Positions 1-64,000 of a DNA stretch of 64,000 bases are shown piece after piece. The notes beneath the pieces were generated by a model. That model saw nothing but the letters and a program-made list of their open reading frames with translations, made no database searches and was not told where the DNA came from. Source of the stretch: an uncultured Poribacteria bacterium. GTDB taxonomy: Bacteria; Poribacteria; WGA-4E; WGA-3G. The DNA lies in NCBI GenBank assembly GCA_951812525.1, contig OX638316.1, forward strand, positions 3,776,506 to 3,840,505, written 5' to 3'. Position numbers and translations under genes: made by a program. Position 1 is the first letter of the stretch; each line of letters begins with the position of its first letter.

Positions 1-198
1 TTGATTCTTCAGATATTCAACAATATACTTTTTGACTCTGCTTTCTTCTAGTATTCGCTGAACTGCTTCGTCAAGGGTTTTATCTTCGTATATTTCGGAA
101 GCGTACATCACATTCTGGCTTAATTCGCGTGCGGTCATTTTGACGACATAGTAGTCCCATGTACCCATTCGTGAACGTAAAGCCGGGTAAATATTCAT
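1..198 (-). CDS. DndB/DGQHR-family protein, N-terminus only (cut by window edge)
   Basis: This gene runs off the left edge, so only the first 66 codons are visible. The start ATG at 198 is preceded by GGAGAG at a good distance. The N-terminus PALRSRMGTWDYYVVKM followed by a YEDKTLDEAVQR segment matches, from memory, the beginning of DGQHR-domain proteins of the DndB family. DndB proteins accompany DNA phosphorothioation genes and in Dnd systems act as regulators. The DGQHR motif itself would lie left of position 1 and is not seen. It is the last visible gene of the minus-strand cluster, 73 bases after the DUF262-HNH gene. The family call is fairly likely; its role here is inferred from context. 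Confidence 0.6.
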   Translation of the reverse strand, partial: MNIYPALRSRMGTWDYYVVKMTARELSQNVMYASEIYEDKTLDEAVQRILEESRVKKYIVEYLKNQ

Positions 199-271
199 AA
201 GCGTTACTCTCCGTTGTTTATAGTAGTCTTTTAGTTGTCACATCAGAAAATTGATGTGTTTAAAATCAGTA

Positions 272-1519
272 TTAATGTGCGCCTTTACGAGCATTACATT
301 CCCTACAAAGTGTTTGAACATTATCAAGTGTTGTTCGCCCACCTCTACTATGAGGAATTATATGGTCAGCTTGCATTTCTTCAAATCCAATTTTGTTTTT
401 ACACACTTGACAGGTTTCATTGTCCCGGCGCCAAATCACTTTTCGCTCGTCTTGAGTAAAAGAGCGTTGAAGGTCTTTTGGTGTCAAATTTTGAGTGTCT
501 TTGATAAATCGTCTTATGTACACTTGATGACGGGTTTCAATATTTGGTTTTGTGCCTCCTGAACGAATAAATGCATCGATATAATCATATAAATCTCTAT
601 CCCAGCAATCTTTACCTGAAGAAAGCAATTCACTAGGATCAGATATAGCTGCCCGTCTATCTATCTCAAAGGCGACGTAAAAGTCAGCAAAATCGGCTTC
701 ACGATCTCTAATAACGTATAGCTCATCCATTTTTGAAATCAGCAAATACAAATCTACGAAGCCCCACTTAATATCCATTTCTGGAGGACGATCTTCCAAA
801 ACTTTTTCCAAATATTTCAGAAGACGTCTAACTTTTTTCGCAACTTGACTGTTGTGATCGAAATTTTGGTTGTTTCTGTACATTTTTGTTAGACTTGGAG
901 CTTTGACATCTGTTGGTCCTTGCGCAATTTCCAAGCAGGTCACCACTGCGGCTAAGTCGTGCCACTCAAATCTCTTTCCAGGAAAGTGAGTTAATGGAAA
1001 TACACGGTGATTTTCCCCTAGATCCGCTATAAAGTCTCGCATATTACCTGGCATAGCATTTCGTTTTTCTACGGGATTTAGTGCTATACCCTCTTGTAGT
1101 CTTAAAAAAAGATCTCGTATTTCTAAGTCTGATGCATTTTCAACTTCAACGATATTAAGTTCAAATAAAGCAAATCGATCTTGTACCTCGCTTGATAATT
1201 CAGAGAATAGCTTATCTGATAAATCTCCAAAATCAAGTATATCTTTTGATATATCCCCCAACATATATTGATTGTCGTGGAAATCCCAAATTGCATTGAG
1301 TCTTTGCTGTCCGTCAACAACTTCGTGGTCGTACTTACCATCAGTAGATGAGCGGAGATAGAATTTTGGCATATCATATTGTCGAAGTATTGAATCTATA
1401 AGTAATTGTTTTTTTGAATCACTCCAAACCGGAGTTCGCTGGTATTGTGGTTTTGGGTTTATCCGTGGTTTCCTTCTGACAACTGTTTCAATTGTCCAAG
1501 TTCTAGGTCTGGTTTTCAT
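272..1519 (-). CDS. DUF262-HNH endonuclease, compact SspE-like effector
   Basis: A 415-residue protein. The N-terminal DUF262 (ParB-like NTPase) domain carries the motif DGQQR at residues 69-73 within EVVDGQQRLNAIWDF. The C-terminus (residues 370-415) is a zinc-type HNH nuclease: CQVC, then ADHIIPHSRGG, LDNV and CRECN. SspE, the restriction effector of SspABCD-SspE phosphorothioation defence, also joins a DUF262 domain with DGQQR to a C-terminal HNH-type (DUF1524) nuclease, but is considerably longer. Here the middle is shorter and the nuclease is a classical CxxC...CxxC HNH. An upstream in-frame TTG would add six residues; I prefer the ATG at 1519, which has GGAG upstream. The gene lies 46 bases after the sspD-like gene. 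A type IV GmrSD-like restriction enzyme is the alternative. Confidence 0.8.
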   Translation of the reverse strand: MKTRPRTWTIETVVRRKPRINPKPQYQRTPVWSDSKKQLLIDSILRQYDMPKFYLRSSTDGKYDHEVVDGQQRLNAIWDFHDNQYMLGDISKDILDFGDLSDKLFSELSSEVQDRFALFELNIVEVENASDLEIRDLFLRLQEGIALNPVEKRNAMPGNMRDFIADLGENHRVFPLTHFPGKRFEWHDLAAVVTCLEIAQGPTDVKAPSLTKMYRNNQNFDHNSQVAKKVRRLLKYLEKVLEDRPPEMDIKWGFVDLYLLISKMDELYVIRDREADFADFYVAFEIDRRAAISDPSELLSSGKDCWDRDLYDYIDAFIRSGGTKPNIETRHQVYIRRFIKDTQNLTPKDLQRSFTQDERKVIWRRDNETCQVCKNKIGFEEMQADHIIPHSRGGRTTLDNVQTLCRECNARKGAH

Positions 1520-1565
1520 AAATCTAAGACACTCCAAATTATAAAAAATCTGTTCTACACAAATA

Positions 1566-2447
1566 TCACTTATGGCAAATCAAACATGGCTCCTCATCAT
1601 CTTCATCATCAAGTACCTCAGTGAGGGTTTCAGCTGCGGTAAAGATTTGCATCAGAGTTTGATTCGGTTTGGTCATTTTCTTCTCCGCTATTGCTTTTTT
1701 CTTATCTTCTATTGCTTTTTCAGTATTTGCTTTGATCTCTGCTATCCGTTCTGGTTTTGACAATTCTTCTAGGCTTTCACCCTGACACCATGTGAACAGT
1801 TCTCCAGTCTTTGAGTGTGGATTGGGTTTTTCGTATTCCTTAGCGAGTTCAAAGAGATCGGGGTGCTGCTCCAATAGCCCTACCCACTCGGATTTACGTT
1901 GGAAGAAACAGAAGTAGCACCCAGAACGCGTCCGCCAATTATAATAGTCAGGTAAACCGACACCACTTTCTTCCAGAATTCGGTAGACACCCTCTTTGGT
2001 GATGCCATCTTCTTTGAAGGGGTATTTGGGTTCAATGTTATGAAGCGAGGAGATTTTTGGAGGTTTATAGCCGACACGATCTTCGTCGGCACGGATAGCT
2101 ATGTAGTGATAAGCTCTGTCTTTGCCGACATATTCCTCAAACGGTTTAATTTTTAGGTCTACAGTACACCAGCGTACTTGCGAGGATGGAAGCAGGCCTT
2201 TGTATAATGTTAGCCAATGATCGAAATCTCGATTCTTGTTGGGGTCAGGATCCATGTTGAGACGAACAATCGGTTTGCCGAGAAATGCCTCTAACTTATT
2301 CAAAAACTCATAAGTCTCCGGCAATTCCTTACCAGTATCGGAAAAGAAGTATTCCATCTCAGGCACTCTGTCCCGCATGTAGACAGCGAGCGCAGAACTG
2401 TCTTTGCCTCCAGAGAGGCCGAGCAGATGGCGGACCTTTTGTTCCAT
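1566..2447 (-). CDS. sspD: PAPS-reductase-fold sulfur-insertion protein (SspD/DndC-like)
   Basis: A 293-residue adenine nucleotide alpha-hydrolase of the PAPS reductase family. The PP-loop SGGKDS is at residues 12-17. Cysteines at C94 (RWCT) and in GCYFC (C177, C180) are candidate Fe-S cluster ligands, as in DndC. The C-terminus ends in an extra CLICHK pair. In Dnd and Ssp systems this enzyme activates the DNA backbone phosphate with ATP and mediates sulfur transfer. AGGAGG stands just before the ATG. It sits between the SspC-like ATPase and the DUF262-HNH gene on one strand, which favours SspD over a metabolic CysH. Assignment to SspD rather than DndC rests on the DUF4007 gene next door and the absence of DndD/DndE. 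Confidence 0.82.
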   Translation of the reverse strand: MEQKVRHLLGLSGGKDSSALAVYMRDRVPEMEYFFSDTGKELPETYEFLNKLEAFLGKPIVRLNMDPDPNKNRDFDHWLTLYKGLLPSSQVRWCTVDLKIKPFEEYVGKDRAYHYIAIRADEDRVGYKPPKISSLHNIEPKYPFKEDGITKEGVYRILEESGVGLPDYYNWRTRSGCYFCFFQRKSEWVGLLEQHPDLFELAKEYEKPNPHSKTGELFTWCQGESLEELSKPERIAEIKANTEKAIEDKKKAIAEKKMTKPNQTLMQIFTAAETLTEVLDDEDDEEPCLICHK

Positions 2448-2531
2448 GCTTCCTCCTAATATTGTTTTTTATTCAAGGGAATCTATGCTTTTATTGTAGC
2501 ATAAATGTGAGAAAAAATCAAACTGCGCCTT

Positions 2532-5500
2532 TTATTTATCCTCTTGCATCAATTTTTGCGAGATTCGTGCTAAAACCGCAAGGCGGAAGTCCGGATTACT
2601 CTTTTTATCGATTTCATCAAATACCTGCTCAATTGCATGTTCCAATTTATCTGCCTGTTCTTCAGCGGTTGAAGGCAGAATAACCACCTGCTCTTGTTCA
2701 GGTTGATTGGGTCTCGTAATGCCGATCCGAATTGGCTCGCCTGCTGATGATTCAGTATGTTTCCATTTTTCATAAGACACTGCTTCAAAATGCCGAAATT
2801 TCCTTGCGAGTTGAGAAAGATTGCTCTCAAATTGTGCTTTATCCAAGTCTACCCACGATGCAGGAGATTTTTGGGCAAGGTAGGTTGCGATTGCCTCAAG
2901 CCAACTTGTGAAATCGAGTCCATCGCTACAAACGTGCATTAGAAATCCTCTGAGGTGCGTCTCAAGTGCTACCGCTAATAGTGGTTTGGATCTGGAGATC
3001 AATTCTGCTCGAGGTTCTTCCTTGGTTGATGTTAAATTGAAGGCTTTTACTAGCAGCTGCTCAATGAAATTCAACAGGACTTCGTAAGCCTGTTCTAACT
3101 CGGACAGAGCCTCTTGCAGTGTGGTGAAAAAGTCCGAAACAACCTTTGTATCTGTTGCACTTTCAATACCGAAGGCAGGGAATCCGAATGCTTCAGGCAA
3201 CTGATTAAAGAGGAGTTCGTCGGGTTCACGCGCATTCAGGACAGCTTCACGCAGATTTTTTGAATAATCATTTAATTCTGTTGTTAGCAGTGTGTATTTT
3301 GGAAGTTGTGCTATAGAGTGTATAAGCGGTGTGACGACCGTCAACAAGTCAGGGGCTTCGACAGCCTCTGATTGATTTAGGACTTGCGAAAATTTTGTAA
3401 ATAGATCGGCACGGATACCTGCTATCTGAAATCGCTTCAGTTCAAAGTTTTGTGGTGCTTTAAGAAGTCTTTCAAAGACCGGCATTGACCATTCTGGTAT
3501 GAAAGAACCATTCTCATAGAGAGCAATTTCTGTTTTATAACAGCACATCGTAGCACATAAGAGAATAGGCAGTGGCTCGCGACGCAGACCGAGCGGCGGT
3601 GCCATTAAACGTTCATAGAGTTGAAGAACAGGTCGTCGTTCGCCTTCACAAGTTTCAAGAAACGCCTCAATCGCATTCCATGTATATACTATTCTATTTT
3701 CATCATCTGGTTTGGGCGGATGGAATCCCCATACGCCTGCAACTTCGCGGTGTATTCCTGTATTCCATAAAATGGAGCGATAAATGCTCATTTCAGCCGG
3801 ATAGCGAGTGATACCGAGATTTTTTTGATTTCCGTTTTCAAGCATCGCCTGAATTAGTTTCCTCCGTGCGGTTGTTACAGCACTTGAGGTTTTCCGTCGG
3901 TTGATTAGTTCATTCCGGATGATAGGAGTCTTATTGTAGACGGTATCGCAGATTTCTGAAAGATACGCATTTCTCGTACGCTGGGAGTTAATATCTACGG
4001 GTTGTCCTTTGTGATACCACGTGCAAGTATCTTTACCGGCTCCACCAAAGATTTCTACTAACCTGTTGAATGCTGCCCGTTCTGCTTGGACCTGCTGTAC
4101 TAAGAGTTCATTTCTCGCTACTGAATCGCCTCCTAACTCGGGTGTGTTTTCGGCAACCCAACGTAAACTTGCGAGTTGAGTGACGGCATCTTGAAGTGTG
4201 CCAATAGCACGTGGAATTGCGATCAATACCTGTTGACGGTTTTTGCAGTCAATGTTGCTTGCTTTTTCAATGAGTTGCTTAAACTCGTCTATGTTTAAAG
4301 GGAGTGCGTAAAGCACAAGTCCGTCTGCATCGTTAAGAGGGACGTCCAAATTCGCGTCAAAGTTTTCAAGATCGGTATATTGAACGACAAAGTAACGCAG
4401 CGTTCCGGTTTTGAATAGATGTCGTCGTGCCACGAAAGGGCGGGTCGGTAAATAACGCTGTAGGTCTGTGGCAAGGGCAACTTTCGTGTCAATGTGCCGT
4501 TCTGCCTCGCGGAGTTTTGCCTCAATGTCAACGTCACTCCCTTGCCAAAGGGCATAAGTCTTATTGTAACGGCGATAGATAGTGATTGAGCGTTTTTTCA
4601 GAGCGTTAAGTGTTATCTTAAATTCACTATCGAAGGCTTCTGTTTTATCATATAAGGCATAACGGAGCAGCTGTTCTGAAGCTTTCAGATTTGGAATCAC
4701 TTCGCCTACAATGCTGAGGACACCTATTGTTTTAATTAATTTAACTTCCATAGCAGAGGGGTCTGCCAGTCGACTTATTGCTGATTCAATTTCTGCCCAC
4801 ATTTTGCCGTTGCGTGAAGCATACAACCGATTTCCCATATTGATATTGAGATAATCGTACAAGTTCGCAATTGAGAACATCGGCAGCACACCTCTGTTGT
4901 AATGCTGACCGGTAAGGAAATCTTGGAGTCCATGAGGTTCGCTTGAGCTGAGAAAGGCAAACAGAGAACGTTCGTTCTGCGCAAATCGACGGAAGATCGA
5001 GTCTATGACAAGAGCAACCGTCGGATGAAGTGGCAGGCAGTTCCTCATAAGTTTACTAAATTCGTCATCCGTGAGTTGGTTTGGCTTGAGATCGAATTCA
5101 ATGCGGGGAGACAAATTTGTTTCTTCGTTTTCTAAAGTCTTTCCAATAGCAGATCCAACTAAACGGAGCACCTGCTCTGTAGGTTCTACGAAGGCTATAT
5201 CTTCAAACCGTCCCTGAACTTTTGCCCACTCTTCCTGTTGTGATTTGGCTAATTTGTTCGCATATTGTTCAAAAGCTTGATGTAGAATCGTCACTAAAAG
5301 CAGTGGAGTCTGGTCACTGCGTGTAGCAAATTCAGCAAGGGTTTGCAGGACGAACACGTCGCCTTGTACAGGATGCTGTGCAGCGTATTCAAGAAATTTG
5401 CCAAGTTCGTCAATCACCAGTAACAGTCCGTGTCCACCATTTTTCTTAATAGCGCGCGTTGCCGATTCAAAAAGAGCAGTGATTTCTGATGCTTGTGGAG

Positions 5501-6014
5501 GCGTGTCGTTTGTTGCGGTTTTGAGTTGCTTTCTGATTTTCCGCTGCAGGGAACTTGAAGACGGAATCCCGAAACTCTTGAGTCCGTGTTCTAAGCCACG
5601 CAGAAGGGCAGTCGGAAGTGGTGCCCGCTCTCCAGAGATTAGCACCGGGCAGAAACCTGATGAAGATTGACCATTACCGTTTGTGTTCATAAATCGTTCG
5701 TATAATGGAATATCTCCATGTTTCAATAGTTCTAAAGCCTGTTGAGTCGTTGAAGCGTTAGGATCTCCGAGTAGCTTTGCCGAAAAGAGCGCGAAAGCCG
5801 ATTTACCCGATCCGTATGGACCTGTGAGCGACCATGCCTTTGAGGTAGTTTCATTTTCAAGTGTTGCCATGACGCGCGACAACATCTCTCGCGCCGTAAC
5901 GGTCAAAATATATCCATCTAAGGCGTTTTCTGTATAGAAATCGCGTTCCAAATGAACTGAACGCTGGAAACGCCCCTTAACATGGAAAAGATCTGACAAT
6001 CGGACGTTATCCAT
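2532..6014 (-). CDS. sspC: Large P-loop ATPase of phosphorothioation cluster (SspC-like)
   Basis: An 1160-residue P-loop ATPase. Walker A GPYGSGKS lies at residues 65-72 and Walker B LLLVIDELGK at 197-206. The long remainder has no second domain I recognise; it is mostly helical with a charged C-terminus. It overlaps the DUF4007 gene by 8 bases (6007-6014), so the two are translationally coupled. In Ssp systems the SspC ATPase works with the nickase SspB and the sulfurtransferase SspD during DNA sulfur modification. The similarity to BREX BrxC-like ATPases is only general (N-terminal P-loop and length); no BREX methylase or phosphatase gene is present. GAGAGGT precedes the ATG. Confidence 0.72.
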   Translation of the reverse strand: MDNVRLSDLFHVKGRFQRSVHLERDFYTENALDGYILTVTAREMLSRVMATLENETTSKAWSLTGPYGSGKSAFALFSAKLLGDPNASTTQQALELLKHGDIPLYERFMNTNGNGQSSSGFCPVLISGERAPLPTALLRGLEHGLKSFGIPSSSSLQRKIRKQLKTATNDTPPQASEITALFESATRAIKKNGGHGLLLVIDELGKFLEYAAQHPVQGDVFVLQTLAEFATRSDQTPLLLVTILHQAFEQYANKLAKSQQEEWAKVQGRFEDIAFVEPTEQVLRLVGSAIGKTLENEETNLSPRIEFDLKPNQLTDDEFSKLMRNCLPLHPTVALVIDSIFRRFAQNERSLFAFLSSSEPHGLQDFLTGQHYNRGVLPMFSIANLYDYLNINMGNRLYASRNGKMWAEIESAISRLADPSAMEVKLIKTIGVLSIVGEVIPNLKASEQLLRYALYDKTEAFDSEFKITLNALKKRSITIYRRYNKTYALWQGSDVDIEAKLREAERHIDTKVALATDLQRYLPTRPFVARRHLFKTGTLRYFVVQYTDLENFDANLDVPLNDADGLVLYALPLNIDEFKQLIEKASNIDCKNRQQVLIAIPRAIGTLQDAVTQLASLRWVAENTPELGGDSVARNELLVQQVQAERAAFNRLVEIFGGAGKDTCTWYHKGQPVDINSQRTRNAYLSEICDTVYNKTPIIRNELINRRKTSSAVTTARRKLIQAMLENGNQKNLGITRYPAEMSIYRSILWNTGIHREVAGVWGFHPPKPDDENRIVYTWNAIEAFLETCEGERRPVLQLYERLMAPPLGLRREPLPILLCATMCCYKTEIALYENGSFIPEWSMPVFERLLKAPQNFELKRFQIAGIRADLFTKFSQVLNQSEAVEAPDLLTVVTPLIHSIAQLPKYTLLTTELNDYSKNLREAVLNAREPDELLFNQLPEAFGFPAFGIESATDTKVVSDFFTTLQEALSELEQAYEVLLNFIEQLLVKAFNLTSTKEEPRAELISRSKPLLAVALETHLRGFLMHVCSDGLDFTSWLEAIATYLAQKSPASWVDLDKAQFESNLSQLARKFRHFEAVSYEKWKHTESSAGEPIRIGITRPNQPEQEQVVILPSTAEEQADKLEHAIEQVFDEIDKKSNPDFRLAVLARISQKLMQEDK

Positions 6015-6951
6015 AATACCTCTCTAAAAGTTCCATCGGGTTTAAATCGCTCCGTCGATAAACCTGTTTTAAACCTTCGCTTTCACCGTATTGCAATGCG
6101 CTGTTGGTGAGTTTTTCAAGGGATTCGAGATACATAGCCATTGTGTCTTCGTCTAATCTAAAAATTCGTCCAGGACTTAACGGTGCGTACATCAATTCTG
6201 AGAACGGTAATGTATCTTTTTCATAGAAACGAGCAATCCAGAACGCCACCAGTGTTGCTGCAAAGATTTCAATGGGTAGTGTCTCTTTTTCACCTCTCTG
6301 AAATTCATACCCCTCGCCATCTGGCAATTCGATGATTAAATTGAGTTCAACAAGTGGACAATCAAATGTCTCTTCAGCTACGGCTGCATTAGAGTGATAG
6401 CGTGAATGGCAATAGGTTCGGATAAAGCAGTTGACATCCCGTTGAAGCGTGTTGGTGGAGACAGGTCGCATGGACTCTTTCTGCTGCCTTGCCCACTCGT
6501 ACATCCCTTCTTTGAATGTAGATTGTGTAAATTGATTCCTCTGTAAAATATTAAACGCCCAATACCATGCTGTTGCTTGATTGATATTGGTAGCGATTTG
6601 CCAATGAATCAGCCACAAAGTGGCAGGATCATCAAGGTACGGATCAAATCCATCTTTATTGTCAAAAATAGTTTTGCCGAATTCTGTTGGAACAAATCTG
6701 CCGCGTTGTTTGGTATCTGCTCTGATCAGGTCCGATACTTGGCACCAATGTCGGATAGAAGCAACCATATTTTTCCCAACCCCTAAGGTAACAGAAGCAT
6801 GTTCTGATGAAAATACAGTCGGATCTTCTGTGACAGCATCAACCCCTTTTTTCAGCCATGTATACCGAAATGGAAAGGTCTGATGTCCTGAGAAGGAGGG
6901 ACTCACCAAATATGGTGAAGTTGTATGTTCGGCGATTAGAAAATTCTCCAT
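6007..6951 (-). CDS. sspB: DUF4007-family protein (SspB-like DNA nickase)
   Basis: A 314-residue protein of family DUF4007, recognised by FSGHQTFPFRYTWLKKG near the N-terminus and LGVGKNMVASIRHWC about 35 residues later. From established work on SspABCD, the DUF4007 protein SspB nicks DNA during phosphorothioate installation. The open frame extends upstream to 7119, but that leader is hydrophobic and unlike the family. The ATG at 6951 gives the expected N-terminus and has a TATAAT box 7 bases upstream, which places the likely transcription start on or next to the ATG. It is the first gene of the cluster and overlaps the ATPase gene by 8 bases. Confidence 0.78.
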   Translation of the reverse strand: MENFLIAEHTTSPYLVSPSFSGHQTFPFRYTWLKKGVDAVTEDPTVFSSEHASVTLGVGKNMVASIRHWCQVSDLIRADTKQRGRFVPTEFGKTIFDNKDGFDPYLDDPATLWLIHWQIATNINQATAWYWAFNILQRNQFTQSTFKEGMYEWARQQKESMRPVSTNTLQRDVNCFIRTYCHSRYHSNAAVAEETFDCPLVELNLIIELPDGEGYEFQRGEKETLPIEIFAATLVAFWIARFYEKDTLPFSELMYAPLSPGRIFRLDEDTMAMYLESLEKLTNSALQYGESEGLKQVYRRSDLNPMELLERYYG

Positions 6952-6958
6952 ACAACTT

Positions 6959-6987
6959 ATTATACGATAAATAGTAGAAGAACGCAA
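6959..6987 (-). promoter_or_regulatory. Putative sigma70 promoter of the Ssp-like operon, leaderless
   Basis: On the minus strand TTGCGT (6987-6982), 17 bases and TATAAT (6964-6959) are followed by only 7 bases before the ATG at 6951. The -10 box is perfect; the -35 box matches only in its TTG. Transcription would begin at or beside the start codon, so the message would be leaderless. Confidence 0.5.
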
Positions 6988-7397
6988 CACAATTTTACAG
7001 AAAAAGTTACGAACATTTACTTTCCATTTTTTACCGCAATTTTGAACGATTAAAACCAGTAGAAAGGATTCATTCAAGCACAAGAAAAAATTCGATAATC
7101 CTGCAAAGAGCAGCCTCAATTAGAAAGGCACATTATCCTGAAAATCTTCAAATCCTGTAAATCCTGATTCAGACGAATTATAGTTGTTGGTTAACCGAGA
7201 AGCGGGAACCTCTTTTAATTTGATTCACGGAGAAGAGGATTTTTCAACGTTGTGAACCCGCGTGATACCTATGCTGAGAAAACGCTCCGTGAAGCCTCCG
7301 TGAATTGCGCTGAAAATCGACGACAAAAGTACTTCTTGAAGGCGCGCTGTGGGTTGCAGCCATATTCCAACGAGAAATGCATAAACGAACTTAAACG
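6988..7397. other. Intergenic region between SspB-like and TIR genes
   Basis: About 410 bases without a convincing gene. The frame open from 6951 to 7119 is an unlikely extension of the DUF4007 gene. The region contains one copy of the AAATCCTG/ATTCAGAC repeat (listed separately) and a stretch around 7220-7320 with two TCCGTGAA words. I see no RNA gene. Confidence 0.5.
7133..7174 (+). repeat. AAATCCTG / ATTCAGAC interspersed repeat, copy 1
   Basis: Several ATCCTG words spaced about 8 bases apart, ending in TCCTGATTCAGAC. The same ending occurs near 11190 and 24150, and as TCCTAATTCAGAC near 16215, always in this orientation and between genes. Confidence 0.65.
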
Positions 7398-9890
7398 TCA
7401 ATTCCTGTCTCTTGGTAGTTTATAGGAGTATCTAATGTTCAGCAAGGCACAAACGGATTGTTCGATGCGTGCGGGGCTACGATGTGTATTCATATAATAC
7501 TGTGTCTCTAATGACAATACTCTCTGCAAAAAAAAGTCGTCATGTCTATTTAATAACTCTTCCAAGTCTTGTCTGATGCCGTTTGTGAGTTCTTGTACGC
7601 TATCTAAGTGATTAAAATATCCGATAAGATCGTACGCCGGTGTTGATTTCTGTTGAACAACTTCATTAACTACCCCTCGAATCCCAGGGACATTTATAGA
7701 ACTGACGATTAGCTCAACATTCGCCATTGTCCACAAAAATGAGAAGTATCGGATAAGTTGTTTGATTTCTTCACTGCTGAAGTCCGGGAACTTGCTCTGG
7801 ACATACCGTGCTATACGAGTTATCTGATCCTCGTCCAGAAGGAGAAATTGAACAATACGTAAGCCGCTGTCCGCTACAGTTTCAATAACCTTTCTAATTT
7901 TTGTCTTTTCCAAACTACCGTATCTATTTCGGAGAATTTGTCCCATAATTTCGTTGTTCTTCAAGATTCGATAGATATCGTTTAACGGGTGTTTATCTAA
8001 TGGGTGTTCATCTATCAATTCTTCCAAATCCTCTTCCGTTTCAGTCAGATTTTCCTTAGTGTCACGAACATCTCTGGATTTGTTTCTTTGTTCTTCTCTA
8101 TCGGGAGATGATATGTCTTTGGGGAGGGCTTCAAGAATCTTGTTAAAACCGCGAGTCTCGTCTGGTGTTAGTCTCGCAGGATTGAATCTGTCTAATGCGT
8201 GTGTGATCCTCAGTAGAATGTTGTCTATTATATTATTGTCGTTTGTATGGTGGATGATGAACAAGAGTGTCAAATAGTTTAATTTGACATGACTCCGTTT
8301 ACACATCTCTTTAATTACATCTTCATTTTCCCTATCTTTCTTTGACAGAAACCCTCCCAAGAAAAAATAGTATATATATGGCATCTTAAAATTACCTTCA
8401 GTGGAGATAATGCCATAATCATCATCAATCAACCTGCTCAGAATTGCGTCTTCTATGATAAAGTCTACCCTATATTCTGCTACAAACTTCTTGAAATCTA
8501 ACTGCGTTGCCTCGCGTGATTTACTGTTCTGATAGATTTTGAACGCCAGTTTTTCTGCGAAATTATAGCATGTATTAATAGCGGAATCCTCAAGAGGTAT
8601 CCCTGCCTTGCGAAGCGTAGCAACAATCAGGACCTGATAGCAATACCCGTATGAAGTTATAGACAAATCGTCGGGCATAAATCCTTCGTATGTTTGCAGA
8701 ATAGACAACACAAAAAATGGGTACCTGGGCACAATTTTCTTCGATGTGATTATGGAGTTGACATCGTTTTCAATCCGATCTACAAGTCCATCTGGGACAG
8801 GTTCATTCCTGTTGGATAGTGCTAACCTTTTCCTAATTAACCGTTCTTGTTGTCGGTGACTCAAGGGTTGGATTTCCATTACATGAAAGTCGGCTAAGCG
8901 CTTCTCGTCTCTAAAAAACGCATAGAAAATATCAGTGGATAGCGTAATGATTATGTTATCAAAAAGATCTCTTGCTAATTCAATTAGCTCGATTAAACGA
9001 GGGACTGACGATAGATTATCCAATATAAGAATCTTACCCTCCTGTTGCTTCCAAAGCGAATAATCGCCGCTAAATTGACGGTAATATGCATCACTAAAAA
9101 CTTTTTCTTGTGGCTTTCGAGATACTTCCTGCAGATCGATATGCAAAACAGGTGTTGATGAATCTTCCGCTAAAGAGAGATATAGATACCGTCCCAGAGC
9201 GGTTTTTCCACTCATATCTGCTCCGTGAATAAGGGTGTACTTCTTTGCTAATAGGTCTGCTGGATCTATAATTTTCTCCATTTCCAATCGACTGCTCTTC
9301 GATTCTGAAGAGAAACAGAGCAGCGTCGGGAAAACGAAAATATCTTGAAGTCTGATATCATCTTCTGCCGCAAAATCGGTTTCTTCCGTTTCCCTTATAT
9401 AGTCTAATTTTGGAATGAAGATGTTTCTCAATTCATTGATAACCTCCTTGATGCCTTCATACACTTGCATCCACGCGGTATCTTCGTTATCGAAATTGGC
9501 AACAGCTGTTCCATCTTCAGGTAGTGCTTTGACATCATCATTGAGGAGTAAGTCTTTCCATGTACAATCCCTCACGATGATTGGAATACGGAAAATTAAC
9601 TTTCCTTCATCAGAGAGTTGCTTCGCATGTTTCCATTCTCTCAAGCATTCATCGGAGTCAATAAAATCTGGGCTGAGGAGGAATACAAAAATATCTGCTT
9701 CGTCCATCTTTTCCCTAATCTTGCTGGAAATAGGTTGTCCGGGAAGGATGTTTAGGTCTGACCACTCCTGTAACAGTTTTTCTCTTCTAAGTTGAGAAAG
9801 TGCCGTGTTCATATTTCTCCGGTATCGAGCGTCTCTATGAGAATAACTGTAGAAAAGGTTAGCGTGAAAAGTATTTCGGGCAGTTTTCAT
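7398..9890 (-). CDS. TIR-domain STAND NTPase, probable NADase-type defence protein
   Basis: An 830-residue protein. Residues about 10-155 form a TIR domain: FYSYSHRD at the first strand, ILPGQPIS in the BB-loop region, and SPDFIDSDECLREW, where E85 aligns with the catalytic glutamate of NAD-cleaving TIR domains (S-x-x-C-x-x-E). A P-loop NTPase follows with Walker A HGADMSGKT (222-230) and Walker B ILILDN (286-291), as in STAND/NACHT-type sensors. The last 450 residues show no recognisable TPR, WD or LRR repeats, so the sensor part is unidentified. AGGAGA precedes the ATG. It is encoded just upstream of the Ssp-like cluster on the same strand, consistent with a defence island. NAD depletion on phage sensing is inference. 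Confidence 0.75.
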   Translation of the reverse strand: MKTARNTFHANLFYSYSHRDARYRRNMNTALSQLRREKLLQEWSDLNILPGQPISSKIREKMDEADIFVFLLSPDFIDSDECLREWKHAKQLSDEGKLIFRIPIIVRDCTWKDLLLNDDVKALPEDGTAVANFDNEDTAWMQVYEGIKEVINELRNIFIPKLDYIRETEETDFAAEDDIRLQDIFVFPTLLCFSSESKSSRLEMEKIIDPADLLAKKYTLIHGADMSGKTALGRYLYLSLAEDSSTPVLHIDLQEVSRKPQEKVFSDAYYRQFSGDYSLWKQQEGKILILDNLSSVPRLIELIELARDLFDNIIITLSTDIFYAFFRDEKRLADFHVMEIQPLSHRQQERLIRKRLALSNRNEPVPDGLVDRIENDVNSIITSKKIVPRYPFFVLSILQTYEGFMPDDLSITSYGYCYQVLIVATLRKAGIPLEDSAINTCYNFAEKLAFKIYQNSKSREATQLDFKKFVAEYRVDFIIEDAILSRLIDDDYGIISTEGNFKMPYIYYFFLGGFLSKKDRENEDVIKEMCKRSHVKLNYLTLLFIIHHTNDNNIIDNILLRITHALDRFNPARLTPDETRGFNKILEALPKDISSPDREEQRNKSRDVRDTKENLTETEEDLEELIDEHPLDKHPLNDIYRILKNNEIMGQILRNRYGSLEKTKIRKVIETVADSGLRIVQFLLLDEDQITRIARYVQSKFPDFSSEEIKQLIRYFSFLWTMANVELIVSSINVPGIRGVVNEVVQQKSTPAYDLIGYFNHLDSVQELTNGIRQDLEELLNRHDDFFLQRVLSLETQYYMNTHRSPARIEQSVCALLNIRYSYKLPRDRN

Positions 9891-10340
9891 AATTTCTCCT
9901 ATGATTGATACCTCGTGGTACTATATCTATGTGCTTGATGTGGAACCAATTGGTTGTGAACCATGCTCTTACAATATTTGCTGATTCACTTTAAATACCC
10001 ATTTTAATGGAAGAGGGTTGGAATACATCTTGTCACTTTCGATCTTCCAAAACATCCCTTGTTCGTTTCGTGTGCATAGCAGCTGCCCACTATCTATATG
10101 AAACGCGGATCCGAGCCCCAAAGGTTGCATAAATACAATTTTTTCGATTAATATTTTGGTAATTCAGATATTATCTGAGCATTAGAGTCATTTAGTTTTA
10201 AGAAATAAGTTTGCTTATGTGAAGTGTTTTTGTTGATGGATGCCCGAATTTATTCCGGTTATGTGCTCTGTCCCGAACAAGTTCGGGCGTCCATAAATTA
10301 TTGGAAAACTGAATGCCCCTGATCTGAGCATTGTCAGATG
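9891..10340. other. Intergenic region upstream of TIR and SUMF1 genes
   Basis: A divergent intergenic stretch without a gene. It contains the perfect palindrome CCCGAACAAGTTCGGG at 10272-10287 (7-bp stem), next to a related TGCCCGAATTTATTCCGG sequence around 10240. I see no RNA gene. Confidence 0.5.
10272..10287. repeat. Short palindrome CCCGAAC-AA-GTTCGGG
   Basis: A perfect 7-bp stem with a 2-base centre in the divergent intergenic region. It could be a small palindromic repeat or an operator; the sequence alone does not decide. Confidence 0.4.
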
Positions 10341-10369
10341 TTGAAATAGGTTCAAAAATGTGTTATATT
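10341..10369 (+). promoter_or_regulatory. Putative sigma70 promoter of SUMF1-domain gene
   Basis: TTGAAA (10341-10346), 17 bases, TATATT (10364-10369). The start codon follows about 50 bases later at 10420. Good spacing and near-consensus boxes. Confidence 0.6.
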
Positions 10370-10419
10370 AAAAGGGAAGTTTCTACTCGTTTTTATATGG
10401 TAAAACCTACACATTCCAC

Positions 10420-11139
10420 ATGCACATCAAAACACTCAATTACCCATTAATCCACATCCCCGCTGGTGAATTCACAATGGGGACAATCCCCACCGGACTC
10501 CGTAAAACCGATCCAGAGGAACCACAACGGAGCGTGCTACTCGACGCCTACGCCATCGGCACATACCAAATCACAAACGCCCAATACGCCCAATTTGTCG
10601 AGGCGACAGGACATCCACACCCGTTGTTCTGGACGGAAGAACATCTCGGCGCGCCTGATTGTCCGGTCGTCGGGGTAAGTTGGTTTGATGCGATGCATTT
10701 TTTGGAATGGATAGGGACATGTGAAAACGTAGCGTATCGCTTGCCATCGGAGGCGGAGTGGGAAAAAGCAGCACGCGGTACCGATGCGCGCGAATATCCT
10801 TGGGGCGATGTATGGGATGCAAGTAAAGCAAACACATCCGAAGCAGGGAATAGGCGGTTGGTGGCTGTTGGAAGTTATCCGTCAGGGGTGAGTCCTTACG
10901 GGTGCTACGATATGGCAGGCAACGCTTATGATTGGTGCAGTGACTGGTTTCACATGGAGGCGTATAAGTACTCGTCCGCAGAGAATCCGTTGGGTGCGAG
11001 TGAAGGACGGCGGAAGGTAATTCGCGGCGGTTCGTGGATAGCAAGAGGAGAATTCGCCGCCCGCTGCACCAACCGTGCCGCCTACGAGCCGACCCAAGCC
11101 ATTCACAGCGTCGGTTTCCGAATCGCCGTAGATTTGTAG
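10420..11139 (+). CDS. SUMF1/FGE-sulfatase-domain protein
   Basis: A 239-residue single-domain protein of the formylglycine-generating-enzyme fold. It begins with IPAGEFTMGT and has the family landmarks YRLPSEAEWEKAARG, DMAGNAYDWCSDWF, RGGSW and VGFRIA. True sulfatase-activating enzymes use two active-site cysteines near the C-terminus. Here the first position is alanine (GGSWIA) and only one cysteine remains (AARCTNRA), so sulfatase activation is doubtful. It is more likely one of the many SUMF1-fold proteins with binding or other oxidative roles. No signal peptide is visible and no sulfatase gene is in the window. A good promoter lies upstream. Confidence 0.8.
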   Translation: MHIKTLNYPLIHIPAGEFTMGTIPTGLRKTDPEEPQRSVLLDAYAIGTYQITNAQYAQFVEATGHPHPLFWTEEHLGAPDCPVVGVSWFDAMHFLEWIGTCENVAYRLPSEAEWEKAARGTDAREYPWGDVWDASKANTSEAGNRRLVAVGSYPSGVSPYGCYDMAGNAYDWCSDWFHMEAYKYSSAENPLGASEGRRKVIRGGSWIARGEFAARCTNRAAYEPTQAIHSVGFRIAVDL

Positions 11140-11172
11140 TCAGTTATTGATTATGAAGAGCACCTAATTCTC

Positions 11173-11196
11173 GAATCCTAAAATCCTGATTCAGAC
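11173..11196 (+). repeat. AAATCCTG / ATTCAGAC interspersed repeat, copy 2
   Basis: GAATCCTAAAATCCTGATTCAGAC directly precedes the mutY start by a few bases. Same orientation as the other copies. Confidence 0.65.
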
Positions 11197-11202
11197 AAAA
11201 AA

Positions 11203-12267
11203 ATGCTCAAAAAACACCACCAAGACTTTCGTGACGAGTTACTAAACTGGTTCAAAAACTACCAGCGCGAGATGCCGTGGCGCAACACCGATAACCCATA
11301 CCATATATGGGTCTCCGAGGTCATGCTCCAACAGACGCAAGTCATAAAGGTCGTGGACTACTATAATAGGTTCATCGCACGTTTCCCAGATGTGCAACGC
11401 TTAGCAGCCGCACCCCTACAAGATGTGCTAAAGGTCTGGGAAGGTTTGGGATATTACGCTAGGGCGCGGAACCTCCACAAAGCCGCACAAGTCATCGTGA
11501 ATGAGTTGGAAGGTGAAGTGCCACTCGACTACGCAACATTTCGCAAGTTGCCGGGGGTCGGGGATTATAGTGCCGCGGCAGTGCAAAGCATTGCATTCAA
11601 TGAACCCTACGCCGCTGTGGACGGAAATATCAAACGGGTGTTGGCACGTCTGTTCCTAATGGACGCACCCGTTAACGATGCCAAGTCAGCGAAACTGTTC
11701 CAGCAGCGCGCAGATGAACTCTTGGATTCAACGGCTCCCGGACTTTTCAATCAAGCGATGATGGAGTTGGGCGCAACCGTCTGCCGTCCGCAATCACCAA
11801 CCTGCCTTATCTGTCCTGTGAATGCGTTCTGTGAGGCGTTCCAGACGGCACGTCAAGATGAATTCCCGCAGCGACGTGAGACAAAACCTGTGCCGGAACA
11901 TCATATTGCAGTAGGCGTCATTTACAGAGGAGAAGAGGTATTAATCACACAGAGGCAGTTAGACGGTCTACTCGGTGGGCTTTGGGAGTTCCCCGGTGGA
12001 CAGGTTGCTGAAGGTGAAACCGCTGAGACGGCTTGCGTTCGACATATCGTCGAGGTCGTTAATCTCTCGGTCAACGATATAAAATACCTCACCCGTGTGA
12101 GACACGCATTCACCCATTTCAAAATAGTCGTGGATGTCTTTACGTGCGATTATCAATCGGGTGAGGTAATTCTAAACGGACCGCGGGATGCGAAGTGGAT
12201 TGAGGTAGGAGCGTTAGGCGATTATCCACTCCCCCGCGCAACACATAAGTTTCTGGATAAATTATAG
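11203..12267 (+). CDS. mutY: A/G-specific adenine DNA glycosylase MutY
   Basis: A 354-residue protein of normal MutY length. It removes adenine mispaired with 8-oxoguanine. The N-terminal domain has the catalytic glutamate in EVMLQQTQV, the helix-hairpin-helix LPGVGDYSAAAV and the conserved aspartate in AAVDGNIKRVLAR. The Fe-S cluster ligands follow as C-x6-C-x2-C-x5-C (CRPQSPTCLICPVNAFC). The C-terminal third is the Nudix-like domain that recognises 8-oxoG (GLLGGLWEFPGGQV). The start lies right after an interspersed repeat, with no clear Shine-Dalgarno sequence. Confidence 0.95.
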   Translation: MLKKHHQDFRDELLNWFKNYQREMPWRNTDNPYHIWVSEVMLQQTQVIKVVDYYNRFIARFPDVQRLAAAPLQDVLKVWEGLGYYARARNLHKAAQVIVNELEGEVPLDYATFRKLPGVGDYSAAAVQSIAFNEPYAAVDGNIKRVLARLFLMDAPVNDAKSAKLFQQRADELLDSTAPGLFNQAMMELGATVCRPQSPTCLICPVNAFCEAFQTARQDEFPQRRETKPVPEHHIAVGVIYRGEEVLITQRQLDGLLGGLWEFPGGQVAEGETAETACVRHIVEVVNLSVNDIKYLTRVRHAFTHFKIVVDVFTCDYQSGEVILNGPRDAKWIEVGALGDYPLPRATHKFLDKL

Positions 12268-12278
12268 GAACCCGTCCT

Positions 12279-12300
12279 GTAGGAGGGATTTCCCAACCCC
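12279..12300 (+). repeat. TGTAGGAGGGATT interspersed repeat, partial copy
   Basis: TGTAGGAGGGATTTCCCAAC shares its first half with the two full TGTAGGAGGGATTTGTAATCCCGA copies near 35280 and 35350. It sits between the convergent mutY and aldo/keto reductase genes. Confidence 0.55.
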
Positions 12301-12312
12301 GATGCCTAACAA

Positions 12313-13263
12313 CTAATTCTCCGACCCAAACCGTGCCTCGTATTTCTCCCATACTTCATCGGGTAGCGGTGTACTGGCAGCTATTAGGTTTGCCTCAAGC
12401 TGCTCAGCATTGAGACTACCGATATTATTGCCTTGAATTCGTTCTTCTCGGAGACAGAACTGAAGGGCGAGTTGCAGCAAGTTAATATCTTCTTCGAGAC
12501 ACCACTTCCAAATCTCTCTGGCACGTGGAACATCACCATCATTGCGCCAACGTCCCCTTGCGATTTCAGCGTCGATATCAACACCCGTGAGAATGCCCCG
12601 CAGGATAGACCAGCCGTTCATAACGCCGATATCGGCTTCGGCAGCAGCAGGCAAAATATCGTCAGCAGCCGTCTGCCGGACAAGATTGTAATCGTTGAAA
12701 CACAAGATAAGATCGATATCACCGGTTGCCATCGCTTTGAGGTGGAAATCGTGGGGTCGCATGCCGTAACCTAGGAACCGCACGAGTCCACGCCCTTTGC
12801 ACTGGAGCAAGCCGTCGAGTGTTCCACCCTTTTCAAGCGTCGGATCGATTTCACCGGGGTCGTGGATGAGCATACCATCGAGATAATCCGTGCCAAGGAG
12901 TTCAAGTTGGCTTTCGAGGTCAGCAATCGCACGTTCAGCGGAATAGTCGGGTCTACCATCTCCATACCCGCCCCAGTCCGCTGCCGAATGGCAACAGAGT
13001 CTGGCAGTAATGATAACGTCCTCGCGCGGGATCTCCTTTAGTGCCAATCCGAGTTTCCGCATTGAATCCCCATAGCACCGCGCGCAATCAAAGTGATTAA
13101 CCCCGATGGAGACAGCGTGTTTAACAAGTGCTATAGCATCTTCATCTGAGACAAAACCGAAATTGTTTCCGAACCCCTGCGTGCCGAACGGAATGACCGG
13201 GATACTCAATTCCGTGCGTCCCAATCGCCGCCGCGGGATCGTAGGTAAAGCTTGATTTGCCAT
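12313..13263 (-). CDS. Aldo/keto reductase family protein
   Basis: A 316-residue TIM-barrel oxidoreductase of the aldo/keto reductase family. It begins RRRLGRTELSIPVIPFGTQGFG and has the catalytic aspartate and tyrosine region in HFDCARCYGDS and the histidine in LDGMLIHDPG. The catalytic lysine normally found in a TK motif on the next strand is not evident; the segment reads VIITARLCC, with arginine or alanine in its place. The substrate is unknown. A start ATG at 13263 follows a GAGAGG-like sequence. It is encoded after the DUF1080 gene on the same strand, possibly within a carbohydrate-related set. Confidence 0.85.
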   Translation of the reverse strand: MANQALPTIPRRRLGRTELSIPVIPFGTQGFGNNFGFVSDEDAIALVKHAVSIGVNHFDCARCYGDSMRKLGLALKEIPREDVIITARLCCHSAADWGGYGDGRPDYSAERAIADLESQLELLGTDYLDGMLIHDPGEIDPTLEKGGTLDGLLQCKGRGLVRFLGYGMRPHDFHLKAMATGDIDLILCFNDYNLVRQTAADDILPAAAEADIGVMNGWSILRGILTGVDIDAEIARGRWRNDGDVPRAREIWKWCLEEDINLLQLALQFCLREERIQGNNIGSLNAEQLEANLIAASTPLPDEVWEKYEARFGSEN

Positions 13264-13373
13264 AAAATTCCTCTCTATCAGTGTTAGAGGTGTTCGGTTG
13301 AAAGCCGTCTTGTGGCAGTAAAACCTTGTTACCGCTCTAAGGAATTAACTGACAACCAATTATTGACAACCTT

Positions 13374-14000
13374 TTAATACTTATCCGAACCTTCAAGCGG
13401 AAGAGCAACTGCCCAGATATTCCGATACCGAACGTCATTACCATGATCCTGCAGGCGTAGCGGACCCGGCTGGGCAAGTTCTGAATCCACGCTCCCAACT
13501 GTCGTTCCAGCAATCTGGGCGTTATTGATAATAACCAATCCGTTCTGAATCACGGTGATGCGTGGACCTTCAGTCATCTCACCTGCGTCGTTGAAACGCG
13601 GGGCGCGGAAGATGACATCATAAGTCTGCCATTCAAGCGGTGGTTTACAGGCGTTGACAAGAGGAGCAAACTGGTTGTAGATTGCGCCGCAGTCGCCCAT
13701 GCCAGGTACGTCGATACCGTAAGAGTCTAAGACCTGAACTTCATATCTGCCTTGAAGAAATACACCGCTATTGCCTTTTGCCTGTCCGGTTGCTTCAGGC
13801 ATATCGGGACATCTGAATTCGACATGGAGGAAGTGATCCGTGAAAGTTTCTTTGCTTATTACATCGCCGGTACGTGGGACGACAAGCATTGCGTCGTCCT
13901 CGACTTTCCAACTCGGTGCGCCGCCGTCTAAGCTTGTCCAATTGCTTAAGTCTGTGCCGTCAAAAAGAATGACTGCTGATTCTGGAGGTGTTTGTGCCAT
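13374..14000 (-). CDS. DUF1080 (3-keto-disaccharide hydrolase-like) protein
   Basis: A 208-residue beta-sandwich protein of family DUF1080. It shows the hallmark start VILFDGTDLSNWTSLDGG, the W-K-V-E-D-D segment, HVEFRCPDMP, GNSGVFLQGRYEVQVLDSYG and a C-terminal PGPLRLQDHGNDVRYRNIW. Family members bind or cleave glycans, some acting on 3-keto-glycosides. No signal peptide is present, so it appears cytoplasmic as annotated. It is transcribed with the downstream aldo/keto reductase gene (about 110 bases apart). The family call is solid; the substrate is unknown. Confidence 0.85.
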   Translation of the reverse strand: MAQTPPESAVILFDGTDLSNWTSLDGGAPSWKVEDDAMLVVPRTGDVISKETFTDHFLHVEFRCPDMPEATGQAKGNSGVFLQGRYEVQVLDSYGIDVPGMGDCGAIYNQFAPLVNACKPPLEWQTYDVIFRAPRFNDAGEMTEGPRITVIQNGLVIINNAQIAGTTVGSVDSELAQPGPLRLQDHGNDVRYRNIWAVALPLEGSDKY

Positions 14001-14219
14001 GATTTTCCTTTCACACGCGCTATGCGTGAATGAACGAAGTGAAAATAGAATTTTCCATCATTTTAACGAAAATCCCTTTTTTGTCAAGTGATTAGGAATT
14101 CAGACAAAGCTATTCAGCCTTCACTCAGAACTATGGAAACCTTGCCAGGACTGGATCCGGAGCCAAAATGTAAACACTACCTACATATTTCTATAATTCA
14201 CAATAAATAGGAGTGTCTG
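14001..14219. other. Intergenic region
   Basis: About 220 bases without a gene. GGAATTCAGAC at 14096-14106 is a degenerate match to the end of the AAATCCTG/ATTCAGAC repeat family. Nothing else is recognised. Confidence 0.4.
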
Positions 14220-14942
14220 TCAAAGCTCACCGATGGAGAACACGGTATTCTTTGCTTCTAAACTCCGAATTTCGGAATAGTGATAAACTTGGGCAACTTC
14301 CACGCCATTTGCAATGATGGCAGTGGGACGTTCGATAACGAAGTCAGCGAAGTGCGAGGCGTTGAAAGCAACGTAAGCGAGGCTGAACATTTCAATCTGA
14401 CGAGCGTATCGCTTGGATAGATCTGGAAAGAGAACAATGCCAGTATCAACTTGGTAGATGCCCGCGGTTTCATCTATGTTCATCGTTTTAACAGGACACT
14501 CGATAATTGCACGCTGATGTGTATCGGTATCCCATATTTCTGTCTGTGTTACGATCGGTAGACATTTTTTTGTCGCCTCAAAAATGGCTGCGTTGCTATC
14601 AAGTACCCGGATCGGCGATGCCTCTTGAACATCAAACAGCGGACCTCCCCAATACTCCCGCGCCGGTCTATACTCGACGTAGTTATCGTTGCAGTAAGCA
14701 TGCCTTCTGAATACGGCTATATGTGCTTCGCCAAAAACAGGGAGGAAGTCATAGTTTGGATTTATGAAGAGGTTTTTCTCAGCAAAGGTGTGTTCGCTTT
14801 TACACGAACCACATTGGTAATAATCGCTGAAACTTCCATCTGTGTCATCTATGATGCGGCATCGAGATTCGACCCAAAAGCGGGGTGCATTTCCGTTGCC
14901 AACAGTGTTGATAAAAGAAAGTCCATAATCAAGGCAATTCAT
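14220..14942 (-). CDS. Hypothetical protein
   Basis: A 240-residue soluble protein I do not recognise. It has a CGSC pair (YYQCGSCKSEH, near residue 45) that might bind metal, several aromatic-rich beta-like stretches, and no signal peptide or membrane segment. It lies about 60 bases after the PD-(D/E)XK protein gene on the same strand, so the two may be co-transcribed. The ATG at 14942 is preceded by AAAGGAAAA. No function is proposed. Confidence 0.6.
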   Translation of the reverse strand: MNCLDYGLSFINTVGNGNAPRFWVESRCRIIDDTDGSFSDYYQCGSCKSEHTFAEKNLFINPNYDFLPVFGEAHIAVFRRHAYCNDNYVEYRPAREYWGGPLFDVQEASPIRVLDSNAAIFEATKKCLPIVTQTEIWDTDTHQRAIIECPVKTMNIDETAGIYQVDTGIVLFPDLSKRYARQIEMFSLAYVAFNASHFADFVIERPTAIIANGVEVAQVYHYSEIRSLEAKNTVFSIGEL

Positions 14943-15002
14943 TGATTTTCCTTTATAAACGGTTTTCCATGACCCTGACTGCTGACCCCCAATCGCCTAC
15001 AA

Positions 15003-16061
15003 TCACATTTGCGACGGAAGTGCTTGAGGGACCGGAATAACGTAACTGCGAATCGTACAGTCATCCACAATATCCGTTTCCACGCGTCGCTCCGAATTTT
15101 CACGATAGTCGAACACGACATAATAGACATCTGTCGCGCCTTCCAGTTTAAGATACGCTGCGAGTTGCCGTTTGCCTGCCTCATAACCGCGTTCGCTTCG
15201 CCAAACCTTGGTTTCGACAATATATATCTGTCCGTTGTGTGAAATGACGAGGTCGGCTCTACCTCTTCCAGTTGGGACTTCTAAGTGCATAGTAGCACCA
15301 ACGATTTTCACAAACTCGTCAAGGTATGCGAAGAGGAGGTATTGCCCAACGAATTCTTTTGGTGTATCCGGCACTTGGAGTATCCTGTAGCCAGCGCGCG
15401 CAATAAAGTCCTTAAAATTTTCGATGAGTGTAGGCATCTCAAGTTGTTCGGTCGGTGTGATGTATTCCGAAAACTCAGCAGGACCATCTTGCGGGAAGTA
15501 CTCGTCCTCAAGTCCATTTATGAGAGGTAGGAATGCCTGCAAAACTCGATGTAGATAGATTGGATTCAGGATTTGACACATACCATCTTCATCCGCTCCG
15601 ATGATACCGTAGGTCGCTAACTCGCTGATAATGTCATTGTCGAGGTTGAAGCGTCTACTTTCTTGGTAAAAAGCGATGTGCATCAGCATCTTTTCAAAGT
15701 CTGGATCTCTGCGGACGTTTGTAATAAGGTGAAAGATATTCGTGTTTCGCTCCGTCAAGAGTTGTTCGTGTGCTTGTGAGAAGTGGGACATCTGAATTGT
15801 CTCAGTTTTCGGAATATCCAGTTCCTCCGTGAGGATCTGAGCGAACCTATTGACAAGGAAGGGTTGTCCCGCTGTCTGTTTGTGAATCATCTCCACGACT
15901 TTGGGCGCGAATGGTTGTCCAACTTCGTCAGTGTATTGGGCAAAAAGTACGATATACCGTCCTTCTTTAACGCGACGAATGTAATCGGCGAGTTCTTCAC
16001 TGCGCGCAACGACGTAGTTATCTTTGGAATTGACAGGACCTTGCGTTCCAAATCGTCTCAT
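15003..16061 (-). CDS. PD-(D/E)XK nuclease-fold protein with ATPase core deleted
   Basis: A 352-residue protein related to the AAA-ATPase plus PD-(D/E)XK family (DUF1703-type). The C-terminal nuclease-like domain has GRADLVIS then YIVETKVW, the D...ExK active-site signature. The N-terminus reads GRYIVLFA at residues 34-41, where family members continue with a Walker A loop. Here it jumps straight to QYTDEVGQPF, a segment that normally follows the whole ATPase core, and then AGQPFLVNRFAQIL. So Walker A and B are missing by an apparent in-frame deletion near base 15938. The rest of the frame is intact, so a shortened protein may still be made. The comparison with full-length relatives is from memory. 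Confidence 0.7.
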   Translation of the reverse strand: MRRFGTQGPVNSKDNYVVARSEELADYIRRVKEGRYIVLFAQYTDEVGQPFAPKVVEMIHKQTAGQPFLVNRFAQILTEELDIPKTETIQMSHFSQAHEQLLTERNTNIFHLITNVRRDPDFEKMLMHIAFYQESRRFNLDNDIISELATYGIIGADEDGMCQILNPIYLHRVLQAFLPLINGLEDEYFPQDGPAEFSEYITPTEQLEMPTLIENFKDFIARAGYRILQVPDTPKEFVGQYLLFAYLDEFVKIVGATMHLEVPTGRGRADLVISHNGQIYIVETKVWRSERGYEAGKRQLAAYLKLEGATDVYYVVFDYRENSERRVETDIVDDCTIRSYVIPVPQALPSQM

Positions 16062-16144
16062 ATCTCTCTCCTATTGTTTCGGGTGCAAGGCATTATATCA
16101 GACCGGATTGCGAAAGTCAATCGTGTTCTCAGTCTGATTCTTCC

Positions 16145-16169
16145 TGTAGGAGCGATCTGTGCTCGCGAC
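16145..16169 (+). repeat. TGTAGGAGCGATCTGTGCTCGCGAC repeat element
   Basis: An imperfect palindrome (GAGC...GCTC) with the same TGTAGGAG opening as the copies near 12280, 35280 and 35350. Intergenic. Confidence 0.5.
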
Positions 16170-16202
16170 ACCTCTGACCGCTGACGTCTGGTAACTGCCA
16201 TC

Positions 16203-16220
16203 TAAAATCCTAATTCAGAC
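16203..16220 (+). repeat. AAATCCTG / ATTCAGAC interspersed repeat, copy 3
   Basis: TAAAATCCTAATTCAGAC, one base different in the core from copies 1, 2 and 4. It lies just upstream of the hisC promoter. Confidence 0.55.
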
Positions 16221-16246
16221 ATTTCTCCACTACCCCGCGAAAAACC

Positions 16247-16275
16247 TTTTGAAAAAACAGACGATGTGTTATACT
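16247..16275 (+). promoter_or_regulatory. Putative promoter of hisC
   Basis: A -10 box TATACT at 16270-16275 with TTTTGA 17 bases upstream as a weak -35 box. Transcription from it would start near 16282, downstream of the ATG at 16266. This supports the later hisC start at 16335. Confidence 0.45.
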
Positions 16276-16334
16276 ACATATTGTATTTAGACGAGTCAGG
16301 TAGACGTACTCGCAGGGAAAAAATAAAAAGCATT

Positions 16335-17417
16335 ATGCTCAAACCGAAACCCAGCATTGATACGATTCAACCCTATCAGGGTGGCAAACCGATTGAAGAG
16401 GTCCAGCGCGAGTTGGGCATCACCGATATAATCAAACTGGCATCCAACGAAAACCCGTTGGGTCCATCACCGTTAGCAGTGCAGGCGATCGCCGAGAGTG
16501 CAAGGCATGTACATCTCTATCCCGATAGCAATGCCTTCTACCTTAAAAGTGATCTCGCGCAACATCTGGGGATTTCCACTGAGCAACTGATTTTAGGCAA
16601 CGGCTCAAATGACGTACTACAACTTATCGCTGAGGCGTACATCACTCCTGATGATGAGGTTATCTATGCAGCCGGGGCATTCGTCGTCTATGGTCTTGTA
16701 ACGAAGTTGTGTAGTGCAACAGCTGTTGTTGTGCCGATGCAGAACGATACGCACGACCTCGCCGCTATGGCAGCAGCAATCACCGATAAAACGAAGGTGA
16801 TCTTCGTTGCCAACCCGAACAACCCTACAGGGACGATGGTCAGTGCTGATGAGACAGCTGCTTTCATGGAACAGGTCCCGGACGGTGTTCTTGTCGTTTT
16901 TGACGAGGCTTACTATGAATATGTGCTTCGTTCAGACTACCCGCAGACACTTCCGTATGTATTAGAAGGACGGGATTTTATCATTACTCGGACGTTTTCC
17001 AAAATCTACGGACTTGCTGGACTCCGCATCGGTTACGGTATTGCGCCACCTGCGTTGATTGAAACGCTGAATCGCGTCCGACAACCCTTCAATTGTAGTT
17101 TGGTAGGACAAGCAGCGGCGCGTGCAGCATTGAAGGATACTGCGCACGTAACAAAAAGCCAAGCGAGTAACACAGCCGGAAAAGTTTTCCTCTATGAAGC
17201 GTTTGACGACATGGGACTCCGTTATACCCAGACCGAAGGCAATTTCATTATGCTTCACCTCGAACAGTTAGGAGCAGACATTGCCGATGCCTTACTCCAA
17301 AAAGGGATTATCGTCCGGCCAATCGCCGAATACGGCTATCCAAATGCCGTCCGTGTAACCATCGGCACAGAAAAAGAAAACGAAAGAATTATCACTGCTT
17401 TAAAACACATTTTATGA
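16335..17417 (+). CDS. hisC: Histidinol-phosphate aminotransferase
   Basis: A 360-residue PLP-dependent class I/II aminotransferase, the normal length for HisC. It converts imidazole-acetol phosphate to histidinol phosphate in histidine synthesis. The N-terminus IQPYQGGKPIEEVQRELG, LASNENPLGPSP, NPNNPTG, and the PLP lysine in TRTFSKIYGLAGLRIGYG are all typical. The frame is open from an ATG at 16266, but that start lies before the predicted transcription start and its leader is unlike the family, so 16335 is chosen. ispG follows after 26 bases. hisD is elsewhere in the window on the other strand, so the his genes are dispersed. Confidence 0.92.
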   Translation: MLKPKPSIDTIQPYQGGKPIEEVQRELGITDIIKLASNENPLGPSPLAVQAIAESARHVHLYPDSNAFYLKSDLAQHLGISTEQLILGNGSNDVLQLIAEAYITPDDEVIYAAGAFVVYGLVTKLCSATAVVVPMQNDTHDLAAMAAAITDKTKVIFVANPNNPTGTMVSADETAAFMEQVPDGVLVVFDEAYYEYVLRSDYPQTLPYVLEGRDFIITRTFSKIYGLAGLRIGYGIAPPALIETLNRVRQPFNCSLVGQAAARAALKDTAHVTKSQASNTAGKVFLYEAFDDMGLRYTQTEGNFIMLHLEQLGADIADALLQKGIIVRPIAEYGYPNAVRVTIGTEKENERIITALKHIL

Positions 17418-17443
17418 TTCTAGGCTGATAGCCAATAGCCATT

Positions 17444-18568
17444 ATGAAACAACTCATACAAATCGACAACAGACGTCCTACACACAAAATCATGGTAGGG
17501 AACGTCCCCATCGGAGACGGCAATCCCATCTCCATCCAGACAATGACCACAACGCTAACCCGCGACGTAGATGCCACATTAGCACAGGTGGAACGATGTG
17601 CGGAAGCGGGGGCACAGATTGTTCGTGTTGCTGTCCCTGAAGAGCCAGATGCCAAGGCGCTCAGTGCGATTGTCCGACGCGCATCCGTGCCGATTGTCTC
17701 AGATATCCATTTCAATTACCGATATGCCCTCGCTGCGGTGGATGCGGGGGTCGCAAAAGTCCGTATCAATCCGGGGAACATCGGCAACGAAGAACGAATC
17801 TCTGAGGTGCTGTCTGCAGCAAAGGCAGCAAATATCCCGATTCGTATCGGTGTCAACGAGGGGTCACTCGAAAAAGATTTATTAGAGAAATACCCGTCAC
17901 CAACCGCTGAGGCGTTAGTGGAGAGTGCCATGCGACACATCAATATCTGTGAGGATCACGACTTCACAGACATCGCTATCTCCGTTAAGTCGAGCGACCC
18001 GCTTCGGATGATAGCAGCGAACCGTCAGCTTTCGGAGAAAGTCCCATACCCATTACATCTAGGCGTGACAGAAGCAGGAACGCCGCGTCGCGCACACGTC
18101 AAATCGACACTCGGCATCGGCACGCTGTTGCAAGACGGGATTGGAGATACTGTCCGCATCTCAATCACAGGCGACCCTGTTGAAGAGGTCTTGACAGCGA
18201 AAGAACTTCTGCGTGCGCTCGGTATGGCAGAGGATATGCTGGACGTTGTCTCTTGCCCCTTCTGTGGTCGTGGTGATCCCGCCGCCGATTACGAGAACAT
18301 CGTTACCGTTGCTGAGGAGCTTTTAGAGAAACACGGCATAAAGATTCCAGTGGCTGTGATGGGATGTGAAGTCAACGGTCCCGGTGAAACACGGAACGCT
18401 GAAGTGGGCATCCACTTGGGCGGTAAAGAACTCGCTGTTCTGAAGGTACGTGGCGAACGCGTGCGCACGTTCCGTGGAAAAGATGAAGTGAATCCAGCGT
18501 TTTTAGCCAACGCCTTATTAGAAGCCGCACAGCAATTGCAGGCGACTCAGAAGGATACATCTTCGTAG
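17444..18568 (+). CDS. ispG: 4-hydroxy-3-methylbut-2-enyl diphosphate synthase IspG (GcpE)
   Basis: A 374-residue Fe-S enzyme of the MEP isoprenoid pathway. It starts with RRPTHKIMVGNVPIGDGNP and SIQTMTTT. The [4Fe-4S] ligands are visible in SCPFCGRG and in MGCEVNGPGETRNAEVG. The length is that of the common bacterial single-form enzyme. The gene is followed after only 6 bases by the membrane glycosyltransferase gene, so isoprenoid supply and the lipid-linked glycan genes downstream are probably co-transcribed. Confidence 0.95.
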   Translation: MKQLIQIDNRRPTHKIMVGNVPIGDGNPISIQTMTTTLTRDVDATLAQVERCAEAGAQIVRVAVPEEPDAKALSAIVRRASVPIVSDIHFNYRYALAAVDAGVAKVRINPGNIGNEERISEVLSAAKAANIPIRIGVNEGSLEKDLLEKYPSPTAEALVESAMRHINICEDHDFTDIAISVKSSDPLRMIAANRQLSEKVPYPLHLGVTEAGTPRRAHVKSTLGIGTLLQDGIGDTVRISITGDPVEEVLTAKELLRALGMAEDMLDVVSCPFCGRGDPAADYENIVTVAEELLEKHGIKIPVAVMGCEVNGPGETRNAEVGIHLGGKELAVLKVRGERVRTFRGKDEVNPAFLANALLEAAQQLQATQKDTSS

Positions 18569-18574
18569 GAAAAA

Positions 18575-20092
18575 ATGGAAAACCATCGACAGAACGACCA
18601 GAAACCGTTTCGATTGATTCCAGTCCAGATCGGACTACTCGCGCTATTTTTCTTGGCATACCACTTCTTCCTGTTCTACATCATGCGCGAGACAGCTCTC
18701 AATCTCGGTGCAGTGCGGTTCAAAAGGCACATTGTCCCACTTTATGCCGAACCGAGTTTCGACCTGAGCCTGTGGATAATTCCTGCACTTCTGGTATGCG
18801 CCGGTTTTCTATATCTCTGCCACAAGTTCCTACTCTCAGGTATTTCTGCGAAACGCTTAATCTGGATAGCGTTTGTCTGTTTCTTCGCCATTAGTATCAG
18901 TGTTGCCCTAATTGATGGATACCGCGAATATGAAGAAGAAGGAGAAGCGAAACGGGTTTTAGCCCTCTTGGAACCGTATACACGGACTTCACTGGAATAC
19001 TACGGCGATGTACCGCGGGTTGATGAACTCGGACTTCGCACCTTTCTACGGGATTATAGCAAACCCGAACTGTTTGAAAAGCTCTCAGGACACGCACGCA
19101 CCCATCCGCCGGGTGGTGTGCTTTTTTTATGGCTTTTTAGCAAGATCATCGGTTACAATCTTGTATCGGCATCGTTGATTTCAATCCTTTTCACTGGGCT
19201 TACAGTCGTCCCACTCTATCGTCTCGGCGAACGCCTCTACGGTGAAAAAGTCGCTCGCTACTCGCTACTCCTGTTCCTTATCACCCCCAACTTCGTCATG
19301 TTCACTGGCACATCTATGGACGGTCCTTTCAGTGTCTTTCCAATCCTGAGTATCTATCTCTTTTATGAAGCACGAGCACGGGAAACCGAACCAGACCAGG
19401 TGTGGCACAACTTCCGTCCCTATAGCTTGCTAACAGGGCTTTCACTAGCACTCGGAATGTTCATGACCTATTCAACGGTAATTATTGGTGTATTTCTGTG
19501 TATTGTCCCACTACTGGAACGAAAAAAGTTTGTCCAGTATCTGAAGGTTTTGCTGTTTGCGGGAGTGGGATTTATCGGATTCTATCTACTGCTCTTCATA
19601 TTGACCGGATTTCGCCCAATTGAGGCACTCGTGGCATCTATTGAAAAGGATGAAATGGGAATGGGGACAGGTCATGAAAGCATCGGACGTTATCTCCACC
19701 TGAGTTTCGCCAACCTATTTGCCTTCCTCATCTGCGTAGGGCTTCCGATAACAACCCTTTGGCTCCGGCAGATCGCATCAACAATAACAGAATGGCGACG
19801 GGACGCACTCCCATCTGAACAGGGCACTTATGCCAGGCGTATTCCTTGGCTACTGCAACATGGTAAGTTGGATACCTTTGTCATCGGATTCCTGATAACC
19901 CTCCTCTTTTTCACATTCTCTACCCTGTTTACGATGGAAGTTGAGCGCATCTGGATCTTAATGGTGCCGTTTTTCGTGATTCCGGTTGCCAAACACCTTG
20001 AGGCGCGTCCAATATCTGATCTCTATTGGGTCGGTGGGGTACTCACTGTACAACTCATCGTTATGGAGGTTCTGCTCTACACCTATTGGTAG
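18575..20092 (+). CDS. Polytopic membrane glycosyltransferase (GT39/PMT-like)
   Basis: A 505-residue membrane protein with about ten hydrophobic segments, starting at residue 15 (LIPVQIGLLALFFLAYHFFL). It has the acidic luminal loop and HPPGGVLFLWLFSKIIG segment typical of GT-C enzymes of the PMT/ArnT type, and SMDGPFSVFPILSIYLFYEAR. Such proteins transfer sugars from polyprenyl-phosphate donors outside the membrane. It is the first of four closely spaced genes (next starts at 20119, 21238 and 22121) that look like a surface-glycan operon. The donor and acceptor are unknown. Confidence 0.75.
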   Translation: MENHRQNDQKPFRLIPVQIGLLALFFLAYHFFLFYIMRETALNLGAVRFKRHIVPLYAEPSFDLSLWIIPALLVCAGFLYLCHKFLLSGISAKRLIWIAFVCFFAISISVALIDGYREYEEEGEAKRVLALLEPYTRTSLEYYGDVPRVDELGLRTFLRDYSKPELFEKLSGHARTHPPGGVLFLWLFSKIIGYNLVSASLISILFTGLTVVPLYRLGERLYGEKVARYSLLLFLITPNFVMFTGTSMDGPFSVFPILSIYLFYEARARETEPDQVWHNFRPYSLLTGLSLALGMFMTYSTVIIGVFLCIVPLLERKKFVQYLKVLLFAGVGFIGFYLLLFILTGFRPIEALVASIEKDEMGMGTGHESIGRYLHLSFANLFAFLICVGLPITTLWLRQIASTITEWRRDALPSEQGTYARRIPWLLQHGKLDTFVIGFLITLLFFTFSTLFTMEVERIWILMVPFFVIPVAKHLEARPISDLYWVGGVLTVQLIVMEVLLYTYW

Positions 20093-20118
20093 CGTACACA
20101 CGCAGGTGATAGACCGAG

Positions 20119-21213
20119 ATGCGAATCCTTTATGTCATTGACTCTATGACGAAAGACGGTGCCGAGTCTCAACTGCTCAAAACAATTGATCGATTAGCAC
20201 CTGAGCAGTACGAGGTGTATGTCGTCCTAAGCCGTGCTGAAGGAGAACGTGTAACAGAACTTGCTGCGCTGCCCTGCGTCCGGGATGTCGCTACACTTAC
20301 AGGCGAAGGCAAACGTATGAAATTGTTAGAAAAAGCGTTTGCACTCGGTGGCATTATCAATTCAGTCAAACCGGACATTGTGCATAGTTGGTTGTGGTAT
20401 TCTAATTTTCTCTGTGGACTTTCCCGCAGATGTGGTCTCTGGCGCAAGATACCGTCTGTTGCCTCACAACGCGGCGATTACCATGCGAGATACGGCAAAT
20501 TTCGGCTCTGGCTCACAGAAAAATTTATCTATAATACAGCCGATGTACTCTTAACGAATTCAGCACAGATACAAAACCAACTCTCCCAGCGATACCCAGA
20601 TAAACAGATTTTTAGCATCCCAAATCTGTTAGAATTACCCACCGAAGAATGGCCTCAGCGAAACCGAGATGATACCCAAGAGAAAGTAATCGTAAGCGTA
20701 GGTCGCTTCGCTCCTGAAAAAGGACATCGCTATCTGATTGAAGCGTTGCGTTTCATTAAGCCAGAAGATATTGCATGGTCGTGTACATTTCTTGGAGAAG
20801 GGGAATTAGAGACAGAACTCGGCGCACTGGCAGAACGGCACGGGCTCTCTGAGCAGATTAAGTTCCCCGGTTTCTGTGAAGATGTCTTTTCTGTCCTCTT
20901 GACTGCGGATGTCTTTGTCCTCCCTTCACTGCACGAGAGTTCACCGAATGCCCTAATCGAAGCAATGGGTATTGGGTTGCCGTGCATTGCGTCAGACGTC
21001 GGTGGTATCTCCGATTTAATTGAGAATGGAGAGAACGGCGTTCGGGTTCCACCAGAAGATCCAGAAGAATTAGCCGCAGCACTATATTGGGTGTTGACGC
21101 AACCTAACTTTGCGAAGGAGTTGGGTAGGAACGCACGCGCAACGATTCAACAGAAGTTTGACAGCACAGAATCCATGCGGAAATTGGAAGATATTTATCA
21201 GCAGTTTTTGTAG
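20119..21213 (+). CDS. Glycosyltransferase family 4
   Basis: A 364-residue GT-B glycosyltransferase. N-terminal MRILYVIDSMTKDGAESQLL is the acceptor-side Rossmann start. The C-terminal half has VSVGRFAPEKGHRYLIEAL and the EX7E-type donor motif HESSPNALIEAMGIGLPCIA. No signal peptide is present, so it acts at the cytoplasmic face. It lies between the membrane glycosyltransferase and the polysaccharide deacetylase, supporting a role in a lipid-linked or exported glycan. The sugar specificity cannot be read from the sequence. Confidence 0.9.
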   Translation: MRILYVIDSMTKDGAESQLLKTIDRLAPEQYEVYVVLSRAEGERVTELAALPCVRDVATLTGEGKRMKLLEKAFALGGIINSVKPDIVHSWLWYSNFLCGLSRRCGLWRKIPSVASQRGDYHARYGKFRLWLTEKFIYNTADVLLTNSAQIQNQLSQRYPDKQIFSIPNLLELPTEEWPQRNRDDTQEKVIVSVGRFAPEKGHRYLIEALRFIKPEDIAWSCTFLGEGELETELGALAERHGLSEQIKFPGFCEDVFSVLLTADVFVLPSLHESSPNALIEAMGIGLPCIASDVGGISDLIENGENGVRVPPEDPEELAAALYWVLTQPNFAKELGRNARATIQQKFDSTESMRKLEDIYQQFL

Positions 21214-21237
21214 GAACAATTGGGAATAAGTTAATAG

Positions 21238-22131
21238 ATGCGTAATTTTCTTAAGAATCTGATAGCAACCTTCGTCTGTTTATCGGGTGTACCACTTCTC
21301 GTTCGGGAGTGGATCTGCAAAGACCGGGTTGCCATCCTCATGTATCACGATCCTAAACCGACGGCTTTCGCGAAACATATCGCTTACCTCTCGCGCCACT
21401 ATACGTTTATTTCACTGGATACACTGGTCTCAGCGATCCACCGAAAGGATTTCCCTCAGATCCCCCAGAAAAGTGTTGTGATTACAATTGACGATGGACA
21501 CGCCGGTAATTTTGAACTCTTACCGATTTTCAAACAGTACCATATTCGTCCGACACTCTACGTCTGCACACAAGTCGTCAACACACACCGCCATTTTTGG
21601 TTCAAGATAGATGGACAATCCAAGGCAAAGAAGGAGAGACTGAAAAGATTGTCGAACGCTGAACGGTTGGCGCACCTCAAAAGGACGGCTGAATTTGAAC
21701 CCGATAAGTCGTATCCAGACAGACAGGCACTCAACATAGCAGAAATGAAGCAGATGGCAGAGAGCGTTGACTTTCAACCGCATACCCGATTCCATCCGAT
21801 CCTGCCGCGCTGCACGGACGCAGAATGTGAGCGGGAGATTCTGGGGTGCAAATCGGATTTAGAAAGTCTTTTAGGCGTTGAATGTTTGCATTTCAGTTAT
21901 CCGAACGGCGACTATACCGAACGCGAGATTCAGATTATGAAAGCCGGTGGATTCCGTTCTGCTCGGACAGCAGAGATCGGATGGAACACCTTAGGCACGG
22001 AGCCGTATCGACTGAAGGCTATCCCAATCACCGATGATGCTGGACTCACGCGCTTCCGGGCAGAACTTACAACCATACCCCAACGGTTTAGCAGATGGGT
22101 GACATCTTTATTCCGGTCAGATGAAACATAA
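21238..22131 (+). CDS. Polysaccharide deacetylase (NodB-homology)
   Basis: A 297-residue carbohydrate esterase 4 protein. It has an N-terminal hydrophobic anchor, AILMYHD, the metal and catalytic aspartates in VVITIDDGHAGNF, the histidines in PHTRFHPIL, and FSYPNGDY. The family removes acetyl groups from N-acetylated sugars using a divalent metal. The gene overlaps the next (methyltransferase) by 11 bases, so the two are translationally coupled. It probably modifies the glycan built by the neighbouring transferases. Confidence 0.88.
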   Translation: MRNFLKNLIATFVCLSGVPLLVREWICKDRVAILMYHDPKPTAFAKHIAYLSRHYTFISLDTLVSAIHRKDFPQIPQKSVVITIDDGHAGNFELLPIFKQYHIRPTLYVCTQVVNTHRHFWFKIDGQSKAKKERLKRLSNAERLAHLKRTAEFEPDKSYPDRQALNIAEMKQMAESVDFQPHTRFHPILPRCTDAECEREILGCKSDLESLLGVECLHFSYPNGDYTEREIQIMKAGGFRSARTAEIGWNTLGTEPYRLKAIPITDDAGLTRFRAELTTIPQRFSRWVTSLFRSDET

Positions 22132-22816
22132 ATCGACAAAATGGCACGCTGCCTACATTCAGAACGCATATCGCGAATTGGAACGCGGGATAACGCGTAG
22201 GCAACTTGATACATTGCAAATTGATGCCACCGGCAAGAAAGTATTAGATGTCGGTTGTGGTCCTGGAAATCTGCTCGTGGCACTTGCTGCTGATGTTCCC
22301 GAACGCCTTATCGGTGTTGACATGGATGAGATTTTCTTACTATTTGGACGCTCCCAAATCGAAAAATTAAGTGAACAGTCATCCGAAGTTCCTGCCCTGA
22401 TGCGTGCTGCGCTTCCGACCTTACCGTTTGCCGACGAAACCTTTGACCTCGTAACCTGTTTCCTTGTTATGCCGCATGTGCCTGATGATAGAGTTGCTTT
22501 AGTTGAGCTTGCGCGCGTTCTCAAACCGGGTGGCACACTGGCTATCTCCGGTCACGGCTTTGGGTTTCCGCTCCGCTATCTCAAACGCTTCAGACTGAAA
22601 CCTCTCCAGATGTATCTGGCAACCCTAATCTATAGATGCACGGGAAAAAAATGGATCCGAAACACACTCCAAAACGACAAGAAGATGAGCGACATCTTAA
22701 ACAGTATCGGTGTAGTGTCAGAGATACGGCACTATAATAAGAGAGTTTTCGGGTGTGTCGCTACTTACTGGATTAAGGCGATTAAGAGAGAGACGACGCC
22801 TAATGCAATACAATAG
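22121..22816 (+). CDS. Class I SAM-dependent methyltransferase
   Basis: A 231-residue methyltransferase with motif I VLDVGCGPGNLLVAL, the acidic end of strand 2 in IGVDMDE, and LKPGGTLAISGHG. It is of the Methyltransf_11 type, often acting on small molecules or sugars and lipids. It overlaps the deacetylase gene by 11 bases at its start and the convergent uppP gene by 52 bases at its end. As the last gene of the glycan operon, it may cap or decorate the product; that is inference. Confidence 0.85.
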   Translation: MKHKSTKWHAAYIQNAYRELERGITRRQLDTLQIDATGKKVLDVGCGPGNLLVALAADVPERLIGVDMDEIFLLFGRSQIEKLSEQSSEVPALMRAALPTLPFADETFDLVTCFLVMPHVPDDRVALVELARVLKPGGTLAISGHGFGFPLRYLKRFRLKPLQMYLATLIYRCTGKKWIRNTLQNDKKMSDILNSIGVVSEIRHYNKRVFGCVATYWIKAIKRETTPNAIQ

Positions 22817-23604
22817 TAGGAAAAGAGAGAGAATTTGCCTCGGTTCAGCACGACCAACAGAAACCGCAACGCGATGTAACCGACAATAAACGAGGCGAGC
22901 ATTCCGCCACCGACGATATAGAGCGGTATCGTTGTGTCTCCGACATCTCGGACCTTCAGCGCAACCGCACCGAGTATGGCAGGAATAGAGAGTAGAAAGG
23001 AGTATTCCGCCGCCGTTTTTGCTGGAATCCCTAAAAATAGTGCTAACGAGATCGTTGTTCCTGAACGGGAGATACCCGGTGTAATAGCACAACCTTGGGC
23101 AATGCCGATGAGTGGCGCGTGCCACGTTTTCAGGTTTTGGGGGGCGTCCTCAAGAGTATCTACCTTCTCTCGACGGAACCGAGGAAGTTGTAGGATAGCA
23201 CCCGTGAGAATTAGCATAACGCTCACAAGGTGTACTTCCTCAAAAAAGGATTCGAGTTGGGTCTTGAAAACCACTGCAATAACGCCTGTCGGAATAGAAC
23301 CGAGGAGTATCAGCCAGATAAACCTGAGTTCAGGGCAGGCATTAAGCGTTGTACTTGGATGCCGCCACAATTGGGAATCTCCAAGGGCAGAGAGTCCACC
23401 GATCACCAATCGTCCTATTGCATCACGGTATGCGACCAACACTGCCGCTAATGTACCAACGTGAAGCATAACATCAAAAAAGACGAGAGGTTCCTTCAAG
23501 CCGAGGAATTGCTGGGCTAAGACGAGATGTCCGGAGCTGCTAACGGGTAGGAATTCGGTTAAACCTTGTAAAATACCAAGGAGGATTGCTTCAAGAAAAG
23601 TCAT
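22765..23604 (-). CDS. uppP: Undecaprenyl-diphosphatase UppP (BacA)
   Basis: A 279-residue polytopic membrane phosphatase. It recycles undecaprenyl diphosphate to the monophosphate carrier for peptidoglycan and other envelope glycans. The two signatures LQGLTEFLPVSSSGHLVLAQ and GISRSGTTISLALFLGI are intact, with the catalytic glutamate, histidine and arginine. It is convergent with the glycan operon and overlaps the methyltransferase gene by 52 bases tail to tail. Confidence 0.95.
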   Translation of the reverse strand: MTFLEAILLGILQGLTEFLPVSSSGHLVLAQQFLGLKEPLVFFDVMLHVGTLAAVLVAYRDAIGRLVIGGLSALGDSQLWRHPSTTLNACPELRFIWLILLGSIPTGVIAVVFKTQLESFFEEVHLVSVMLILTGAILQLPRFRREKVDTLEDAPQNLKTWHAPLIGIAQGCAITPGISRSGTTISLALFLGIPAKTAAEYSFLLSIPAILGAVALKVRDVGDTTIPLYIVGGGMLASFIVGYIALRFLLVVLNRGKFSLFSYYCIALGVVSLLIALIQ

Positions 23605-23680
23605 GGTGTCATTCTACCACTTAATCTTCTCACTCGCAAGCGCATTTTCCGATTCTGGCTTTCTTATATGAGGAAAAATT

Positions 23681-24079
23681 ATGCAATTAAAAATTTGCGC
23701 ACTCGGAATATTGTTCAAAAATACAAAAATACTACTCGGTAAAAGATCTAAGCACCGGCGTTCTTATCCCAACGTTTGGGACATAATCGGTGGACACTGT
23801 GAGACAGGTGAAACGCCTGAACAGACACTCATCAGGGAGTTACAAGAAGAAATCGGTGTTACACCTACTCTGTTTGAAAAGATTAAAACGCTCCTTGATC
23901 CCAATAACGGTGAAACTTACCACGTATTTGTGGTAACGGATTGGATAGGTGAACCAACGCGCCTACAGCCAGAGGAGCATTCACGAATCGGATGGTTTGC
24001 AATCGACGAAGCGTCAAAATTAGATCTTGCCTTACCAGAAGCGTACGCTAAGTTATTCACAAGCCTTGAGCGAAAATAA
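23681..24079 (+). CDS. Nudix hydrolase
   Basis: A 132-residue single-domain Nudix protein. The Nudix box GGHCETGETPEQTLIRELQE continuing EIG is complete (GX5EX7REUXEEXGU). It hydrolyses some nucleoside diphosphate derivative; the substrate is not evident. MutT-like 8-oxo-dGTP cleaning is one option. A GAGGAAAAATT sequence precedes the ATG. It is divergent from uppP. Confidence 0.88.
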   Translation: MQLKICALGILFKNTKILLGKRSKHRRSYPNVWDIIGGHCETGETPEQTLIRELQEEIGVTPTLFEKIKTLLDPNNGETYHVFVVTDWIGEPTRLQPEEHSRIGWFAIDEASKLDLALPEAYAKLFTSLERK

Positions 24080-24110
24080 ATTATATCCTGAACCGATATC
24101 GAATGTATGA

Positions 24111-24153
24111 ATAATCCTGCAAATCCTAAAATCCTGTGAATCCTGATTCAGAC
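24111..24153 (+). repeat. AAATCCTG / ATTCAGAC interspersed repeat, copy 4
   Basis: Four ATCCTG/ATCCTA words at 8-base steps, ending in TCCTGATTCAGAC. This is the longest copy in the window. It lies just upstream of the LamG gene promoter. Confidence 0.7.
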
Positions 24154-24207
24154 AGTTCCCAACCACCAACCGAAAATTGAATAGCGCTGTGGTTGATCAA
24201 TAATGCT

Positions 24208-24236
24208 TTGACACTGTTCCGATTTTGTGTTAAAAT
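24208..24236 (+). promoter_or_regulatory. Strong putative sigma70 promoter of LamG gene
   Basis: TTGACA (24208-24213), exactly 17 bases, TAAAAT (24231-24236). Transcription would start near 24243. GGAGAGG lies at 24253-24259 before the ATG at 24267. Confidence 0.7.
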
Positions 24237-24266
24237 TTTGTTAAAATGTTTTGGAGAGGTGTGGAA

Positions 24267-25043
24267 ATGCGTAAAAGTCTTATTTTGGTAGTTCTTACAG
24301 CGATCTGTGTGTTCGCTGTGAGTCTCTCTCATGCCTTTGAGGAAGAGGACATCCTCGTCTACTACTCATTTGACAAACTCAGTGGTAATACCGTTAAAGA
24401 TGATACCGGGAACGGCAACGATGCTGAATTGGTTGGAAAAGGTTCGCTTGTTGACGGAGCGTTCAATAAAGGAATACATCTGAACGGCGGGGTCGTCCAG
24501 ATGGAGCAGAATGATTTTATCGTTCCGATCGGTGAAAAGACTGAGATCACGATGGAAGCGTGGTTTTACTTGAATGAGCATGCTTCTTATGACGGGATTA
24601 TCTCCATAGAAGCCGCCGCTGGTGGGTGTTGTGAATTCCGTACTATGGTGAATCCTGGTTTCAACCCATTCTGGGATGCCGGACACCATGCCGACAAGAG
24701 CCTCGCAAATTACCAATTTGAATTGAAAGAGTGGTATCATTACGTTCTGGTTGCCGATGGAAAAGACGGCAAAATCTATGTCAACGGTGAATTTATCGGT
24801 GAGCAGCCGGAAAATTTCGATTGGCCCAAGTTCAAAGAGGCGGCAATCTACATCGGGGCGGGTGAAAATCCAAACCTCCACAAAGTAGAGGATGCTATTA
24901 TTGATGAGGTCATTATATACGCCGCAGTATTGACTGAAGATGAGATTAAGGCATCAATGGAACTGAGTCTACCGGTCGTGCTTGCCGTTGAAGCTGAAGA
25001 GAAATTAGCAGTGACGTGGGGAGAACTTAAAACCGATTTCTAA
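24267..25043 (+). CDS. Exported LamG/concanavalin-fold protein
   Basis: A 258-residue protein with a signal peptide (MRKSLILVVLTAICVFAVSL, cleavage near SHA). The mature part is one LamG (laminin G-like) jelly-roll: ILVYYSFDKLSGNTVKDDTG, TMEAWFYLNEHAS and DGKIYVNGEFIGE. LamG domains bind glycans or proteins at the cell surface. The ATG at 24267 is chosen because GGAGAGG precedes it and the upstream ATG at 24246 nearly coincides with the predicted transcription start. The C-terminal tail ends AVTWGELKTDF, a tail of the type seen on related secreted LamG proteins. The ligand is unknown. Confidence 0.82.
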   Translation: MRKSLILVVLTAICVFAVSLSHAFEEEDILVYYSFDKLSGNTVKDDTGNGNDAELVGKGSLVDGAFNKGIHLNGGVVQMEQNDFIVPIGEKTEITMEAWFYLNEHASYDGIISIEAAAGGCCEFRTMVNPGFNPFWDAGHHADKSLANYQFELKEWYHYVLVADGKDGKIYVNGEFIGEQPENFDWPKFKEAAIYIGAGENPNLHKVEDAIIDEVIIYAAVLTEDEIKASMELSLPVVLAVEAEEKLAVTWGELKTDF

Positions 25044-25052
25044 ATCAATTTA

Positions 25053-25080
25053 TAGGTGCGGTTCCTGTTCACCGCACCTA
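25053..25080 (+). terminator. Perfect inverted repeat after LamG gene
   Basis: TAGGTGCGGT, an 8-base loop and ACCGCACCTA form a perfect 10-bp stem 10 bases after the stop codon. No T-run follows. It could be a terminator or one of the intergenic palindromes of this genome. Confidence 0.5.
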
Positions 25081-25102
25081 CACTGATTCAGGAGAAGCAA
25101 TA

Positions 25103-25504
25103 ATGTTAAGATTTTTTTCAAAAATTTTTGAAGGTGCTTTGAGTATCGAAAAAACATACAACCAGTGCGATAAGGCAATTAGCGATCTGCAAGCCTACAA
25201 CGAAAAACGCCAACAGGAAGGTGTCCATATCTCAGACGAGGAGAAATCCGAATTAGACGAGTTTGTCAACATTGCCATTGCGAATGCAACGCGCATCATT
25301 GATAAAGAAGGCGAACGGAATTGGCCCGGCGTGTTTCGAGAGATGCACAAAAATTTAGCCAGTATCTATCTCGAACTGGACGAACTTGATAAAGTCCGGG
25401 CAGCTTGTGATAAGTTGCAAAGTTATGGTGAAGTCGGTAGACAGGATGCTGATGAGGTACTGGAAAGCCTAAAAGAAAAAGAGGAGAATGGAGAGAGTTC
25501 TTAA
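25103..25504 (+). CDS. Small helical hypothetical protein
   Basis: A 133-residue charged, largely helical protein with a hydrophobic-amphipathic N-terminus (MLRFFSKIFEGALSIEKTY) and repeated helices around NLASIYLELDELDKVRAACDKL, reminiscent of a TPR-like pair. GGAGAAGC precedes the ATG. The BatA/vWA gene starts 38 bases downstream, so the two are likely co-transcribed. The function is unknown; a partner of the vWA membrane protein is a guess from position. Confidence 0.65.
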   Translation: MLRFFSKIFEGALSIEKTYNQCDKAISDLQAYNEKRQQEGVHISDEEKSELDEFVNIAIANATRIIDKEGERNWPGVFREMHKNLASIYLELDELDKVRAACDKLQSYGEVGRQDADEVLESLKEKEENGESS

Positions 25505-25542
25505 CGTCAAGCTCCGTCTAAAATGACGACGCGGAGGCAATA

Positions 25543-27474
25543 ATGCAATTTCTGAATCCTGCCGCGTTTTATCTGTTAGGTGTAATCCCAATCATAGTGC
25601 TACTTCATTTCCTGAAGTTGCGCCGCTACAGCTACCTTGTTCCGAGCATCATACATTGGCTATCCACTGACGAAGATCGGAGAGCCAATGTCCCGTTCCA
25701 ACGACTTCGGAACCTACTCCTTCCACTTTTACAGGTGCTTTTTTTGCTACTCCTTACGTTTAGTGTAGCGCGCCCTGTCTTGCGTAGACCTGGATTCATA
25801 CCCGGAAAGGCGATTATCATTGTTGACAACTCTGCGAGTATGTCGTCAAAGGAAATGGGACAAACGCGTCTTTCCCTCGCAAAGCAGGCTGCACTGGCGC
25901 AGATTCAGCAAATTTCTCCAGGCGGTGGGATGATGCTCATGACGACACAAGCTGCGGTTCCCACCGGTTCCGGGGAAGGGGCAGACACCTATATCCAACA
26001 AGCGTTTACAACCGATACCGAGCAACTCCGCATCGCGATAGAAAATATCTCCTCAACCCACGCACCGCGCAATCTTCGTCCTGTTTTTGATGCTGTAACG
26101 CGCTATGCCGACTCGCCGCAGGATACTGTTTTCTTTATCAGTGATACTTTTGAAGACCTGCCGAATATATCCCAGTCGCTCCATAAAGTCGCAGTAGGCG
26201 GAGATGCCGAGAATGTTGGTATCGTTCTACTCAGCGTTGATAGCATAGAAGACAGGTATGAAGTGCTGGTTCGCATCCAAAATTTCACAGATACCACCAG
26301 AGAATTCAAGGTGCAATTGGCGGTGGAAAACTCGCCACTTGATGACAGAGACGTATCTATTCCACCAGCAGAAACCAAATCAGTTCTGTTTTCGGGCAAT
26401 CCGAGCGGTTTAGAAGGAAAGGTTATCAGCGTACATCTTGGAATAGAGGACGATTTTCCGCTCGATAACGCTGCCTCGGCAATTCTGTCGGGTGTTTCAC
26501 CCTTGCGGATCCTACTTATCAGCGACAATCAGAAATCGTTACTGCCTGAGCTGTTGCGCACGTACGGGAAACATGTGGAGTTGGGTATGGTTGATCCAGC
26601 AGATTATCACGGGACTGGCGATGCGGATGTAGCAATTTTTGATGGCGGCACCGTCGCTGGACGTGAGGCTTTTGGTAGTTTCTCCGAGACTGATGCCAGG
26701 ACACATCTGGTCTTTATCAATCCGGGCAGCAATCTACCCTTCATGCAAGGAGATACTTCTTCTGTAGAAACCAATAACGGACTTACACGCGTTGTCAAAA
26801 CAGACGATTCGCATCCACTCATGGCGGGTGTATCCCTACAAGGGTTGCAAGTGCGTGAATCTATGTATCGGAACCTACCACTTTGGGGATATTCTCTTGT
26901 TGAAACGGAGAAGGGTTCATTGATATGGCTCGGCACTGAAGCGGATACGCGATTCCTTGTTTTCGAGTTTGACGCATTTAATCCAGAGATCTCTTCCTTC
27001 GCAGTGACAATACCAACGGGACCACTGTTTGTCTATCAGTGCTTGTCGTGGCTTGAGGCAGGAACCGCCACGTTTCAACCCATTGTGTTGCAAGAAGCGA
27101 GGACTCGGCACGCTTTTCAGGCGGGGGAACAGGTAATCATCGCACTAAAAAACAGGGATGCACCGTTACACGTGCAAAAACCTGATGAAACGGTGGTCGC
27201 ACTGAACAGTTCGATATTCACTGGAACGGATCAGATAGGTGTCTACACGCTCTTTGCTGATGATGGTAGGGAATTGGAACGCTTCACAGTTAATCTGCTT
27301 GACCCCGCAGAATCCGCACTTTCACATTCTAGGATAATACAAGAGGAAGAAACATCGGCAGCATTGGAGACCAACTTGCAACCAATAGCACAGGAAGTGT
27401 GGCGTTTCCCAGCGATGCTGGCGTTTGGTGTTTTACTTATTGAGTGGTGGTTTTACCATCGAGACAGATTATAA
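25543..27474 (+). CDS. BatA-type vWA-domain membrane protein
   Basis: A 643-residue inner-membrane protein. It starts with the aerotolerance/BatA N-terminal motif FLNPAAFYLLGVIPIIVLLH, followed by a second membrane segment (LLLPLLQVLFLLLLTFSVAR). A von Willebrand A domain then begins at AIIIVDNSASMSS, with the MIDAS motif DxSxS. The C-terminus has a final membrane helix (FPAMLAFGVLLIEWWF). Such proteins usually work with a MoxR ATPase and DUF58 protein; neither is present here. The gene ends just before a strong terminator. Confidence 0.85.
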   Translation: MQFLNPAAFYLLGVIPIIVLLHFLKLRRYSYLVPSIIHWLSTDEDRRANVPFQRLRNLLLPLLQVLFLLLLTFSVARPVLRRPGFIPGKAIIIVDNSASMSSKEMGQTRLSLAKQAALAQIQQISPGGGMMLMTTQAAVPTGSGEGADTYIQQAFTTDTEQLRIAIENISSTHAPRNLRPVFDAVTRYADSPQDTVFFISDTFEDLPNISQSLHKVAVGGDAENVGIVLLSVDSIEDRYEVLVRIQNFTDTTREFKVQLAVENSPLDDRDVSIPPAETKSVLFSGNPSGLEGKVISVHLGIEDDFPLDNAASAILSGVSPLRILLISDNQKSLLPELLRTYGKHVELGMVDPADYHGTGDADVAIFDGGTVAGREAFGSFSETDARTHLVFINPGSNLPFMQGDTSSVETNNGLTRVVKTDDSHPLMAGVSLQGLQVRESMYRNLPLWGYSLVETEKGSLIWLGTEADTRFLVFEFDAFNPEISSFAVTIPTGPLFVYQCLSWLEAGTATFQPIVLQEARTRHAFQAGEQVIIALKNRDAPLHVQKPDETVVALNSSIFTGTDQIGVYTLFADDGRELERFTVNLLDPAESALSHSRIIQEEETSAALETNLQPIAQEVWRFPAMLAFGVLLIEWWFYHRDRL

Positions 27475-27484
27475 TACCAAAAAA

Positions 27485-27510
27485 ATGGCGAGGTATTCCT
27501 ACCTCGCCAT
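27485..27510. terminator. Intrinsic terminator between convergent genes
   Basis: ATGGCGAGGTA-TTCC-TACCTCGCCAT is a perfect 11-bp stem with a 4-base loop, flanked by an A-run on the left and CTAATATT on the right. Placed between the vWA gene and the convergent selenoprotein gene, it can serve both strands. Confidence 0.75.
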
Positions 27511-27637
27511 CTAATATTAGTAATCAGTGTGAGAGTTGACAGCACTTGTGTACCACAACTGTTAGATTGTGGTGTCTGTATAACCCATCGCAAACTAACA
27601 GTTTACGGTACAATACTTCTGCGATAATGAGCCATCC

Positions 27638-29476
27638 TCAATTATTTATTGCACTAAGAATCTTCTGAAGTAACTGGGCTTTCGTCATCACTCCATTGAG
27701 ACGGGGTCCAACCACCTCTCCATCTTTGAATATAAGGTAAGCCGGACGTCCTCTAACCTGAAATTCGCGGATTATTCTTTGATTATCATCCATATCATAC
27801 TTCGCTACAGCAAATGTATTTCGGTGCTCTGAGGCAATTTGGGCGACAACTGGCGCCATTCTTTGACAGCTCGGTCACCAGTCGGTATAAAACTCGACCA
27901 CGACAGGTACATCTGATTGGAGGACGAGTGAATTAAATGTCGCATCGCTAACCTCAAAGGGGACACCAGAGGTCTTGTCTTCGGTAGTGAAGGTAATCTT
28001 GAGATTGGTTTCGTTACCGGCTACATCGCTAACTTTCCCTGCGATGACATAAGTGGCCCCGTTGTCAAGTTCTCTACCTCTAACCAGTTCGAGTGTGCCT
28101 TTCTGGCCTTCAACTTTGCCAAGCCAACCGGCATTGACACCTGCTGCGGTTCGCAATACGATATTGCCACTCACGTCTTCACTGAACTCGATTTCGATTC
28201 GCGCGCTGGTGTTAATCGCTTCAGGGTCAATGCTTTTGTCGCCATCTCTGACAGTGCCACCTGTAATCCTGGGTGCATCGGTGTCAGGTGTAGCAACGGT
28301 ATAAGTGAGTGTTTGGCTTCCATCCGCCCAAGTGATAGTCAGTGAGAGCGGACCTGGATCAAAGGGACCTGTAATTCTCACCTTCCTTGCAATGACTTGA
28401 GCAGTTCCAGTGCTCACTGTAAGGTCGTTTGGACGTTTGTCAAAGGTCAGGGTAATGGTATCGTCCACAGCAAGTTCCGCACCGCTTGTTGGACTTGCGC
28501 TAACGAACGCTACAGGCGGTTTGATAGTATAGTCGAGCGTTTGCGTGCCATCCGCCCAAGTGATAGTTAATGAAAGATCACCCGGATCAAAGGGACCCGC
28601 AATTGTCACGGCTTTACCAAAGGTTGTAGCAGTACCTGTATTGACTGTAACATCGTCGGGTGCCTCATCAAAAGTGACAGTAATAGTAGCATTGGGAGCA
28701 AGTTCCGCACCGCTTGCTGGACTTGCGCTAACGAACATCACAGGAGGTCTAATAGTGTAGGTAAGAGTCGCGACTCCATCTGCCCAAGCAAAGGTTAATG
28801 CGAGCGGACCTGGATCAAAGGGACCTGTGATTACCACAGTTTTGTCAGTAACTGTAGCAGTGCCTGGACTCACAGTAACGTCCTCAGGCGTGTTATCAAA
28901 AGTAAGGGTGATAGTCCCATCCACATCAATCTGGGAGTTGCTGACTGGATCGGTTCCAACAAGCGACGCGGGCGGTCTGATGGTATAGTTGAGTGTTTCT
29001 GTTCCATCTGTCCAGGTGACTGTCAAAGCGAGAGAACCCGGATCGAAGGGACCCGTGATTGTCACAGTCTCGTCAGTGATTATGGCAGTGCCTGTGCTAA
29101 CTGTAATATCACCTGGCGTGTTGTCGAAAGTAAGAGTAATAGTCGCGTTGACATCAAGCTGCGAATCAATCCCTGGATTTGCGCTAACGAACGCCACCGG
29201 TGGGCGGACGGTTTTACCCAAATTCCCTGCAACGAGCGTCAAATCAAGGATATTTACCATGCCGTCCGCGTTAACATCTGGATTTGTGCTCTGACCTTCG
29301 GTGGGTATTGCTCCGAAACGCGTGGCAATAAGCGTCAGATCAAGAATATTTACCACGCCGTCACCATTGACATCAGATGCACTCAGAGTGTCAAGATTGG
29401 CATCTTGGGCATAACTTGCTGGCATGAGTAGGAGTGTTAGACTCAGCGCAAGCAATAAGCAAATTATTTTTTTCAT
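27638..29476 (-). CDS. Exported dockerin / Ig-repeat / thioredoxin protein with in-frame TGA (Sec)
   Basis: Read through one TGA at 27877-27875, this is a 612-residue exported protein. In order it has a signal peptide (LLALSLTLLLMPASYAQ), a dockerin-type pair (DVNGDGVVNILDLTLIA and DVNADGMVNILDLTLVA), four tandem Ig-like repeats of about 75 residues that each contain TGPFDPG or AGPFDPG, a Big_5-like domain, and a thioredoxin domain. The thioredoxin active site reads VVEFYTDW-TGA-PSCQRMAPVV: the TGA (residue 534) replaces the first cysteine of WCxxC, and the second cysteine is present. After it the fold continues to the end (FQVRGRPAYLIFKDGEVVG with the cis-proline). A selenocysteine thioredoxin is the best reading; a nonsense mutation is the alternative. 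It follows the second TGA-containing gene by 37 bases. Confidence 0.8.
27842..27879 (-). promoter_or_regulatory. Candidate bacterial SECIS hairpin over the TGA of the first Sec-thioredoxin
   Basis: GGUGAC (27879-27874, containing the UGA) can pair with GUCGCC (27847-27842), and AGCUG (27871-27867) with CAGUU (27852-27848), leaving a 14-base loop. A competing 4-bp GGCG/CGCC stem places its loop about 22 bases after the UGA. Pairing was done by eye; energies were not computed. Confidence 0.4.
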
Positions 29477-29513
29477 CTATTTTCCTCTTGTGTATTAGGT
29501 TGTGATCAATATG

Positions 29514-30134
29514 CTACTCGGTTTCCTCAGTTCCTAAGATTTCGAGAATGTTTTGCACCAATTGGGTACTGGGCATTGCTCCAGCAAACCTACCTGCAAT
29601 CTCTCCATCGTTGAATACAATATAGGTAGGCGTTGCAAAAATGAGGTATTCAGTTGTTTTCTCACGTTCGCTGTTTACATCCAGTTTGACGAAACTGAAA
29701 GTTTCGCGGTATTCCAGTGCTACTGCGGCAACCACCGGTCGCATCAGTATACAAAATGGTCAGGTATCGTCTTTAAATTCTACAACAATAGGCAGTTCAG
29801 AACCCAAAACGATCTCGTCGAAATTTGCATCCGTGACCTCAAAAGGGATGCCAGATTTTCTGCCAAAATGACTCCCAACCAGTGTTAAGTCAAGGATATT
29901 CACGGTCCCGTCACCATTGACATCTGGATTTGGCGTTTGATTTACAGGGGGTGTCTCACCAAAGTGTGATGCGATGAACGCCATATCGAGGATATTCACA
30001 ACGCCGTCAGCATTAATATCAGAAACACTCAGGGAGTCAAAACCCACATCTTGTGTGTGTCCCAGGGTCAGGAGGGTCAGTGTCAGCGTTGCTGTTAGCA
30101 AAAAACAAATCAATTTTCGCATAAGTTTTTCCAT
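29514..30134 (-). CDS. Exported dockerin-thioredoxin protein with in-frame TGA (Sec)
   Basis: Read through one TGA at 29762-29760, this is a 206-residue exported protein (202 if the second ATG at 30122 is used, which gives the more typical signal peptide MRKLICFLLTATLTLTLLTL). A dockerin-type pair follows (DINADGVVNILDMAFIA and DVNGDGTVNILDLTLVG). The C-terminal thioredoxin domain reads VVEFKDDT-TGA-PFCILMRPVV, so the TGA stands where the first CxxC cysteine belongs and the second cysteine is present. The fold continues with VKLDVNSE and the cis-proline in FATPTYIVFNDGEIAG. The layout U-P-x-C-x-x-M-x-P-V-V is identical to the neighbouring gene. It starts 6 bases after the URO-D/MtaA-like gene. 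Confidence 0.8.
29729..29762 (-). promoter_or_regulatory. Candidate bacterial SECIS hairpin over the TGA of the second Sec-thioredoxin
   Basis: UGACCA (29762-29757, starting with the UGA) can pair with UGGUUG (29734-29729), and inside it UGUAU (29753-29749) with AUGCG (29744-29740) around a 4-base loop ACUG. The pairing includes several G-U pairs and was found by eye. Confidence 0.4.
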
Positions 30135-30140
30135 AAGTGA

Positions 30141-31181
30141 TTATGCTTCCGCACGGTGCCATTCTTGTACGGCTTCTGGGATTGCTTGGAGGTTCTCGAT
30201 AGTTGTCTGTAGGGGGATGGCACACTCCGGTCCAATCAGTGGAACCCCTGCCTCAAGATTTTTCGTAACTTCCGCTTTAACATCGTCGGGTTCTTTGGCA
30301 AACAACGTTTCGGGGTTGTTGATGTTTCCAACAAGGGCAATCCGCTTTTCCACGATGTCCATAGATTCCTGCGGTTCATTTTTCGAGTCGTAATGAAACG
30401 CTGACATCCCGGTTTGCGCGATGTACTCCATCCTATCAACCGTGCGTCCGCAGATATGCAGAATCAGGGGGATAGGGATACGTTCAACAAATTCGATATG
30501 GAGATCCCGAAGGTAACGCTGGTAGTATTCCCCACTGACCAAATCGCCTGTAGCGTGATCTGGAAGTGTGAGTGCATCTGCACCTGCTTCGATTTGTGCC
30601 ACACCAAATTGAACAGTCGCCTCCTTCATCCGATCGAGTGCGAGTTTCGTTTTGCCTGGATCGTCAAGAGATAGCAACAAGAAGGGTTCGACACCGAAAC
30701 AGTGATAGCCGAGCGACCAAGGTCCCATCGTTTTCCCAATTACAGCGACTTCATCACCATATTCCTTCTTTAGGATTTTAATCGCTTCAAGTACACATTG
30801 GGTATCTGGATGCGTCAAGAAATCGTCCGGGATCGCGATGTCGTCAGCATCTTCCCAGATCGGTTCGCGCATCCGAACAGTGGGCCAGTTGTCCTTCTGT
30901 TCCCATTGGATCTGGCATCCGAGCGCACTCGATTCTTGAATAATCGTGAAAACCGGCATGATAGTGTCGAATCCGAGTTCAGTGTATCCTGTCGCAGCGA
31001 GGCGCGCCATGAGTTCCGGCTCTCGATTCGCTTGTGGAAAGGGGGCATCGACGAGATCCATCAGTTCAACAGTCGCAACGGATGTAGGATTGCAAACCGG
31101 GGTACGGTCGGTCGGTTCATTGTTAAGAGCGGCAAGTACACGTTCACGACCTGTCATTGATTTGGGAGTTTGGTTTTCCAT
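30141..31181 (-). CDS. URO-D/MtaA-family methyltransferase-like protein
   Basis: A 346-residue TIM-barrel protein of the uroporphyrinogen decarboxylase superfamily. It starts GRERVLAALNNEPTDRTPV and contains NPTSVATVELMD and DTIMPVFTIIQESSALGC. It carries the HxC...C zinc site of the MtaA/CmuA methylcobamide-methyltransferase branch (LILHICGRT and GPECAIPL), unlike true HemE. It probably moves a methyl group between a corrinoid protein and a thiol, substrate unknown. GAGGGT precedes the ATG. The two Sec-thioredoxin genes follow on the same strand, the first after 6 bases. Confidence 0.82.
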   Translation of the reverse strand: MENQTPKSMTGRERVLAALNNEPTDRTPVCNPTSVATVELMDLVDAPFPQANREPELMARLAATGYTELGFDTIMPVFTIIQESSALGCQIQWEQKDNWPTVRMREPIWEDADDIAIPDDFLTHPDTQCVLEAIKILKKEYGDEVAVIGKTMGPWSLGYHCFGVEPFLLLSLDDPGKTKLALDRMKEATVQFGVAQIEAGADALTLPDHATGDLVSGEYYQRYLRDLHIEFVERIPIPLILHICGRTVDRMEYIAQTGMSAFHYDSKNEPQESMDIVEKRIALVGNINNPETLFAKEPDDVKAEVTKNLEAGVPLIGPECAIPLQTTIENLQAIPEAVQEWHRAEA

Positions 31182-31257
31182 TTTTACCCTCGATTCTATT
31201 CGTTTGAGAAATGCCTATTTACCCTAGTTTACCACGAATTTTAAAATCTCTGGGGTT

Positions 31258-31752
31258 TTATTTGTAGTCTAACGATGGGGTGTTTCTACTCAACAGCGCT
31301 GCGATGGCACATCCTAAAGCGTCTGCAGCATGACTGGGTGTAACGGGCTTTTTCATACCTAAAAGTTTTTGGGTCATTTTCATGACTTGTGTTTTGGAGG
31401 CATTGGAAACCCCAGTGACGGCGGACTTGACAGATTGAGGCGTGAGTATAACAACTTCAACATCTTTTTGAACGGCGGCGAGTTGCAAAACGCCAATCAC
31501 CTCCGCAATCGGTAAACAACTTTTTTGGTTCCGATTCCAGTAAACAGATTCTATACTAATTTTGGATGGGTTCCATTCGGTTATCAATTCCGTGACGTGT
31601 TGATAGATTTTCAAAAGCCTGTCTGGGTGAGGTGTCTTTGCATCTGTTTGGATGTTGCCGTGTGCTAAGCAGGAGAACCCACTTCCGCCGCGAGCGACGA
31701 CACCATATCCACAATTTGCTAATCCTGAGTCAAAACCGATTACGACTTTCAT
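31258..31752 (-). CDS. ruvC: Crossover junction endodeoxyribonuclease RuvC
   Basis: A 164-residue RNase H-fold resolvase of normal RuvC length. It has GFDSGLANCGYGVVA (first catalytic aspartate), SIESVYW (second acidic residue), and HAADALGCAIAAL with the C-terminal H..D pair. It cuts Holliday junctions during recombination. The first motif has serine where RuvC usually has proline (DPG), and YWNRNQKS stands for the usual FF-x-N-x-x-S/T. No ruvA or ruvB is adjacent. The Shine-Dalgarno sequence is weak. Confidence 0.88.
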   Translation of the reverse strand: MKVVIGFDSGLANCGYGVVARGGSGFSCLAHGNIQTDAKTPHPDRLLKIYQHVTELITEWNPSKISIESVYWNRNQKSCLPIAEVIGVLQLAAVQKDVEVVILTPQSVKSAVTGVSNASKTQVMKMTQKLLGMKKPVTPSHAADALGCAIAALLSRNTPSLDYK

Positions 31753-31921
31753 CTTTCAAGACCGTTCTTTCACCAGTGTGTTTTTAATGTATAACGTGGA
31801 GTTCAACAAGAAACATGGAGTTGACTTAATGGGGAGCAGTCGTCGGTTAATCGCGTATCGGTTGCTAACATTTTCACACCACAAGGTTCTATTGACTGAT
31901 ATCCGAAGACCGATAACTGTC

Positions 31922-32578
31922 TTATACCTGTTGGCTTGGAGCGGAAAGTACACCGCGTGTAGCAGTCATTTCTTCTTCTCGTAAAGTAATTCTCACGTTT
32001 GGCGCACGAGTTAGTAGGAGTCCGACGAGTGAATCGTGGGTATGTGCACAATCGAAAGCGACAGTATCACCCGCATCGGTTTCAACACTCTCCATTTCGC
32101 CCAATTTCGCCAAGCCACCTGCGATCGCTGAGATTCGCCGTGCAGCACCTCTTCCTTCGCCGTCTGTTGTAACCCGATAGATGCCATCGCCGGTCGAATC
32201 CACAGTGATAGTAAGTCGTGATTTTCTATCCAGTATGTTTAAAGGTCGCTGTTCGGCGGCGGTGTCTGATGCCAGTTTGCATGCTTCTAAAAAGACGCGA
32301 CGGCACCCAGCTTGATGTGCGCTTCCACACGGAAAATAAAGTAAACCTTCAGCTGTTTTCAGCATACCTCCAAGCGTTTGCATCGCTTGTCGCACGTTCT
32401 CAATTCTTTCAGCAGCGCCTGCAACGTGGCTATAGGTATGGACTAAAAAGAGAGGCATCTCTTTTCCGGTAGTTGTATTGACCGTTTCCTGGCGATAGAG
32501 TCCGATAGTGATGTCGTGGAAGTGCGGATCGATTGGTACGAGTTCGATGCGTCTGCCAATGTCAACGATGCGTCTCAT
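31922..32578 (-). CDS. Hypothetical protein
   Basis: A 218-residue soluble protein I do not recognise. It is rich in short beta-like segments, with FPCGSAHQAGCRRVFLEAC near residues 82-100, ISAIAGGLAKLGEM, and DTVAFDCAHTHDSLVGLLL near the C-terminus. No signal peptide or membrane helix is present. AAGGG lies upstream of the ATG. It lies 19 bases after the beta-lactamase-fold gene on the same strand, which suggests co-transcription. No function is proposed. Confidence 0.65.
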   Translation of the reverse strand: MRRIVDIGRRIELVPIDPHFHDITIGLYRQETVNTTTGKEMPLFLVHTYSHVAGAAERIENVRQAMQTLGGMLKTAEGLLYFPCGSAHQAGCRRVFLEACKLASDTAAEQRPLNILDRKSRLTITVDSTGDGIYRVTTDGEGRGAARRISAIAGGLAKLGEMESVETDAGDTVAFDCAHTHDSLVGLLLTRAPNVRITLREEEMTATRGVLSAPSQQV

Positions 32579-32597
32579 AGGGATACCCTTATGGAAG

Positions 32598-33521
32598 TTA
32601 GCGGCGTGCTAACTTGCCGCCGTATTGCTTTTCATAGATGTACTTGTAAGCTTGTTCAGAGAGTCTTCGCAAAATATAGGTGCGCCGATTTCTCCATGTA
32701 GAGAAGGATTGCCACCGATTTTTCCGATTTGTTTTCGTCCTGTCCTCGATCATTCCAATAAAAACATAAGGTCTTGGTTTGCCTTGCGGATCGCGGAGCA
32801 CTAAGATCCCACCATCTCCAACCAATCCATAAACTGTTCCTGTTTTGTTGTAAACCGCAACGGATGAAGGGATGTATGTGTGTTTGAAGATATAGTCCCC
32901 ATTTTTGAGTTTGAGGTAGTACTTCATCTTATCGGAATAAGGGAGTCTCCGCTTCCACAGTTGTAGACAAAACATACTTAGGTCCCGTGCGGAGGTCATG
33001 TTTCTATAGGTTCGTCCGCCTTGTGGGATGTATTCAACGACGCGGGTGTGTTTAAAATACGGATAGTTAGCTTGAAGTATGCGGTTCACACGTTTCGGTC
33101 CGCCAAGCAGTCGGATAAAATAATTCGTCGATGAATTTGAACTCCATTGAATCATGGCGCGCAGATGTCCTTTATTTACCGAAGTGTGCGTTTTACGTCC
33201 ATACCTCACTTCATGGAAATAAGCGAGCATGACAAAATTCTTGATGAGAGAGGCTGCCATCATTTGCCGATTTTCGTTAATGGATACCAACTTTTTATTT
33301 TTGGATATATCGTAGACAACGAAGCTTGTTCGGTCAGTTGTAGACAAAATGCGACGACTCCGCTGGCGTTTGATGTGTTTTTCAAAATTAGCTTCCAGAG
33401 GGGAGTCGATTGAACTTTGACTATTACGAGATGTTACCGCCGACAGCGTAAATATCGGAAGCAATAACCCGATGCTACAACAGATTAATAATGTTCTTAA
33501 TTTTTGTATGCTTCCGAACAT
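32598..33521 (-). CDS. Class A beta-lactamase-fold serine hydrolase (exported)
   Basis: A 307-residue exported or anchored protein of the Beta-lactamase2 family. An N-terminal hydrophobic signal (LLICCSIGLLLPIFTLSAV) is followed by the three active-site motifs: SxxK in AASLIKNF, SxN in QWSSNSSTN, and KTG in YNKTGTVYGLVGDGGILV. It may be a beta-lactamase or a peptidoglycan D,D-peptidase-like enzyme. There is no clear omega-loop glutamate of the ExxLN type, so strong beta-lactamase activity is uncertain. AAGGAAAGGA precedes the ATG. Confidence 0.82.
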   Translation of the reverse strand: MFGSIQKLRTLLICCSIGLLLPIFTLSAVTSRNSQSSIDSPLEANFEKHIKRQRSRRILSTTDRTSFVVYDISKNKKLVSINENRQMMAASLIKNFVMLAYFHEVRYGRKTHTSVNKGHLRAMIQWSSNSSTNYFIRLLGGPKRVNRILQANYPYFKHTRVVEYIPQGGRTYRNMTSARDLSMFCLQLWKRRLPYSDKMKYYLKLKNGDYIFKHTYIPSSVAVYNKTGTVYGLVGDGGILVLRDPQGKPRPYVFIGMIEDRTKTNRKNRWQSFSTWRNRRTYILRRLSEQAYKYIYEKQYGGKLARR

Positions 33522-33605
33522 GCTACTGTCCTTTCCTTTCTTATCTTTATTCTCAGCAGATGCGAGAGTAGACCGAAGTTGGAGTGTGATGTGGCGAGGC
33601 TCGAT

Positions 33606-35177
33606 TTATTCGTTGTTAGTGTCTCTAATCGCTAATTGGTAGCATGCGGCTTCTTGATCGTTCCGGACGAGTAGATAATCACCTGCAAGTGCTGGCGTAT
33701 TCCATGTTTTACCGGTTACCGCAGGGAAACGTGCGAGTTCTCTATGGTTTTCTGGATCTGGTTCTACAAGAACGACTTCGCCAGACTCTGTAAGTACAAG
33801 CAGAACATCTGAAATCAAGAGCGTTTGTCCGTGTCCATATCTACCACGTTTCCATTGACGTGTTCCATCAACAGGATTTATGCAAGCGAAGATGCCGTCG
33901 TCAAGTCCGTATAGGTAACCTTCGTAGAAAATAATGTTCGTAAATTTGGCTTTCAGGTATATGGTTTCCCACTCAGTAACAACATTGAATTCACCTGCAT
34001 GGTTACGAGAAATTTGAAATAATTTGGCACCGGCACCATACCCAGTTGAGGCAAGAAGTTTGTCATCGGGAAGTGGGAGGGGTTGAGAAACACATTCTGC
34101 ATGGGTGTCTACCCACGGCTGTTTCCACAAAAGCTTCCCGGTTAAAGGTTCATGAGCGGTGATCAACCCTTGGTTAAAGATAACGATTTGTTTGATGCCA
34201 ACTAAAGTTGTAAGGAGTGGTGAGCTGTAACCGCTTTGTGTTCGGTAACCTGTCCAGGCGATTTCGCCTGTTTCTTTGTCGTATGCGACTGCGCCACCAG
34301 CGCTAACGATAACAAGTTCATCGAAAACGAGCGGTGAAATACTAACACCCCAAGGCGGTGGGTCGGCTTTGTTCTCTTCAAAGATATGGGTTGTCCAGAG
34401 CTGCTCGCCTGTTTCAAAGTCCAGACAGTTGAGGATCCCTGTTGAACCGACGGTATAAACCCTGTTCTGTGAAATTGTTGGTGTAGCACGCGGTCCGAGT
34501 CCTGCTGGATGTGTGTCGTAGCGTGCCTGATCTTGATGGCTCCAGCGAATCTCACCGGTATGTAAGTCGTAGCAGACAACTTTTTCCCAGTCGTCTTCCT
34601 GTTCCTGCGTGATTGCTGCATCCCCAACGATTGCAAAACCAGACCAACCTGCTCCGACAGGTCGCCGCCATATTAACTTCGGTGGATGGGTCTGCCAGTC
34701 AAGATTTAGTTTGATACTGGTCACTACACCGTTTCGATGTTCACCAAGGTATTGCGGATAGTCGGTTGTGTATCTTTGGGAGTCGGGTGTGCTACTGCTG
34801 TCGAGCTGGAGAGTTGTGAGCTCCTCTTGCCATCGCCATTCAAAAATTGGAGCGACATCTCCGCTGAACCCTTTGAACTGGAATAGATTGGCACCCACAA
34901 AGAGAACCGCTGCGGCTACAGCAAGAGAAATTAACTTACTTCGCCATTTCAACCGGGAAAAGCATAACAACCACAAAAATCCGAAAAAGCTGGCAAGAAT
35001 AACTATCGCAGCTGTCAGGAAAATCTTGTCTTGGCGATGACCAGCATCCAGAATCCACGTTATTGCAATCCCTAAAACGGCAAGAGAGAGAATAATAAAA
35101 AGAGGCCACCAGCGAATAGGTTTTTGGGTCCGTTCCAATATAAGAATTCCTTTCTTCTTTATGAAACGATAAGTCAT
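33606..35177 (-). CDS. Membrane-anchored PQQ-like beta-propeller protein
   Basis: A 523-residue protein. Three membrane helices at the N-terminus (WWPLFIILSLAVLGIAITWIL and two more by residue 105) are followed by a beta-propeller with PQQ/quinoprotein-type blades: VVCYDLHTGEIRWSHQ, NCLDFETGEQLWTTHI, AYDKETGEIAWTGYR and CINPVDGTRQWKRGRYG. Such proteins act outside the membrane as scaffolds or quinoprotein-like enzymes. PQQ ligands are not obvious, so a structural or BamB-like role is as likely as catalysis. No clear Shine-Dalgarno precedes the ATG. Confidence 0.85.
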   Translation of the reverse strand: MTYRFIKKKGILILERTQKPIRWWPLFIILSLAVLGIAITWILDAGHRQDKIFLTAAIVILASFFGFLWLLCFSRLKWRSKLISLAVAAAVLFVGANLFQFKGFSGDVAPIFEWRWQEELTTLQLDSSSTPDSQRYTTDYPQYLGEHRNGVVTSIKLNLDWQTHPPKLIWRRPVGAGWSGFAIVGDAAITQEQEDDWEKVVCYDLHTGEIRWSHQDQARYDTHPAGLGPRATPTISQNRVYTVGSTGILNCLDFETGEQLWTTHIFEENKADPPPWGVSISPLVFDELVIVSAGGAVAYDKETGEIAWTGYRTQSGYSSPLLTTLVGIKQIVIFNQGLITAHEPLTGKLLWKQPWVDTHAECVSQPLPLPDDKLLASTGYGAGAKLFQISRNHAGEFNVVTEWETIYLKAKFTNIIFYEGYLYGLDDGIFACINPVDGTRQWKRGRYGHGQTLLISDVLLVLTESGEVVLVEPDPENHRELARFPAVTGKTWNTPALAGDYLLVRNDQEAACYQLAIRDTNNE

Positions 35178-35279
35178 ACTTAAATATTTGACGCATTACG
35201 CTACATTATTGGTTATAATAATTTAATTACCAAGCTTTGTCAAGTAAAATTTATAGACATACACAACTGTTCTGGTCTC

Positions 35280-35303
35280 TGTAGGAGGGATTTGTAATCC
35301 CGA
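35280..35303. repeat. TGTAGGAGGGATTTGTAATCCC palindromic repeat, copy A
   Basis: Contains GGGATT-TGT-AATCCC, a perfect 6-bp stem. It is identical over 24 bases to copy B, 70 bases further on. Confidence 0.75.
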
Positions 35304-35318
35304 CTGCTAAATGGTACA

Positions 35319-35335
35319 TGCGGTTTCTAACCGCA
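35319..35335. repeat. TGCGGTT-TCT-AACCGCA hairpin
   Basis: A perfect 7-bp stem with a 3-base loop, lying between the two TGTAGGAGGGATT repeats. The general form (stem ending TT, short loop, AA) matches the GGCGGGGTT-AGA-AACCCCGCC hairpin at 55141. Confidence 0.6.
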
Positions 35336-35349
35336 CTACAAACCTCAAC

Positions 35350-35373
35350 TGTAGGAGGGATTTGTAATCCCGA
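35350..35373. repeat. TGTAGGAGGGATTTGTAATCCC palindromic repeat, copy B
   Basis: Identical to copy A over 24 bases, same orientation. Confidence 0.75.
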
Positions 35374-35488
35374 ACCTTAACGAGCCAACGATATTCAGTA
35401 GACATTTATCAATTAAATAGTGTCCTGATATGATCTAAGGCTTAGAACTCTTAGCCATTTGAAAACTATAACAAAGTCACATGAAACT

Positions 35489-35518
35489 TTGCAAAGTATA
35501 AGGACGTTATGATACAAT
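35489..35518 (+). promoter_or_regulatory. Putative promoter of SDR gene
   Basis: TTGCAA (35489-35494), 18 bases, TACAAT (35513-35518). The ATG follows at 35571 with AAAAAGGAAAATT as ribosome-binding site. Confidence 0.5.
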
Positions 35519-35570
35519 AGTTATAATACAGGAAAACGAAAAATAGGAATTATCTAAAAAGGAAAATTAG

Positions 35571-36344
35571 ATGCGTTTTGAAAATAAGGTTGCGTTTGTA
35601 ACCGGTGGAGGCGGACCGTTAGGGATCGGGAGAGCGGCGTGTTTAGCATTTGCGCGCGAAGGCGCAGCTGTGGTCGTCGCCGGTGGTAGAAGTGCTGATG
35701 CTGTTGCCACCGAAGTGCGTTCTAACGGTGGAAACGCTATTGCTGTGCCTTTGGATGTCACTGTGCCTGAACAGGTTCAACACGCTGTAGATACGGCGGT
35801 GGATGCCTTTAAACGGATCGATATTCTATTCAATAACGCAGGAATTCTCGGCAGACAACCCCTGTTTGAGGTCACATCGGAGCAGTTTGATGAAGTCATG
35901 GCGGTTAACGTGAAAGGGTGTCTGCTATGCGCACAGGCAGTCGCTAAAGTGATGATAGCACAAGGGATACGTGGACGTATTATTAATAATACATCTATCT
36001 ATGCTGAGGAATCACACGTTGGCGTTCTCAGTTATTGTGTAAGCAAAGCTGCACTGAATCGCCTTACGCGAAGCTTGGCGTTGGAACTCCGCCTGCACGG
36101 TATTACTGTGAATGCAGTCGCACCCGGTGGAGGGGCTCCGACGGGTATGAACGCCTCACAGAATCTGCCTGACGATGATACCTTACCCGATTTACTACCT
36201 GCTTCTGCAGACCTACCTCCACTTGAACGTGGGGCAACAGTATGGGATTATATTGGTGCTGTGTTATTTCTTGCTTCAGATGATGCTGCTTATATCAGTG
36301 GCGATATTATGACGATTGACGGTGGTGCCGTTTCGCGTCGCTAA
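35571..36344 (+). CDS. Short-chain dehydrogenase/reductase
   Basis: A 257-residue classical SDR. The cofactor motif is in VAFVTGGGGPLGIGRAACLAF, followed by the NNAG motif (ILFNNAGILG), the catalytic serine region NNTSIYAEES, and Y-x-x-x-K in YCVSKAALNRLTRSLALELR. The C-terminus DIMTIDGGAVSRR is typical of FabG-like enzymes. NAD(P)-dependent oxidation or reduction of an alcohol or ketone is expected; the substrate is unknown. Its stop codon overlaps the ATG of the next gene (TAATG). Confidence 0.9.
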   Translation: MRFENKVAFVTGGGGPLGIGRAACLAFAREGAAVVVAGGRSADAVATEVRSNGGNAIAVPLDVTVPEQVQHAVDTAVDAFKRIDILFNNAGILGRQPLFEVTSEQFDEVMAVNVKGCLLCAQAVAKVMIAQGIRGRIINNTSIYAEESHVGVLSYCVSKAALNRLTRSLALELRLHGITVNAVAPGGGAPTGMNASQNLPDDDTLPDLLPASADLPPLERGATVWDYIGAVLFLASDDAAYISGDIMTIDGGAVSRR

Positions 36345-36808
36345 TGTGCTTAGGAGAGACTTTCTTGTCGTTTATAGAAACCATGAAAACTTACTGTTTC
36401 GATCTCTTTGAGTGGTTTAAAGCATACGGACCGCTGGTCGGCATTTTTTCTGTCGCCAGTTTTGTTGGTAGTATCCTCTTTTGCACATTGGCTATCACTT
36501 ACCTACCCACTGATTATTTCTTACCTAATAGACGGGAGTTTCGTATCAAGCACCCTCTCTTACGGGTGTGCCTGATTTTATTGAAGAATTTGCTTGCCGC
36601 GTTTCTTATCGTTGTGGGGTTCATTCAGATACCGTTGCCTGGTCAAGGGGTCTTGACGATGTTGATAGGTATTGCTATCAGTGATCTTCCGGGAAAACGC
36701 AAGTTAGAACGTCGGATGATACGTTTGCCAGCGATTTTATCAGCTGCAAACCGCATTCGGACCCGTTTCGGACGCCCGCCAATTGTATTGGATGAGTCAG
36801 CAGAATAG
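36344..36808 (+). CDS. Small membrane protein, PGPGW-like
   Basis: A 154-residue protein with two or three membrane segments (LVGIFSVASFVGSILFCTLA and NLLAAFLIVVGFIQIPLPGQ). The turn IPLPGQGVLTMLIGIAISDLPGKRKLERR resembles the PGPGW family of putative transmembrane proteins. The ATG overlaps the preceding SDR stop codon, indicating translational coupling; an internal ATG at 36383 is the alternative start. The function of the family is unknown. Confidence 0.65.
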   Translation: MCLGETFLSFIETMKTYCFDLFEWFKAYGPLVGIFSVASFVGSILFCTLAITYLPTDYFLPNRREFRIKHPLLRVCLILLKNLLAAFLIVVGFIQIPLPGQGVLTMLIGIAISDLPGKRKLERRMIRLPAILSAANRIRTRFGRPPIVLDESAE

Positions 36809-36898
36809 ATGTAGTTTGATGGATAGGATAATTAGGTAGGGTATGATGTTAGCAAGGTACAAGGACTTCACGCTACAATTCACAAGCGCACATCACAT

Positions 36899-37609
36899 CT
36901 ATTGAGACACCAATTGCTTGTGAATCTCCAATAACCGCTGCAGCTCTTCAATCGGTTTTTCAGCATCATCCACACGCAAATCGATATATCGGTCATTGAA
37001 GCCGCCGTAACCGCTGTGTTCTTGAACCACAAGTAAAGCCGCTGACTGTTGTCCGCGCGTGTCGCCTCCTGCCTCTTGTCCAGCGAAGAGTGCTGCCATT
37101 AATTTGTCTGCGAGTTCACCTTCCGTTTCCTCAAACGCTCTACCCATCGCTATAACAACTTTTTCACCCGCCAAGATATTGCCTTGAGCCGTGTAGTTTA
37201 CACCTGAAACCGCACCTGCCCATGCGTTGCATTCATCGCCAGTATAGTTAGCGACATTGCCTTTGGTATCTACGATGCCTACCTGTCGCGTTGCACGTCC
37301 CGGATCATCGGCGACGAGACGCTCCAGAGCCTGATCTGCGGAAAGTCCGCTTTTCAACAGTTTCAAGCCGTTGGGTCCGTACGTCGTGTTTGCCCAAGAT
37401 TGGGTCGCAATCGCGCCAACGCCGGCTTCTGCCCACGGCACAACCGCACCAACGGCGAAAAATTTGGATTGCACAGCAATGCCAAGAGCACCGGTTTCTG
37501 CATCGTATCCGACGATCGAAAAGGTCGCAACGGGTGATAAAGAGGTCTTATCAGCCGGTATGTTAGGTTCAGATAGGTGGAACAGTAGGCTCAGTGGGAT
37601 GAAAAACAT
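36899..37609 (-). CDS. DUF1028 family protein (Ntn-hydrolase-like)
   Basis: A 236-residue protein of family DUF1028. The hallmark is ATFSIVGYDAETGALGIAVQ followed by SKFFAVGAVVPWAEAGVGAI and QSWANTTYGPNGL. The N-terminus is weakly hydrophobic (MFFIPLSLLFHLSE), so export is possible. The family has an Ntn-hydrolase-like fold; its activity is not established. It lies about 30 bases after hisD on the same strand. Confidence 0.88.
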   Translation of the reverse strand: MFFIPLSLLFHLSEPNIPADKTSLSPVATFSIVGYDAETGALGIAVQSKFFAVGAVVPWAEAGVGAIATQSWANTTYGPNGLKLLKSGLSADQALERLVADDPGRATRQVGIVDTKGNVANYTGDECNAWAGAVSGVNYTAQGNILAGEKVVIAMGRAFEETEGELADKLMAALFAGQEAGGDTRGQQSAALLVVQEHSGYGGFNDRYIDLRVDDAEKPIEELQRLLEIHKQLVSQ

Positions 37610-37640
37610 CTAATATATTTCCTACTATCGGTGAGGCACG

Positions 37641-38963
37641 CTAATCTTCTTCAAAACGGATTTTCATGGCAGCGGCATGTCCTTCGAGTCCTTCAACCTC
37701 AGCCAGTTTAACAACTGCTGGTGTGACTTTCTCTAAAGCCGTCTTGGTATAGGAGATTAGACTGGTCTTCTTCAGGAAATCGTCAACGCTTAGTGGGGAA
37801 GCATAGCGCGCAGCAGTCCCTGTTGGCAAAACATGGTTCGGACCTGCAATGTAATCACCAACAGCTTCTGGCGAATAGGGTCCTATAAGAACCGCCCCCG
37901 CATTTTGAACGTTTCCGAGCCATTCAAACGGGTTTTCAATGTGTAGTTCAAGGTGTTCTGGCGCAATTTCGTTGGCAAAAACGAATGCCTCCACTAAGTC
38001 AGAAGTGATAAACGCGGCACCCCAGTTTTCAAAAGATTGTGTAAGTTCGTCGTAACGAGGTAAGGATGCGCCTTGTACCTCAATAGCTGTTTTGACCTGT
38101 TCAGCGAACCCAAGTGAAGGGGTAACGAGGATAGCGGCGGAGTCGGCTTTGTGTTCTGCTTGCGAAATCAGATCTGCGGCGACGTAATCCGGGTCGGCTG
38201 TGCTGTCAGCGATGACAAGGATTTCGCTTGGACCTGCTAATTTATCTATATCAACATGTCCATACACCTCTTTTTTCGCAAACTGTACATACAGATTGCC
38301 AGGTCCGACAATTTTATCGACAGATGGAATGGTATCGGTACCGTACGCCATCGCTGCAACGGCTTGTGCACCGCCACATTTGTAGATTTCTCGGATACCA
38401 CATTCCGAGGCAGCGACCAACATATACGGATTAATACTCCGATTGCGCATTGGTGGGATGCAGGTGGCTATTTCTTCGACACCAGCAACGATAGCAGGGA
38501 TGACGTTCATCAGCAATGAAGAGACGAGAAGTTGGCTGATCGCTGGAACATGGACACCCACGCGCCTTAGCGGACGAATCAGGTGTCCAAGCATCACACC
38601 ATTGGGCTCAGTTGACATCCATGAGGTACGCAACTGTTTCTGGTGAAATTTTTCGATGTTTGTTCTGGCGTGTGTTATTGCGTCTATAAATTCGGATGGA
38701 ACCTCTAAATACGCTTCCCCAATTTCTTCTCGTGATACCTTTAATTCCTTTGCCGAAATACGCGGAGCATCGAGTTTGCGTGTATAACGGACAACCGCCT
38801 TATCACCTTCCGCTTGCACATCGCTCAAAGTGCGGCGGACTGTTTTTAAAATGCTTTCGTCTGTTAGCCTACCCCGCTCCTTCAACTTTGAGAGAAAAGT
38901 ATCCGCCTCTGGCGTGTGGGTTTCAAGAATTCGCAACATTCGTGAGTAGTTATTCCTTTCCAT
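37641..38963 (-). CDS. hisD: Histidinol dehydrogenase
   Basis: A 440-residue zinc enzyme for the last two steps of histidine synthesis. It has RRVGVHVP, the signature region [20 protein letters not shown] and [15 protein letters not shown], and the catalytic [13 protein letters not shown] and [13 protein letters not shown] segments. The start could also be the ATG nine codons in, which has AAAGGA upstream at long spacing. It follows murA on the same strand after about 30 bases. Confidence 0.95.
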
Positions 38964-38992
38964 TCGGAAGAACCGGGTTACACATTTTCATT

Positions 38993-40258
38993 TTAGTCGT
39001 TGACTCTTGTGATATTTGCCCCGATGGCGTTCAGTTTTGCTTCAATGGATTCATACCCACGATCAATGTGATAAACACGCGATACGACGGTTTCACCCGA
39101 TGCTGCCATTCCAGCTGCAACGAGAACCGCACCGGCGCGCAAATCCGAAGCCATTACAGGCGCGCCACTGAGACCGGATACACCCGTAATCACAGCCTTG
39201 CTACCATCGAGCATGATATTCGCACCCATCCGATTGAGTTCGGCTGCGTGGATAAACCGATCTGTGTGAATCTTCTCAGCGATAACGCTGGTACCAGTGG
39301 CAAGACAGAGTAGTCCCATGATTTGTGCCTGCATATCCGTAGGAAAGCCGGGGAACGGTGCTGTGGTTATATCAATCCCTCTAATATCACGCGGTGTTGT
39401 GACACGCACGCCGTTGTCGTCCCAATCCAATGCAACACCTGCCTCAGTGAGTTTCTCAGAGACGGTCGGAAGTTGTTGTTCGGTGATACCTTCAACATAG
39501 ACATCACCATTCGTGATAGCACTGGCAACCATGAAAGTGCCTGCTTCAATATCGTCCGAGACAACAGAGTGTTCAGTCCCGTGTAGATGCTTGACACCAT
39601 GAATCGTCAATACAGATGTCCCGATGCCTTCAATATCTGCACCCATCGCATTCAGAAAATGGGCAAGATCGGTGATATGCGGTTCACGTGCGGCGCCCCG
39701 GATAACCGTGGTGCCGTGTGCCAAGGTGGCAGCCATCATGATATTTGCTGTGGCACCCACGCTTGGTCCGTATTGTCCCATGAGATACATCTCTGTGCCG
39801 GTTAAACGCTCCGCTTGGGCAAAAATATATCCCTGCTGGACAGTCACGTCTGCACCTAGATGCTCCAAACCTCGAATGTGCAAATCGATAGGACGGGATC
39901 CGATTGCACAACCACCAGGAAATGATACTTTCGCCTTACCCAATTTCGCTACAAGTGGACCTAAGACGTAGATCGATGCTCGCATCTTTCGCACGAGTTC
40001 GTAAGGTGCTTCGTACTCCAAGTGGCTTATTGGTTCAATATAAAGTGTTGAGTTTTTTAGTTTTGTTGTTGCACCAAGTCCTTCTAATACAGCACAGAGC
40101 GTGTTGACATCTGTTAGATTCGGTACATTGTGGAGTACGCTAACCCCGTCACCGAGAATAGCAGCCGCAACTGCGATAGGGAGAACGGCATTTTTGCATC
40201 CGCTGACTGGAATGCTCCCTTTAAGTTGGGTTCCGCCTTTGATTATTAATTTTTCCAT
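38993..40258 (-). CDS. murA: UDP-N-acetylglucosamine 1-carboxyvinyltransferase MurA
   Basis: A 421-residue enzyme of the first committed step in peptidoglycan synthesis. It begins MEKLIIKGGTQLKGSIPVSG and CKNAVLPI, carries the active-site cysteine loop SFPGGCAIGSRPIDLH, and ends with the DRGYESIEAKLNAIGA segment. The cysteine indicates normal fosfomycin-sensitive chemistry. GGAGAAGGAA precedes the ATG. This shows the organism makes peptidoglycan. Confidence 0.96.
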   Translation of the reverse strand: MEKLIIKGGTQLKGSIPVSGCKNAVLPIAVAAAILGDGVSVLHNVPNLTDVNTLCAVLEGLGATTKLKNSTLYIEPISHLEYEAPYELVRKMRASIYVLGPLVAKLGKAKVSFPGGCAIGSRPIDLHIRGLEHLGADVTVQQGYIFAQAERLTGTEMYLMGQYGPSVGATANIMMAATLAHGTTVIRGAAREPHITDLAHFLNAMGADIEGIGTSVLTIHGVKHLHGTEHSVVSDDIEAGTFMVASAITNGDVYVEGITEQQLPTVSEKLTEAGVALDWDDNGVRVTTPRDIRGIDITTAPFPGFPTDMQAQIMGLLCLATGTSVIAEKIHTDRFIHAAELNRMGANIMLDGSKAVITGVSGLSGAPVMASDLRAGAVLVAAGMAASGETVVSRVYHIDRGYESIEAKLNAIGANITRVND

Positions 40259-40694
40259 TTCCTTCTCCTTGCTCCTTCACAAATCTTCGTCGCGGGAATG
40301 TAAAGGTTTTACTATTCCTATTGCATAAACGATGCCAATTGTGGATTTGTTACAAACTATAGTAAATACAAGGGTTCTCGCTTGAAAGCGGTTGTGTCAA
40401 AATAACCACATGTTATTTTCTGTGAAGATTATTATTGAAATTTGTGAAGTGGTTTTTCGCAGAATCGCATTGACAACTGATAACCTTATTACAAAATTCA
40501 CTTGTAGTGACATATAATTTCTGATAGTATGTGATTTCTGTGAGGCTTCGTCAATTTGATTTAATAGTTGTCAACAGTTAACAATCGGCAATCAGTAAAC
40601 GGTTGGGGCGGTTACCAATTAGATGCTACCGCAAGGTGCTCTTTACTCATAACTGACAACCGATAGCCGACAACCCATAAACAAGGTAAAACAG
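40259..40694. other. Intergenic region upstream of murA and a Gfo/Idh/MocA gene
   Basis: A divergent, gene-free stretch of 436 bases. It holds a TTGACA (40470-40475) and a TATAAT (40513-40518), but not at a spacing that makes one promoter. The last 110 bases consist of short related words (CAATCGGCAATCAG, ACTGACAACCGATAGCCGAC) that recur in other gaps. No RNA gene is recognised. Confidence 0.5.
40652..40675 (+). repeat. ACTGACAACCGATAGCCGAC intergenic repeat
   Basis: The reverse complement of a near-identical sequence (GGCTATCGGCTGTCGGTTGTCAG) occurs at about 44579-44601. Fragments such as CTATCGGCTTTCAG also occur near 63480. Confidence 0.5.
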
Positions 40695-41747
40695 ATGGCA
40701 GACAAAACATATCGTATTGGAATTATTGGATGTGGTGGTATGGGACGCTCCCATGCAAATAATTGGACGAGTACAGGTCGTGCAGAAGTTGTTACCGCTT
40801 CGGACATTAGTGCCGATGCTGCTGCAAAATTTGCCGAAGAGTTCGCGCTCCCAACGCACTATACCGATTTCGGTGAAATGTGTGACAAAGAGGATTTAGA
40901 TATCGTCAGCATCACAACTTGGCAAAGCGTCCGCGCCGAACCGACGATCGCTGCTGCTGAAAGTGGTGTCCTCGGTGTGATTACCGAAAAACCGATGGCG
41001 GCTTGTGTTGGCGATGCACAGGACATGATGGAGACCTGTGACAAGCATAACGTGAAATTGGTAGTCGGTCACCAACGCCGTTTTAGTCCCCAAAACTGTG
41101 AAGCACGTCGGCTTATCCAAGAAGGCGCAATCGGTCAACCACAGGCAATGCTCCGTCGCGATGGACACGGATTGTTGAACCGCGGCACACACGAAATCGA
41201 CGAAATGCGCTATATCCTCGGCGATCCAGATCCGTTATGGCTCATCGGACAGGTATCACGCAGAACCGACAGATGGGAACGCCGGGTTCGGACTGAGGAC
41301 TTATGTATGGCGGAAATTTGCTTTGATGACGGGACTCGTGGAATTTACGAGAGCGATTTACCCGAACCTGTTCTTCGAGGTGATGTCGTCTATGGAGAAG
41401 ATGGACAACTCCGTCGTGGCGAAAACGGCACAATTGAATTGCTCAACAGCAAAGCACAAGGCTGGCAGACTATCGAACCACGTCAGAGCGAACCGAATCA
41501 GTATGATGAAATGCTGGCTTGGATTGAGGGTGATGTTGAAGAACACCGCAATGCTGGCAGACACGGGCTCTGTACGATAGAAATCCTGATGGCGATCTAC
41601 GAATCGTTGCGAATCAAGAACGTAGTCACCTTCCCACTTACAACGCGCCCGAATCCACTAGATCTGTTAGTTGAAGGCGGAATGTTGCCGGTGTTTGAAG
41701 AAGGACGTTATGACATCCGTGCCCCCTTCCCAGAACAGACGAAATAG
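40695..41747 (+). CDS. Gfo/Idh/MocA family oxidoreductase
   Basis: A 350-residue NAD(P)-dependent sugar oxidoreductase-like protein. The Rossmann start is YRIGIIGCGGMGRSHANNW, followed by DIVSITTW and the EKPMA motif (VITEKPMAACVGDAQ). The C-terminal alpha/beta domain includes HEIDEMRYILGDPDPLW. It probably acts on a sugar, inositol or related polyol; the substrate is unknown. AAGGT precedes the ATG. A second family member is at 62446-63465. Confidence 0.9.
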   Translation: MADKTYRIGIIGCGGMGRSHANNWTSTGRAEVVTASDISADAAAKFAEEFALPTHYTDFGEMCDKEDLDIVSITTWQSVRAEPTIAAAESGVLGVITEKPMAACVGDAQDMMETCDKHNVKLVVGHQRRFSPQNCEARRLIQEGAIGQPQAMLRRDGHGLLNRGTHEIDEMRYILGDPDPLWLIGQVSRRTDRWERRVRTEDLCMAEICFDDGTRGIYESDLPEPVLRGDVVYGEDGQLRRGENGTIELLNSKAQGWQTIEPRQSEPNQYDEMLAWIEGDVEEHRNAGRHGLCTIEILMAIYESLRIKNVVTFPLTTRPNPLDLLVEGGMLPVFEEGRYDIRAPFPEQTK

Positions 41748-41754
41748 TGTAATG

Positions 41755-41893
41755 GCGGTCAGCGATCAGGTTGCCTGCTACGCAGGCTTTCGGCCATCAG
41801 CAGCCAGCAAGATAGCAAAGACGCAAGCGTTACAGAACGCCTCTTTCTCTTTACTGACGGCTGAGAGTGGAGCGAAGCGGAACGCCTGACCGC
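41755..41893. repeat. Intergenic element with inverted ends (MITE-like)
   Basis: A 139-base element bounded by GCGGTCAG (41755-41762) and its complement CTGACCGC (41886-41893). Inside are the hairpin GCCTGC-TAC-GCAGGC and the words GCAAAGACGCAAGCG and GGAGCGAAGCGGAACGCC. It has no coding potential that looks real and lies between convergent genes. Confidence 0.5.
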
Positions 41894-41902
41894 TAACAAT
41901 TA

Positions 41903-42769
41903 CTAACAATCTACATCTTTCCCTTCGCTTCCGTAAACAGCCATGCGTTCTTGGGTTGTAATCTCTCCAGCACTTGCTGGTACGTAGTGAAATTGGAGGG
42001 CACGCCGTCCTTGATCCGATTGGTTGACAGGGCTTCCATGGTGGGTCATTCCATGCCAGAAGAGACAACCACCCGGCTTAAGCGGTACCATCGTATCGCG
42101 TGCTACCGGCACATCCGTGTCACAAATCTGCCAATCCCGCCGTTTAAAGTGGATCATCGGTCCCTCAATATGCGATCCGGGTATAATGTGCAAGCATCCA
42201 TTTTCAGGTGTGGCTTCGTCTAAGGCGATCCATACGCCGACAACTGTTGTACCCTCCGGCAGGTTGAAGTAAGCACAATCCTGATGCCACGGTTTTTCAG
42301 ACCCGTAGTGTGGCGGTTTGCAAAGTCCCATATCTTGGAACAGTTGGGGTGTATCCGCAATAATCTGTTCAAGTACACCGAGGAGACCTGAATGGACTGC
42401 CATTGCATTTAGACGCGGTTCGTAGTTTACAAACCCAAAGACTTTTCTGATAGCCTTGCGACGTTCTTCGCCTTCCAACTCATCCTTTTTCTTGACGAGT
42501 TTCGGTTCAAATTGAATCGCCCGGAAATCAGGACACTTCCCATCCATAAGATGCGTCATGCCTGCTAATGCCTCTTCAACTTCGTTTGGATTAAAGGCAT
42601 CGTTGATAACGAGGTAACCGTGTCGATGAAAGTATTCGATGTCTGCCTCGGTTACAGCCGAAAATCCACCAGAAATCCCCTCGGCAGCCGTGTCAAAACT
42701 ATAGAGTTCAGATGGATACGGGATTTGGATGGCATCTGTGTGTTCGCCTGTTGTTGGGTTATTCATCAA
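41903..42769 (-). CDS. Phytanoyl-CoA dioxygenase family protein
   Basis: A 288-residue Fe(II)/2-oxoglutarate oxygenase of the PhyH family. The iron ligands are in WHQDCAYF (HxD) and the distal histidine in MTHHGSPVN, followed by arginines (GRRALQFHYV) for 2-oxoglutarate. Family members hydroxylate lipids or small natural products; the substrate here is unknown. The HD-domain gene lies directly upstream on the same strand (about 25 bases), suggesting one transcript. Confidence 0.9.
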   Translation of the reverse strand: MMNNPTTGEHTDAIQIPYPSELYSFDTAAEGISGGFSAVTEADIEYFHRHGYLVINDAFNPNEVEEALAGMTHLMDGKCPDFRAIQFEPKLVKKKDELEGEERRKAIRKVFGFVNYEPRLNAMAVHSGLLGVLEQIIADTPQLFQDMGLCKPPHYGSEKPWHQDCAYFNLPEGTTVVGVWIALDEATPENGCLHIIPGSHIEGPMIHFKRRDWQICDTDVPVARDTMVPLKPGGCLFWHGMTHHGSPVNQSDQGRRALQFHYVPASAGEITTQERMAVYGSEGKDVDC

Positions 42770-42793
42770 AATCTCCTTCTGTCAGGCTTCGCA

Positions 42794-43807
42794 TTAAATT
42801 TCGCCGTTGCTTTCGCGAGTCATAAGGGTCAGGAAATCATCAACCCGATCGATTGCGCCTTGTGCGCGGTCACGTGTCGATGCGTCCGCCTCCTCTTCAG
42901 CGAGCCATTGTCTCCGTTGTGGAAGCCACTCGTTTTGCAGATAGTCGAGTTGATTCAGAAAGTGCGGGTCTTCAGTTACGCTGACGAAATACTCAATCAC
43001 ACCCAGCAATCCGTATTTTCGATTTATCTCCATATCGTCTAATTCATCTACCATTTGCAAGAAAAGATGCTGATTTCGGTCCTGTCGCGCTTGCGCAACT
43101 TCACGCGAGGATTCAGTCAAGAGCTTGTCAACGAATTCTTGTTTGGAATTAATCCAGCGCGGTAGGTTCCGTACGTAGTCTTCTAGGTCAAAGTTGCCAC
43201 GTTGGAGTGCGAAATAGGAGTGGATGTGAATATTTCGGAAGAAAGCCGTATAACCCACGTTTGGGTCCATAGTGTCAGCATCATAGAGTACCTGATTTTC
43301 GACCCTGTTGTAGAGCAGTTTAAAGTCCTCTGCTGTAAGATTCATCGGTTTTAGGTGTGCGAGGACAACGGCTGTCGCGGCTTGTACGAAGTCGGGTTCA
43401 AAGTCGTACATCCCCAATATGTTCTCCGTAATAACTGCACCGGATTCATGATGGACTTTGCCGTGGAGGTCATGCTTATCGTAAAGTTCTGTAACGACGT
43501 TCTGACCGGCGGGGGTAAGGGTTTCGTTTAACCAGAACCCGTTATGATCGAGGATACGTTGTCCGTTGTCGTCGGTCAAGATAACTCCGTCATATCGCTT
43601 GGTGATGTCGTGCAGGGTGCCAGCGACTTCCAGCAACTTCACATCACCGCCTTCCCGATTACCGAGTTCCATGCTCAGTGCACGCACACGCATGGTGTGG
43701 TTCCATGTATAATGTCGCCACTGAAAACCGACACGGTTATGCTCCCAGAGCGCGAAGGTGTCGTTGACCAGTGTTTCCAATTCATTCAAGACTTGGGCGT
43801 AGTTCAT
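42794..43807 (-). CDS. HD-domain protein
   Basis: A 337-residue metal-dependent phosphohydrolase-like protein. The HD motif is at H66-D67 (VAGTLHDITKRYDGVIL), with an earlier histidine in TWNHTMRVRALS. A further conserved HD-type region is YDKHDLHGKVHHESG. The C-terminal third is helical and charged. It may hydrolyse a nucleotide or other phosphoester; the substrate is not evident. The next gene upstream on this strand, truA, ends 24 bases before its start. Confidence 0.75.
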   Translation of the reverse strand: MNYAQVLNELETLVNDTFALWEHNRVGFQWRHYTWNHTMRVRALSMELGNREGGDVKLLEVAGTLHDITKRYDGVILTDDNGQRILDHNGFWLNETLTPAGQNVVTELYDKHDLHGKVHHESGAVITENILGMYDFEPDFVQAATAVVLAHLKPMNLTAEDFKLLYNRVENQVLYDADTMDPNVGYTAFFRNIHIHSYFALQRGNFDLEDYVRNLPRWINSKQEFVDKLLTESSREVAQARQDRNQHLFLQMVDELDDMEINRKYGLLGVIEYFVSVTEDPHFLNQLDYLQNEWLPQRRQWLAEEEADASTRDRAQGAIDRVDDFLTLMTRESNGEI

Positions 43808-43831
43808 AGAGAACTCCTTTTGGAAAAGGTG

Positions 43832-44575
43832 TCAAGCGTTGTTATATCGCACTCGGATGAGTGATAATCCGTGTGCGGGTACAGATGTTCCAGCTACGGC
43901 TCTATCTTTTGCTTCTAAAATGCGGTGTAAGTGTGCTTCAGCATCGTCGTTCATCGTCCATTTCAGGATAGTACCGACAATGGCGCGGACCATTCCTCGC
44001 AGAAACGAATCGGCTTCGATTTCAAAATAGATGTTTGAGGTGTCTTTCCAACAGCATATCTCGTAAATTTCACAGATCGGATTTATCCGATCGCTTCCAG
44101 TCTTTTGGAAAGAAGAAAAATCGTGCTTGCCCACCAGAATTTGGCATAGTTGGTTGGATCGTGGCACGTCAATTGCTGCCGGGAAGAAATAACTCGTCTG
44201 TCGTGAAAGTGCAGTCGGATATTCTCGACTCAAAATCGTATACCGGTATCGCCGACTTATAGCACTGAAACGGGAGTGAAACTCGGCGGACACTTCTGTC
44301 GCAGAACAGACAACAATATCCCTAGGCAAAGTAGCATTGAGCCCTTTCTGGAATGCAACAACTGGCATCTGTGAATCCGTGTGAAAGTTAGCGACTTGTC
44401 CCTCCGCATGGACACCGGTATCAGTCCTCCCTGCCCCAATAATCTGTATCTGGGTTTTGGTTAACTGTGCCAAGGTGTCCTCAATTGTGCCTTGGATTGT
44501 TGGCAAATTCGGTTGCTTCTGCCATCCGTGATAGTTGCTACCATCATACTCTAACACAAGTTTGATATTTCGCAT
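43832..44575 (-). CDS. truA: tRNA pseudouridine(38-40) synthase TruA
   Basis: A 247-residue pseudouridine synthase. It starts RNIKLVLEYDGSNYHGWQKQ and has the catalytic aspartate in GAGRTDTGVHAEGQVANF and the SFLRGMVRAIVGTI segment near the C-terminus. It modifies uridines 38-40 in the tRNA anticodon stem-loop. The length and motifs are standard. Confidence 0.95.
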   Translation of the reverse strand: MRNIKLVLEYDGSNYHGWQKQPNLPTIQGTIEDTLAQLTKTQIQIIGAGRTDTGVHAEGQVANFHTDSQMPVVAFQKGLNATLPRDIVVCSATEVSAEFHSRFSAISRRYRYTILSREYPTALSRQTSYFFPAAIDVPRSNQLCQILVGKHDFSSFQKTGSDRINPICEIYEICCWKDTSNIYFEIEADSFLRGMVRAIVGTILKWTMNDDAEAHLHRILEAKDRAVAGTSVPAHGLSLIRVRYNNA

Positions 44576-44576
44576 A

Positions 44577-44610
44577 TTGGCTATCGGCTGTCGGTTGTCA
44601 GTAGTCAGTT
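44577..44610. repeat. GGCTATCGGCTGTCGGTTGTCAG intergenic repeat
   Basis: Near-complement of the sequence at 40652-40675. It fills most of the gap upstream of truA. Confidence 0.5.
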
Positions 44611-44684
44611 AAGAGACAGCAGTATACACAGATTACCACATTTTATTATAGAGCGTCAAAGCAATTTTTGGTGCGACTCCAGAT

Positions 44685-45884
44685 CTACATTAATTCTACG
44701 AAAACCTCGTTTGCCAAAAACAGTCCACGATCGGTGAACCTCAAATGCGTATCGGTCTGTTCTAACAGGTGTAAATCAACCCATTTTTTTAGGTTTTCTC
44801 CAAATGCGACTTCTATCTCTTCACTGAAACGGTGTTCGTAGTTTTCAAGCGAAATGCCTTCTCGTTTACGAAGCGCAAGCATTAACGTTTCCGCTTTTTC
44901 AGCACGTCCCGTCAGGTGTTCGGTGTCGGATATCGGTTTATTGCGTTGACGGAGTTTATTAATATAAGGTGTGATTCCTCGAATGTTGGTATAGCGTACA
45001 CCGTTGACATACCCACATGCACCCGCACCGAGTCCGATACAGGATTGATTGTTCCAATAGACGAGATTGTGTTTGGCAAAGTGGTTTGATCTAGCGAAGT
45101 TGCAGATCTCATAATGCATATATCCATGCCCAGTCAATGTTTCGATTGTGTGTTGGAACATATCGGCTTCGGTGTCTTCGGGAGGTAGATGGAGTTTCCC
45201 GGCTTGCCACTGTTCATAAAACGGAGTTTCCTCCTCCATAACGAGGTTATACGCTGAAATGTGTTCGGGTTCAAGCGAAATGACTTCGTTTAAAGTGTGG
45301 TGCCACGCTTCCATGCTTTGCTCGGGGAGCGCGAAGATGAGATCAATATTGATGTTCTTGAAACCGCATTCGCGTGCCAGATGATAACTATGTAAAAATT
45401 CTGGAACAGTGTGAATTCTGCCTAACTGCTTCAGCGTTTCGTCCTGCATCGCTTGCAGACCAAAACTGAGTCGATTCACCCCGTTATTCTGCATTACGCT
45501 AAGTTTTTCAGCGTCAACAGTTCCTGGATTACACTCAACAGTAATTTCAGCGTCTGGAGATACCGTGAAATTCGATCGTATATCAACAAATAGTCGTGCC
45601 AAAGCGTGTGCTGAGAGAATAGAAGGTGTTCCACCACCGATGAAAATCGTTTTCAACAGGTCAGCTTCCGAAGCGTACAGTTCTATCTCCGTCCGGAGTG
45701 CCTGCAGGTATGCTTCTGCCTGTGCTTTGTGGAAGGTGTATGTATTGAAAGCACAATAATAGCACTTCGTCGCACAAAATGGGATATGGATGTAGACAGA
45801 AGATGCGGTTTTATTCTTCAAATTCGAGTCCGACTCGGATTGCTTCTCCGCTGTCCGCATAAGAGAAAGCTTCGTTAATCTCAC
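44685..45884 (-). CDS. hemW: Radical SAM protein HemW-like
   Basis: A 399-residue radical SAM protein of the HemN/HemW family. The cluster motif is CATKCYYC (CxxxCxxC), preceded by YIHIPFC. It has FIGGGTPSIL, a SAM-binding glycine motif, VECNPGT, and RLSFGLQAMQDETLKQLGR. The single-domain length and absence of an N-terminal HemN extension favour the heme chaperone HemW over coproporphyrinogen dehydrogenase. The start is uncertain: the ATG at 45884, a later ATG at 45860, or a TTG near 45822. All overlap the end of the upstream alcohol dehydrogenase gene. Confidence 0.88.
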   Translation of the reverse strand: MRLTKLSLMRTAEKQSESDSNLKNKTASSVYIHIPFCATKCYYCAFNTYTFHKAQAEAYLQALRTEIELYASEADLLKTIFIGGGTPSILSAHALARLFVDIRSNFTVSPDAEITVECNPGTVDAEKLSVMQNNGVNRLSFGLQAMQDETLKQLGRIHTVPEFLHSYHLARECGFKNINIDLIFALPEQSMEAWHHTLNEVISLEPEHISAYNLVMEEETPFYEQWQAGKLHLPPEDTEADMFQHTIETLTGHGYMHYEICNFARSNHFAKHNLVYWNNQSCIGLGAGACGYVNGVRYTNIRGITPYINKLRQRNKPISDTEHLTGRAEKAETLMLALRKREGISLENYEHRFSEEIEVAFGENLKKWVDLHLLEQTDTHLRFTDRGLFLANEVFVELM

Positions 45885-46914
45885 TGAACGGGAAAGTATT
45901 GGAAATAATCTTGTGGAACGGGTATTTGTCGCGTGTACGCATGAGGAGGTCGAGTGCCCGCGGGATCACCCACGGTTCATAAACGATAATCCCTCGGATC
46001 GCTTTACTACAACGCACAATATTCCCCGGATCAATCTCCGTTGGAAATCCGAGGTTAATGTTGCCGATCCAAAGATAGCGTCCACCCCATCGCAGCATTT
46101 CTATACCCTCAGCCAAAACACGCGGTGATCCAACGAACTCAGCGACGAGATCTGCTCCGATACCACCCGTTTGGTCGAGTACGTATTCAACGCGTGACTT
46201 CGTGTCAACTTCGTCAACATTGAGCGTTTCATCTGCACCAAATTCCCGTGCGAGTGCGAGACGTGCAGGCAGACGGTCAAAAACGATGATTTTTCCCGCA
46301 CCCATTTCTTTTGCGATGGCTGTCGCGTAAAGTCCGAGTCCACCTGCCCCTTGGATAACCACGGTATCACCGAGAGTAATACCGATCTGATTGAGTCCGT
46401 AAATAACTTCGGATAAGGCACAGTTGATTGGCGACACAAGCGCATCAGGAAGTTCATCGGGCACCTTGAAGATCCAATGTCCCGGTTTCATGTAATAGTA
46501 TTCGCCATACGCACCGTGAAAGTGTGGTGGCTGCTCGCTGGATACACCGAGCCAGTCTCGATAGCGGTTCGGACACCCCGGTTTCCCGTTGAGACACATC
46601 CAACAGTGTTGGCACGGTTTGTAATAGGAGTAAGCGATCCGATCTCCTTCAGCCAACGGTTGTCCAGTGCTATCCACTGTAATATTGCGTCCCATCGCTT
46701 CGATTGTACCGATCATTTCGTGTCCGAGTACTTGAGGAATGCCGCCCTCGATTTTGGGTCCGTGTCCGCGCCAAAAGTGTAGGTCAGAACCGCAGATATT
46801 CGCCATACCGATTCTGACAAGTATGTCGTCCGCCGTAACGGATGGAATTGGGTATTCACGAAATTCCATCGGTGTTTGTGGCTGTGTAAAGACAGCGACT
46901 TTTCCGGTGTTCAT
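45811..46914 (-). CDS. Zinc-dependent alcohol dehydrogenase (MDR family)
   Basis: A 367-residue medium-chain dehydrogenase. The catalytic zinc region has NICGSDLHFWRG and GHEMIGTIEAMG. The structural zinc lobe has CQHCWMCLNGKPGC. The NAD-binding turn is VVIQGAGGLGLYATAIA. The ATG at 46914 is chosen because GGAGG stands 5 bases before it; the frame also has an upstream GTG. It likely oxidises a polyol or sugar alcohol. It overlaps the downstream hemW gene. Confidence 0.9.
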   Translation of the reverse strand: MNTGKVAVFTQPQTPMEFREYPIPSVTADDILVRIGMANICGSDLHFWRGHGPKIEGGIPQVLGHEMIGTIEAMGRNITVDSTGQPLAEGDRIAYSYYKPCQHCWMCLNGKPGCPNRYRDWLGVSSEQPPHFHGAYGEYYYMKPGHWIFKVPDELPDALVSPINCALSEVIYGLNQIGITLGDTVVIQGAGGLGLYATAIAKEMGAGKIIVFDRLPARLALAREFGADETLNVDEVDTKSRVEYVLDQTGGIGADLVAEFVGSPRVLAEGIEMLRWGGRYLWIGNINLGFPTEIDPGNIVRCSKAIRGIIVYEPWVIPRALDLLMRTRDKYPFHKIISNTFPFSEINEAFSYADSGEAIRVGLEFEE

Positions 46915-46972
46915 ATTTTCCTCCACTTTTTATCCCCGCTTCGCTATCGCGATTCGGAGATGCTCCTGTTAC

Positions 46973-47368
46973 CTAATACTCATCAAAATTAACGACTTTC
47001 CATCGTCCATCAACCTGTTCGGTGTTAATAACGATATTTCGCGTGTGCGTTGTCGTTCCGCGTGTGTTAATAGTGAGTTTATAGTTGAATAAAGTATGTG
47101 TTGGCTCTTCCTCTTTACCGATGAGTTCATATTCAATTTTCGGCATTTCGTCTATCTGTTCTCCGGGTTGTCGGACTTCTCGGACCCGCGCGATCTCGTC
47201 TTCTAATTTTTCCGCAGCAAGACCGTGGCTGAGTTGTAGTGCTGCTGCTTGGTCGGCGTGCTGGTAATAGTTATAAATGAAATCTTCACTGACTGCCCGC
47301 GGTGTATTTCTGTTTGAACACGCCAGTATTAAGAGTATCAATACAAAAAGGTGTAATCGGGGTATCAT
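46973..47368 (-). CDS. Small lipoprotein
   Basis: A 131-residue protein with a lipoprotein signal (LFVLILLILAC, lipobox LILAC). The mature part resembles small DUF4878/NTF2-like periplasmic domains: ED-F-I-Y-N-Y-Y near the start and a C-terminal VDGRWKVVNFDEY. It overlaps the phosphodiester glycosidase gene by 4 bases (ATGA), so the two are translationally coupled. The function is unknown. Confidence 0.75.
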   Translation of the reverse strand: MIPRLHLFVLILLILACSNRNTPRAVSEDFIYNYYQHADQAAALQLSHGLAAEKLEDEIARVREVRQPGEQIDEMPKIEYELIGKEEEPTHTLFNYKLTINTRGTTTHTRNIVINTEQVDGRWKVVNFDEY

Positions 47369-48690
47369 TGTGAATTTTCGTCTCTGGCGCGAATCATCGC
47401 AACATTGAAGATACGACGTTCGTAGCCGTGCGCAGGACTATTTGCAACTCGTCCCAATGCCCAGAGTGTTGAGGAACTCCCACCGTCGAAGTTGATGGCG
47501 TGTTTGATGCCGAGTTCGCTGAAAAATATTCCCATTTCATAGAGTGTCATGCCCATGCTGTAACCGGGTTGTCTACCGTCAACAGCGATGAGAAAGAGTT
47601 TTTTATCGTTGAAGCCTAAGGCACTGCGCGGATGACGGCGTGCACCGTTACGATGTCTATACGAACTACCACCACGCGATTCTCCAAACGTAATAAGCTC
47701 AGGTTCAACCTTACCGTCTCGGACAAGCCTTAGGTTCCCGCCAACCCCGTCCTGAACGTGTTGCCACTTTTTAGGCGTAAGAGCAATTTCCAACGTGCCT
47801 GTTGTGGATTTAGTAATTTTATTTTCCCAGTCGCGTGCCAATCGTGGTTCAATCGCAAGGACTATACCGTCAAAAGGAATGACGCTATTACCGCGCGGAT
47901 TCACCTTCGTCACGACGAATTTGCTTTCATATTTTCCGGTGAGCGGAAGTTTTATTTCTTTAAGTGTAAACTCATAGCATCGACGCGTCAAAGTTCTTCG
48001 CCCAAAGCGCGGTGTAAACAGAACCACGGGGCACACGGAATCGCAGATCTGATTCACCGCGTTGACAGAGAGCGTGTCAGTGGTGCCGTTTTCAATGCGA
48101 AGTTTGCCGTTTAACCGGACAGTGTCCATAAGAAAATCACCATCCAGGGTTACGCCGAAACTCGTTTCACCCCACGGAGATGGAGGCGAGTAGCCCCATC
48201 TATCCAGTGACACTGGAATGCTCACCAGTTCACCGTTTTGGATGTGCAGATTAAATATCATACCGCCGCGTCCGCGGTTGTCCTCTCGAATTCCGAAACT
48301 ACCGTTGACGCCTGCAAGGGGCTGCACATTTTTTTCGATGAGTCGCCTTGTGGCTCCGGTGATAGTCTCGCGTCCCAAGATTTGATTATTAGCGAGTTCA
48401 ATATCAAATTGAAGACCCTTCGCTGTACGATCCATCTCTGCGATATAAACGGCTGCGCCGCCGACCCACCAGTAGCGAAGGAGCCGAAATCCTTCAGGCC
48501 ATCGATCGGTTTGCAGCTCATCGCGCCGTTTGACGGTGTCAGGGAGTTGCTCTTGATTTGCGTTCTTAATGGCACCGATACGGAAAAACGGATGTTCTCG
48601 TGCACGTAATGCCCCGATCAGCAAAATAAAGAGCAGAATCAGTGCACACACCGTAATTAATCGAATGAGTTCAGGTCTATTTTCTTTCAT
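47365..48690 (-). CDS. Phosphodiester glycosidase (NAGPA-like) exported protein
   Basis: A 441-residue protein with an N-terminal membrane or signal segment (LITVCALILLFILLIGALR). The C-terminal half is the NAGPA (phosphodiester glycosidase) domain: VDGRQPGYSMGMTLYEMGIFF, then GIKHAINFDGGSSSTLWALG and the terminal RRIFNVAMI. The family hydrolyses phosphodiester-linked sugars, in bacteria probably in envelope or spore polymers. It is encoded just upstream of the small lipoprotein (4-base overlap). Confidence 0.88.
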   Translation of the reverse strand: MKENRPELIRLITVCALILLFILLIGALRAREHPFFRIGAIKNANQEQLPDTVKRRDELQTDRWPEGFRLLRYWWVGGAAVYIAEMDRTAKGLQFDIELANNQILGRETITGATRRLIEKNVQPLAGVNGSFGIREDNRGRGGMIFNLHIQNGELVSIPVSLDRWGYSPPSPWGETSFGVTLDGDFLMDTVRLNGKLRIENGTTDTLSVNAVNQICDSVCPVVLFTPRFGRRTLTRRCYEFTLKEIKLPLTGKYESKFVVTKVNPRGNSVIPFDGIVLAIEPRLARDWENKITKSTTGTLEIALTPKKWQHVQDGVGGNLRLVRDGKVEPELITFGESRGGSSYRHRNGARRHPRSALGFNDKKLFLIAVDGRQPGYSMGMTLYEMGIFFSELGIKHAINFDGGSSSTLWALGRVANSPAHGYERRIFNVAMIRARDENSQ

Positions 48691-48723
48691 CGTTATTTTT
48701 TTATTCTAACTGTCAGGCAATTG

Positions 48724-49830
48724 CTATTTACCGCTTGCCTTTAGACCGATACCTGTAAGAATTGAGACGGTCAAATCACCTTTTTGGATGATATTATCTT
48801 GTTGAAACTTTTGGTATGCTGTGATGACTACAGCCGATGTGGGTTCAATATAAATCCCTTTGGTCGCAAGTGATTCTATACCTGATTTAATGTCTGTGTC
48901 GTTGACTGTAGTAAATGCCCCATTTGTGATACGGAGTGCCTCCAAAATCATGTCGCCTCGGATAGGGAGTTCGGATGTGACACCTTCGGCAAGTGTTGTG
49001 CCTGTCTGTTTCATCCGTGAGACAAATGTTTCGTTTTCAAGGTAGGCATTGTAAATCGGACAACAGACATCGGGCTGAACCCCGAGGAGCCGAGGTGTGT
49101 TATCAATAATCCCTTGTGTCTGTAATTCACGAAATCCTATAAAGAGTCCTAAATAGATACTCCCAAATCCCACTGGACAGATGACATTCGTCGGCGCACG
49201 CCATCCAAGCTGTTCAACAATTTCATAAGCCAGTGTCTTTGTGCCTTCTAAGAAAAACGGATGCCAATTGTGGGAAGCATAACAGGTCGTCTCTGCGGCA
49301 AGTTTCACGGCTTCAGTGGTAGCCATACGGTTCCCGGGTACAAGTTTCAACTCGGCTCCGTAAGCAGAAATCTGTTTTAATTTGCCTTGCGAAGTGGATT
49401 GAGGACAGTAGATAGTGCATCGGATGCCTGCCCTTGCGCTGTATGCAGCGATCGCAGCCCCCGCATTGCCCGATGAATCCTCGACGACTTCCTCAACCCG
49501 AAGTGCCTTAAGATGCGTGAGAAGAACAGACGCTCCTCTATCCTTATAGGAGCCTGTCGGACAGAGGTAGTCCAATTTCACGAGATGTTCAGGAGCATCA
49601 GTCTCAAGCGGAACAAGAGGGGTCATACCTTCACCGAGCGTGACAATGTCTGTCTCTGCATCAATCGGAAGTGCTTCGCGGTATCGCCAAAGCGACATCG
49701 CCCCTGGGACCTGTGGATTTGGACAGATATATGAATCCGCAGCCAAGTTTAGCGCGTTTCCGCAGTCACACTTATAGCGCAATGGTGAAATTTCGTGTAT
49801 TTTATTGCATTTGGCACAATGATATTGCAT
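48724..49830 (-). CDS. thrC: Threonine synthase-like PLP enzyme
   Basis: A 368-residue fold-type II PLP enzyme. An N-terminal zinc-ribbon (CAKCNKIH and YKCDCGNAL) precedes the body. The PLP lysine is in GSYKDRGASVLL and the phosphate loop in DSSGNAGAAIAAYSARAG. It fits short threonine synthases, which convert O-phosphohomoserine to threonine. Related lyases share the fold, so the specificity is likely but not certain. No other threonine-pathway gene is nearby. Confidence 0.82.
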   Translation of the reverse strand: MQYHCAKCNKIHEISPLRYKCDCGNALNLAADSYICPNPQVPGAMSLWRYREALPIDAETDIVTLGEGMTPLVPLETDAPEHLVKLDYLCPTGSYKDRGASVLLTHLKALRVEEVVEDSSGNAGAAIAAYSARAGIRCTIYCPQSTSQGKLKQISAYGAELKLVPGNRMATTEAVKLAAETTCYASHNWHPFFLEGTKTLAYEIVEQLGWRAPTNVICPVGFGSIYLGLFIGFRELQTQGIIDNTPRLLGVQPDVCCPIYNAYLENETFVSRMKQTGTTLAEGVTSELPIRGDMILEALRITNGAFTTVNDTDIKSGIESLATKGIYIEPTSAVVITAYQKFQQDNIIQKGDLTVSILTGIGLKASGK

Positions 49831-49883
49831 TTTCAGGTTCGATAGTCGTGCTTGTAGGGTTTTCTATATTCCTGCTATCGATA

Positions 49884-51698
49884 CTATTTCAAAATGAGCA
49901 TCCGCCGTGTCTGCTGGAAAGACGGTGTTACTAATTGATAAAAATAGACACCACTCGCTACCGGTTCACCCAATGCATTACGTCCGTCCCAATAGACGGC
50001 GCGTTCTTGATTTTGATAGAAACCCGCTGACTGATAGCCAAGCGAAAGCGTACGGACAAGTGTGCCAGTTGTATCGTAGATGGATAAAGATACAGGACCC
50101 GCTTCTGCAAGACGATATGGAATCCACGTCTCTGGGTTGAACGGATTCGGATAGTTCTGCAATAGGAGATTCTGTTTTGGTGTGCCGATGTCGTCAAGTG
50201 CCACGTTTAGAACAGCGTTTGCAAGGTTGGCGGAATTCACAGTAAAATTGAATGTTTCTGACACTGTGTTTCCGTGAGAGTCAGTCACAGTTAATGCGAG
50301 TATATCGCCGACTTCAACCACGCTATGATAGTTGAGATCAACACTTGCAGCAGCGAAGTAATTACCGCGCACCCGAGTTTCCATCACGGTACCTGTTCGG
50401 AGATTTTGGACTGTGACGAGATGACCGTCAAGGTGCTGTCTACCTTCTAAATACCCACTAACAACGAACGCCCATGTCTGATAAGGAGCTATAGTTGGTG
50501 CCGGAGCAACTTGTGGCTCATTTGTCCATCTGGTTCCAGTGAAAACGACATCGCGTGCCTCTGGTAGATTAACGATATATCCCTTCGCGCCTTCGATTGG
50601 GAATCCGTCGTCAGGTGCATTTGGTGTCCATGCGACGAACTGCTGGTTTGCGGCGTCAAACATAATGACCGTTGTCGCGCCAATCTTTACTGCAAGTGAG
50701 CCTGCTGTCGTATGGACAGTCGGTTTCAACGGCACAGACATCATGTTCAAACCTTTAGAGAGGTGCATAGAGAAAATACTGCCGAAATCTTCTTCATCGG
50801 GGTGTGGTGTCGGTCTACCGACGAAGCCGTGCCTGCGTCCGTCTGCCAAGTCATAATAACCGATAATGCTTCCATCCTGATTAACATTTCGGACGACTGT
50901 GCTAATACTGCCTGGGAACCGGACTTCATAGAGAATGCCATCTGGCATGAGGAGATAGGACCGCAGAATATCATTTACAGCTTTGGCTCTGAAGCCGATA
51001 ACACCGAAATCGGTGATGGTGTTCACAAATAGGAATTCAAGATTGGGCATTTTTGGAAGGTCAATAGTGGTGAAACTACCGTCGGGGTTACGTATGAACC
51101 CATGAGGCATTCCATCGGCATCCACGTAGCTGCCGACGACAGCACCTGCAGCGTTGACAAAGTCCCCATAAGTTGCTACTGCTCCGGGGAACGTAATTAC
51201 CAGATCTCCTGAGAAGGCGTGGGTGACTCCTGTTTCATCAACAATATTGCCGCTCAGTGCCCCTGTTTCATCACTAAGTCCGTAGATGAAGGTTTGTGCG
51301 GCACCGGGAAAATCGTATTGCGTGAGTTCCCCATCTTCCATGATGATGCCGTGGTAAAGTTCATCTGTGCCTTTGTAGTGTCCGGCTGCTTTTCCAGCGT
51401 TGTCGAGTGCATAGAAATAGGTATTCAGGGAATCTGGAAAATCGTACGTAGTGAAAACACCGTCTATCAGTGTGAAGCCGATGGTCTTTTCACCATCAGG
51501 GCTCCGAGTGTTCCCTGCATAATCCCCGAAGTCGTTACTGGCAGCCACTTCCAGAAAATCAACACCAGGGACTTCGATGGTCTCAAAGGTGTAATCTGCA
51601 GTTGGTGTTTCAGTGTCGACTTGTGCAACAGCATGATTTATGAAGCAGATAATTAGACATATAGACAAAAAAAGTCTCATTTTGATATGGTGATCCAT
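49884..51698 (-). CDS. HAF-repeat surface protein 1 (single module)
   Basis: A 604-residue exported protein. A signal peptide (LFLSICLIICFINHAVAQ) is followed by one HAF-type repeat module of about 270 residues (TFETIEVPGVDFLEVAASND, TLIDGVFTTYDFP, GHYKGTDELYHGII, GFSGD or AFSGD). A beta-rich region follows (HLSKGLNMMSVPLKP), and the C-terminal domain NLLLQNYPNPFNPETWIPY ends in RRMLILK. The PNPFNP domain is the FlgD-like/type IX sorting-type tail. It is one of three tandem paralogues and the only one with a single module. Confidence 0.85.
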   Translation of the reverse strand: MDHHIKMRLFLSICLIICFINHAVAQVDTETPTADYTFETIEVPGVDFLEVAASNDFGDYAGNTRSPDGEKTIGFTLIDGVFTTYDFPDSLNTYFYALDNAGKAAGHYKGTDELYHGIIMEDGELTQYDFPGAAQTFIYGLSDETGALSGNIVDETGVTHAFSGDLVITFPGAVATYGDFVNAAGAVVGSYVDADGMPHGFIRNPDGSFTTIDLPKMPNLEFLFVNTITDFGVIGFRAKAVNDILRSYLLMPDGILYEVRFPGSISTVVRNVNQDGSIIGYYDLADGRRHGFVGRPTPHPDEEDFGSIFSMHLSKGLNMMSVPLKPTVHTTAGSLAVKIGATTVIMFDAANQQFVAWTPNAPDDGFPIEGAKGYIVNLPEARDVVFTGTRWTNEPQVAPAPTIAPYQTWAFVVSGYLEGRQHLDGHLVTVQNLRTGTVMETRVRGNYFAAASVDLNYHSVVEVGDILALTVTDSHGNTVSETFNFTVNSANLANAVLNVALDDIGTPKQNLLLQNYPNPFNPETWIPYRLAEAGPVSLSIYDTTGTLVRTLSLGYQSAGFYQNQERAVYWDGRNALGEPVASGVYFYQLVTPSFQQTRRMLILK

Positions 51699-51910
51699 GG
51701 CTATCCTTTTTTAACGTGCTTTGAAAACCGTCAATAAACGGCTATGTTTAAATGAGTTATGCAAACCAATACCAAAAGGAATTCTCTCAGAATATTATAG
51801 CACTTTTCTTTGATATTGACTACTTTTTATTTCAATGGATAAGCAGATTGTTGCTTACAAAAGGGAGGCAATTAAGCAAGTTGGGGTATGTACGTCTTTT
51901 TTTGGGGTTA
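51699..51910. other. Intergenic region between HAF paralogues 1 and 2
   Basis: Gene-free stretch carrying the upstream region of HAF gene 1. Nothing else is recognised. Confidence 0.4.
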
Positions 51911-51955
51911 GCAGAGCGTCACAGTTGCACGGATGGTACAACTGTGACGCTCCGC
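51911..51955. repeat. Long inverted repeat 3' of HAF gene 2
   Basis: GAGCGTCACAGTTG (51914-51927) and its exact complement (51939-51952) around an 11-base loop, a perfect 14-bp stem. It lies 17 bases after the stop of the minus-strand gene, but the minus-strand side is followed by an A-run, not a T-run. Confidence 0.7.
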
Positions 51956-51971
51956 AAGTTACGGATTGACG

Positions 51972-54668
51972 CTACTTTACAATGACGAGTCGTCGTGTCT
52001 GCTGGAAGGATGGTGTTGTCAACTGATAAAAATAGACACCACTGGCAACGCGTTCACCGAGGGCATTACGTCCATCCCAATAAGCAGCATGCTCGCGACT
52101 ATTATAGAAGCCTGCGGATTGATAACCGAGAGAAAGTGTGCGAATCAACTTACCCGTTGTATCATAAATGGATATGGATACAGGGGTATCTTCCGAGAGT
52201 TGATAGGGAATCCACGTCTCTGGGTTAAACGGATTCGGATAGTTCTGCAACAACAGATTCTGCTCCGGTCTACCGATGCTATCAAGCCTGACAGTCAAGA
52301 CCGCTTTGGCAAGGTGCTCGGGGGTCACTTTAAAGCTGCGGGTCTGTGATTCAACATTGCCATGTGGATCGGTGACGCGTACTTCAATCACGTCTCCGAC
52401 TCGGACGACGCTCCGTCGTTCTAAGTCGGCAGTTGCCGCAGCGAAGTAATCACCTTGCACCGAGGTGGTAATCATGTGGTTTGTTCTCAGGTTACGGACG
52501 GTTACTTTGTAGCCGTCAAACGTTGGTTTACCTGCTAAGTTCCCACTGACGACGAACGCCCATGCTTCTTGGAGTATTTCCGTAGATATGGCGGGAGCTG
52601 CAGCAGTCTCTTCCGTTGGATCTGTCCACGGAGCACCGACGAAAGCAAAATTGCGGGCTTCTGGAACATTGACGATATAGCCCTTTCCACCTTCGATTGA
52701 AAACCCGTCGTCGGGTGCGCTTGGTGTCCAGGCGACGAAACGCTGGCTTGCCCTATCAAGCGTAATGAGGGTTGTACCCCCTGTCATAGCGACAAGTGCC
52801 TTGGCATTCATCGGTGTTGATGGTGCCAATGGCACAGAAAGCATGTTCAAACCTTTTGACAGCGAAACGGTGTAGGTGTTGCCAAAATGAGTGCTTACTG
52901 TCTCGGTCGCGAGTCTTGCGATAAACCCGTGTCTACGCCCATCTGCTGAGACATAGTTACCGACGACAGAGCCGTCCAGATTGAGGTTCCAGCCCTCCGT
53001 GATAACACTACCCGGATACTGCACTTCATGTAGTCCGTGCTGGAATGAACCGACATAGGTGCGCGGAATGTCACCTACTGCTTTGGCTCTGCCAACCATA
53101 ACGATACCCCTTGTATCTATATCGATGATACTATGAGCGAAAAAGTATTCCAGATTGGACGGGTCCAGATAGTCCAGAATTGTAAACCTGCCATCCGGTC
53201 TATACGCGTATGTATGATATAGACCTTCAGCGTCTACGTAGCTGCCTACGACAAGACCGCTTGCGTACACAAAATCGGCATAAGTTGCTGATGCTTCAGG
53301 AGCCTCAACAACTGTATCGCCTGAGAATCCGCGGCGAACGCCATTAGCACTTATAAAATTCCCCGTCAGTGCGCCGGTCGCATCACTGATACCGAATATT
53401 TGCGTTTCGAGGGCATCCGGAAAATCGTATTGCCGCAGTTCACCATTTTCTAAGATGACACCGTGATAGAGACCATCACTATCTTCGTAGTGCCCAGCAG
53501 CATTCCCGTTATTACCGAGCGCATAGAAATACGTATTCTGAGAGCCGGGGAAATCGTGTGTGGTAAAAACGCCATCAATCAGCGTAAATCCGACGGTTTT
53601 TTCGCCATCCGGACTCCGCGTGTTACCTGCGTAATCATCAAAATCGCTACTCGCCGTCAACTCTAAAAACTCTACACCCGGAACATCAATGCTCTGAAAT
53701 ATATAGTTGAAGTCGGCATCTGGGGTAGCGGGTTCCGTAGCAGTATCCGCTGTAGGTTTTGCGATAAAGCCGTGTCTGTTTCCATCTGCTGTATCATAGT
53801 GTCCAACGACGGAACTGTCCAGATTAATATTCCAGCCCTCCGTGATAACACTGCCCGGATACTGCACTTCATGTAGCCCATACCGAAGCGAACCGACATA
53901 AGTGCGGGGGACATCATCCACTGCTTTGGCTCTGCCAACGAGAATAGCTGCATCGTTGATACCATGGAGAAAAATGTATTCCAGAGTGGAGGCGTCCAGA
54001 TAATCCGCAATGAAGAATCTGCCATCCGGAGCAAATAGGTATGTATGATATAGACCTTCAGCGTCTACATAGGTGCCTACGATACGACCGCTCGAGTTCG
54101 CAAAATCGGCATAAGTTGCTGATGCATCAGGGTACTCAACGATCGTCTCTCCTGAGAATCCGCGGCGCACACCATCAACCCCTATAAAATTCCCCGTCAG
54201 TGCGCCGGTCGCATCACTGATACCGAATATTTGCGTTTCGAGGGCACCCGGAAAATCGTATTGTCGCAATTCACCGTTTTCCAAGACGACACCGTGGTAA
54301 AGACCGTCGCTATCTTGGTAGTGTCCGGCAGCATTCCCGTTATTACCGAGCGCATAAAAATGCGTTTTCTGCGAACCGGGGAAATCGTATGTGGTAAAAA
54401 CACCCTCAATGAGCGTAAAGGCGACTTCTTTTTCACCATCAGCGCTCCGCGCGTACCCTGCGTAATCCTCGAAGTCGCTACTCGCTGTCACCGCTAAAAA
54501 ATCTACACCCGGAACATCAATGCTTTCAAAGGTATAGCTAGAACCGGCGGACGCAACAGCGGATGCATTGTTATCTTGTGCAACAGTGTTCCTTAGGAAA
54601 AAGGAATTCAGGCATACGAACAACGTAAAAATAGATATAAAAAAATTCGTTCTAATCTGAGAATGCAT
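51972..54668 (-). CDS. HAF-repeat surface protein 2 (two modules)
   Basis: An 898-residue exported protein. The frame is open further upstream (to 54800), but the ATG at 54668 gives a normal signal peptide (FFISIFTLFVCLNSFFLRN, then VAQ) and has GAGGC upstream. Two HAF modules of about 270 residues are joined by a short linker (KPTADTATEPATPD), each opening with ESIDVPGVDFL or QSIDVPGVEFL and containing YFYALGNNGNAAGHY or HFYALGNNGNAAGHY. The LSKGLNMLSVPLAPS domain and the PNPFNP tail follow. It is very similar to the gene at 55213; some stretches are almost identical at DNA level. Confidence 0.85.
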   Translation of the reverse strand: MHSQIRTNFFISIFTLFVCLNSFFLRNTVAQDNNASAVASAGSSYTFESIDVPGVDFLAVTASSDFEDYAGYARSADGEKEVAFTLIEGVFTTYDFPGSQKTHFYALGNNGNAAGHYQDSDGLYHGVVLENGELRQYDFPGALETQIFGISDATGALTGNFIGVDGVRRGFSGETIVEYPDASATYADFANSSGRIVGTYVDAEGLYHTYLFAPDGRFFIADYLDASTLEYIFLHGINDAAILVGRAKAVDDVPRTYVGSLRYGLHEVQYPGSVITEGWNINLDSSVVGHYDTADGNRHGFIAKPTADTATEPATPDADFNYIFQSIDVPGVEFLELTASSDFDDYAGNTRSPDGEKTVGFTLIDGVFTTHDFPGSQNTYFYALGNNGNAAGHYEDSDGLYHGVILENGELRQYDFPDALETQIFGISDATGALTGNFISANGVRRGFSGDTVVEAPEASATYADFVYASGLVVGSYVDAEGLYHTYAYRPDGRFTILDYLDPSNLEYFFAHSIIDIDTRGIVMVGRAKAVGDIPRTYVGSFQHGLHEVQYPGSVITEGWNLNLDGSVVGNYVSADGRRHGFIARLATETVSTHFGNTYTVSLSKGLNMLSVPLAPSTPMNAKALVAMTGGTTLITLDRASQRFVAWTPSAPDDGFSIEGGKGYIVNVPEARNFAFVGAPWTDPTEETAAAPAISTEILQEAWAFVVSGNLAGKPTFDGYKVTVRNLRTNHMITTSVQGDYFAAATADLERRSVVRVGDVIEVRVTDPHGNVESQTRSFKVTPEHLAKAVLTVRLDSIGRPEQNLLLQNYPNPFNPETWIPYQLSEDTPVSISIYDTTGKLIRTLSLGYQSAGFYNSREHAAYWDGRNALGERVASGVYFYQLTTPSFQQTRRLVIVK

Positions 54669-55212
54669 AACTAAAGCCTCACTAGAATAGATATTATAAT
54701 GATTTATAGTCAATACCTTCGCAAAAAGGCTGACTAAATAGAGTAAACATCCTAAAGTTATGTGTAAGAAACAGGCAATTTGTAAAGGATACTTACCCAT
54801 GTCTGAAATTATAAGATTTACGCAGTTGGCTCATAAGCCCACCTGATAAGGCGGATTTAGCGAGTTAAAAATCATGAACGCTCGCGATGCCTGCTAAATC
54901 TGCGTATGTTCTGATTAAATTAAGTTAAGTTACCAGCGAAAAGTGCTGGATAAATAATGATAGATCATATATCCGACGTATTTAATGTGATTGATTTTTA
55001 TATATAAATACGTCACTATGACTATTATGGCATAATTTAACTTACTTAGACAAGTTAAATTAGAGAAAAAAGGAAAAGTTAAGAATAAGGGGAATATCGC
55101 TTACAGCGAAGGAGGAATTCGGCGGTTGGGATTTATAGAAGGCGGGGTTAGAAACCCCGCCAGCGAATGATAGGGTTGTTGCTATGTCAAAGTTTTAACA
55201 TGTTTCCGGGCT
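54669..55212. other. Intergenic region between HAF paralogues 2 and 3
   Basis: About 540 bases without a convincing gene; the open frame to 54800 is an unlikely extension of HAF gene 2. It is AT-rich around 54940-55080, with many TTAACTTA/TAAGTTAA words, and has a GC-rich hairpin at 55141-55161. Confidence 0.5.
55141..55161. terminator. Hairpin GGCGGGGTT-AGA-AACCCCGCC
   Basis: A perfect 9-bp GC-rich stem with a 3-base loop, about 50 bases 3' of HAF gene 3. It may terminate that gene or be a member of the intergenic palindrome family. Confidence 0.5.
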
Positions 55213-57912
55213 TTACTTTACAATGACGAGCCTACGTGTCTGCTGGAAAGAGGGTGTTGTCAACTGATAAAAATAGACGCCACTCGCGACGCGTTCTCCG
55301 AGTTCATTTCGTCCATCCCAATACGCAGCACGCTCGCGATTATTGTAAAAGCCAGCGGATTGGAAACCGAGCGGTAGTGTGCGAATCAACTTACCGGTTG
55401 TATCGTAAATGGAAACCGATACAGAACTGTCTTCCGAGAGTTGATATGGGATCCAGGTCTCCGGGTTAAATGGGTTCGGATAGTTCTGCAACAACAGATT
55501 CTGCTCGGGTCTACCAATGCCATCAAGTCTGACAGACAACACTGCGTTTGCTAGGTGCTCGGGGGTCACTTTAAAGCTGCGGGTCTGTGATTCAACATTG
55601 CCATGTGGATCGGTGACGCGGACTTCAATCACATCTCCGACTCGGACGACGCTCCGTCGCTCCAAGTCGGCAGTTGCCGCAGCGAAGTAATCACCTTGCA
55701 CCGAGGTGGTAATCAGACTGTTGGTTCTGAGGTTACGGACGATTACCTTATAGCCGTCAAACGTCGGTTTACCTGCCAAGTGTCCACTGACGACGAATGC
55801 CCATGCTTCTTGAAGTATCTCCGTGGATATGGCGGGAGCTGCAGCAGTCTCTTCCGTTGGATCTGTCCACGGAGCACCGACGAAAGCGAAGTTGCGAGCT
55901 TCTGGGACATTGACGATATAGCCATTTCCACCTTCGATTGAAAACCCGTCATCGGGGGCATCTGGCGTCCATGCGATGAAGTACTGTCTTGCCGCATTAA
56001 GCGTGATGATAGCTGTTGCTCCTGTCATAGCGACAAGGTTCTTGGCAGTCATCGGTTTTGATGGTGCCAATGGCACAGAAAGCATGTTCAAACCCTGAGG
56101 CAGTGTGACAGTGTAGGTATTGCCAAAATGAGTGCTCACTGCTTCGGTAGCAGGTCTGGCGATAAACCCGTGTCTGCGTCCATCCAGCGAATCATAGTGT
56201 CCGACCACAGAACCGTCTTGGTTGATATTATACCCCTCCGTGCTAACACTACCTGGAAACTGCAAGGGACGCAGCCCGTGCTGGAGTGAGCCGACAGAGG
56301 TGCGTGGGACATCACCTAAACGTTTGGATCTCCCAACAAGAGTGCCTACATCGTTGATACCGTGCACATAAAAGTATTCAAACTGATCTGCTTGTGGAAG
56401 GTCAAGAGATATAAACCTGCCATCCGGATTATGCATATATGGATGATATAGACCGTCAGCGTCTATGAAACTACCTACCATACGACCGCTGGCGTTCACA
56501 AAATCGGCGTATGTTGCTGATGCTTCCGGTACCTCGACTATTGCGTCGCCTGAGAATCCGCGGCGCACACCATCAGCCCCTATAAAATTCCCCGTCAGTG
56601 CGCCGGTCGCATCACTGATACCGTATATCTCCGTTTGAACGGCACCCGGAAAATTATATTCTCGCAACTCACCATTTTCTAAGACGACGCCGTGGAACAG
56701 ACCGTCGCTATTTTGGTAGTGTCCGGCAGCTTGCCCACTATTACCGAGTGCATAGAAATGCGTTTTCTGTGAACCGGGGAAATCGTAGGTCGTAAAAACG
56801 CCGTCAATGAGCGTAAATGCGACTTCTTTTTCACCATCAGCACTTTTTGTGTAACCGGCGTAATCCTCAAAGTCGCTACTCGCCGTCAACGCTAAAAAGT
56901 CTATACCCGGAACATCAATACTCTCGAAAGTATAGTTGAGGTCGGCGGGTGTGGGAACAGGTTCAGGGTCAACTTGTGCAACAGCATCCGTTATGGGTCT
57001 TGCGATAAATCCGTGTCTGCGTCCATCCGCTGAGTCATAGTGCCCGACGATAGAACCGTCCTGATTAATATTATAGCCTTCCGTGCTAATACTGTCTGGA
57101 ACCATAAATGTCTCTAGTCCTGCCTGGAATGTGCCGACAAGGGTGCTCGGAACACTATCCACCCGTTTGGTTCGGGCAACAACAATCCTGGCATCGTTGA
57201 TACCGTGCACAAAAAAGTATTCCAGATTTTCTGCTTGTGGAAGGTCGAGAGATACAAATCTGCCTGCTGGGGTACGAATGTATGGATGATATAGACCGTC
57301 AGCATCTACGTAGCTGCCCACCATACCACCACTTGCGTTCACAAAATCGGCGTATGTTTCTAATGCTCCAGGAGCCTCAATGATTTCGTCGCCTGAGAAT
57401 CCGCGGCGAACGCCAGAAGCATCTGTAAAATTACCCGTTAGTTTCCCTGTTGCATCGCTAATACCATATATCTCCGTTTGGACGGAACCAGGAAAATTAT
57501 ATTCCCGCAGCTCGCCACCTTCTAAGATGATCCCGTGGAACAGACCGTCGCTATCTTGGTAGTGTCCGGCAGCGTTTCCATTGTTACCGAGAGCGAAGAA
57601 ATAAGTGTTCTGTGAGTTAGGGAAATCATACGTTGTTAAAACGCCATCAATGAGCGTAAATGCGATTTCTTTTTCACCATCAGCACTTTTTGTGTAGCCA
57701 GCGTAATCCTCAAAGTCGCTACTCGCCGTCAATGCTAAAAAATCTACATCCGGAACATCAATGCTCTCAAAAGTATAGTTCTCGCTGGCAGATGCGGTAA
57801 TAAGTGGACCGCTATCTTGTGCAGCGGTGTTCATTAGGAAAAGGGAATTAAGGCACAGGAACAACGTAAACGTATAAAAGGAAAAATTGGTTTTTTTAAT
57901 ATGAGTGTCCAT
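55213..57912 (-). CDS. HAF-repeat surface protein 3 (two modules)
   Basis: An 899-residue exported protein with a signal peptide (FYTFTLFLCLNSLFLMNTAA) and two HAF modules (each opening YTFESIDVPxxDFLALTASS). It has the same LNMLSVPLAPS domain and the same C-terminal NLLLQNYPNPFNPETWIPYQ...RRLVIVK tail as its neighbour. HAF repeats are predicted extracellular repeats of unknown function. It is the most upstream of the three tandem paralogues. AAAGG precedes the ATG. Confidence 0.85.
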   Translation of the reverse strand: MDTHIKKTNFSFYTFTLFLCLNSLFLMNTAAQDSGPLITASASENYTFESIDVPDVDFLALTASSDFEDYAGYTKSADGEKEIAFTLIDGVLTTYDFPNSQNTYFFALGNNGNAAGHYQDSDGLFHGIILEGGELREYNFPGSVQTEIYGISDATGKLTGNFTDASGVRRGFSGDEIIEAPGALETYADFVNASGGMVGSYVDADGLYHPYIRTPAGRFVSLDLPQAENLEYFFVHGINDARIVVARTKRVDSVPSTLVGTFQAGLETFMVPDSISTEGYNINQDGSIVGHYDSADGRRHGFIARPITDAVAQVDPEPVPTPADLNYTFESIDVPGIDFLALTASSDFEDYAGYTKSADGEKEVAFTLIDGVFTTYDFPGSQKTHFYALGNSGQAAGHYQNSDGLFHGVVLENGELREYNFPGAVQTEIYGISDATGALTGNFIGADGVRRGFSGDAIVEVPEASATYADFVNASGRMVGSFIDADGLYHPYMHNPDGRFISLDLPQADQFEYFYVHGINDVGTLVGRSKRLGDVPRTSVGSLQHGLRPLQFPGSVSTEGYNINQDGSVVGHYDSLDGRRHGFIARPATEAVSTHFGNTYTVTLPQGLNMLSVPLAPSKPMTAKNLVAMTGATAIITLNAARQYFIAWTPDAPDDGFSIEGGNGYIVNVPEARNFAFVGAPWTDPTEETAAAPAISTEILQEAWAFVVSGHLAGKPTFDGYKVIVRNLRTNSLITTSVQGDYFAAATADLERRSVVRVGDVIEVRVTDPHGNVESQTRSFKVTPEHLANAVLSVRLDGIGRPEQNLLLQNYPNPFNPETWIPYQLSEDSSVSVSIYDTTGKLIRTLPLGFQSAGFYNNRERAAYWDGRNELGERVASGVYFYQLTTPSFQQTRRLVIVK

Positions 57913-58221
57913 AACGAAGACCTTTCGTAATGCTTAAAGTATTGTCTGTAAAGAGTTAAAAACAATATGTCAGGACCCTGACCTAAGGGATAATGCGTCT
58001 AGCTGAAGTTTTGCAAGTTTGCGTTTAATAATCGGTAAAAGTAAGGACTGGGTGTCCTAGTAAATTCGGAAGTACAGTACTAATAGTATGTACCATTTTC
58101 CAAAAAAATGAAAGAAAAATCTTATCTGTTATTTATTTTTTGAGAGACCTGTTCCTCATTTTGAAAAATAATGCATCTGTGGGGTATGTTAGCATTTCTT
58201 TCTTCTATGGCGGTGTGAAAG
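57913..58221. other. Intergenic region between HAF gene 3 and Ldh_2 pair
   Basis: About 310 gene-free bases. The stretch 58100-58180 is AT-rich. Nothing else is recognised. Confidence 0.4.
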
Positions 58222-59223
58222 TTATTCGTCCCAGGGCAATGGTACACCTAACCTTTCACTGACAGCGCGTGCGGATTCTTGTTCCATCTCACCGTAACGA
58301 ATACCTTCACGACGATGATGGTCCATCCGCTCCGTCTCGATAGCACCGGGTAACAGTGCTTTGTCGGTTCCGGGCATCGGTTCGTATGTTTCTCGAACGT
58401 CATGCACCATTCGATCGACTTCTGTGTGGAAAAGATCGGGTGGTACAACGGATTCGATGTCTATAGCGAGGACCATACCACCTTGTGGATGGCTCCATTT
58501 TGCGGTGTCTTCTGATGGCGGTTCAGTAAAACCAGTTAGTCCGCCACCGAGTAAGTGTGCCACAGCGGTGTAACCGATACTCTTAAAGAAGGCAGCAGGG
58601 ATAATCGAAAGCAGCGCATCAAATTCGGGACCGCGTTGGTAATCCGCCATGATACAGGTCGCTGCGTCCAGAATAACAGGTGGCTCATTACCTGAGGGTA
58701 TAGCGAAACAGATGGGTGGATTGCCATAATAACCAAGCTGCGGTTTGGAGTCTTGGTTTCCGGCGTTGCCGTGGTTCCGAGATCCCTGCACCGAAAAACC
58801 GATACAACCGGCTTCGTTACACATACGCGCATAGTGTCCCGCCGATCCGTAGTGTCCAATGTAGCGGACAAGCCCCATCCCGACACCTACCTCTTTCGCT
58901 TTGGCGATCGCATGTTCTGTGGCACGAACCATTGGGAGATAACCAAGCGTGCCATTGCCGTCAAGCACCACAGCAGTCGGTGTTTCGTGTATGATTTGAA
59001 TGTTAGGACGTGGGTTCATACTCCCACTTTCAAAACCTGCACAATATCTATTAACAGTCCGCGTGCCGTGGCTGCGGACACCTCGTAAATCGGAATTGAC
59101 AAGTAACCGACTGATGAGTGCGGCATGCTCGTGTGTAAGACCTGCTCTCTCAAAGCAGGTGGTAGAGAAGTTGAGAAGTCGTTCCTCATCTACTAAGACG
59201 AAGTTTTCTGGTGGTCTATTCAT
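58222..59223 (-). CDS. Ldh_2 family malate/L-lactate dehydrogenase, paralogue A
   Basis: A 333-residue NAD(P)-dependent 2-hydroxyacid dehydrogenase of the Ldh_2 (YlbC/MDH2) family, unrelated to classical LDH. Landmarks are LLVNSDLRGVRSHGTRTVNR (catalytic histidine), GHYGSAGHYARMC, GNPPICFAIPSG and the C-terminal EGIRYG. It is close to the gene at 59254 along its whole length, so the two arose by tandem duplication. Differences cluster in the first 60 residues and around residue 240. The substrate (malate, lactate, ureidoglycolate or another) is not evident. Confidence 0.88.
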   Translation of the reverse strand: MNRPPENFVLVDEERLLNFSTTCFERAGLTHEHAALISRLLVNSDLRGVRSHGTRTVNRYCAGFESGSMNPRPNIQIIHETPTAVVLDGNGTLGYLPMVRATEHAIAKAKEVGVGMGLVRYIGHYGSAGHYARMCNEAGCIGFSVQGSRNHGNAGNQDSKPQLGYYGNPPICFAIPSGNEPPVILDAATCIMADYQRGPEFDALLSIIPAAFFKSIGYTAVAHLLGGGLTGFTEPPSEDTAKWSHPQGGMVLAIDIESVVPPDLFHTEVDRMVHDVRETYEPMPGTDKALLPGAIETERMDHHRREGIRYGEMEQESARAVSERLGVPLPWDE

Positions 59224-59253
59224 GATTTTTACCTAATCCTTGGTTTGAAGAGG

Positions 59254-60258
59254 TTATTCGTCCCAAGGCAACGGCACGTCTAACCGCTCACTGGCGCCAC
59301 GTGCGGATGCCTGTTCCATCTCACCATAACGGATACCCTCGCGACGATGCTGTTCCGTGCGTTCCGTTTCGATAGCGCCGGGTAGCAGTGCTCTGTCTGA
59401 CCCTGGCATCGGTTCGTATGTTTCACGGACATCATGCACCATCCGATCGACTTCCGCATGGAAAACAGCGGGTGGTACAACGGATTCAATATGTATTGCA
59501 AGGACCATACCGCCCATACCCGCGCCTGCCCATTTTGCAGTGTCCTCCGGTGGTGGCTCAGTGAAACCGGTCAACGCGCCACCGAGTAGGCTTGCCACAG
59601 CAGTGTAGCCCATACTTTTGAAGAAAGCGGCAGGGATGACTGAAAGCAAAGCATCGAATTCGGGACCGCGTTGGTAATCCGCCATGATACAGGTTGCAGC
59701 GTCCAAAATAACCGGCGGTTCATCGCCAGAGGGAATGGCAAAACAGATCGGCGGATTACCGTAGTAGCCGAGTTGTGGTTTTGAATCTTGGTTTCCGGCA
59801 TTGCCTTGATGCTGATACCCTTGCACCGAAAAACCGACACAACCGGCTTCGTTACACATACGCGCATAGTGTCCTGCCGATCCGTAGTGTCCAATATAAC
59901 GGACAAGCCCCATTCCGATGCCCACGTCTTTTGCCTTGGCAATGGCGTGCTCGGTGGCGCGAACCATCGGAAGATAGCCGAGTGTGCCGTTGCCATCAAG
60001 CACCACAGCCGTTGGTGTTTCATGGATAACGCGGATATTGGGATTTGGGTTGAAGCTGCCGTTTTCAAAGCCACCACAATATCCATTAACGGTCGCTGTG
60101 CCGTGACTCCGAACCCCTCGTAAATCAGAATTCACGAGCAACCGACTGATGAGTGCGGCGTGCTCGTGTGTAATTCCTGCTTTCTCAAAGCAGGCGGTAG
60201 AGAAGTTGAGAAGTCGTTCTTCATCTACGTGAATGAAGGCTTCTGGTGGTCTATTCAT
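59254..60258 (-). CDS. Ldh_2 family malate/L-lactate dehydrogenase, paralogue B
   Basis: A 334-residue paralogue of the gene at 58222, with the same landmarks (LLVNSDLRGVRSHGTATVNG, GHYGSAGHYARMC, ILDAATCIMADYQRGPEF). It has glycine-rich WAGAGMGGM where paralogue A has WSHPQGGM. The two genes are 30 bases apart on one strand and likely co-transcribed after the ABC binding-protein gene. The substrate is unknown. Confidence 0.88.
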   Translation of the reverse strand: MNRPPEAFIHVDEERLLNFSTACFEKAGITHEHAALISRLLVNSDLRGVRSHGTATVNGYCGGFENGSFNPNPNIRVIHETPTAVVLDGNGTLGYLPMVRATEHAIAKAKDVGIGMGLVRYIGHYGSAGHYARMCNEAGCVGFSVQGYQHQGNAGNQDSKPQLGYYGNPPICFAIPSGDEPPVILDAATCIMADYQRGPEFDALLSVIPAAFFKSMGYTAVASLLGGALTGFTEPPPEDTAKWAGAGMGGMVLAIHIESVVPPAVFHAEVDRMVHDVRETYEPMPGSDRALLPGAIETERTEQHRREGIRYGEMEQASARGASERLDVPLPWDE

Positions 60259-60309
60259 GTTTTCTCCCTGCTCCTCGCATTATACGTTATCGGAATTGAA
60301 AGCATCTAT

Positions 60310-61467
60310 TTAAGGATCAATCTGCTTATAGAACTGCTTGTTGCCGTCTTTGATGGTGAAAATTACAGCACTTTTGGTCGGATGACGGTTTTCATCATAA
60401 CCGGCGACACGCGTTGCACCAATATAGTTTTCTGTAGCAGCGAGTTGCTGGTGGATTTTATCAGGATCGAGACTGCCTGCCCGTTCGACTGCTTCAAAAA
60501 GCAATTTGACGGCATCGTAACTGACCGCGACACCACCGGTCGGTGTAGATTCATATATAGATTTGTAAGTGTCAACAAATGCACGCGCCATCGGCTCGTC
60601 TGTGTCTGGCGAGAAATGCCCACTGAAAAAGCTATCCTCTACTCCGGCGTTTTCGTTGCCGAACAGGAGTTCGTTGTCCCATGAATCCGCACCAAGGAAA
60701 ATCGTGGGTTCGCCAGCTGCATTTTGCAAAGGTATTGTTCGTGCTTGTTGTGTTATCAGCGCAATATCTTGAACAAAGCCGGATGTAAAAAGCGCATCAG
60801 GTTTCGCAGCTGCGATGTTCGTTAGTTGTGCTGTAAAATCTGACAGGTCGCCTTCGTAGAATTCATGGACAACAATTTCACCACCGAGTTTGCTGAAATT
60901 GAGTGCGAAGAATTCAGATATACCTTCCGTATAGAGATCTCCTTGTCGAGTCAGGAGTGCTGCGGTGGTAATATTGAGATCTTCTATCGCAAACTGTGCC
61001 ATGACAGCACCTTGGAAACTGTCCGTGAAGGATGCCATGAAAACGAAATTGCCAGCGTTCGTCACATTTGGATTCGTCGCTGTTGTAGTCATCATCGGGA
61101 TACCATAACTTTGGGCTATAGGTCCTACCTCAACAGCGTGGGATGAGCGGTTCGGTCCAATAAGAGCAATAATTTCGTCTTCAACGATAAGTTTCTCGGC
61201 AATATGGAGAGAGACTTCCAATGTTGCTTCTTTGTTAATGTGTCCAATCAGTTCGACTGGCATTCCAAGAAGTCCACCTGTCTCGTTAATTTCTCTGACA
61301 GCCAACTCTGCCCCGTTTGGATATGTCACGCGTTCGCCTGCCACAATGAAACCGATCTTAAGAGTTTGCTGTTCTTGACTTGGTGTAACAATCTTTTGGG
61401 CTCTGTCACATCCGATGTGTGTGACGAACAACCCGATAAGACTCATTAGAGCCAGAAATTTGCGCAT
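60310..61467 (-). CDS. ABC transporter substrate-binding lipoprotein (LivJ-type)
   Basis: A 385-residue periplasmic binding protein of the Peripla_BP_6 (branched-chain amino acid/amide) type. The lipoprotein signal is MRKFLALMSLIGLFVTHIGC. The mature part begins LKIGFIVAGERVTYPNGAEL and has the family segments GLLGMPVELIG, ALIGPNRSSHAVEVGPIAQ and GGVAVSYDAVKLL. The permease and ATPase genes are not adjacent in view. The ligand is unknown. Confidence 0.88.
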   Translation of the reverse strand: MRKFLALMSLIGLFVTHIGCDRAQKIVTPSQEQQTLKIGFIVAGERVTYPNGAELAVREINETGGLLGMPVELIGHINKEATLEVSLHIAEKLIVEDEIIALIGPNRSSHAVEVGPIAQSYGIPMMTTTATNPNVTNAGNFVFMASFTDSFQGAVMAQFAIEDLNITTAALLTRQGDLYTEGISEFFALNFSKLGGEIVVHEFYEGDLSDFTAQLTNIAAAKPDALFTSGFVQDIALITQQARTIPLQNAAGEPTIFLGADSWDNELLFGNENAGVEDSFFSGHFSPDTDEPMARAFVDTYKSIYESTPTGGVAVSYDAVKLLFEAVERAGSLDPDKIHQQLAATENYIGATRVAGYDENRHPTKSAVIFTIKDGNKQFYKQIDP

Positions 61468-61669
61468 TATAATATAAGATCCTTATAAAAAATGATTTGC
61501 TAAGTTTTAGATATTTGCTACAATGTTCTAGGTAGCACGGATTTCTTCAAGCAGTTTGAAAAGAAAAATAGGTGAGTATCTGAGAGCAGGACATGCTCTG
61601 TAAAATATAAATTATTATCCTTTATTTTCTGAAAATAAACAAGCGATTTCTATATAAACTCTATCGACT

Positions 61670-62428
61670 ATGGAAAATTTAATCACAGTGATTGGGCGCG
61701 GTCATTCCGGGACGCGCGCCATTTCGCATACATTGTACGCCAGTGGCGTTTTCATGGGCAGCCAACTGAACCCTTCCGGCGATAAAATTCCACCATTTGC
61801 AATGTATGATGCCTGCCGAGTAATGGCACAATATGTTAAATGGCAGGGCGGACTATCGTGGGATTTTCAGTCTCTGTTCACGATGCCAATTGATCCGGAA
61901 TTTGAGCGACTCATCAATATCTACCTTGAGGATATACTACAAAATCCTGCTATCCACAAGGGCTGGAAACTTCCAGAAACCACGCTTGTCTATCCGTGGA
62001 TAATTCGGATGTTCCCAGAAATGAAGTTCATTCATTGGATTCGGGATCCGCGGGATTGTATTCGAGGCAGCCACAAAACGGATGATCTTCGAGATTTTGG
62101 AGTGCCTTACCCTGAAACGAACAATATCTATGAAAGACGTGCGATCTCATGGATCTATCAATATAAACTCATGCAAGCCACACCTATGCCTAAGAATGTG
62201 ATCCAAGTCCGATTTGAGGACTTTATCCTGAATCAGGAGGTGATACTCAAGAAACTTGAGGCATTCTTGGGGGTCCCATTGGGGAGGATAATCGTCCGGG
62301 CAGACGCAGTGGCGCGTTGGAAAAAAGATGTATCGGAATTGGAACCCGGGGCATCCTTACCCCAATACGAATTTGAGTTTCTTCAGAAAGCAATTGTCGA
62401 AAACGGTTATCCTTTAACACTAACCTAA
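61670..62428 (+). CDS. PAPS-dependent sulfotransferase
   Basis: A 252-residue sulfotransferase. The 5'-phosphosulfate loop is ITVIGRGHSGTRAISHTL and the 3'-phosphate motif is FIHWIRDPRDCIRGSHK. It transfers sulfate from PAPS to a hydroxyl or amine of a carbohydrate, lipid or other small molecule. No signal peptide is present. The Gfo/Idh/MocA gene follows after 17 bases. No Shine-Dalgarno is obvious (CTCTATCGACTATGG). Confidence 0.85.
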   Translation: MENLITVIGRGHSGTRAISHTLYASGVFMGSQLNPSGDKIPPFAMYDACRVMAQYVKWQGGLSWDFQSLFTMPIDPEFERLINIYLEDILQNPAIHKGWKLPETTLVYPWIIRMFPEMKFIHWIRDPRDCIRGSHKTDDLRDFGVPYPETNNIYERRAISWIYQYKLMQATPMPKNVIQVRFEDFILNQEVILKKLEAFLGVPLGRIIVRADAVARWKKDVSELEPGASLPQYEFEFLQKAIVENGYPLTLT

Positions 62429-62445
62429 AGCAGAAAGGAACTATT

Positions 62446-63465
62446 ATGTCAAGTACTTACCGTGTTGGACTTGTCGGAGCAGGTGGAATTGCAAACGCAC
62501 ACGCTAACGCCTGTCAACAAGCACCAAGTGCTGAATTGGCGGCGATCTGTGATGTGTCCGAAGATGCATTAGCAAGTTTCGGTGAACGATATGACGTGAA
62601 TCCTGAAAACCGGTATCTCTCTTTAGCGGAGATGTTAGACGCTGAGAACTTGGACATCGCTGTTATCTGTACGTGGGGTGCCTTTCACGCTGAGGTCGGT
62701 ATCCAGATTTCTGAATCCCGCCAAGTCAAAGCGATTTTGTGTGAGAAACCGTTTACGTCAACAGCTGCGGAGGCGGAAGCCTTCGTCGGTGCGGCGCAAG
62801 AGAACGGTGTTTTAGTCGCTGAAGCGTTTAAATTTCGGCATCATCCGATGCACCTCAAAGCAAAAGAGCTAATTGATTCAGGGGCAATCGGGGACTTTAA
62901 GACACTCCGTAGCACCTTTTGTACAGGCGGCGGTGGCGGTGGACCTGAGACACGCAAACCCGAAGCTAACTGGCGGTTTAATAAAGCAAAAGGTGGCGGT
63001 AGTATTTACGATTTAGCGTGTTACAATATCCACCACGCGCGATTTATGTTTGGAGCTGAACCGATTCGGGTGTCTGGAGCGTCCCAAGCCGGATTAGAAG
63101 TGGACGACGCTTCCTACCTATTGTTAGTATTTTCCGATGAGCGGATTGCCCAGATCTCCACCGGTTTTAATTGTGCTGGTGGACAGTATGCCGAGATGTC
63201 AGGGACTGGCGGCATGTGCCGACTTGATCGAGTTTGGAACAATGAAAACACAGCCGTCAATATTGAACTCACTACACGAGAAGGCAAAGAAGTCATTGAC
63301 TTTGAACCGTGTTTCCAATTTGCTTTGCAGTTAGAGCACATGTGCGAAGTTTTAGCAACTGGGATACCGCACCGTGTCTCACCGGAAAGCTGCGTGAATC
63401 AGATGCGCGTCATTGATGCCGCCTTTGAAGCAATGGCAACTGGAAGAACAGTCGAGTTAGGCTAA
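62446..63465 (+). CDS. Gfo/Idh/MocA family oxidoreductase
   Basis: A 339-residue NAD(P)-dependent oxidoreductase. The start is YRVGLVGAGGIANAHANAC, with AVICTWGAFHAEV, CEKPFTSTAAEAEAF (EKP motif) and a C-terminal GGGSIYDLACYNIHHARFMFG. AGAAAGGAAC precedes the ATG. It follows the sulfotransferase gene closely, so the two may act on the same sugar. It is not a close copy of the member at 40695. Confidence 0.9.
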   Translation: MSSTYRVGLVGAGGIANAHANACQQAPSAELAAICDVSEDALASFGERYDVNPENRYLSLAEMLDAENLDIAVICTWGAFHAEVGIQISESRQVKAILCEKPFTSTAAEAEAFVGAAQENGVLVAEAFKFRHHPMHLKAKELIDSGAIGDFKTLRSTFCTGGGGGGPETRKPEANWRFNKAKGGGSIYDLACYNIHHARFMFGAEPIRVSGASQAGLEVDDASYLLLVFSDERIAQISTGFNCAGGQYAEMSGTGGMCRLDRVWNNENTAVNIELTTREGKEVIDFEPCFQFALQLEHMCEVLATGIPHRVSPESCVNQMRVIDAAFEAMATGRTVELG

Positions 63466-63557
63466 CGAATTTAAACGACTATCGGCTTTCAGTCTTCATC
63501 TATCAGCACAGATGACTATCGACTATTATCTTATTATTCTGACAACTATTTTGTATT

Positions 63558-64000
63558 ATGGCAAATTTTGCAGAAACAAAAGCACTTACCTTTGACCTGT
63601 TCGGCACGATTCTGGATTTAGGGGGTAGTCTTACACCCTTCATTGGCGAATCACTGAATGCCCGTTCTGTCGGTGTATCAGCAGATGATTTTTGGGCACA
63701 GTGGCGATACCGACAACGAATCGAGCAGTATCAGGACACGATTGTAATGCTCGGACATAGCGGCTATCTGGAGACCGTTCGGCGTGCACTCCACTATGTT
63801 CTAAGAGCAAACGGCATTAATGCTACTCCTGATACGGTAAAAGAGTTTATGCGGGGTTGGCGACACCTCTCACCCTTTCCAGAGGTGTTGTCTGCCCTCG
63901 CGAAGATGAAATCCAGGTATCAGTTGGTGGTACTATCCAATGGTGATCCCGCGTTCTTAGATTATCTTGTCACTAAACGGGTTACGTGGGATTTTGATGG
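63558..64000 (+). CDS. HAD-family haloacid dehalogenase-like hydrolase, N-terminus (cut by edge)
   Basis: The first 147 codons of a HAD-superfamily protein. Motif I is in LTFDLFGTILDLGG (the nucleophilic aspartate) and motif II in VVLSNGDPAFLD. The helical cap (FWAQWRYRQRIEQYQD) fits the type II 2-haloacid dehalogenase subfamily. The gene continues past the right edge, so motifs III and IV are not seen. The substrate is unknown; many relatives are general phosphatases. Confidence 0.8.
   Translation, partial: MANFAETKALTFDLFGTILDLGGSLTPFIGESLNARSVGVSADDFWAQWRYRQRIEQYQDTIVMLGHSGYLETVRRALHYVLRANGINATPDTVKEFMRGWRHLSPFPEVLSALAKMKSRYQLVVLSNGDPAFLDYLVTKRVTWDFD

Follow-up and report, generated by a model that had tools for sequence, protein, structure and literature searches.

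What does a large protein with a TIR domain and a STAND NTPase do when it is encoded beside a DNA phosphorothioation cluster, and which part of it would act as the sensor? The locus lies in a sponge-associated member of the Poribacteria, within a window of 64,000 nucleotides corresponding to bases 3,776,506–3,840,505 of a single-contig 5.06-Mb genome; positions below are those of the window. The gene, here named TIR-DS8, is one unbroken ORF of 830 codons at 7398..9890 on the minus strand. A reading on the plus strand was rejected, as there is no ORF there. The interval given in a preliminary description of this DNA therefore holds, and the strand, which that description had left out, is minus. 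The window gene is the one full-length copy in the genome and its single member of the DS-8 family. It encodes, in order, an N-terminal TIR domain, a STAND/NLR-type NTPase module and an all-helical C-terminal domain. With a probability of roughly 70%, we read TIR-DS8 as an NLR-like anti-phage receptor that joins the DS-8 chassis (STAND NTPase, winged helix and helical C-terminal sensor) to a TIR NADase effector, with the neighbouring Ssp cluster as a separate layer. This reading is carried by the domain architecture, the conservation of active-site motifs, the homology of the chassis to DS-8 and the defence context.

The TIR domain spans residues 8–115 (9546..9869, minus strand) and has the expected alpha/beta pattern in the predicted model, with a Pfam TIR_2 match over residues 13–112 that lies above the cut-off (E 4.4e-13). 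The putative catalytic residue is Glu85 (codon 9636..9638, minus strand; SDEC-LR-E motif), equated with the NADase glutamate by its motif. It lies within SPDFIDSDECLRE, that is S-P-D-F-I-D-S-D-E-C-L-R-E, of the general form S-x-x-F-x-x-S-x-x-C-x-x-E, and is kept in all alignable TIR-bearing relatives except two Streptococcaceae (Streptococcus and Lactococcus). A TIR fold with a catalytic-type glutamate is thus present, in agreement with the apparently intact NADase-type TIR of the preliminary description, and the domain is a probable NAD-destroying enzyme. TIR domains are not scarce in this setting. Long ORFs with a TIR-domain match abound in these Poribacteria genomes, and a second TIR protein of the same genome (G000:C1:3443009-3443437, contig L002) has its TIR fused to many TPR-like repeats.

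TIR domains can also produce signalling molecules instead of depleting NAD+. The main rival to NAD+ depletion is that activation leads the TIR to produce an ADP-ribose, cyclic or modified, by which a separate effector is switched on, as in Thoeris; we consider this unlikely for this gene. The best PADLOC TIR match of the domain is ThsB (E 2.5e-27), and in the Vibrio-plasmid and P2-like-prophage homologues a small membrane-protein gene sits directly beside TIR-DS8, upstream in L035:11394-11984, L095:365-943 and L096:6856-7434 and downstream in L109:2543-3415. The encoded proteins have two to four predicted membrane helices, those of L035 and L096 are related (31% over 93 aa), and all are possible partner effectors. 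A TIR gene of the P2-like phage AC1 that has transmembrane partners is known to defend (PMC9122126), which also counts for signalling. In the window, however, no membrane partner gene lies beside TIR-DS8, which has about 530 bp of non-coding DNA upstream and sspB downstream, and a ThsA-like gene is not adjacent. Membership of Thoeris itself was rejected on the PADLOC results and on the adjacent genes, which are sspBCD, an HNH gene and an FGE-sulfatase gene.

The NTPase module following the TIR domain is of the STAND/NLR type. Its STAND/NACHT-type nucleotide-binding domain covers residues 191–345 (8856..9320, minus strand), with invariant G223, G228, K229 and D291, Foldseek matches to RPP1, NLRP3 and Avs5, and weak Pfam matches to AAA_14 and nSTAND3, the latter below its own cut-off. 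The P-loop reported in the preliminary description is intact. Both Walker A (GADMSGKT, residues 223–230, 9201-9224, minus strand) and Walker B (ILILD, residues 287–291, 9018-9032, minus strand) vary little or not at all within the family. After the P-loop, residues 346–530 (8301..8855, minus strand) make up the helices and winged helix of an NLR-type module in the predicted model, a segment on which Pfam nSTAND_NTPase4 scores above cut-off in relatives and weakly in the window protein (E 0.028).

The C-terminal 450 residues had been described as an unidentified sensor region with no recognisable repeats. No TPR, WD40, LRR or HEAT match was found by Pfam search of the C-terminal half, but the region is partly identifiable, as residues 346–530 belong to the NLR-type module, and it can no longer be called unidentified given that residues 175–819 match the anti-phage family NF053861 (DS-8; NCBIfam, E 1.1e-99) over model positions 329–994 of 994. 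Beyond the NLR-type module lies a family-specific all-helical domain at residues 531–830 (7401..8300, minus strand), the putative sensor. The structure prediction suggested earlier for this region yields a fold made entirely of helices (AlphaFold2 on residues 529–830, 302 residues alone, mean pLDDT 78.9) but provides no solved structural relative. A fold search of the PDB with these 302 residues returned nothing at E<=0.001, and a profile search of the PDB found no sequence relative of the domain. Its signature, E-h-h-G-Q-h-h-R-N-x-x-G-S at residues 647–659 (7914..7952, minus strand), is shared by the proteins of Poribacteria, Vibrio and Firmicutes and by E. coli DS-8. Position and homology make the domain the expected sensor. 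Identity to the homologue in the Poribacterial genome G056 is 57% in the C-terminal domain and 54% in the NTPase. Such similar rates suggest that it is not an obviously diversifying or hypervariable sensor.

DS-8, a single protein, was validated as an anti-phage system in E. coli; mutation of its metallophosphatase or NACHT site abolishes defence, its phosphatase substrate has not been identified, and the main text of the paper does not mention TIR (DeWeirdt, Mahoney and Laub, Science 2026, PMC13092281). The family match is therefore to an anti-phage protein, not to one with a non-defence role. The NACHT/STAND core and C-terminal domain of DS-8 align end to end with residues 175–819 of TIR-DS8, family signature included, and HHalign of Poribacterial TIR-bearing cores against phosphatase-bearing cores gives a probability of 100% over 637 columns (E 3.9e-56). 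BLASTP against an E. coli chromosomal DS-8, WP_032203427.1, finds 26% identity over residues 179–821 (E 4e-43) and no match before residue 179, that is, none in the TIR region. Unlike DS-8, which has an N-terminal metallophosphatase, the Poribacterial protein begins with TIR_2. It scores 334.6 bits against a curated cut-off of 790, whereas WP_032203427.1, annotated as an 'anti-phage protein', passes with 966.7. TIR-DS8 is thus not a member of the curated DS-8 equivalog, and a low score is expected if the N-terminus has been swapped. On these alignments TIR-DS8 is best described as an effector-swapped DS-8, with the same sensor-switch chassis and a TIR in place of the metallophosphatase. By analogy, TIR-DS8 very probably works like DS-8 with another executioner.

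The same core recurs with further N-termini. PADLOC PDC-S60 (PDLC05050) matches residues 146–714 (E 1.8e-35) over profile positions 184–776 of 906, and so shares the core of TIR-DS8. The N-terminal ~190 positions of that model match DUF4062 proteins instead of the TIR of TIR-DS8, in keeping with a match that begins only at profile position 184. According to a recent report, DUF4062 proteins are TIR-like NADases and assemble on phage portals (PMC13174449). A TIR N-terminus on the DS-8 core was found in seven genomes (that of the window, G055, G056, G057, G062, G064 and G237), on a Vibrio plasmid and on three prophage contigs (L095, L096 and L109), and a divergent TIR on Streptococcus and Lactococcus plasmids. 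Cores with a metallophosphatase occur in Paenisporosarcina, Jeotgalibaca, G163 and E. coli, as well as on several prophage contigs. Two changes of the TIR/phosphatase label are needed on the tree of the cores, but a topology in which each version arose once is not rejected (AU p 0.14). The family requires one effector exchange at minimum, and multiple swaps are not claimed, as one origin each is compatible with the tree. The window protein, a phosphatase-type core and the prophage TIR- and phosphatase-type proteins were searched against 50,697 INPHARED phage records without a match, although DS-8-core proteins are present on IMG/VR prophage contigs. On one IMG/VR contig (L117:1-8139) a metallophosphatase-type DS-8 gene follows genes resembling a type I restriction-modification set.

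The whole-protein AlphaFold2 model, built on 28 family sequences (mean pLDDT 80.7, pTM 0.75), places a TIR, a nucleotide-binding domain, a helical and winged-helix segment and an all-helical C-terminus in succession. Its top PDB matches by Foldseek are the plant TIR-NLR RPP1, NLRP3 and the SIR2-STAND protein Avs5 (E 3e-8 to 7e-6). TM-scores of the multi-domain model are low in this search (0.2–0.3), probably as a result of domain movement. RPP1, the best fold match (7dfv, E 3e-8), has the same order of TIR and NLR NTPase, but TIR-DS8 has no leucine-rich repeats and identity is about 13%. Avs5 and other Avs proteins share the layout of effector, STAND and helical region (9jap, 9nc9), yet TIR-DS8 carries another effector and another C-terminal family, with no Avs or Pfam repeat match. 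The preliminary description had suggested clustering with Avs/STAND families. The STAND core matches DS-8, and membership of Avs (AVAST) was rejected for want of an Avs match in PADLOC or a TPR in Pfam. The TIR-STAND-TPR proteins of P4 satellite hotspots are likewise single genes with a TIR, a STAND NTPase and a helical C-terminus. They defend E. coli and have swappable N-termini (Rousset 2022, PMC9122126), but contain recognisable TPR repeats, whereas no repeat model matches the C-terminus of TIR-DS8, which is of the DS-8 family.

TIR-DS8 lies directly upstream of sspB, sspC, sspD and an HNH gene, all in the same direction. Its Ssp-like neighbours, as named in the preliminary description, are real, with sspB, sspC and sspD all present by PADLOC. 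The sspB gene (DUF4007; 6007..7119, minus strand) matches Pfam DUF4007 (E 1.9e-89) and PADLOC SspB (E 7.6e-100). Its true start is likely the ATG at 6951, from where the domain begins, which leaves about 450 bp to TIR-DS8. It is followed by sspC (AAA+ ATPase; 2532..6014, minus strand; PADLOC SspC E 0) and sspD (PAPS-reductase-like; 1566..2447, minus strand; PADLOC SspD E 4.3e-115). The SspE position is taken by a DUF262/GmrSD_N and HNH protein (272..1537, minus strand; Pfam GmrSD_N E 1e-15, HNH E 2e-14) that has a 60% identical counterpart in the same position in another genome (G012). Its best PADLOC match is NsnA, not an SspE model. No strong cysteine desulfurase that could be an adjacent sspA was found next to the Ssp locus; several are encoded elsewhere in the genome and could serve the cluster. 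About 5 kb upstream of TIR-DS8, a 352-aa gene (15003-16061) has weak PD-(D/E)XK/NERD/Cas4-like matches in its C-terminal third and could be one piece of a larger ATPase-nuclease.

TIR-DS8 is linked to phosphorothioation (PT) genes in four Poribacteria, the window genome, G056, G064 and G055. The window order is TIR-DS8, sspB, sspC, sspD and HNH. In G056 a truncated sspB, a frameshifted sspC and sspD precede an HNH gene for restriction of phosphorothioated DNA (PT-HNH; NF045808, E 2.6e-91) and TIR-DS8, with gaps of 5 and 45 nt, the latter between PT-HNH and TIR-DS8. The same HNH gene (NF045808, E 1e-102) lies 43 nt upstream of TIR-DS8 in G055, while in G064 sspD, PT-HNH, TIR-DS8 and an sspB remnant follow in succession, read across two contigs. 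In 11 other Poribacteria genomes the NF045808 HNH gene is less than 1 kb upstream of sspB by position subtraction (for example L103, L104 and L107), so the window TIR-DS8 takes the place of the HNH gene in an Ssp locus that is common in Poribacteria. These 11 genomes carry their own Ssp genes, placing a PT reader beside a PT writer.

Such linkage raises the question of whether TIR-DS8 is part of Ssp, as a dedicated guard or back-up of the PT machinery triggered when Ssp is disabled by phage or when DNA intermediates, unmodified or PT-marked, build up. For Dnd loci, suicide back-ups of the PT system have already been suggested (PMC10853773). As sspB usually occurs once per 5-6-Mb genome, the chance of each linkage within 5 kb is very roughly 1 in 500, and PT linkage persists among relatives whose sequences diverge at 34-40% of residues. 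However, the tree groups the four linked genes in a single clade (100/99), so the linkages are not independent events and the association may have arisen once and then been kept. In G056 and G064 sspB is truncated but the TIR-DS8 gene is intact or open, and TIR-DS8 thus appears not to depend on a working Ssp. In G057 and G062 TIR-DS8 is unlinked to Ssp although sspB is present elsewhere in both genomes, and homologues in other bacteria sit in other contexts. A guard relationship is possible on this evidence, and we judge it improbable. The layered immunity proposed in the preliminary description, with TIR-DS8 and Ssp as its layers, is plausible from the gene arrangement, and the simplest reading is two separable defences that share one locus. 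A more elaborate arrangement is conceivable but unlikely. Here a composite Poribacterial PT immune operon would unite a PT reader nuclease, the Ssp writer and TIR-DS8 as NLR guard; the conserved helical domain at the C-terminus would represent a new sensor fold monitoring the integrity of the modification machinery or a conserved phage product, and TIR, DUF4062-like and metallophosphatase domains would be interchangeable executioners.

The unlinked homologues also have defence neighbours. In G062 TIR-DS8 lies between hmaA and hmaB of an Hma system (L088:1482-18607; HmaA, HmaB and HmaC E 4.5e-167, 4.2e-115 and 8e-74), near which an HEC-01A-like ATPase gene was also seen. In G057 a C5 methylase gene and a DUF262 gene lie close to it. 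Beside the phosphatase version in G163 there are type III restriction genes and MkoC-like genes, and other homologues accompany restriction genes on plasmids or occupy prophage loci. The consistent absence of defence neighbours, named in the preliminary description as an outcome that would speak against its proposal, was thus not observed. In two Poribacteria a 289-293-aa gene follows TIR-DS8 (L086:11386-12255 and L090:8873-9754; 72% identical), and by eye it is Rpn-transposase/nuclease-like.

STAND proteins include regulators in multicellular bacteria. On that basis TIR-DS8 might be a STAND regulator with a role outside defence, in signalling or the control of transcription for instance, and the gene is indeed chromosomal, with housekeeping genes beyond about 10.4 kb. 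Homology to the validated anti-phage DS-8, recurrent defence neighbours, carriage on plasmids and prophages and a patchy distribution make this very improbable. The defence reading is preferred because of the DS-8 homology, the active-site motifs, the fold matches to RPP1, NLRP3 and Avs5, and the occurrence of homologues in defence islands, plasmids and prophages.

For TIR-DS8 as an anti-phage receptor, we propose a model in which a phage-derived trigger would be bound by the C-terminal domain, leading to nucleotide exchange and oligomerisation of the STAND module. The clustered TIR domains would then cleave NAD+, and its loss would halt the cell ahead of phage release as abortive infection. 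The neighbouring Ssp cluster, with which TIR-DS8 often travels, would act as a separate defence layer.

TIR-DS8 shows the DS-8 chassis to be a general sensor-switch that carries different executioners. As the output of the TIR version, NAD+, is readily measured, TIR-DS8 gives direct access to the question of what the common C-terminal sensor recognises. Its recurrent placement at PT loci also makes the idea of a suicide back-up for DNA-modification systems testable.

Follow-up and report, generated by a model that had tools for sequence, protein, structure and literature searches.

Two neighboring genes of a Poribacteria genome, here called genes A and B, very probably encode exported thioredoxins that carry selenocysteine (Sec) at the first position of the active site, a reading of both Sec insertion and export drawn from the sequence. 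This type of selenoprotein is known, and the variant of it seen here is well supported by sequence comparison. The new element is its predicted extracytoplasmic modular context: dockerin repeats in both proteins, Ig-like repeats in one of them, and a conserved tandem arrangement. The genes lie in a window of 64,000 nucleotides, the whole stretch of DNA analyzed here. Their host genome is a single 5.06-Mb contig assigned to Candidatus Poribacteria, and the bacterium is probably sponge-associated. Current annotation rules would cut each gene at its TGA; the catalytic half would therefore be lost, and the selenothioredoxins hidden.

Two genes with an internal TGA

The features of the locus, together with a second gene pair discussed below, are as follows.

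29514–30134, minus strand: gene A, 206 aa; predicted signal peptide, dockerin pair, thioredoxin; active site UPFC
27638–29476, minus strand: gene B, 612 aa; predicted signal peptide, dockerin pair, Ig-like repeats, thioredoxin; active site UPSC
29760–29762, minus strand: putative Sec TGA of gene A, residue 125
27875–27877, minus strand: putative Sec TGA of gene B, residue 534
29547–29840, minus strand: thioredoxin domain of gene A, residues 99–196; Pfam PF00085, with AlphaFold2 fold and Foldseek matches
27659–27955, minus strand: thioredoxin domain of gene B, residues 508–606; Pfam PF00085
29877–30023, minus strand: Dockerin_1 pair of gene A, residues 38–86
29222–29377, minus strand: Dockerin_1 pair of gene B, residues 34–85
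29721–29749, minus strand: predicted SECIS of gene A; outer stem UACUG/CAGUA, inner 6-bp stem GCGACC/GGUUGC (29742–29728), apical loop GGU
27842–27857, minus strand: predicted SECIS of gene B; stem GGCG-C/G-CGCC, apical loop AGUU; weak alone, kept across 36 homologues
30141–31181, minus strand: conserved upstream neighbor, a URO-D/methyltransferase-like gene that ends 6 bp ahead of gene A
25543–27474, plus strand: BatA/VWA protein gene; convergent downstream neighbor, conserved across the selenothioredoxin family
43832–44575, minus strand: truA
42794–43807, minus strand: in-frame HD-domain neighbor of truA

The original prediction placed the two TGA codons at 27877–27875 and 29762–29760 of the minus strand, and these coordinates proved correct on re-reading. 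Its count of a single in-frame TGA per gene is right for internal codons but not overall, as gene B also terminates in TGA (27640–27638), an ordinary stop. The second ATG, at 30122, is probably the true start of gene A, as it is in the closest relatives.

Both TGAs fall inside a Pfam thioredoxin domain (E-values of 1.2e-22 for gene B and 4.4e-17 for gene A; 80.3 and 62.4 bits for the two proteins against a cut-off of 23.5), precisely at the first active-site cysteine, with thioredoxin halves on either side. The frame that stays open past each TGA completes the fold, and the UxxC motif is accompanied by the cis-proline (R-P-A-Y and T-P-T-Y), again as had been predicted. An AlphaFold2 model of gene A adopts the thioredoxin fold with a mean pLDDT of 85, and U125 opens the active-site helix; in Foldseek, the nearest structures to this model are ordinary thioredoxins, with a target-normalized TM of about 0.9. 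Against the TrxA equivalog model TIGR01068, the proteins score 77.1 and 59.5 bits, and their isolated domains 82.0 and 61.7. All four values fall below the curated cut-off of 96.8, so neither protein is classed as a cytosolic TrxA. Nor does either protein attain the cut-off of any thioredoxin or selenoprotein model in NCBIfam.

The dockerins that had been claimed for both proteins are borne out, and putative signal peptides are seen in both, as claimed. Specifically, Dockerin_1 (PF00404) matches both with E-values of 5.8e-11 and 1.2e-16 (42.9 and 61.0 bits, cut-off 22.9), and Pfam finds Big_5 Ig-like domains in gene B. Dockerin_1 and Thioredoxin occur together in all full-length homologues scanned, 26 of 26 of the gene-A type and 13 of 13 of the gene-B type. 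Signal peptides were assessed by composition: both proteins have signal-peptide-like starts, and among the homologues whose N-terminus is intact, nearly all show a positive charge there, a hydrophobic core, and an A-x-A/T-Q-like site. The predicted signal peptide, the dockerin pair, and the thioredoxin domain are conserved, as is the locus.

Conservation of the TGA and of the predicted SECIS hairpins

We searched 85 genomes of the phylum with a domain profile and retrieved 60 stretches. Together with loci collected earlier, these gave 103 distinct domains. In the active-site column, 91 of the 103 domains have TGA, far beyond what chance would give, and 12 have TGC or TGT, and no other column of the alignment holds a TGA, TAA, or TAG. 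The column thus alternates between the Sec codon and cysteine codons, with no scattered stops. In the tree, gene A and gene B sequences fall into separate, clearly resolved clades (SH-aLRT 100), and at least four Sec/Cys changes are required. Within the genus, TGA is found throughout each paralogue clade; the two TGAs were therefore inherited, not acquired independently, and the argument from "two independent nonsense mutations" has to be given up. The order within the tandem varies: some members of the genus have A-B, others B-A.

The gene-A clade includes three Cys forms with dockerin repeats (L099, L100, and L101). Each of them neighbors the same BatA gene, and two, L099 and L100, also neighbor the same URO-D gene. 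The URO-D gene is 92–97% identical across relatives and is found upstream of the locus in most of the g1–g3 stretches that extend far enough. A gene for a Beta-lactamase2-family (PF13354) protein is also present near the locus (32601–33521, minus strand).

Median dN/dS is 0.15 for gene A and 0.35 for gene B after the TGA, and 0.11 and 0.23, respectively, before it. These estimates indicate purifying selection on the sequence downstream of the TGA.

The bacterial SECIS is a hairpin with a G-bearing apical loop located about 16–37 nt after the UGA. A SECIS-like hairpin begins approximately 20 nt past the TGA in both genes, and compensatory changes back the two, strongly for gene A and modestly for gene B. 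In gene A, the GGU loop begins 24 nt after the TGA, within the bacterial SECIS range; it caps a 6-bp stem, and an outer 5-bp stem lies beneath. Across 31 sequences, 95.2% of cells are paired and 22 cells have changed on both sides; none of 500 shuffles scores as high, and every slid register fails. Under a synonymous-codon null, the stem is present in 31 of 33 sequences against 8.6 expected. In gene B, the loop, AGUU, lies equally far past the TGA and is likewise closed by a stem. Here, 99.4% of cells are paired across 36 sequences, with five double changes at a single pair and again 0 of 500 shuffles as high, and the stem occurs in all 36 sequences against 22 expected from synonymous codons. 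The gene B hairpin of the window is not unusually stable alone (z 0.87; synonymous-recoding P of 0.86 for energy), so its support is comparative: it is conserved, with one covarying pair.

As a negative control, the Cys homologues lack the hairpin: they are 47% and 35% paired for the two structures, no better than shuffles, in a control set that consists mostly of a different, lipoprotein-type paralogue and includes only three gene-A orthologues. Four lipoprotein-type U homologues (group D) have neither the A nor the B hairpin, and an Rfam scan of the locus returned no known RNA family. In gene-A orthologues such as L045, L068, L083, and L090, the stem, read from the sequences, seems to have moved 3 nt downstream (CUGU-GGUC-ACAG), an apparent case of hairpin turnover within one orthologue group. 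The series of Sec and Cys orthologues at one locus, with and without the hairpin, offers a good test set for SECIS gain and decay and for the benefit that Sec brings to an exported thioredoxin.

Selenium machinery and alternative readings of the TGA

The original prediction named three findings that would refute it, namely a lack of Sec machinery, homologues with random stops elsewhere in the domain, and TGA decoded as tryptophan genome-wide; all three were looked for, and none turned up. The Sec machinery that the Sec reading calls for is present. The host genome harbors a tRNA-Sec gene (78.1 bits, cut-off 47), reported by ARAGORN as tRNA-SeC with anticodon tca (UCA), and selB (3.4e-100) adjoins it. 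Also present are selA (1.5e-178) and selD (4.6e-107), the latter with one in-frame TGA of its own, and the Sec system is thereby complete. SelB occurs in 76 of the 85 genomes of the phylum. The selD gene (L029, G000:C1:3914052-3914975) is itself a selenoprotein gene, with the motif CAGUASK. Cysteine occupies the corresponding position in the cytosolic-type thioredoxin L018 (WCGPC) and in the lipoprotein-like paralogue L020 (DWCPFC) of the same genome.

Given a tRNA that reads UGA, the residue inserted could in principle be cysteine or another standard amino acid, for example through a variant tRNA or because sulfur takes the place of scarce selenium in the Sec pathway. Homologues do have Cys at this column, and sequence cannot separate Sec from Cys delivered by the same tRNA. 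The complete set of selA, selB, and selD, the canonical tRNA-Sec, and the covarying hairpin at the SECIS position nonetheless argue for Sec, and we regard the cysteine reading as very unlikely. Less probable by far is that the genes are pseudogenes or products of sequencing error, that is, ordinary Cys thioredoxins with nonsense mutations. Automatic annotation would indeed end each gene at the TGA, and a late TAG interrupts the domain of one homologue (G051, L119), near a contig end. But the TGA recurs in 91 homologues from tens of genomes, several of them single-contig; the alignment has no other stop columns; and the covarying hairpin and the purifying selection past the TGA refute this explanation.

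The most improbable reading, one we give practically no weight, is that TGA is a sense codon for tryptophan genome-wide. Some bacterial lineages do use code 4 or 25. Here, 7 of the 46 long ORFs of the window terminate in TGA, the internal TGA aligns with Cys rather than Trp, and the tRNA-Sec reads UGA; together, these refute a tryptophan code. Finally, a variant of the Sec reading supposes that the TGA also serves as a selenium-responsive switch, such that short dockerin(-Ig) proteins would be made without selenium and the full Sec enzyme with it. Termination and Sec insertion are general competitors at UGA codons, and the dockerin and Ig modules lie wholly upstream of the TGA in both genes. 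The Cys orthologues L099–L101, however, would be unable to switch, and we consider the variant improbable, if less so than a cysteine reading.

Another TGA of the window (43834–43832, minus strand, with 345 open codons after it) was considered as a possible recoded gene and rejected: it comprises truA followed by a separate, in-frame HD-domain gene. Elsewhere in the host genome, L025 (G000:C1:2403094-2403372) is a third thioredoxin-like selenoprotein candidate, in which DWUGFC, with TGA at the first active-site cysteine, is followed by TPR repeats. Its N-terminus has a hydrophobic segment.

Putative extracytoplasmic role and known relatives

The best-supported reading is that SelB-bound Sec-tRNA(UCA) would decode the internal UGA as selenocysteine, directed by the downstream stem-loop, and that the N-terminal signal peptide would export the protein. 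The thioredoxin domain would fold with the selenolate as the attacking residue (U-x-x-C). Outside the cytoplasm, Sec would attack the substrate and the second Cys would resolve the mixed bond; the oxidized U-C pair would then be re-reduced from the cytoplasm, plausibly via a DsbD homologue, while the paired dockerin repeats would tether the enzyme to cohesin-bearing extracytoplasmic proteins. A role as an extracytoplasmic disulfide (or related thiol-type) reductase is likely, with reduction as the presumed direction. Electron supply by DsbD, suggested by the co-occurrence of a DsbD homologue (L022) in the host genome, is about evenly balanced between being right and wrong. Docking to cohesin proteins is a more tentative proposal, slightly on the doubtful side; it likewise draws on co-occurrence, as cohesin is matched 12 times in the host genome and dockerin about 74 times. 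We put forward as speculation, and as probably too ambitious, a "selenosome": two Sec-thioredoxins on an extracytoplasmic cohesin–dockerin scaffold, forming a docked redox module re-reduced by DsbD.

UxxC thioredoxins are a listed selenoprotein family (WP_010956703; PMC13188914) and, as "Trx-like 1" of GOS, are abundant in ocean metagenomes (PMC2398784). Genes A and B share with these PF00085 selenoproteins the thioredoxin fold, Sec first and the resolving Cys second, Cys homologues, and a SECIS after the UGA. They differ in that the family, as it appears in the relevant passages of PMC13188914 and PMC2398784, is a bare thioredoxin domain, whereas the products of genes A and B are predicted to be exported, fused to dockerin modules (and, in gene B, to Ig-like ones), and encoded in a conserved tandem. 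SaoT, TsoB, and the HUIPC-motif proteins (NCBIfam NF040730, NF045694, and NF047660), listed in PMC13188914, also place Sec in a thioredoxin-like fold but are other families with other motifs; of their models, only that of TsoB gives a match, a weak one (1.1e-05; 23.8 bits, where the cut-off is 805). L020, the Cys homologue that comes closest to the domain within this genome, has Cys for Sec, no SECIS-like hairpin, and a lipobox in place of the dockerin. The dockerins themselves resemble those (PF00404) of cellulosome-like and other bacterial surface proteins, with paired F-hand repeats (D-x-N-x-D-G-x-x-N-I-x-D) and cohesins in the same genome, but the enzyme joined to them in genes A and B is a redox selenoprotein instead of a glycoside hydrolase.

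The original prediction knew of no description of such a combination. It overstated the novelty, since thioredoxin selenoproteins with a UxxC site already form an established family; what stands is that, as far as the literature was searched, Poribacteria have not been described as having such proteins in exported, tandem form with dockerin/Ig fusions. That literature, from which subscription journals were mostly absent, yielded no work joining selenoprotein and Poribacteria and no relevant work joining selenoprotein and dockerin; nor did the literature searched yield anything on Poribacteria with dockerin and cohesin. SelA and SelB are enriched in sponge-symbiont genomes, in a passage of PMC5649159 that leaves the proteins they serve unmentioned. 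Genes A and B provide concrete, conserved targets for the selenium machinery of Poribacteria and link selenium redox chemistry with modular surface proteins of the dockerin type.

A contig scan with family-specific patterns recovered 34 loci, all in Poribacteria; since the patterns are specific to the selenothioredoxin family, this is no proof of absence elsewhere. No relative was found among viral contigs. Poribacteria possess a large predicted cohesin–dockerin repertoire, and several of the 12 cohesin places in the host genome (L122–L129) are in proteins that also bear dockerin. Finally, L094 (about 2186–2416, minus strand), L117, and L118 are lipoprotein-type homologues with a lipobox (..GCG) and active sites of the form UG[FVA]C, and their putative SECIS differs from both types in the window.
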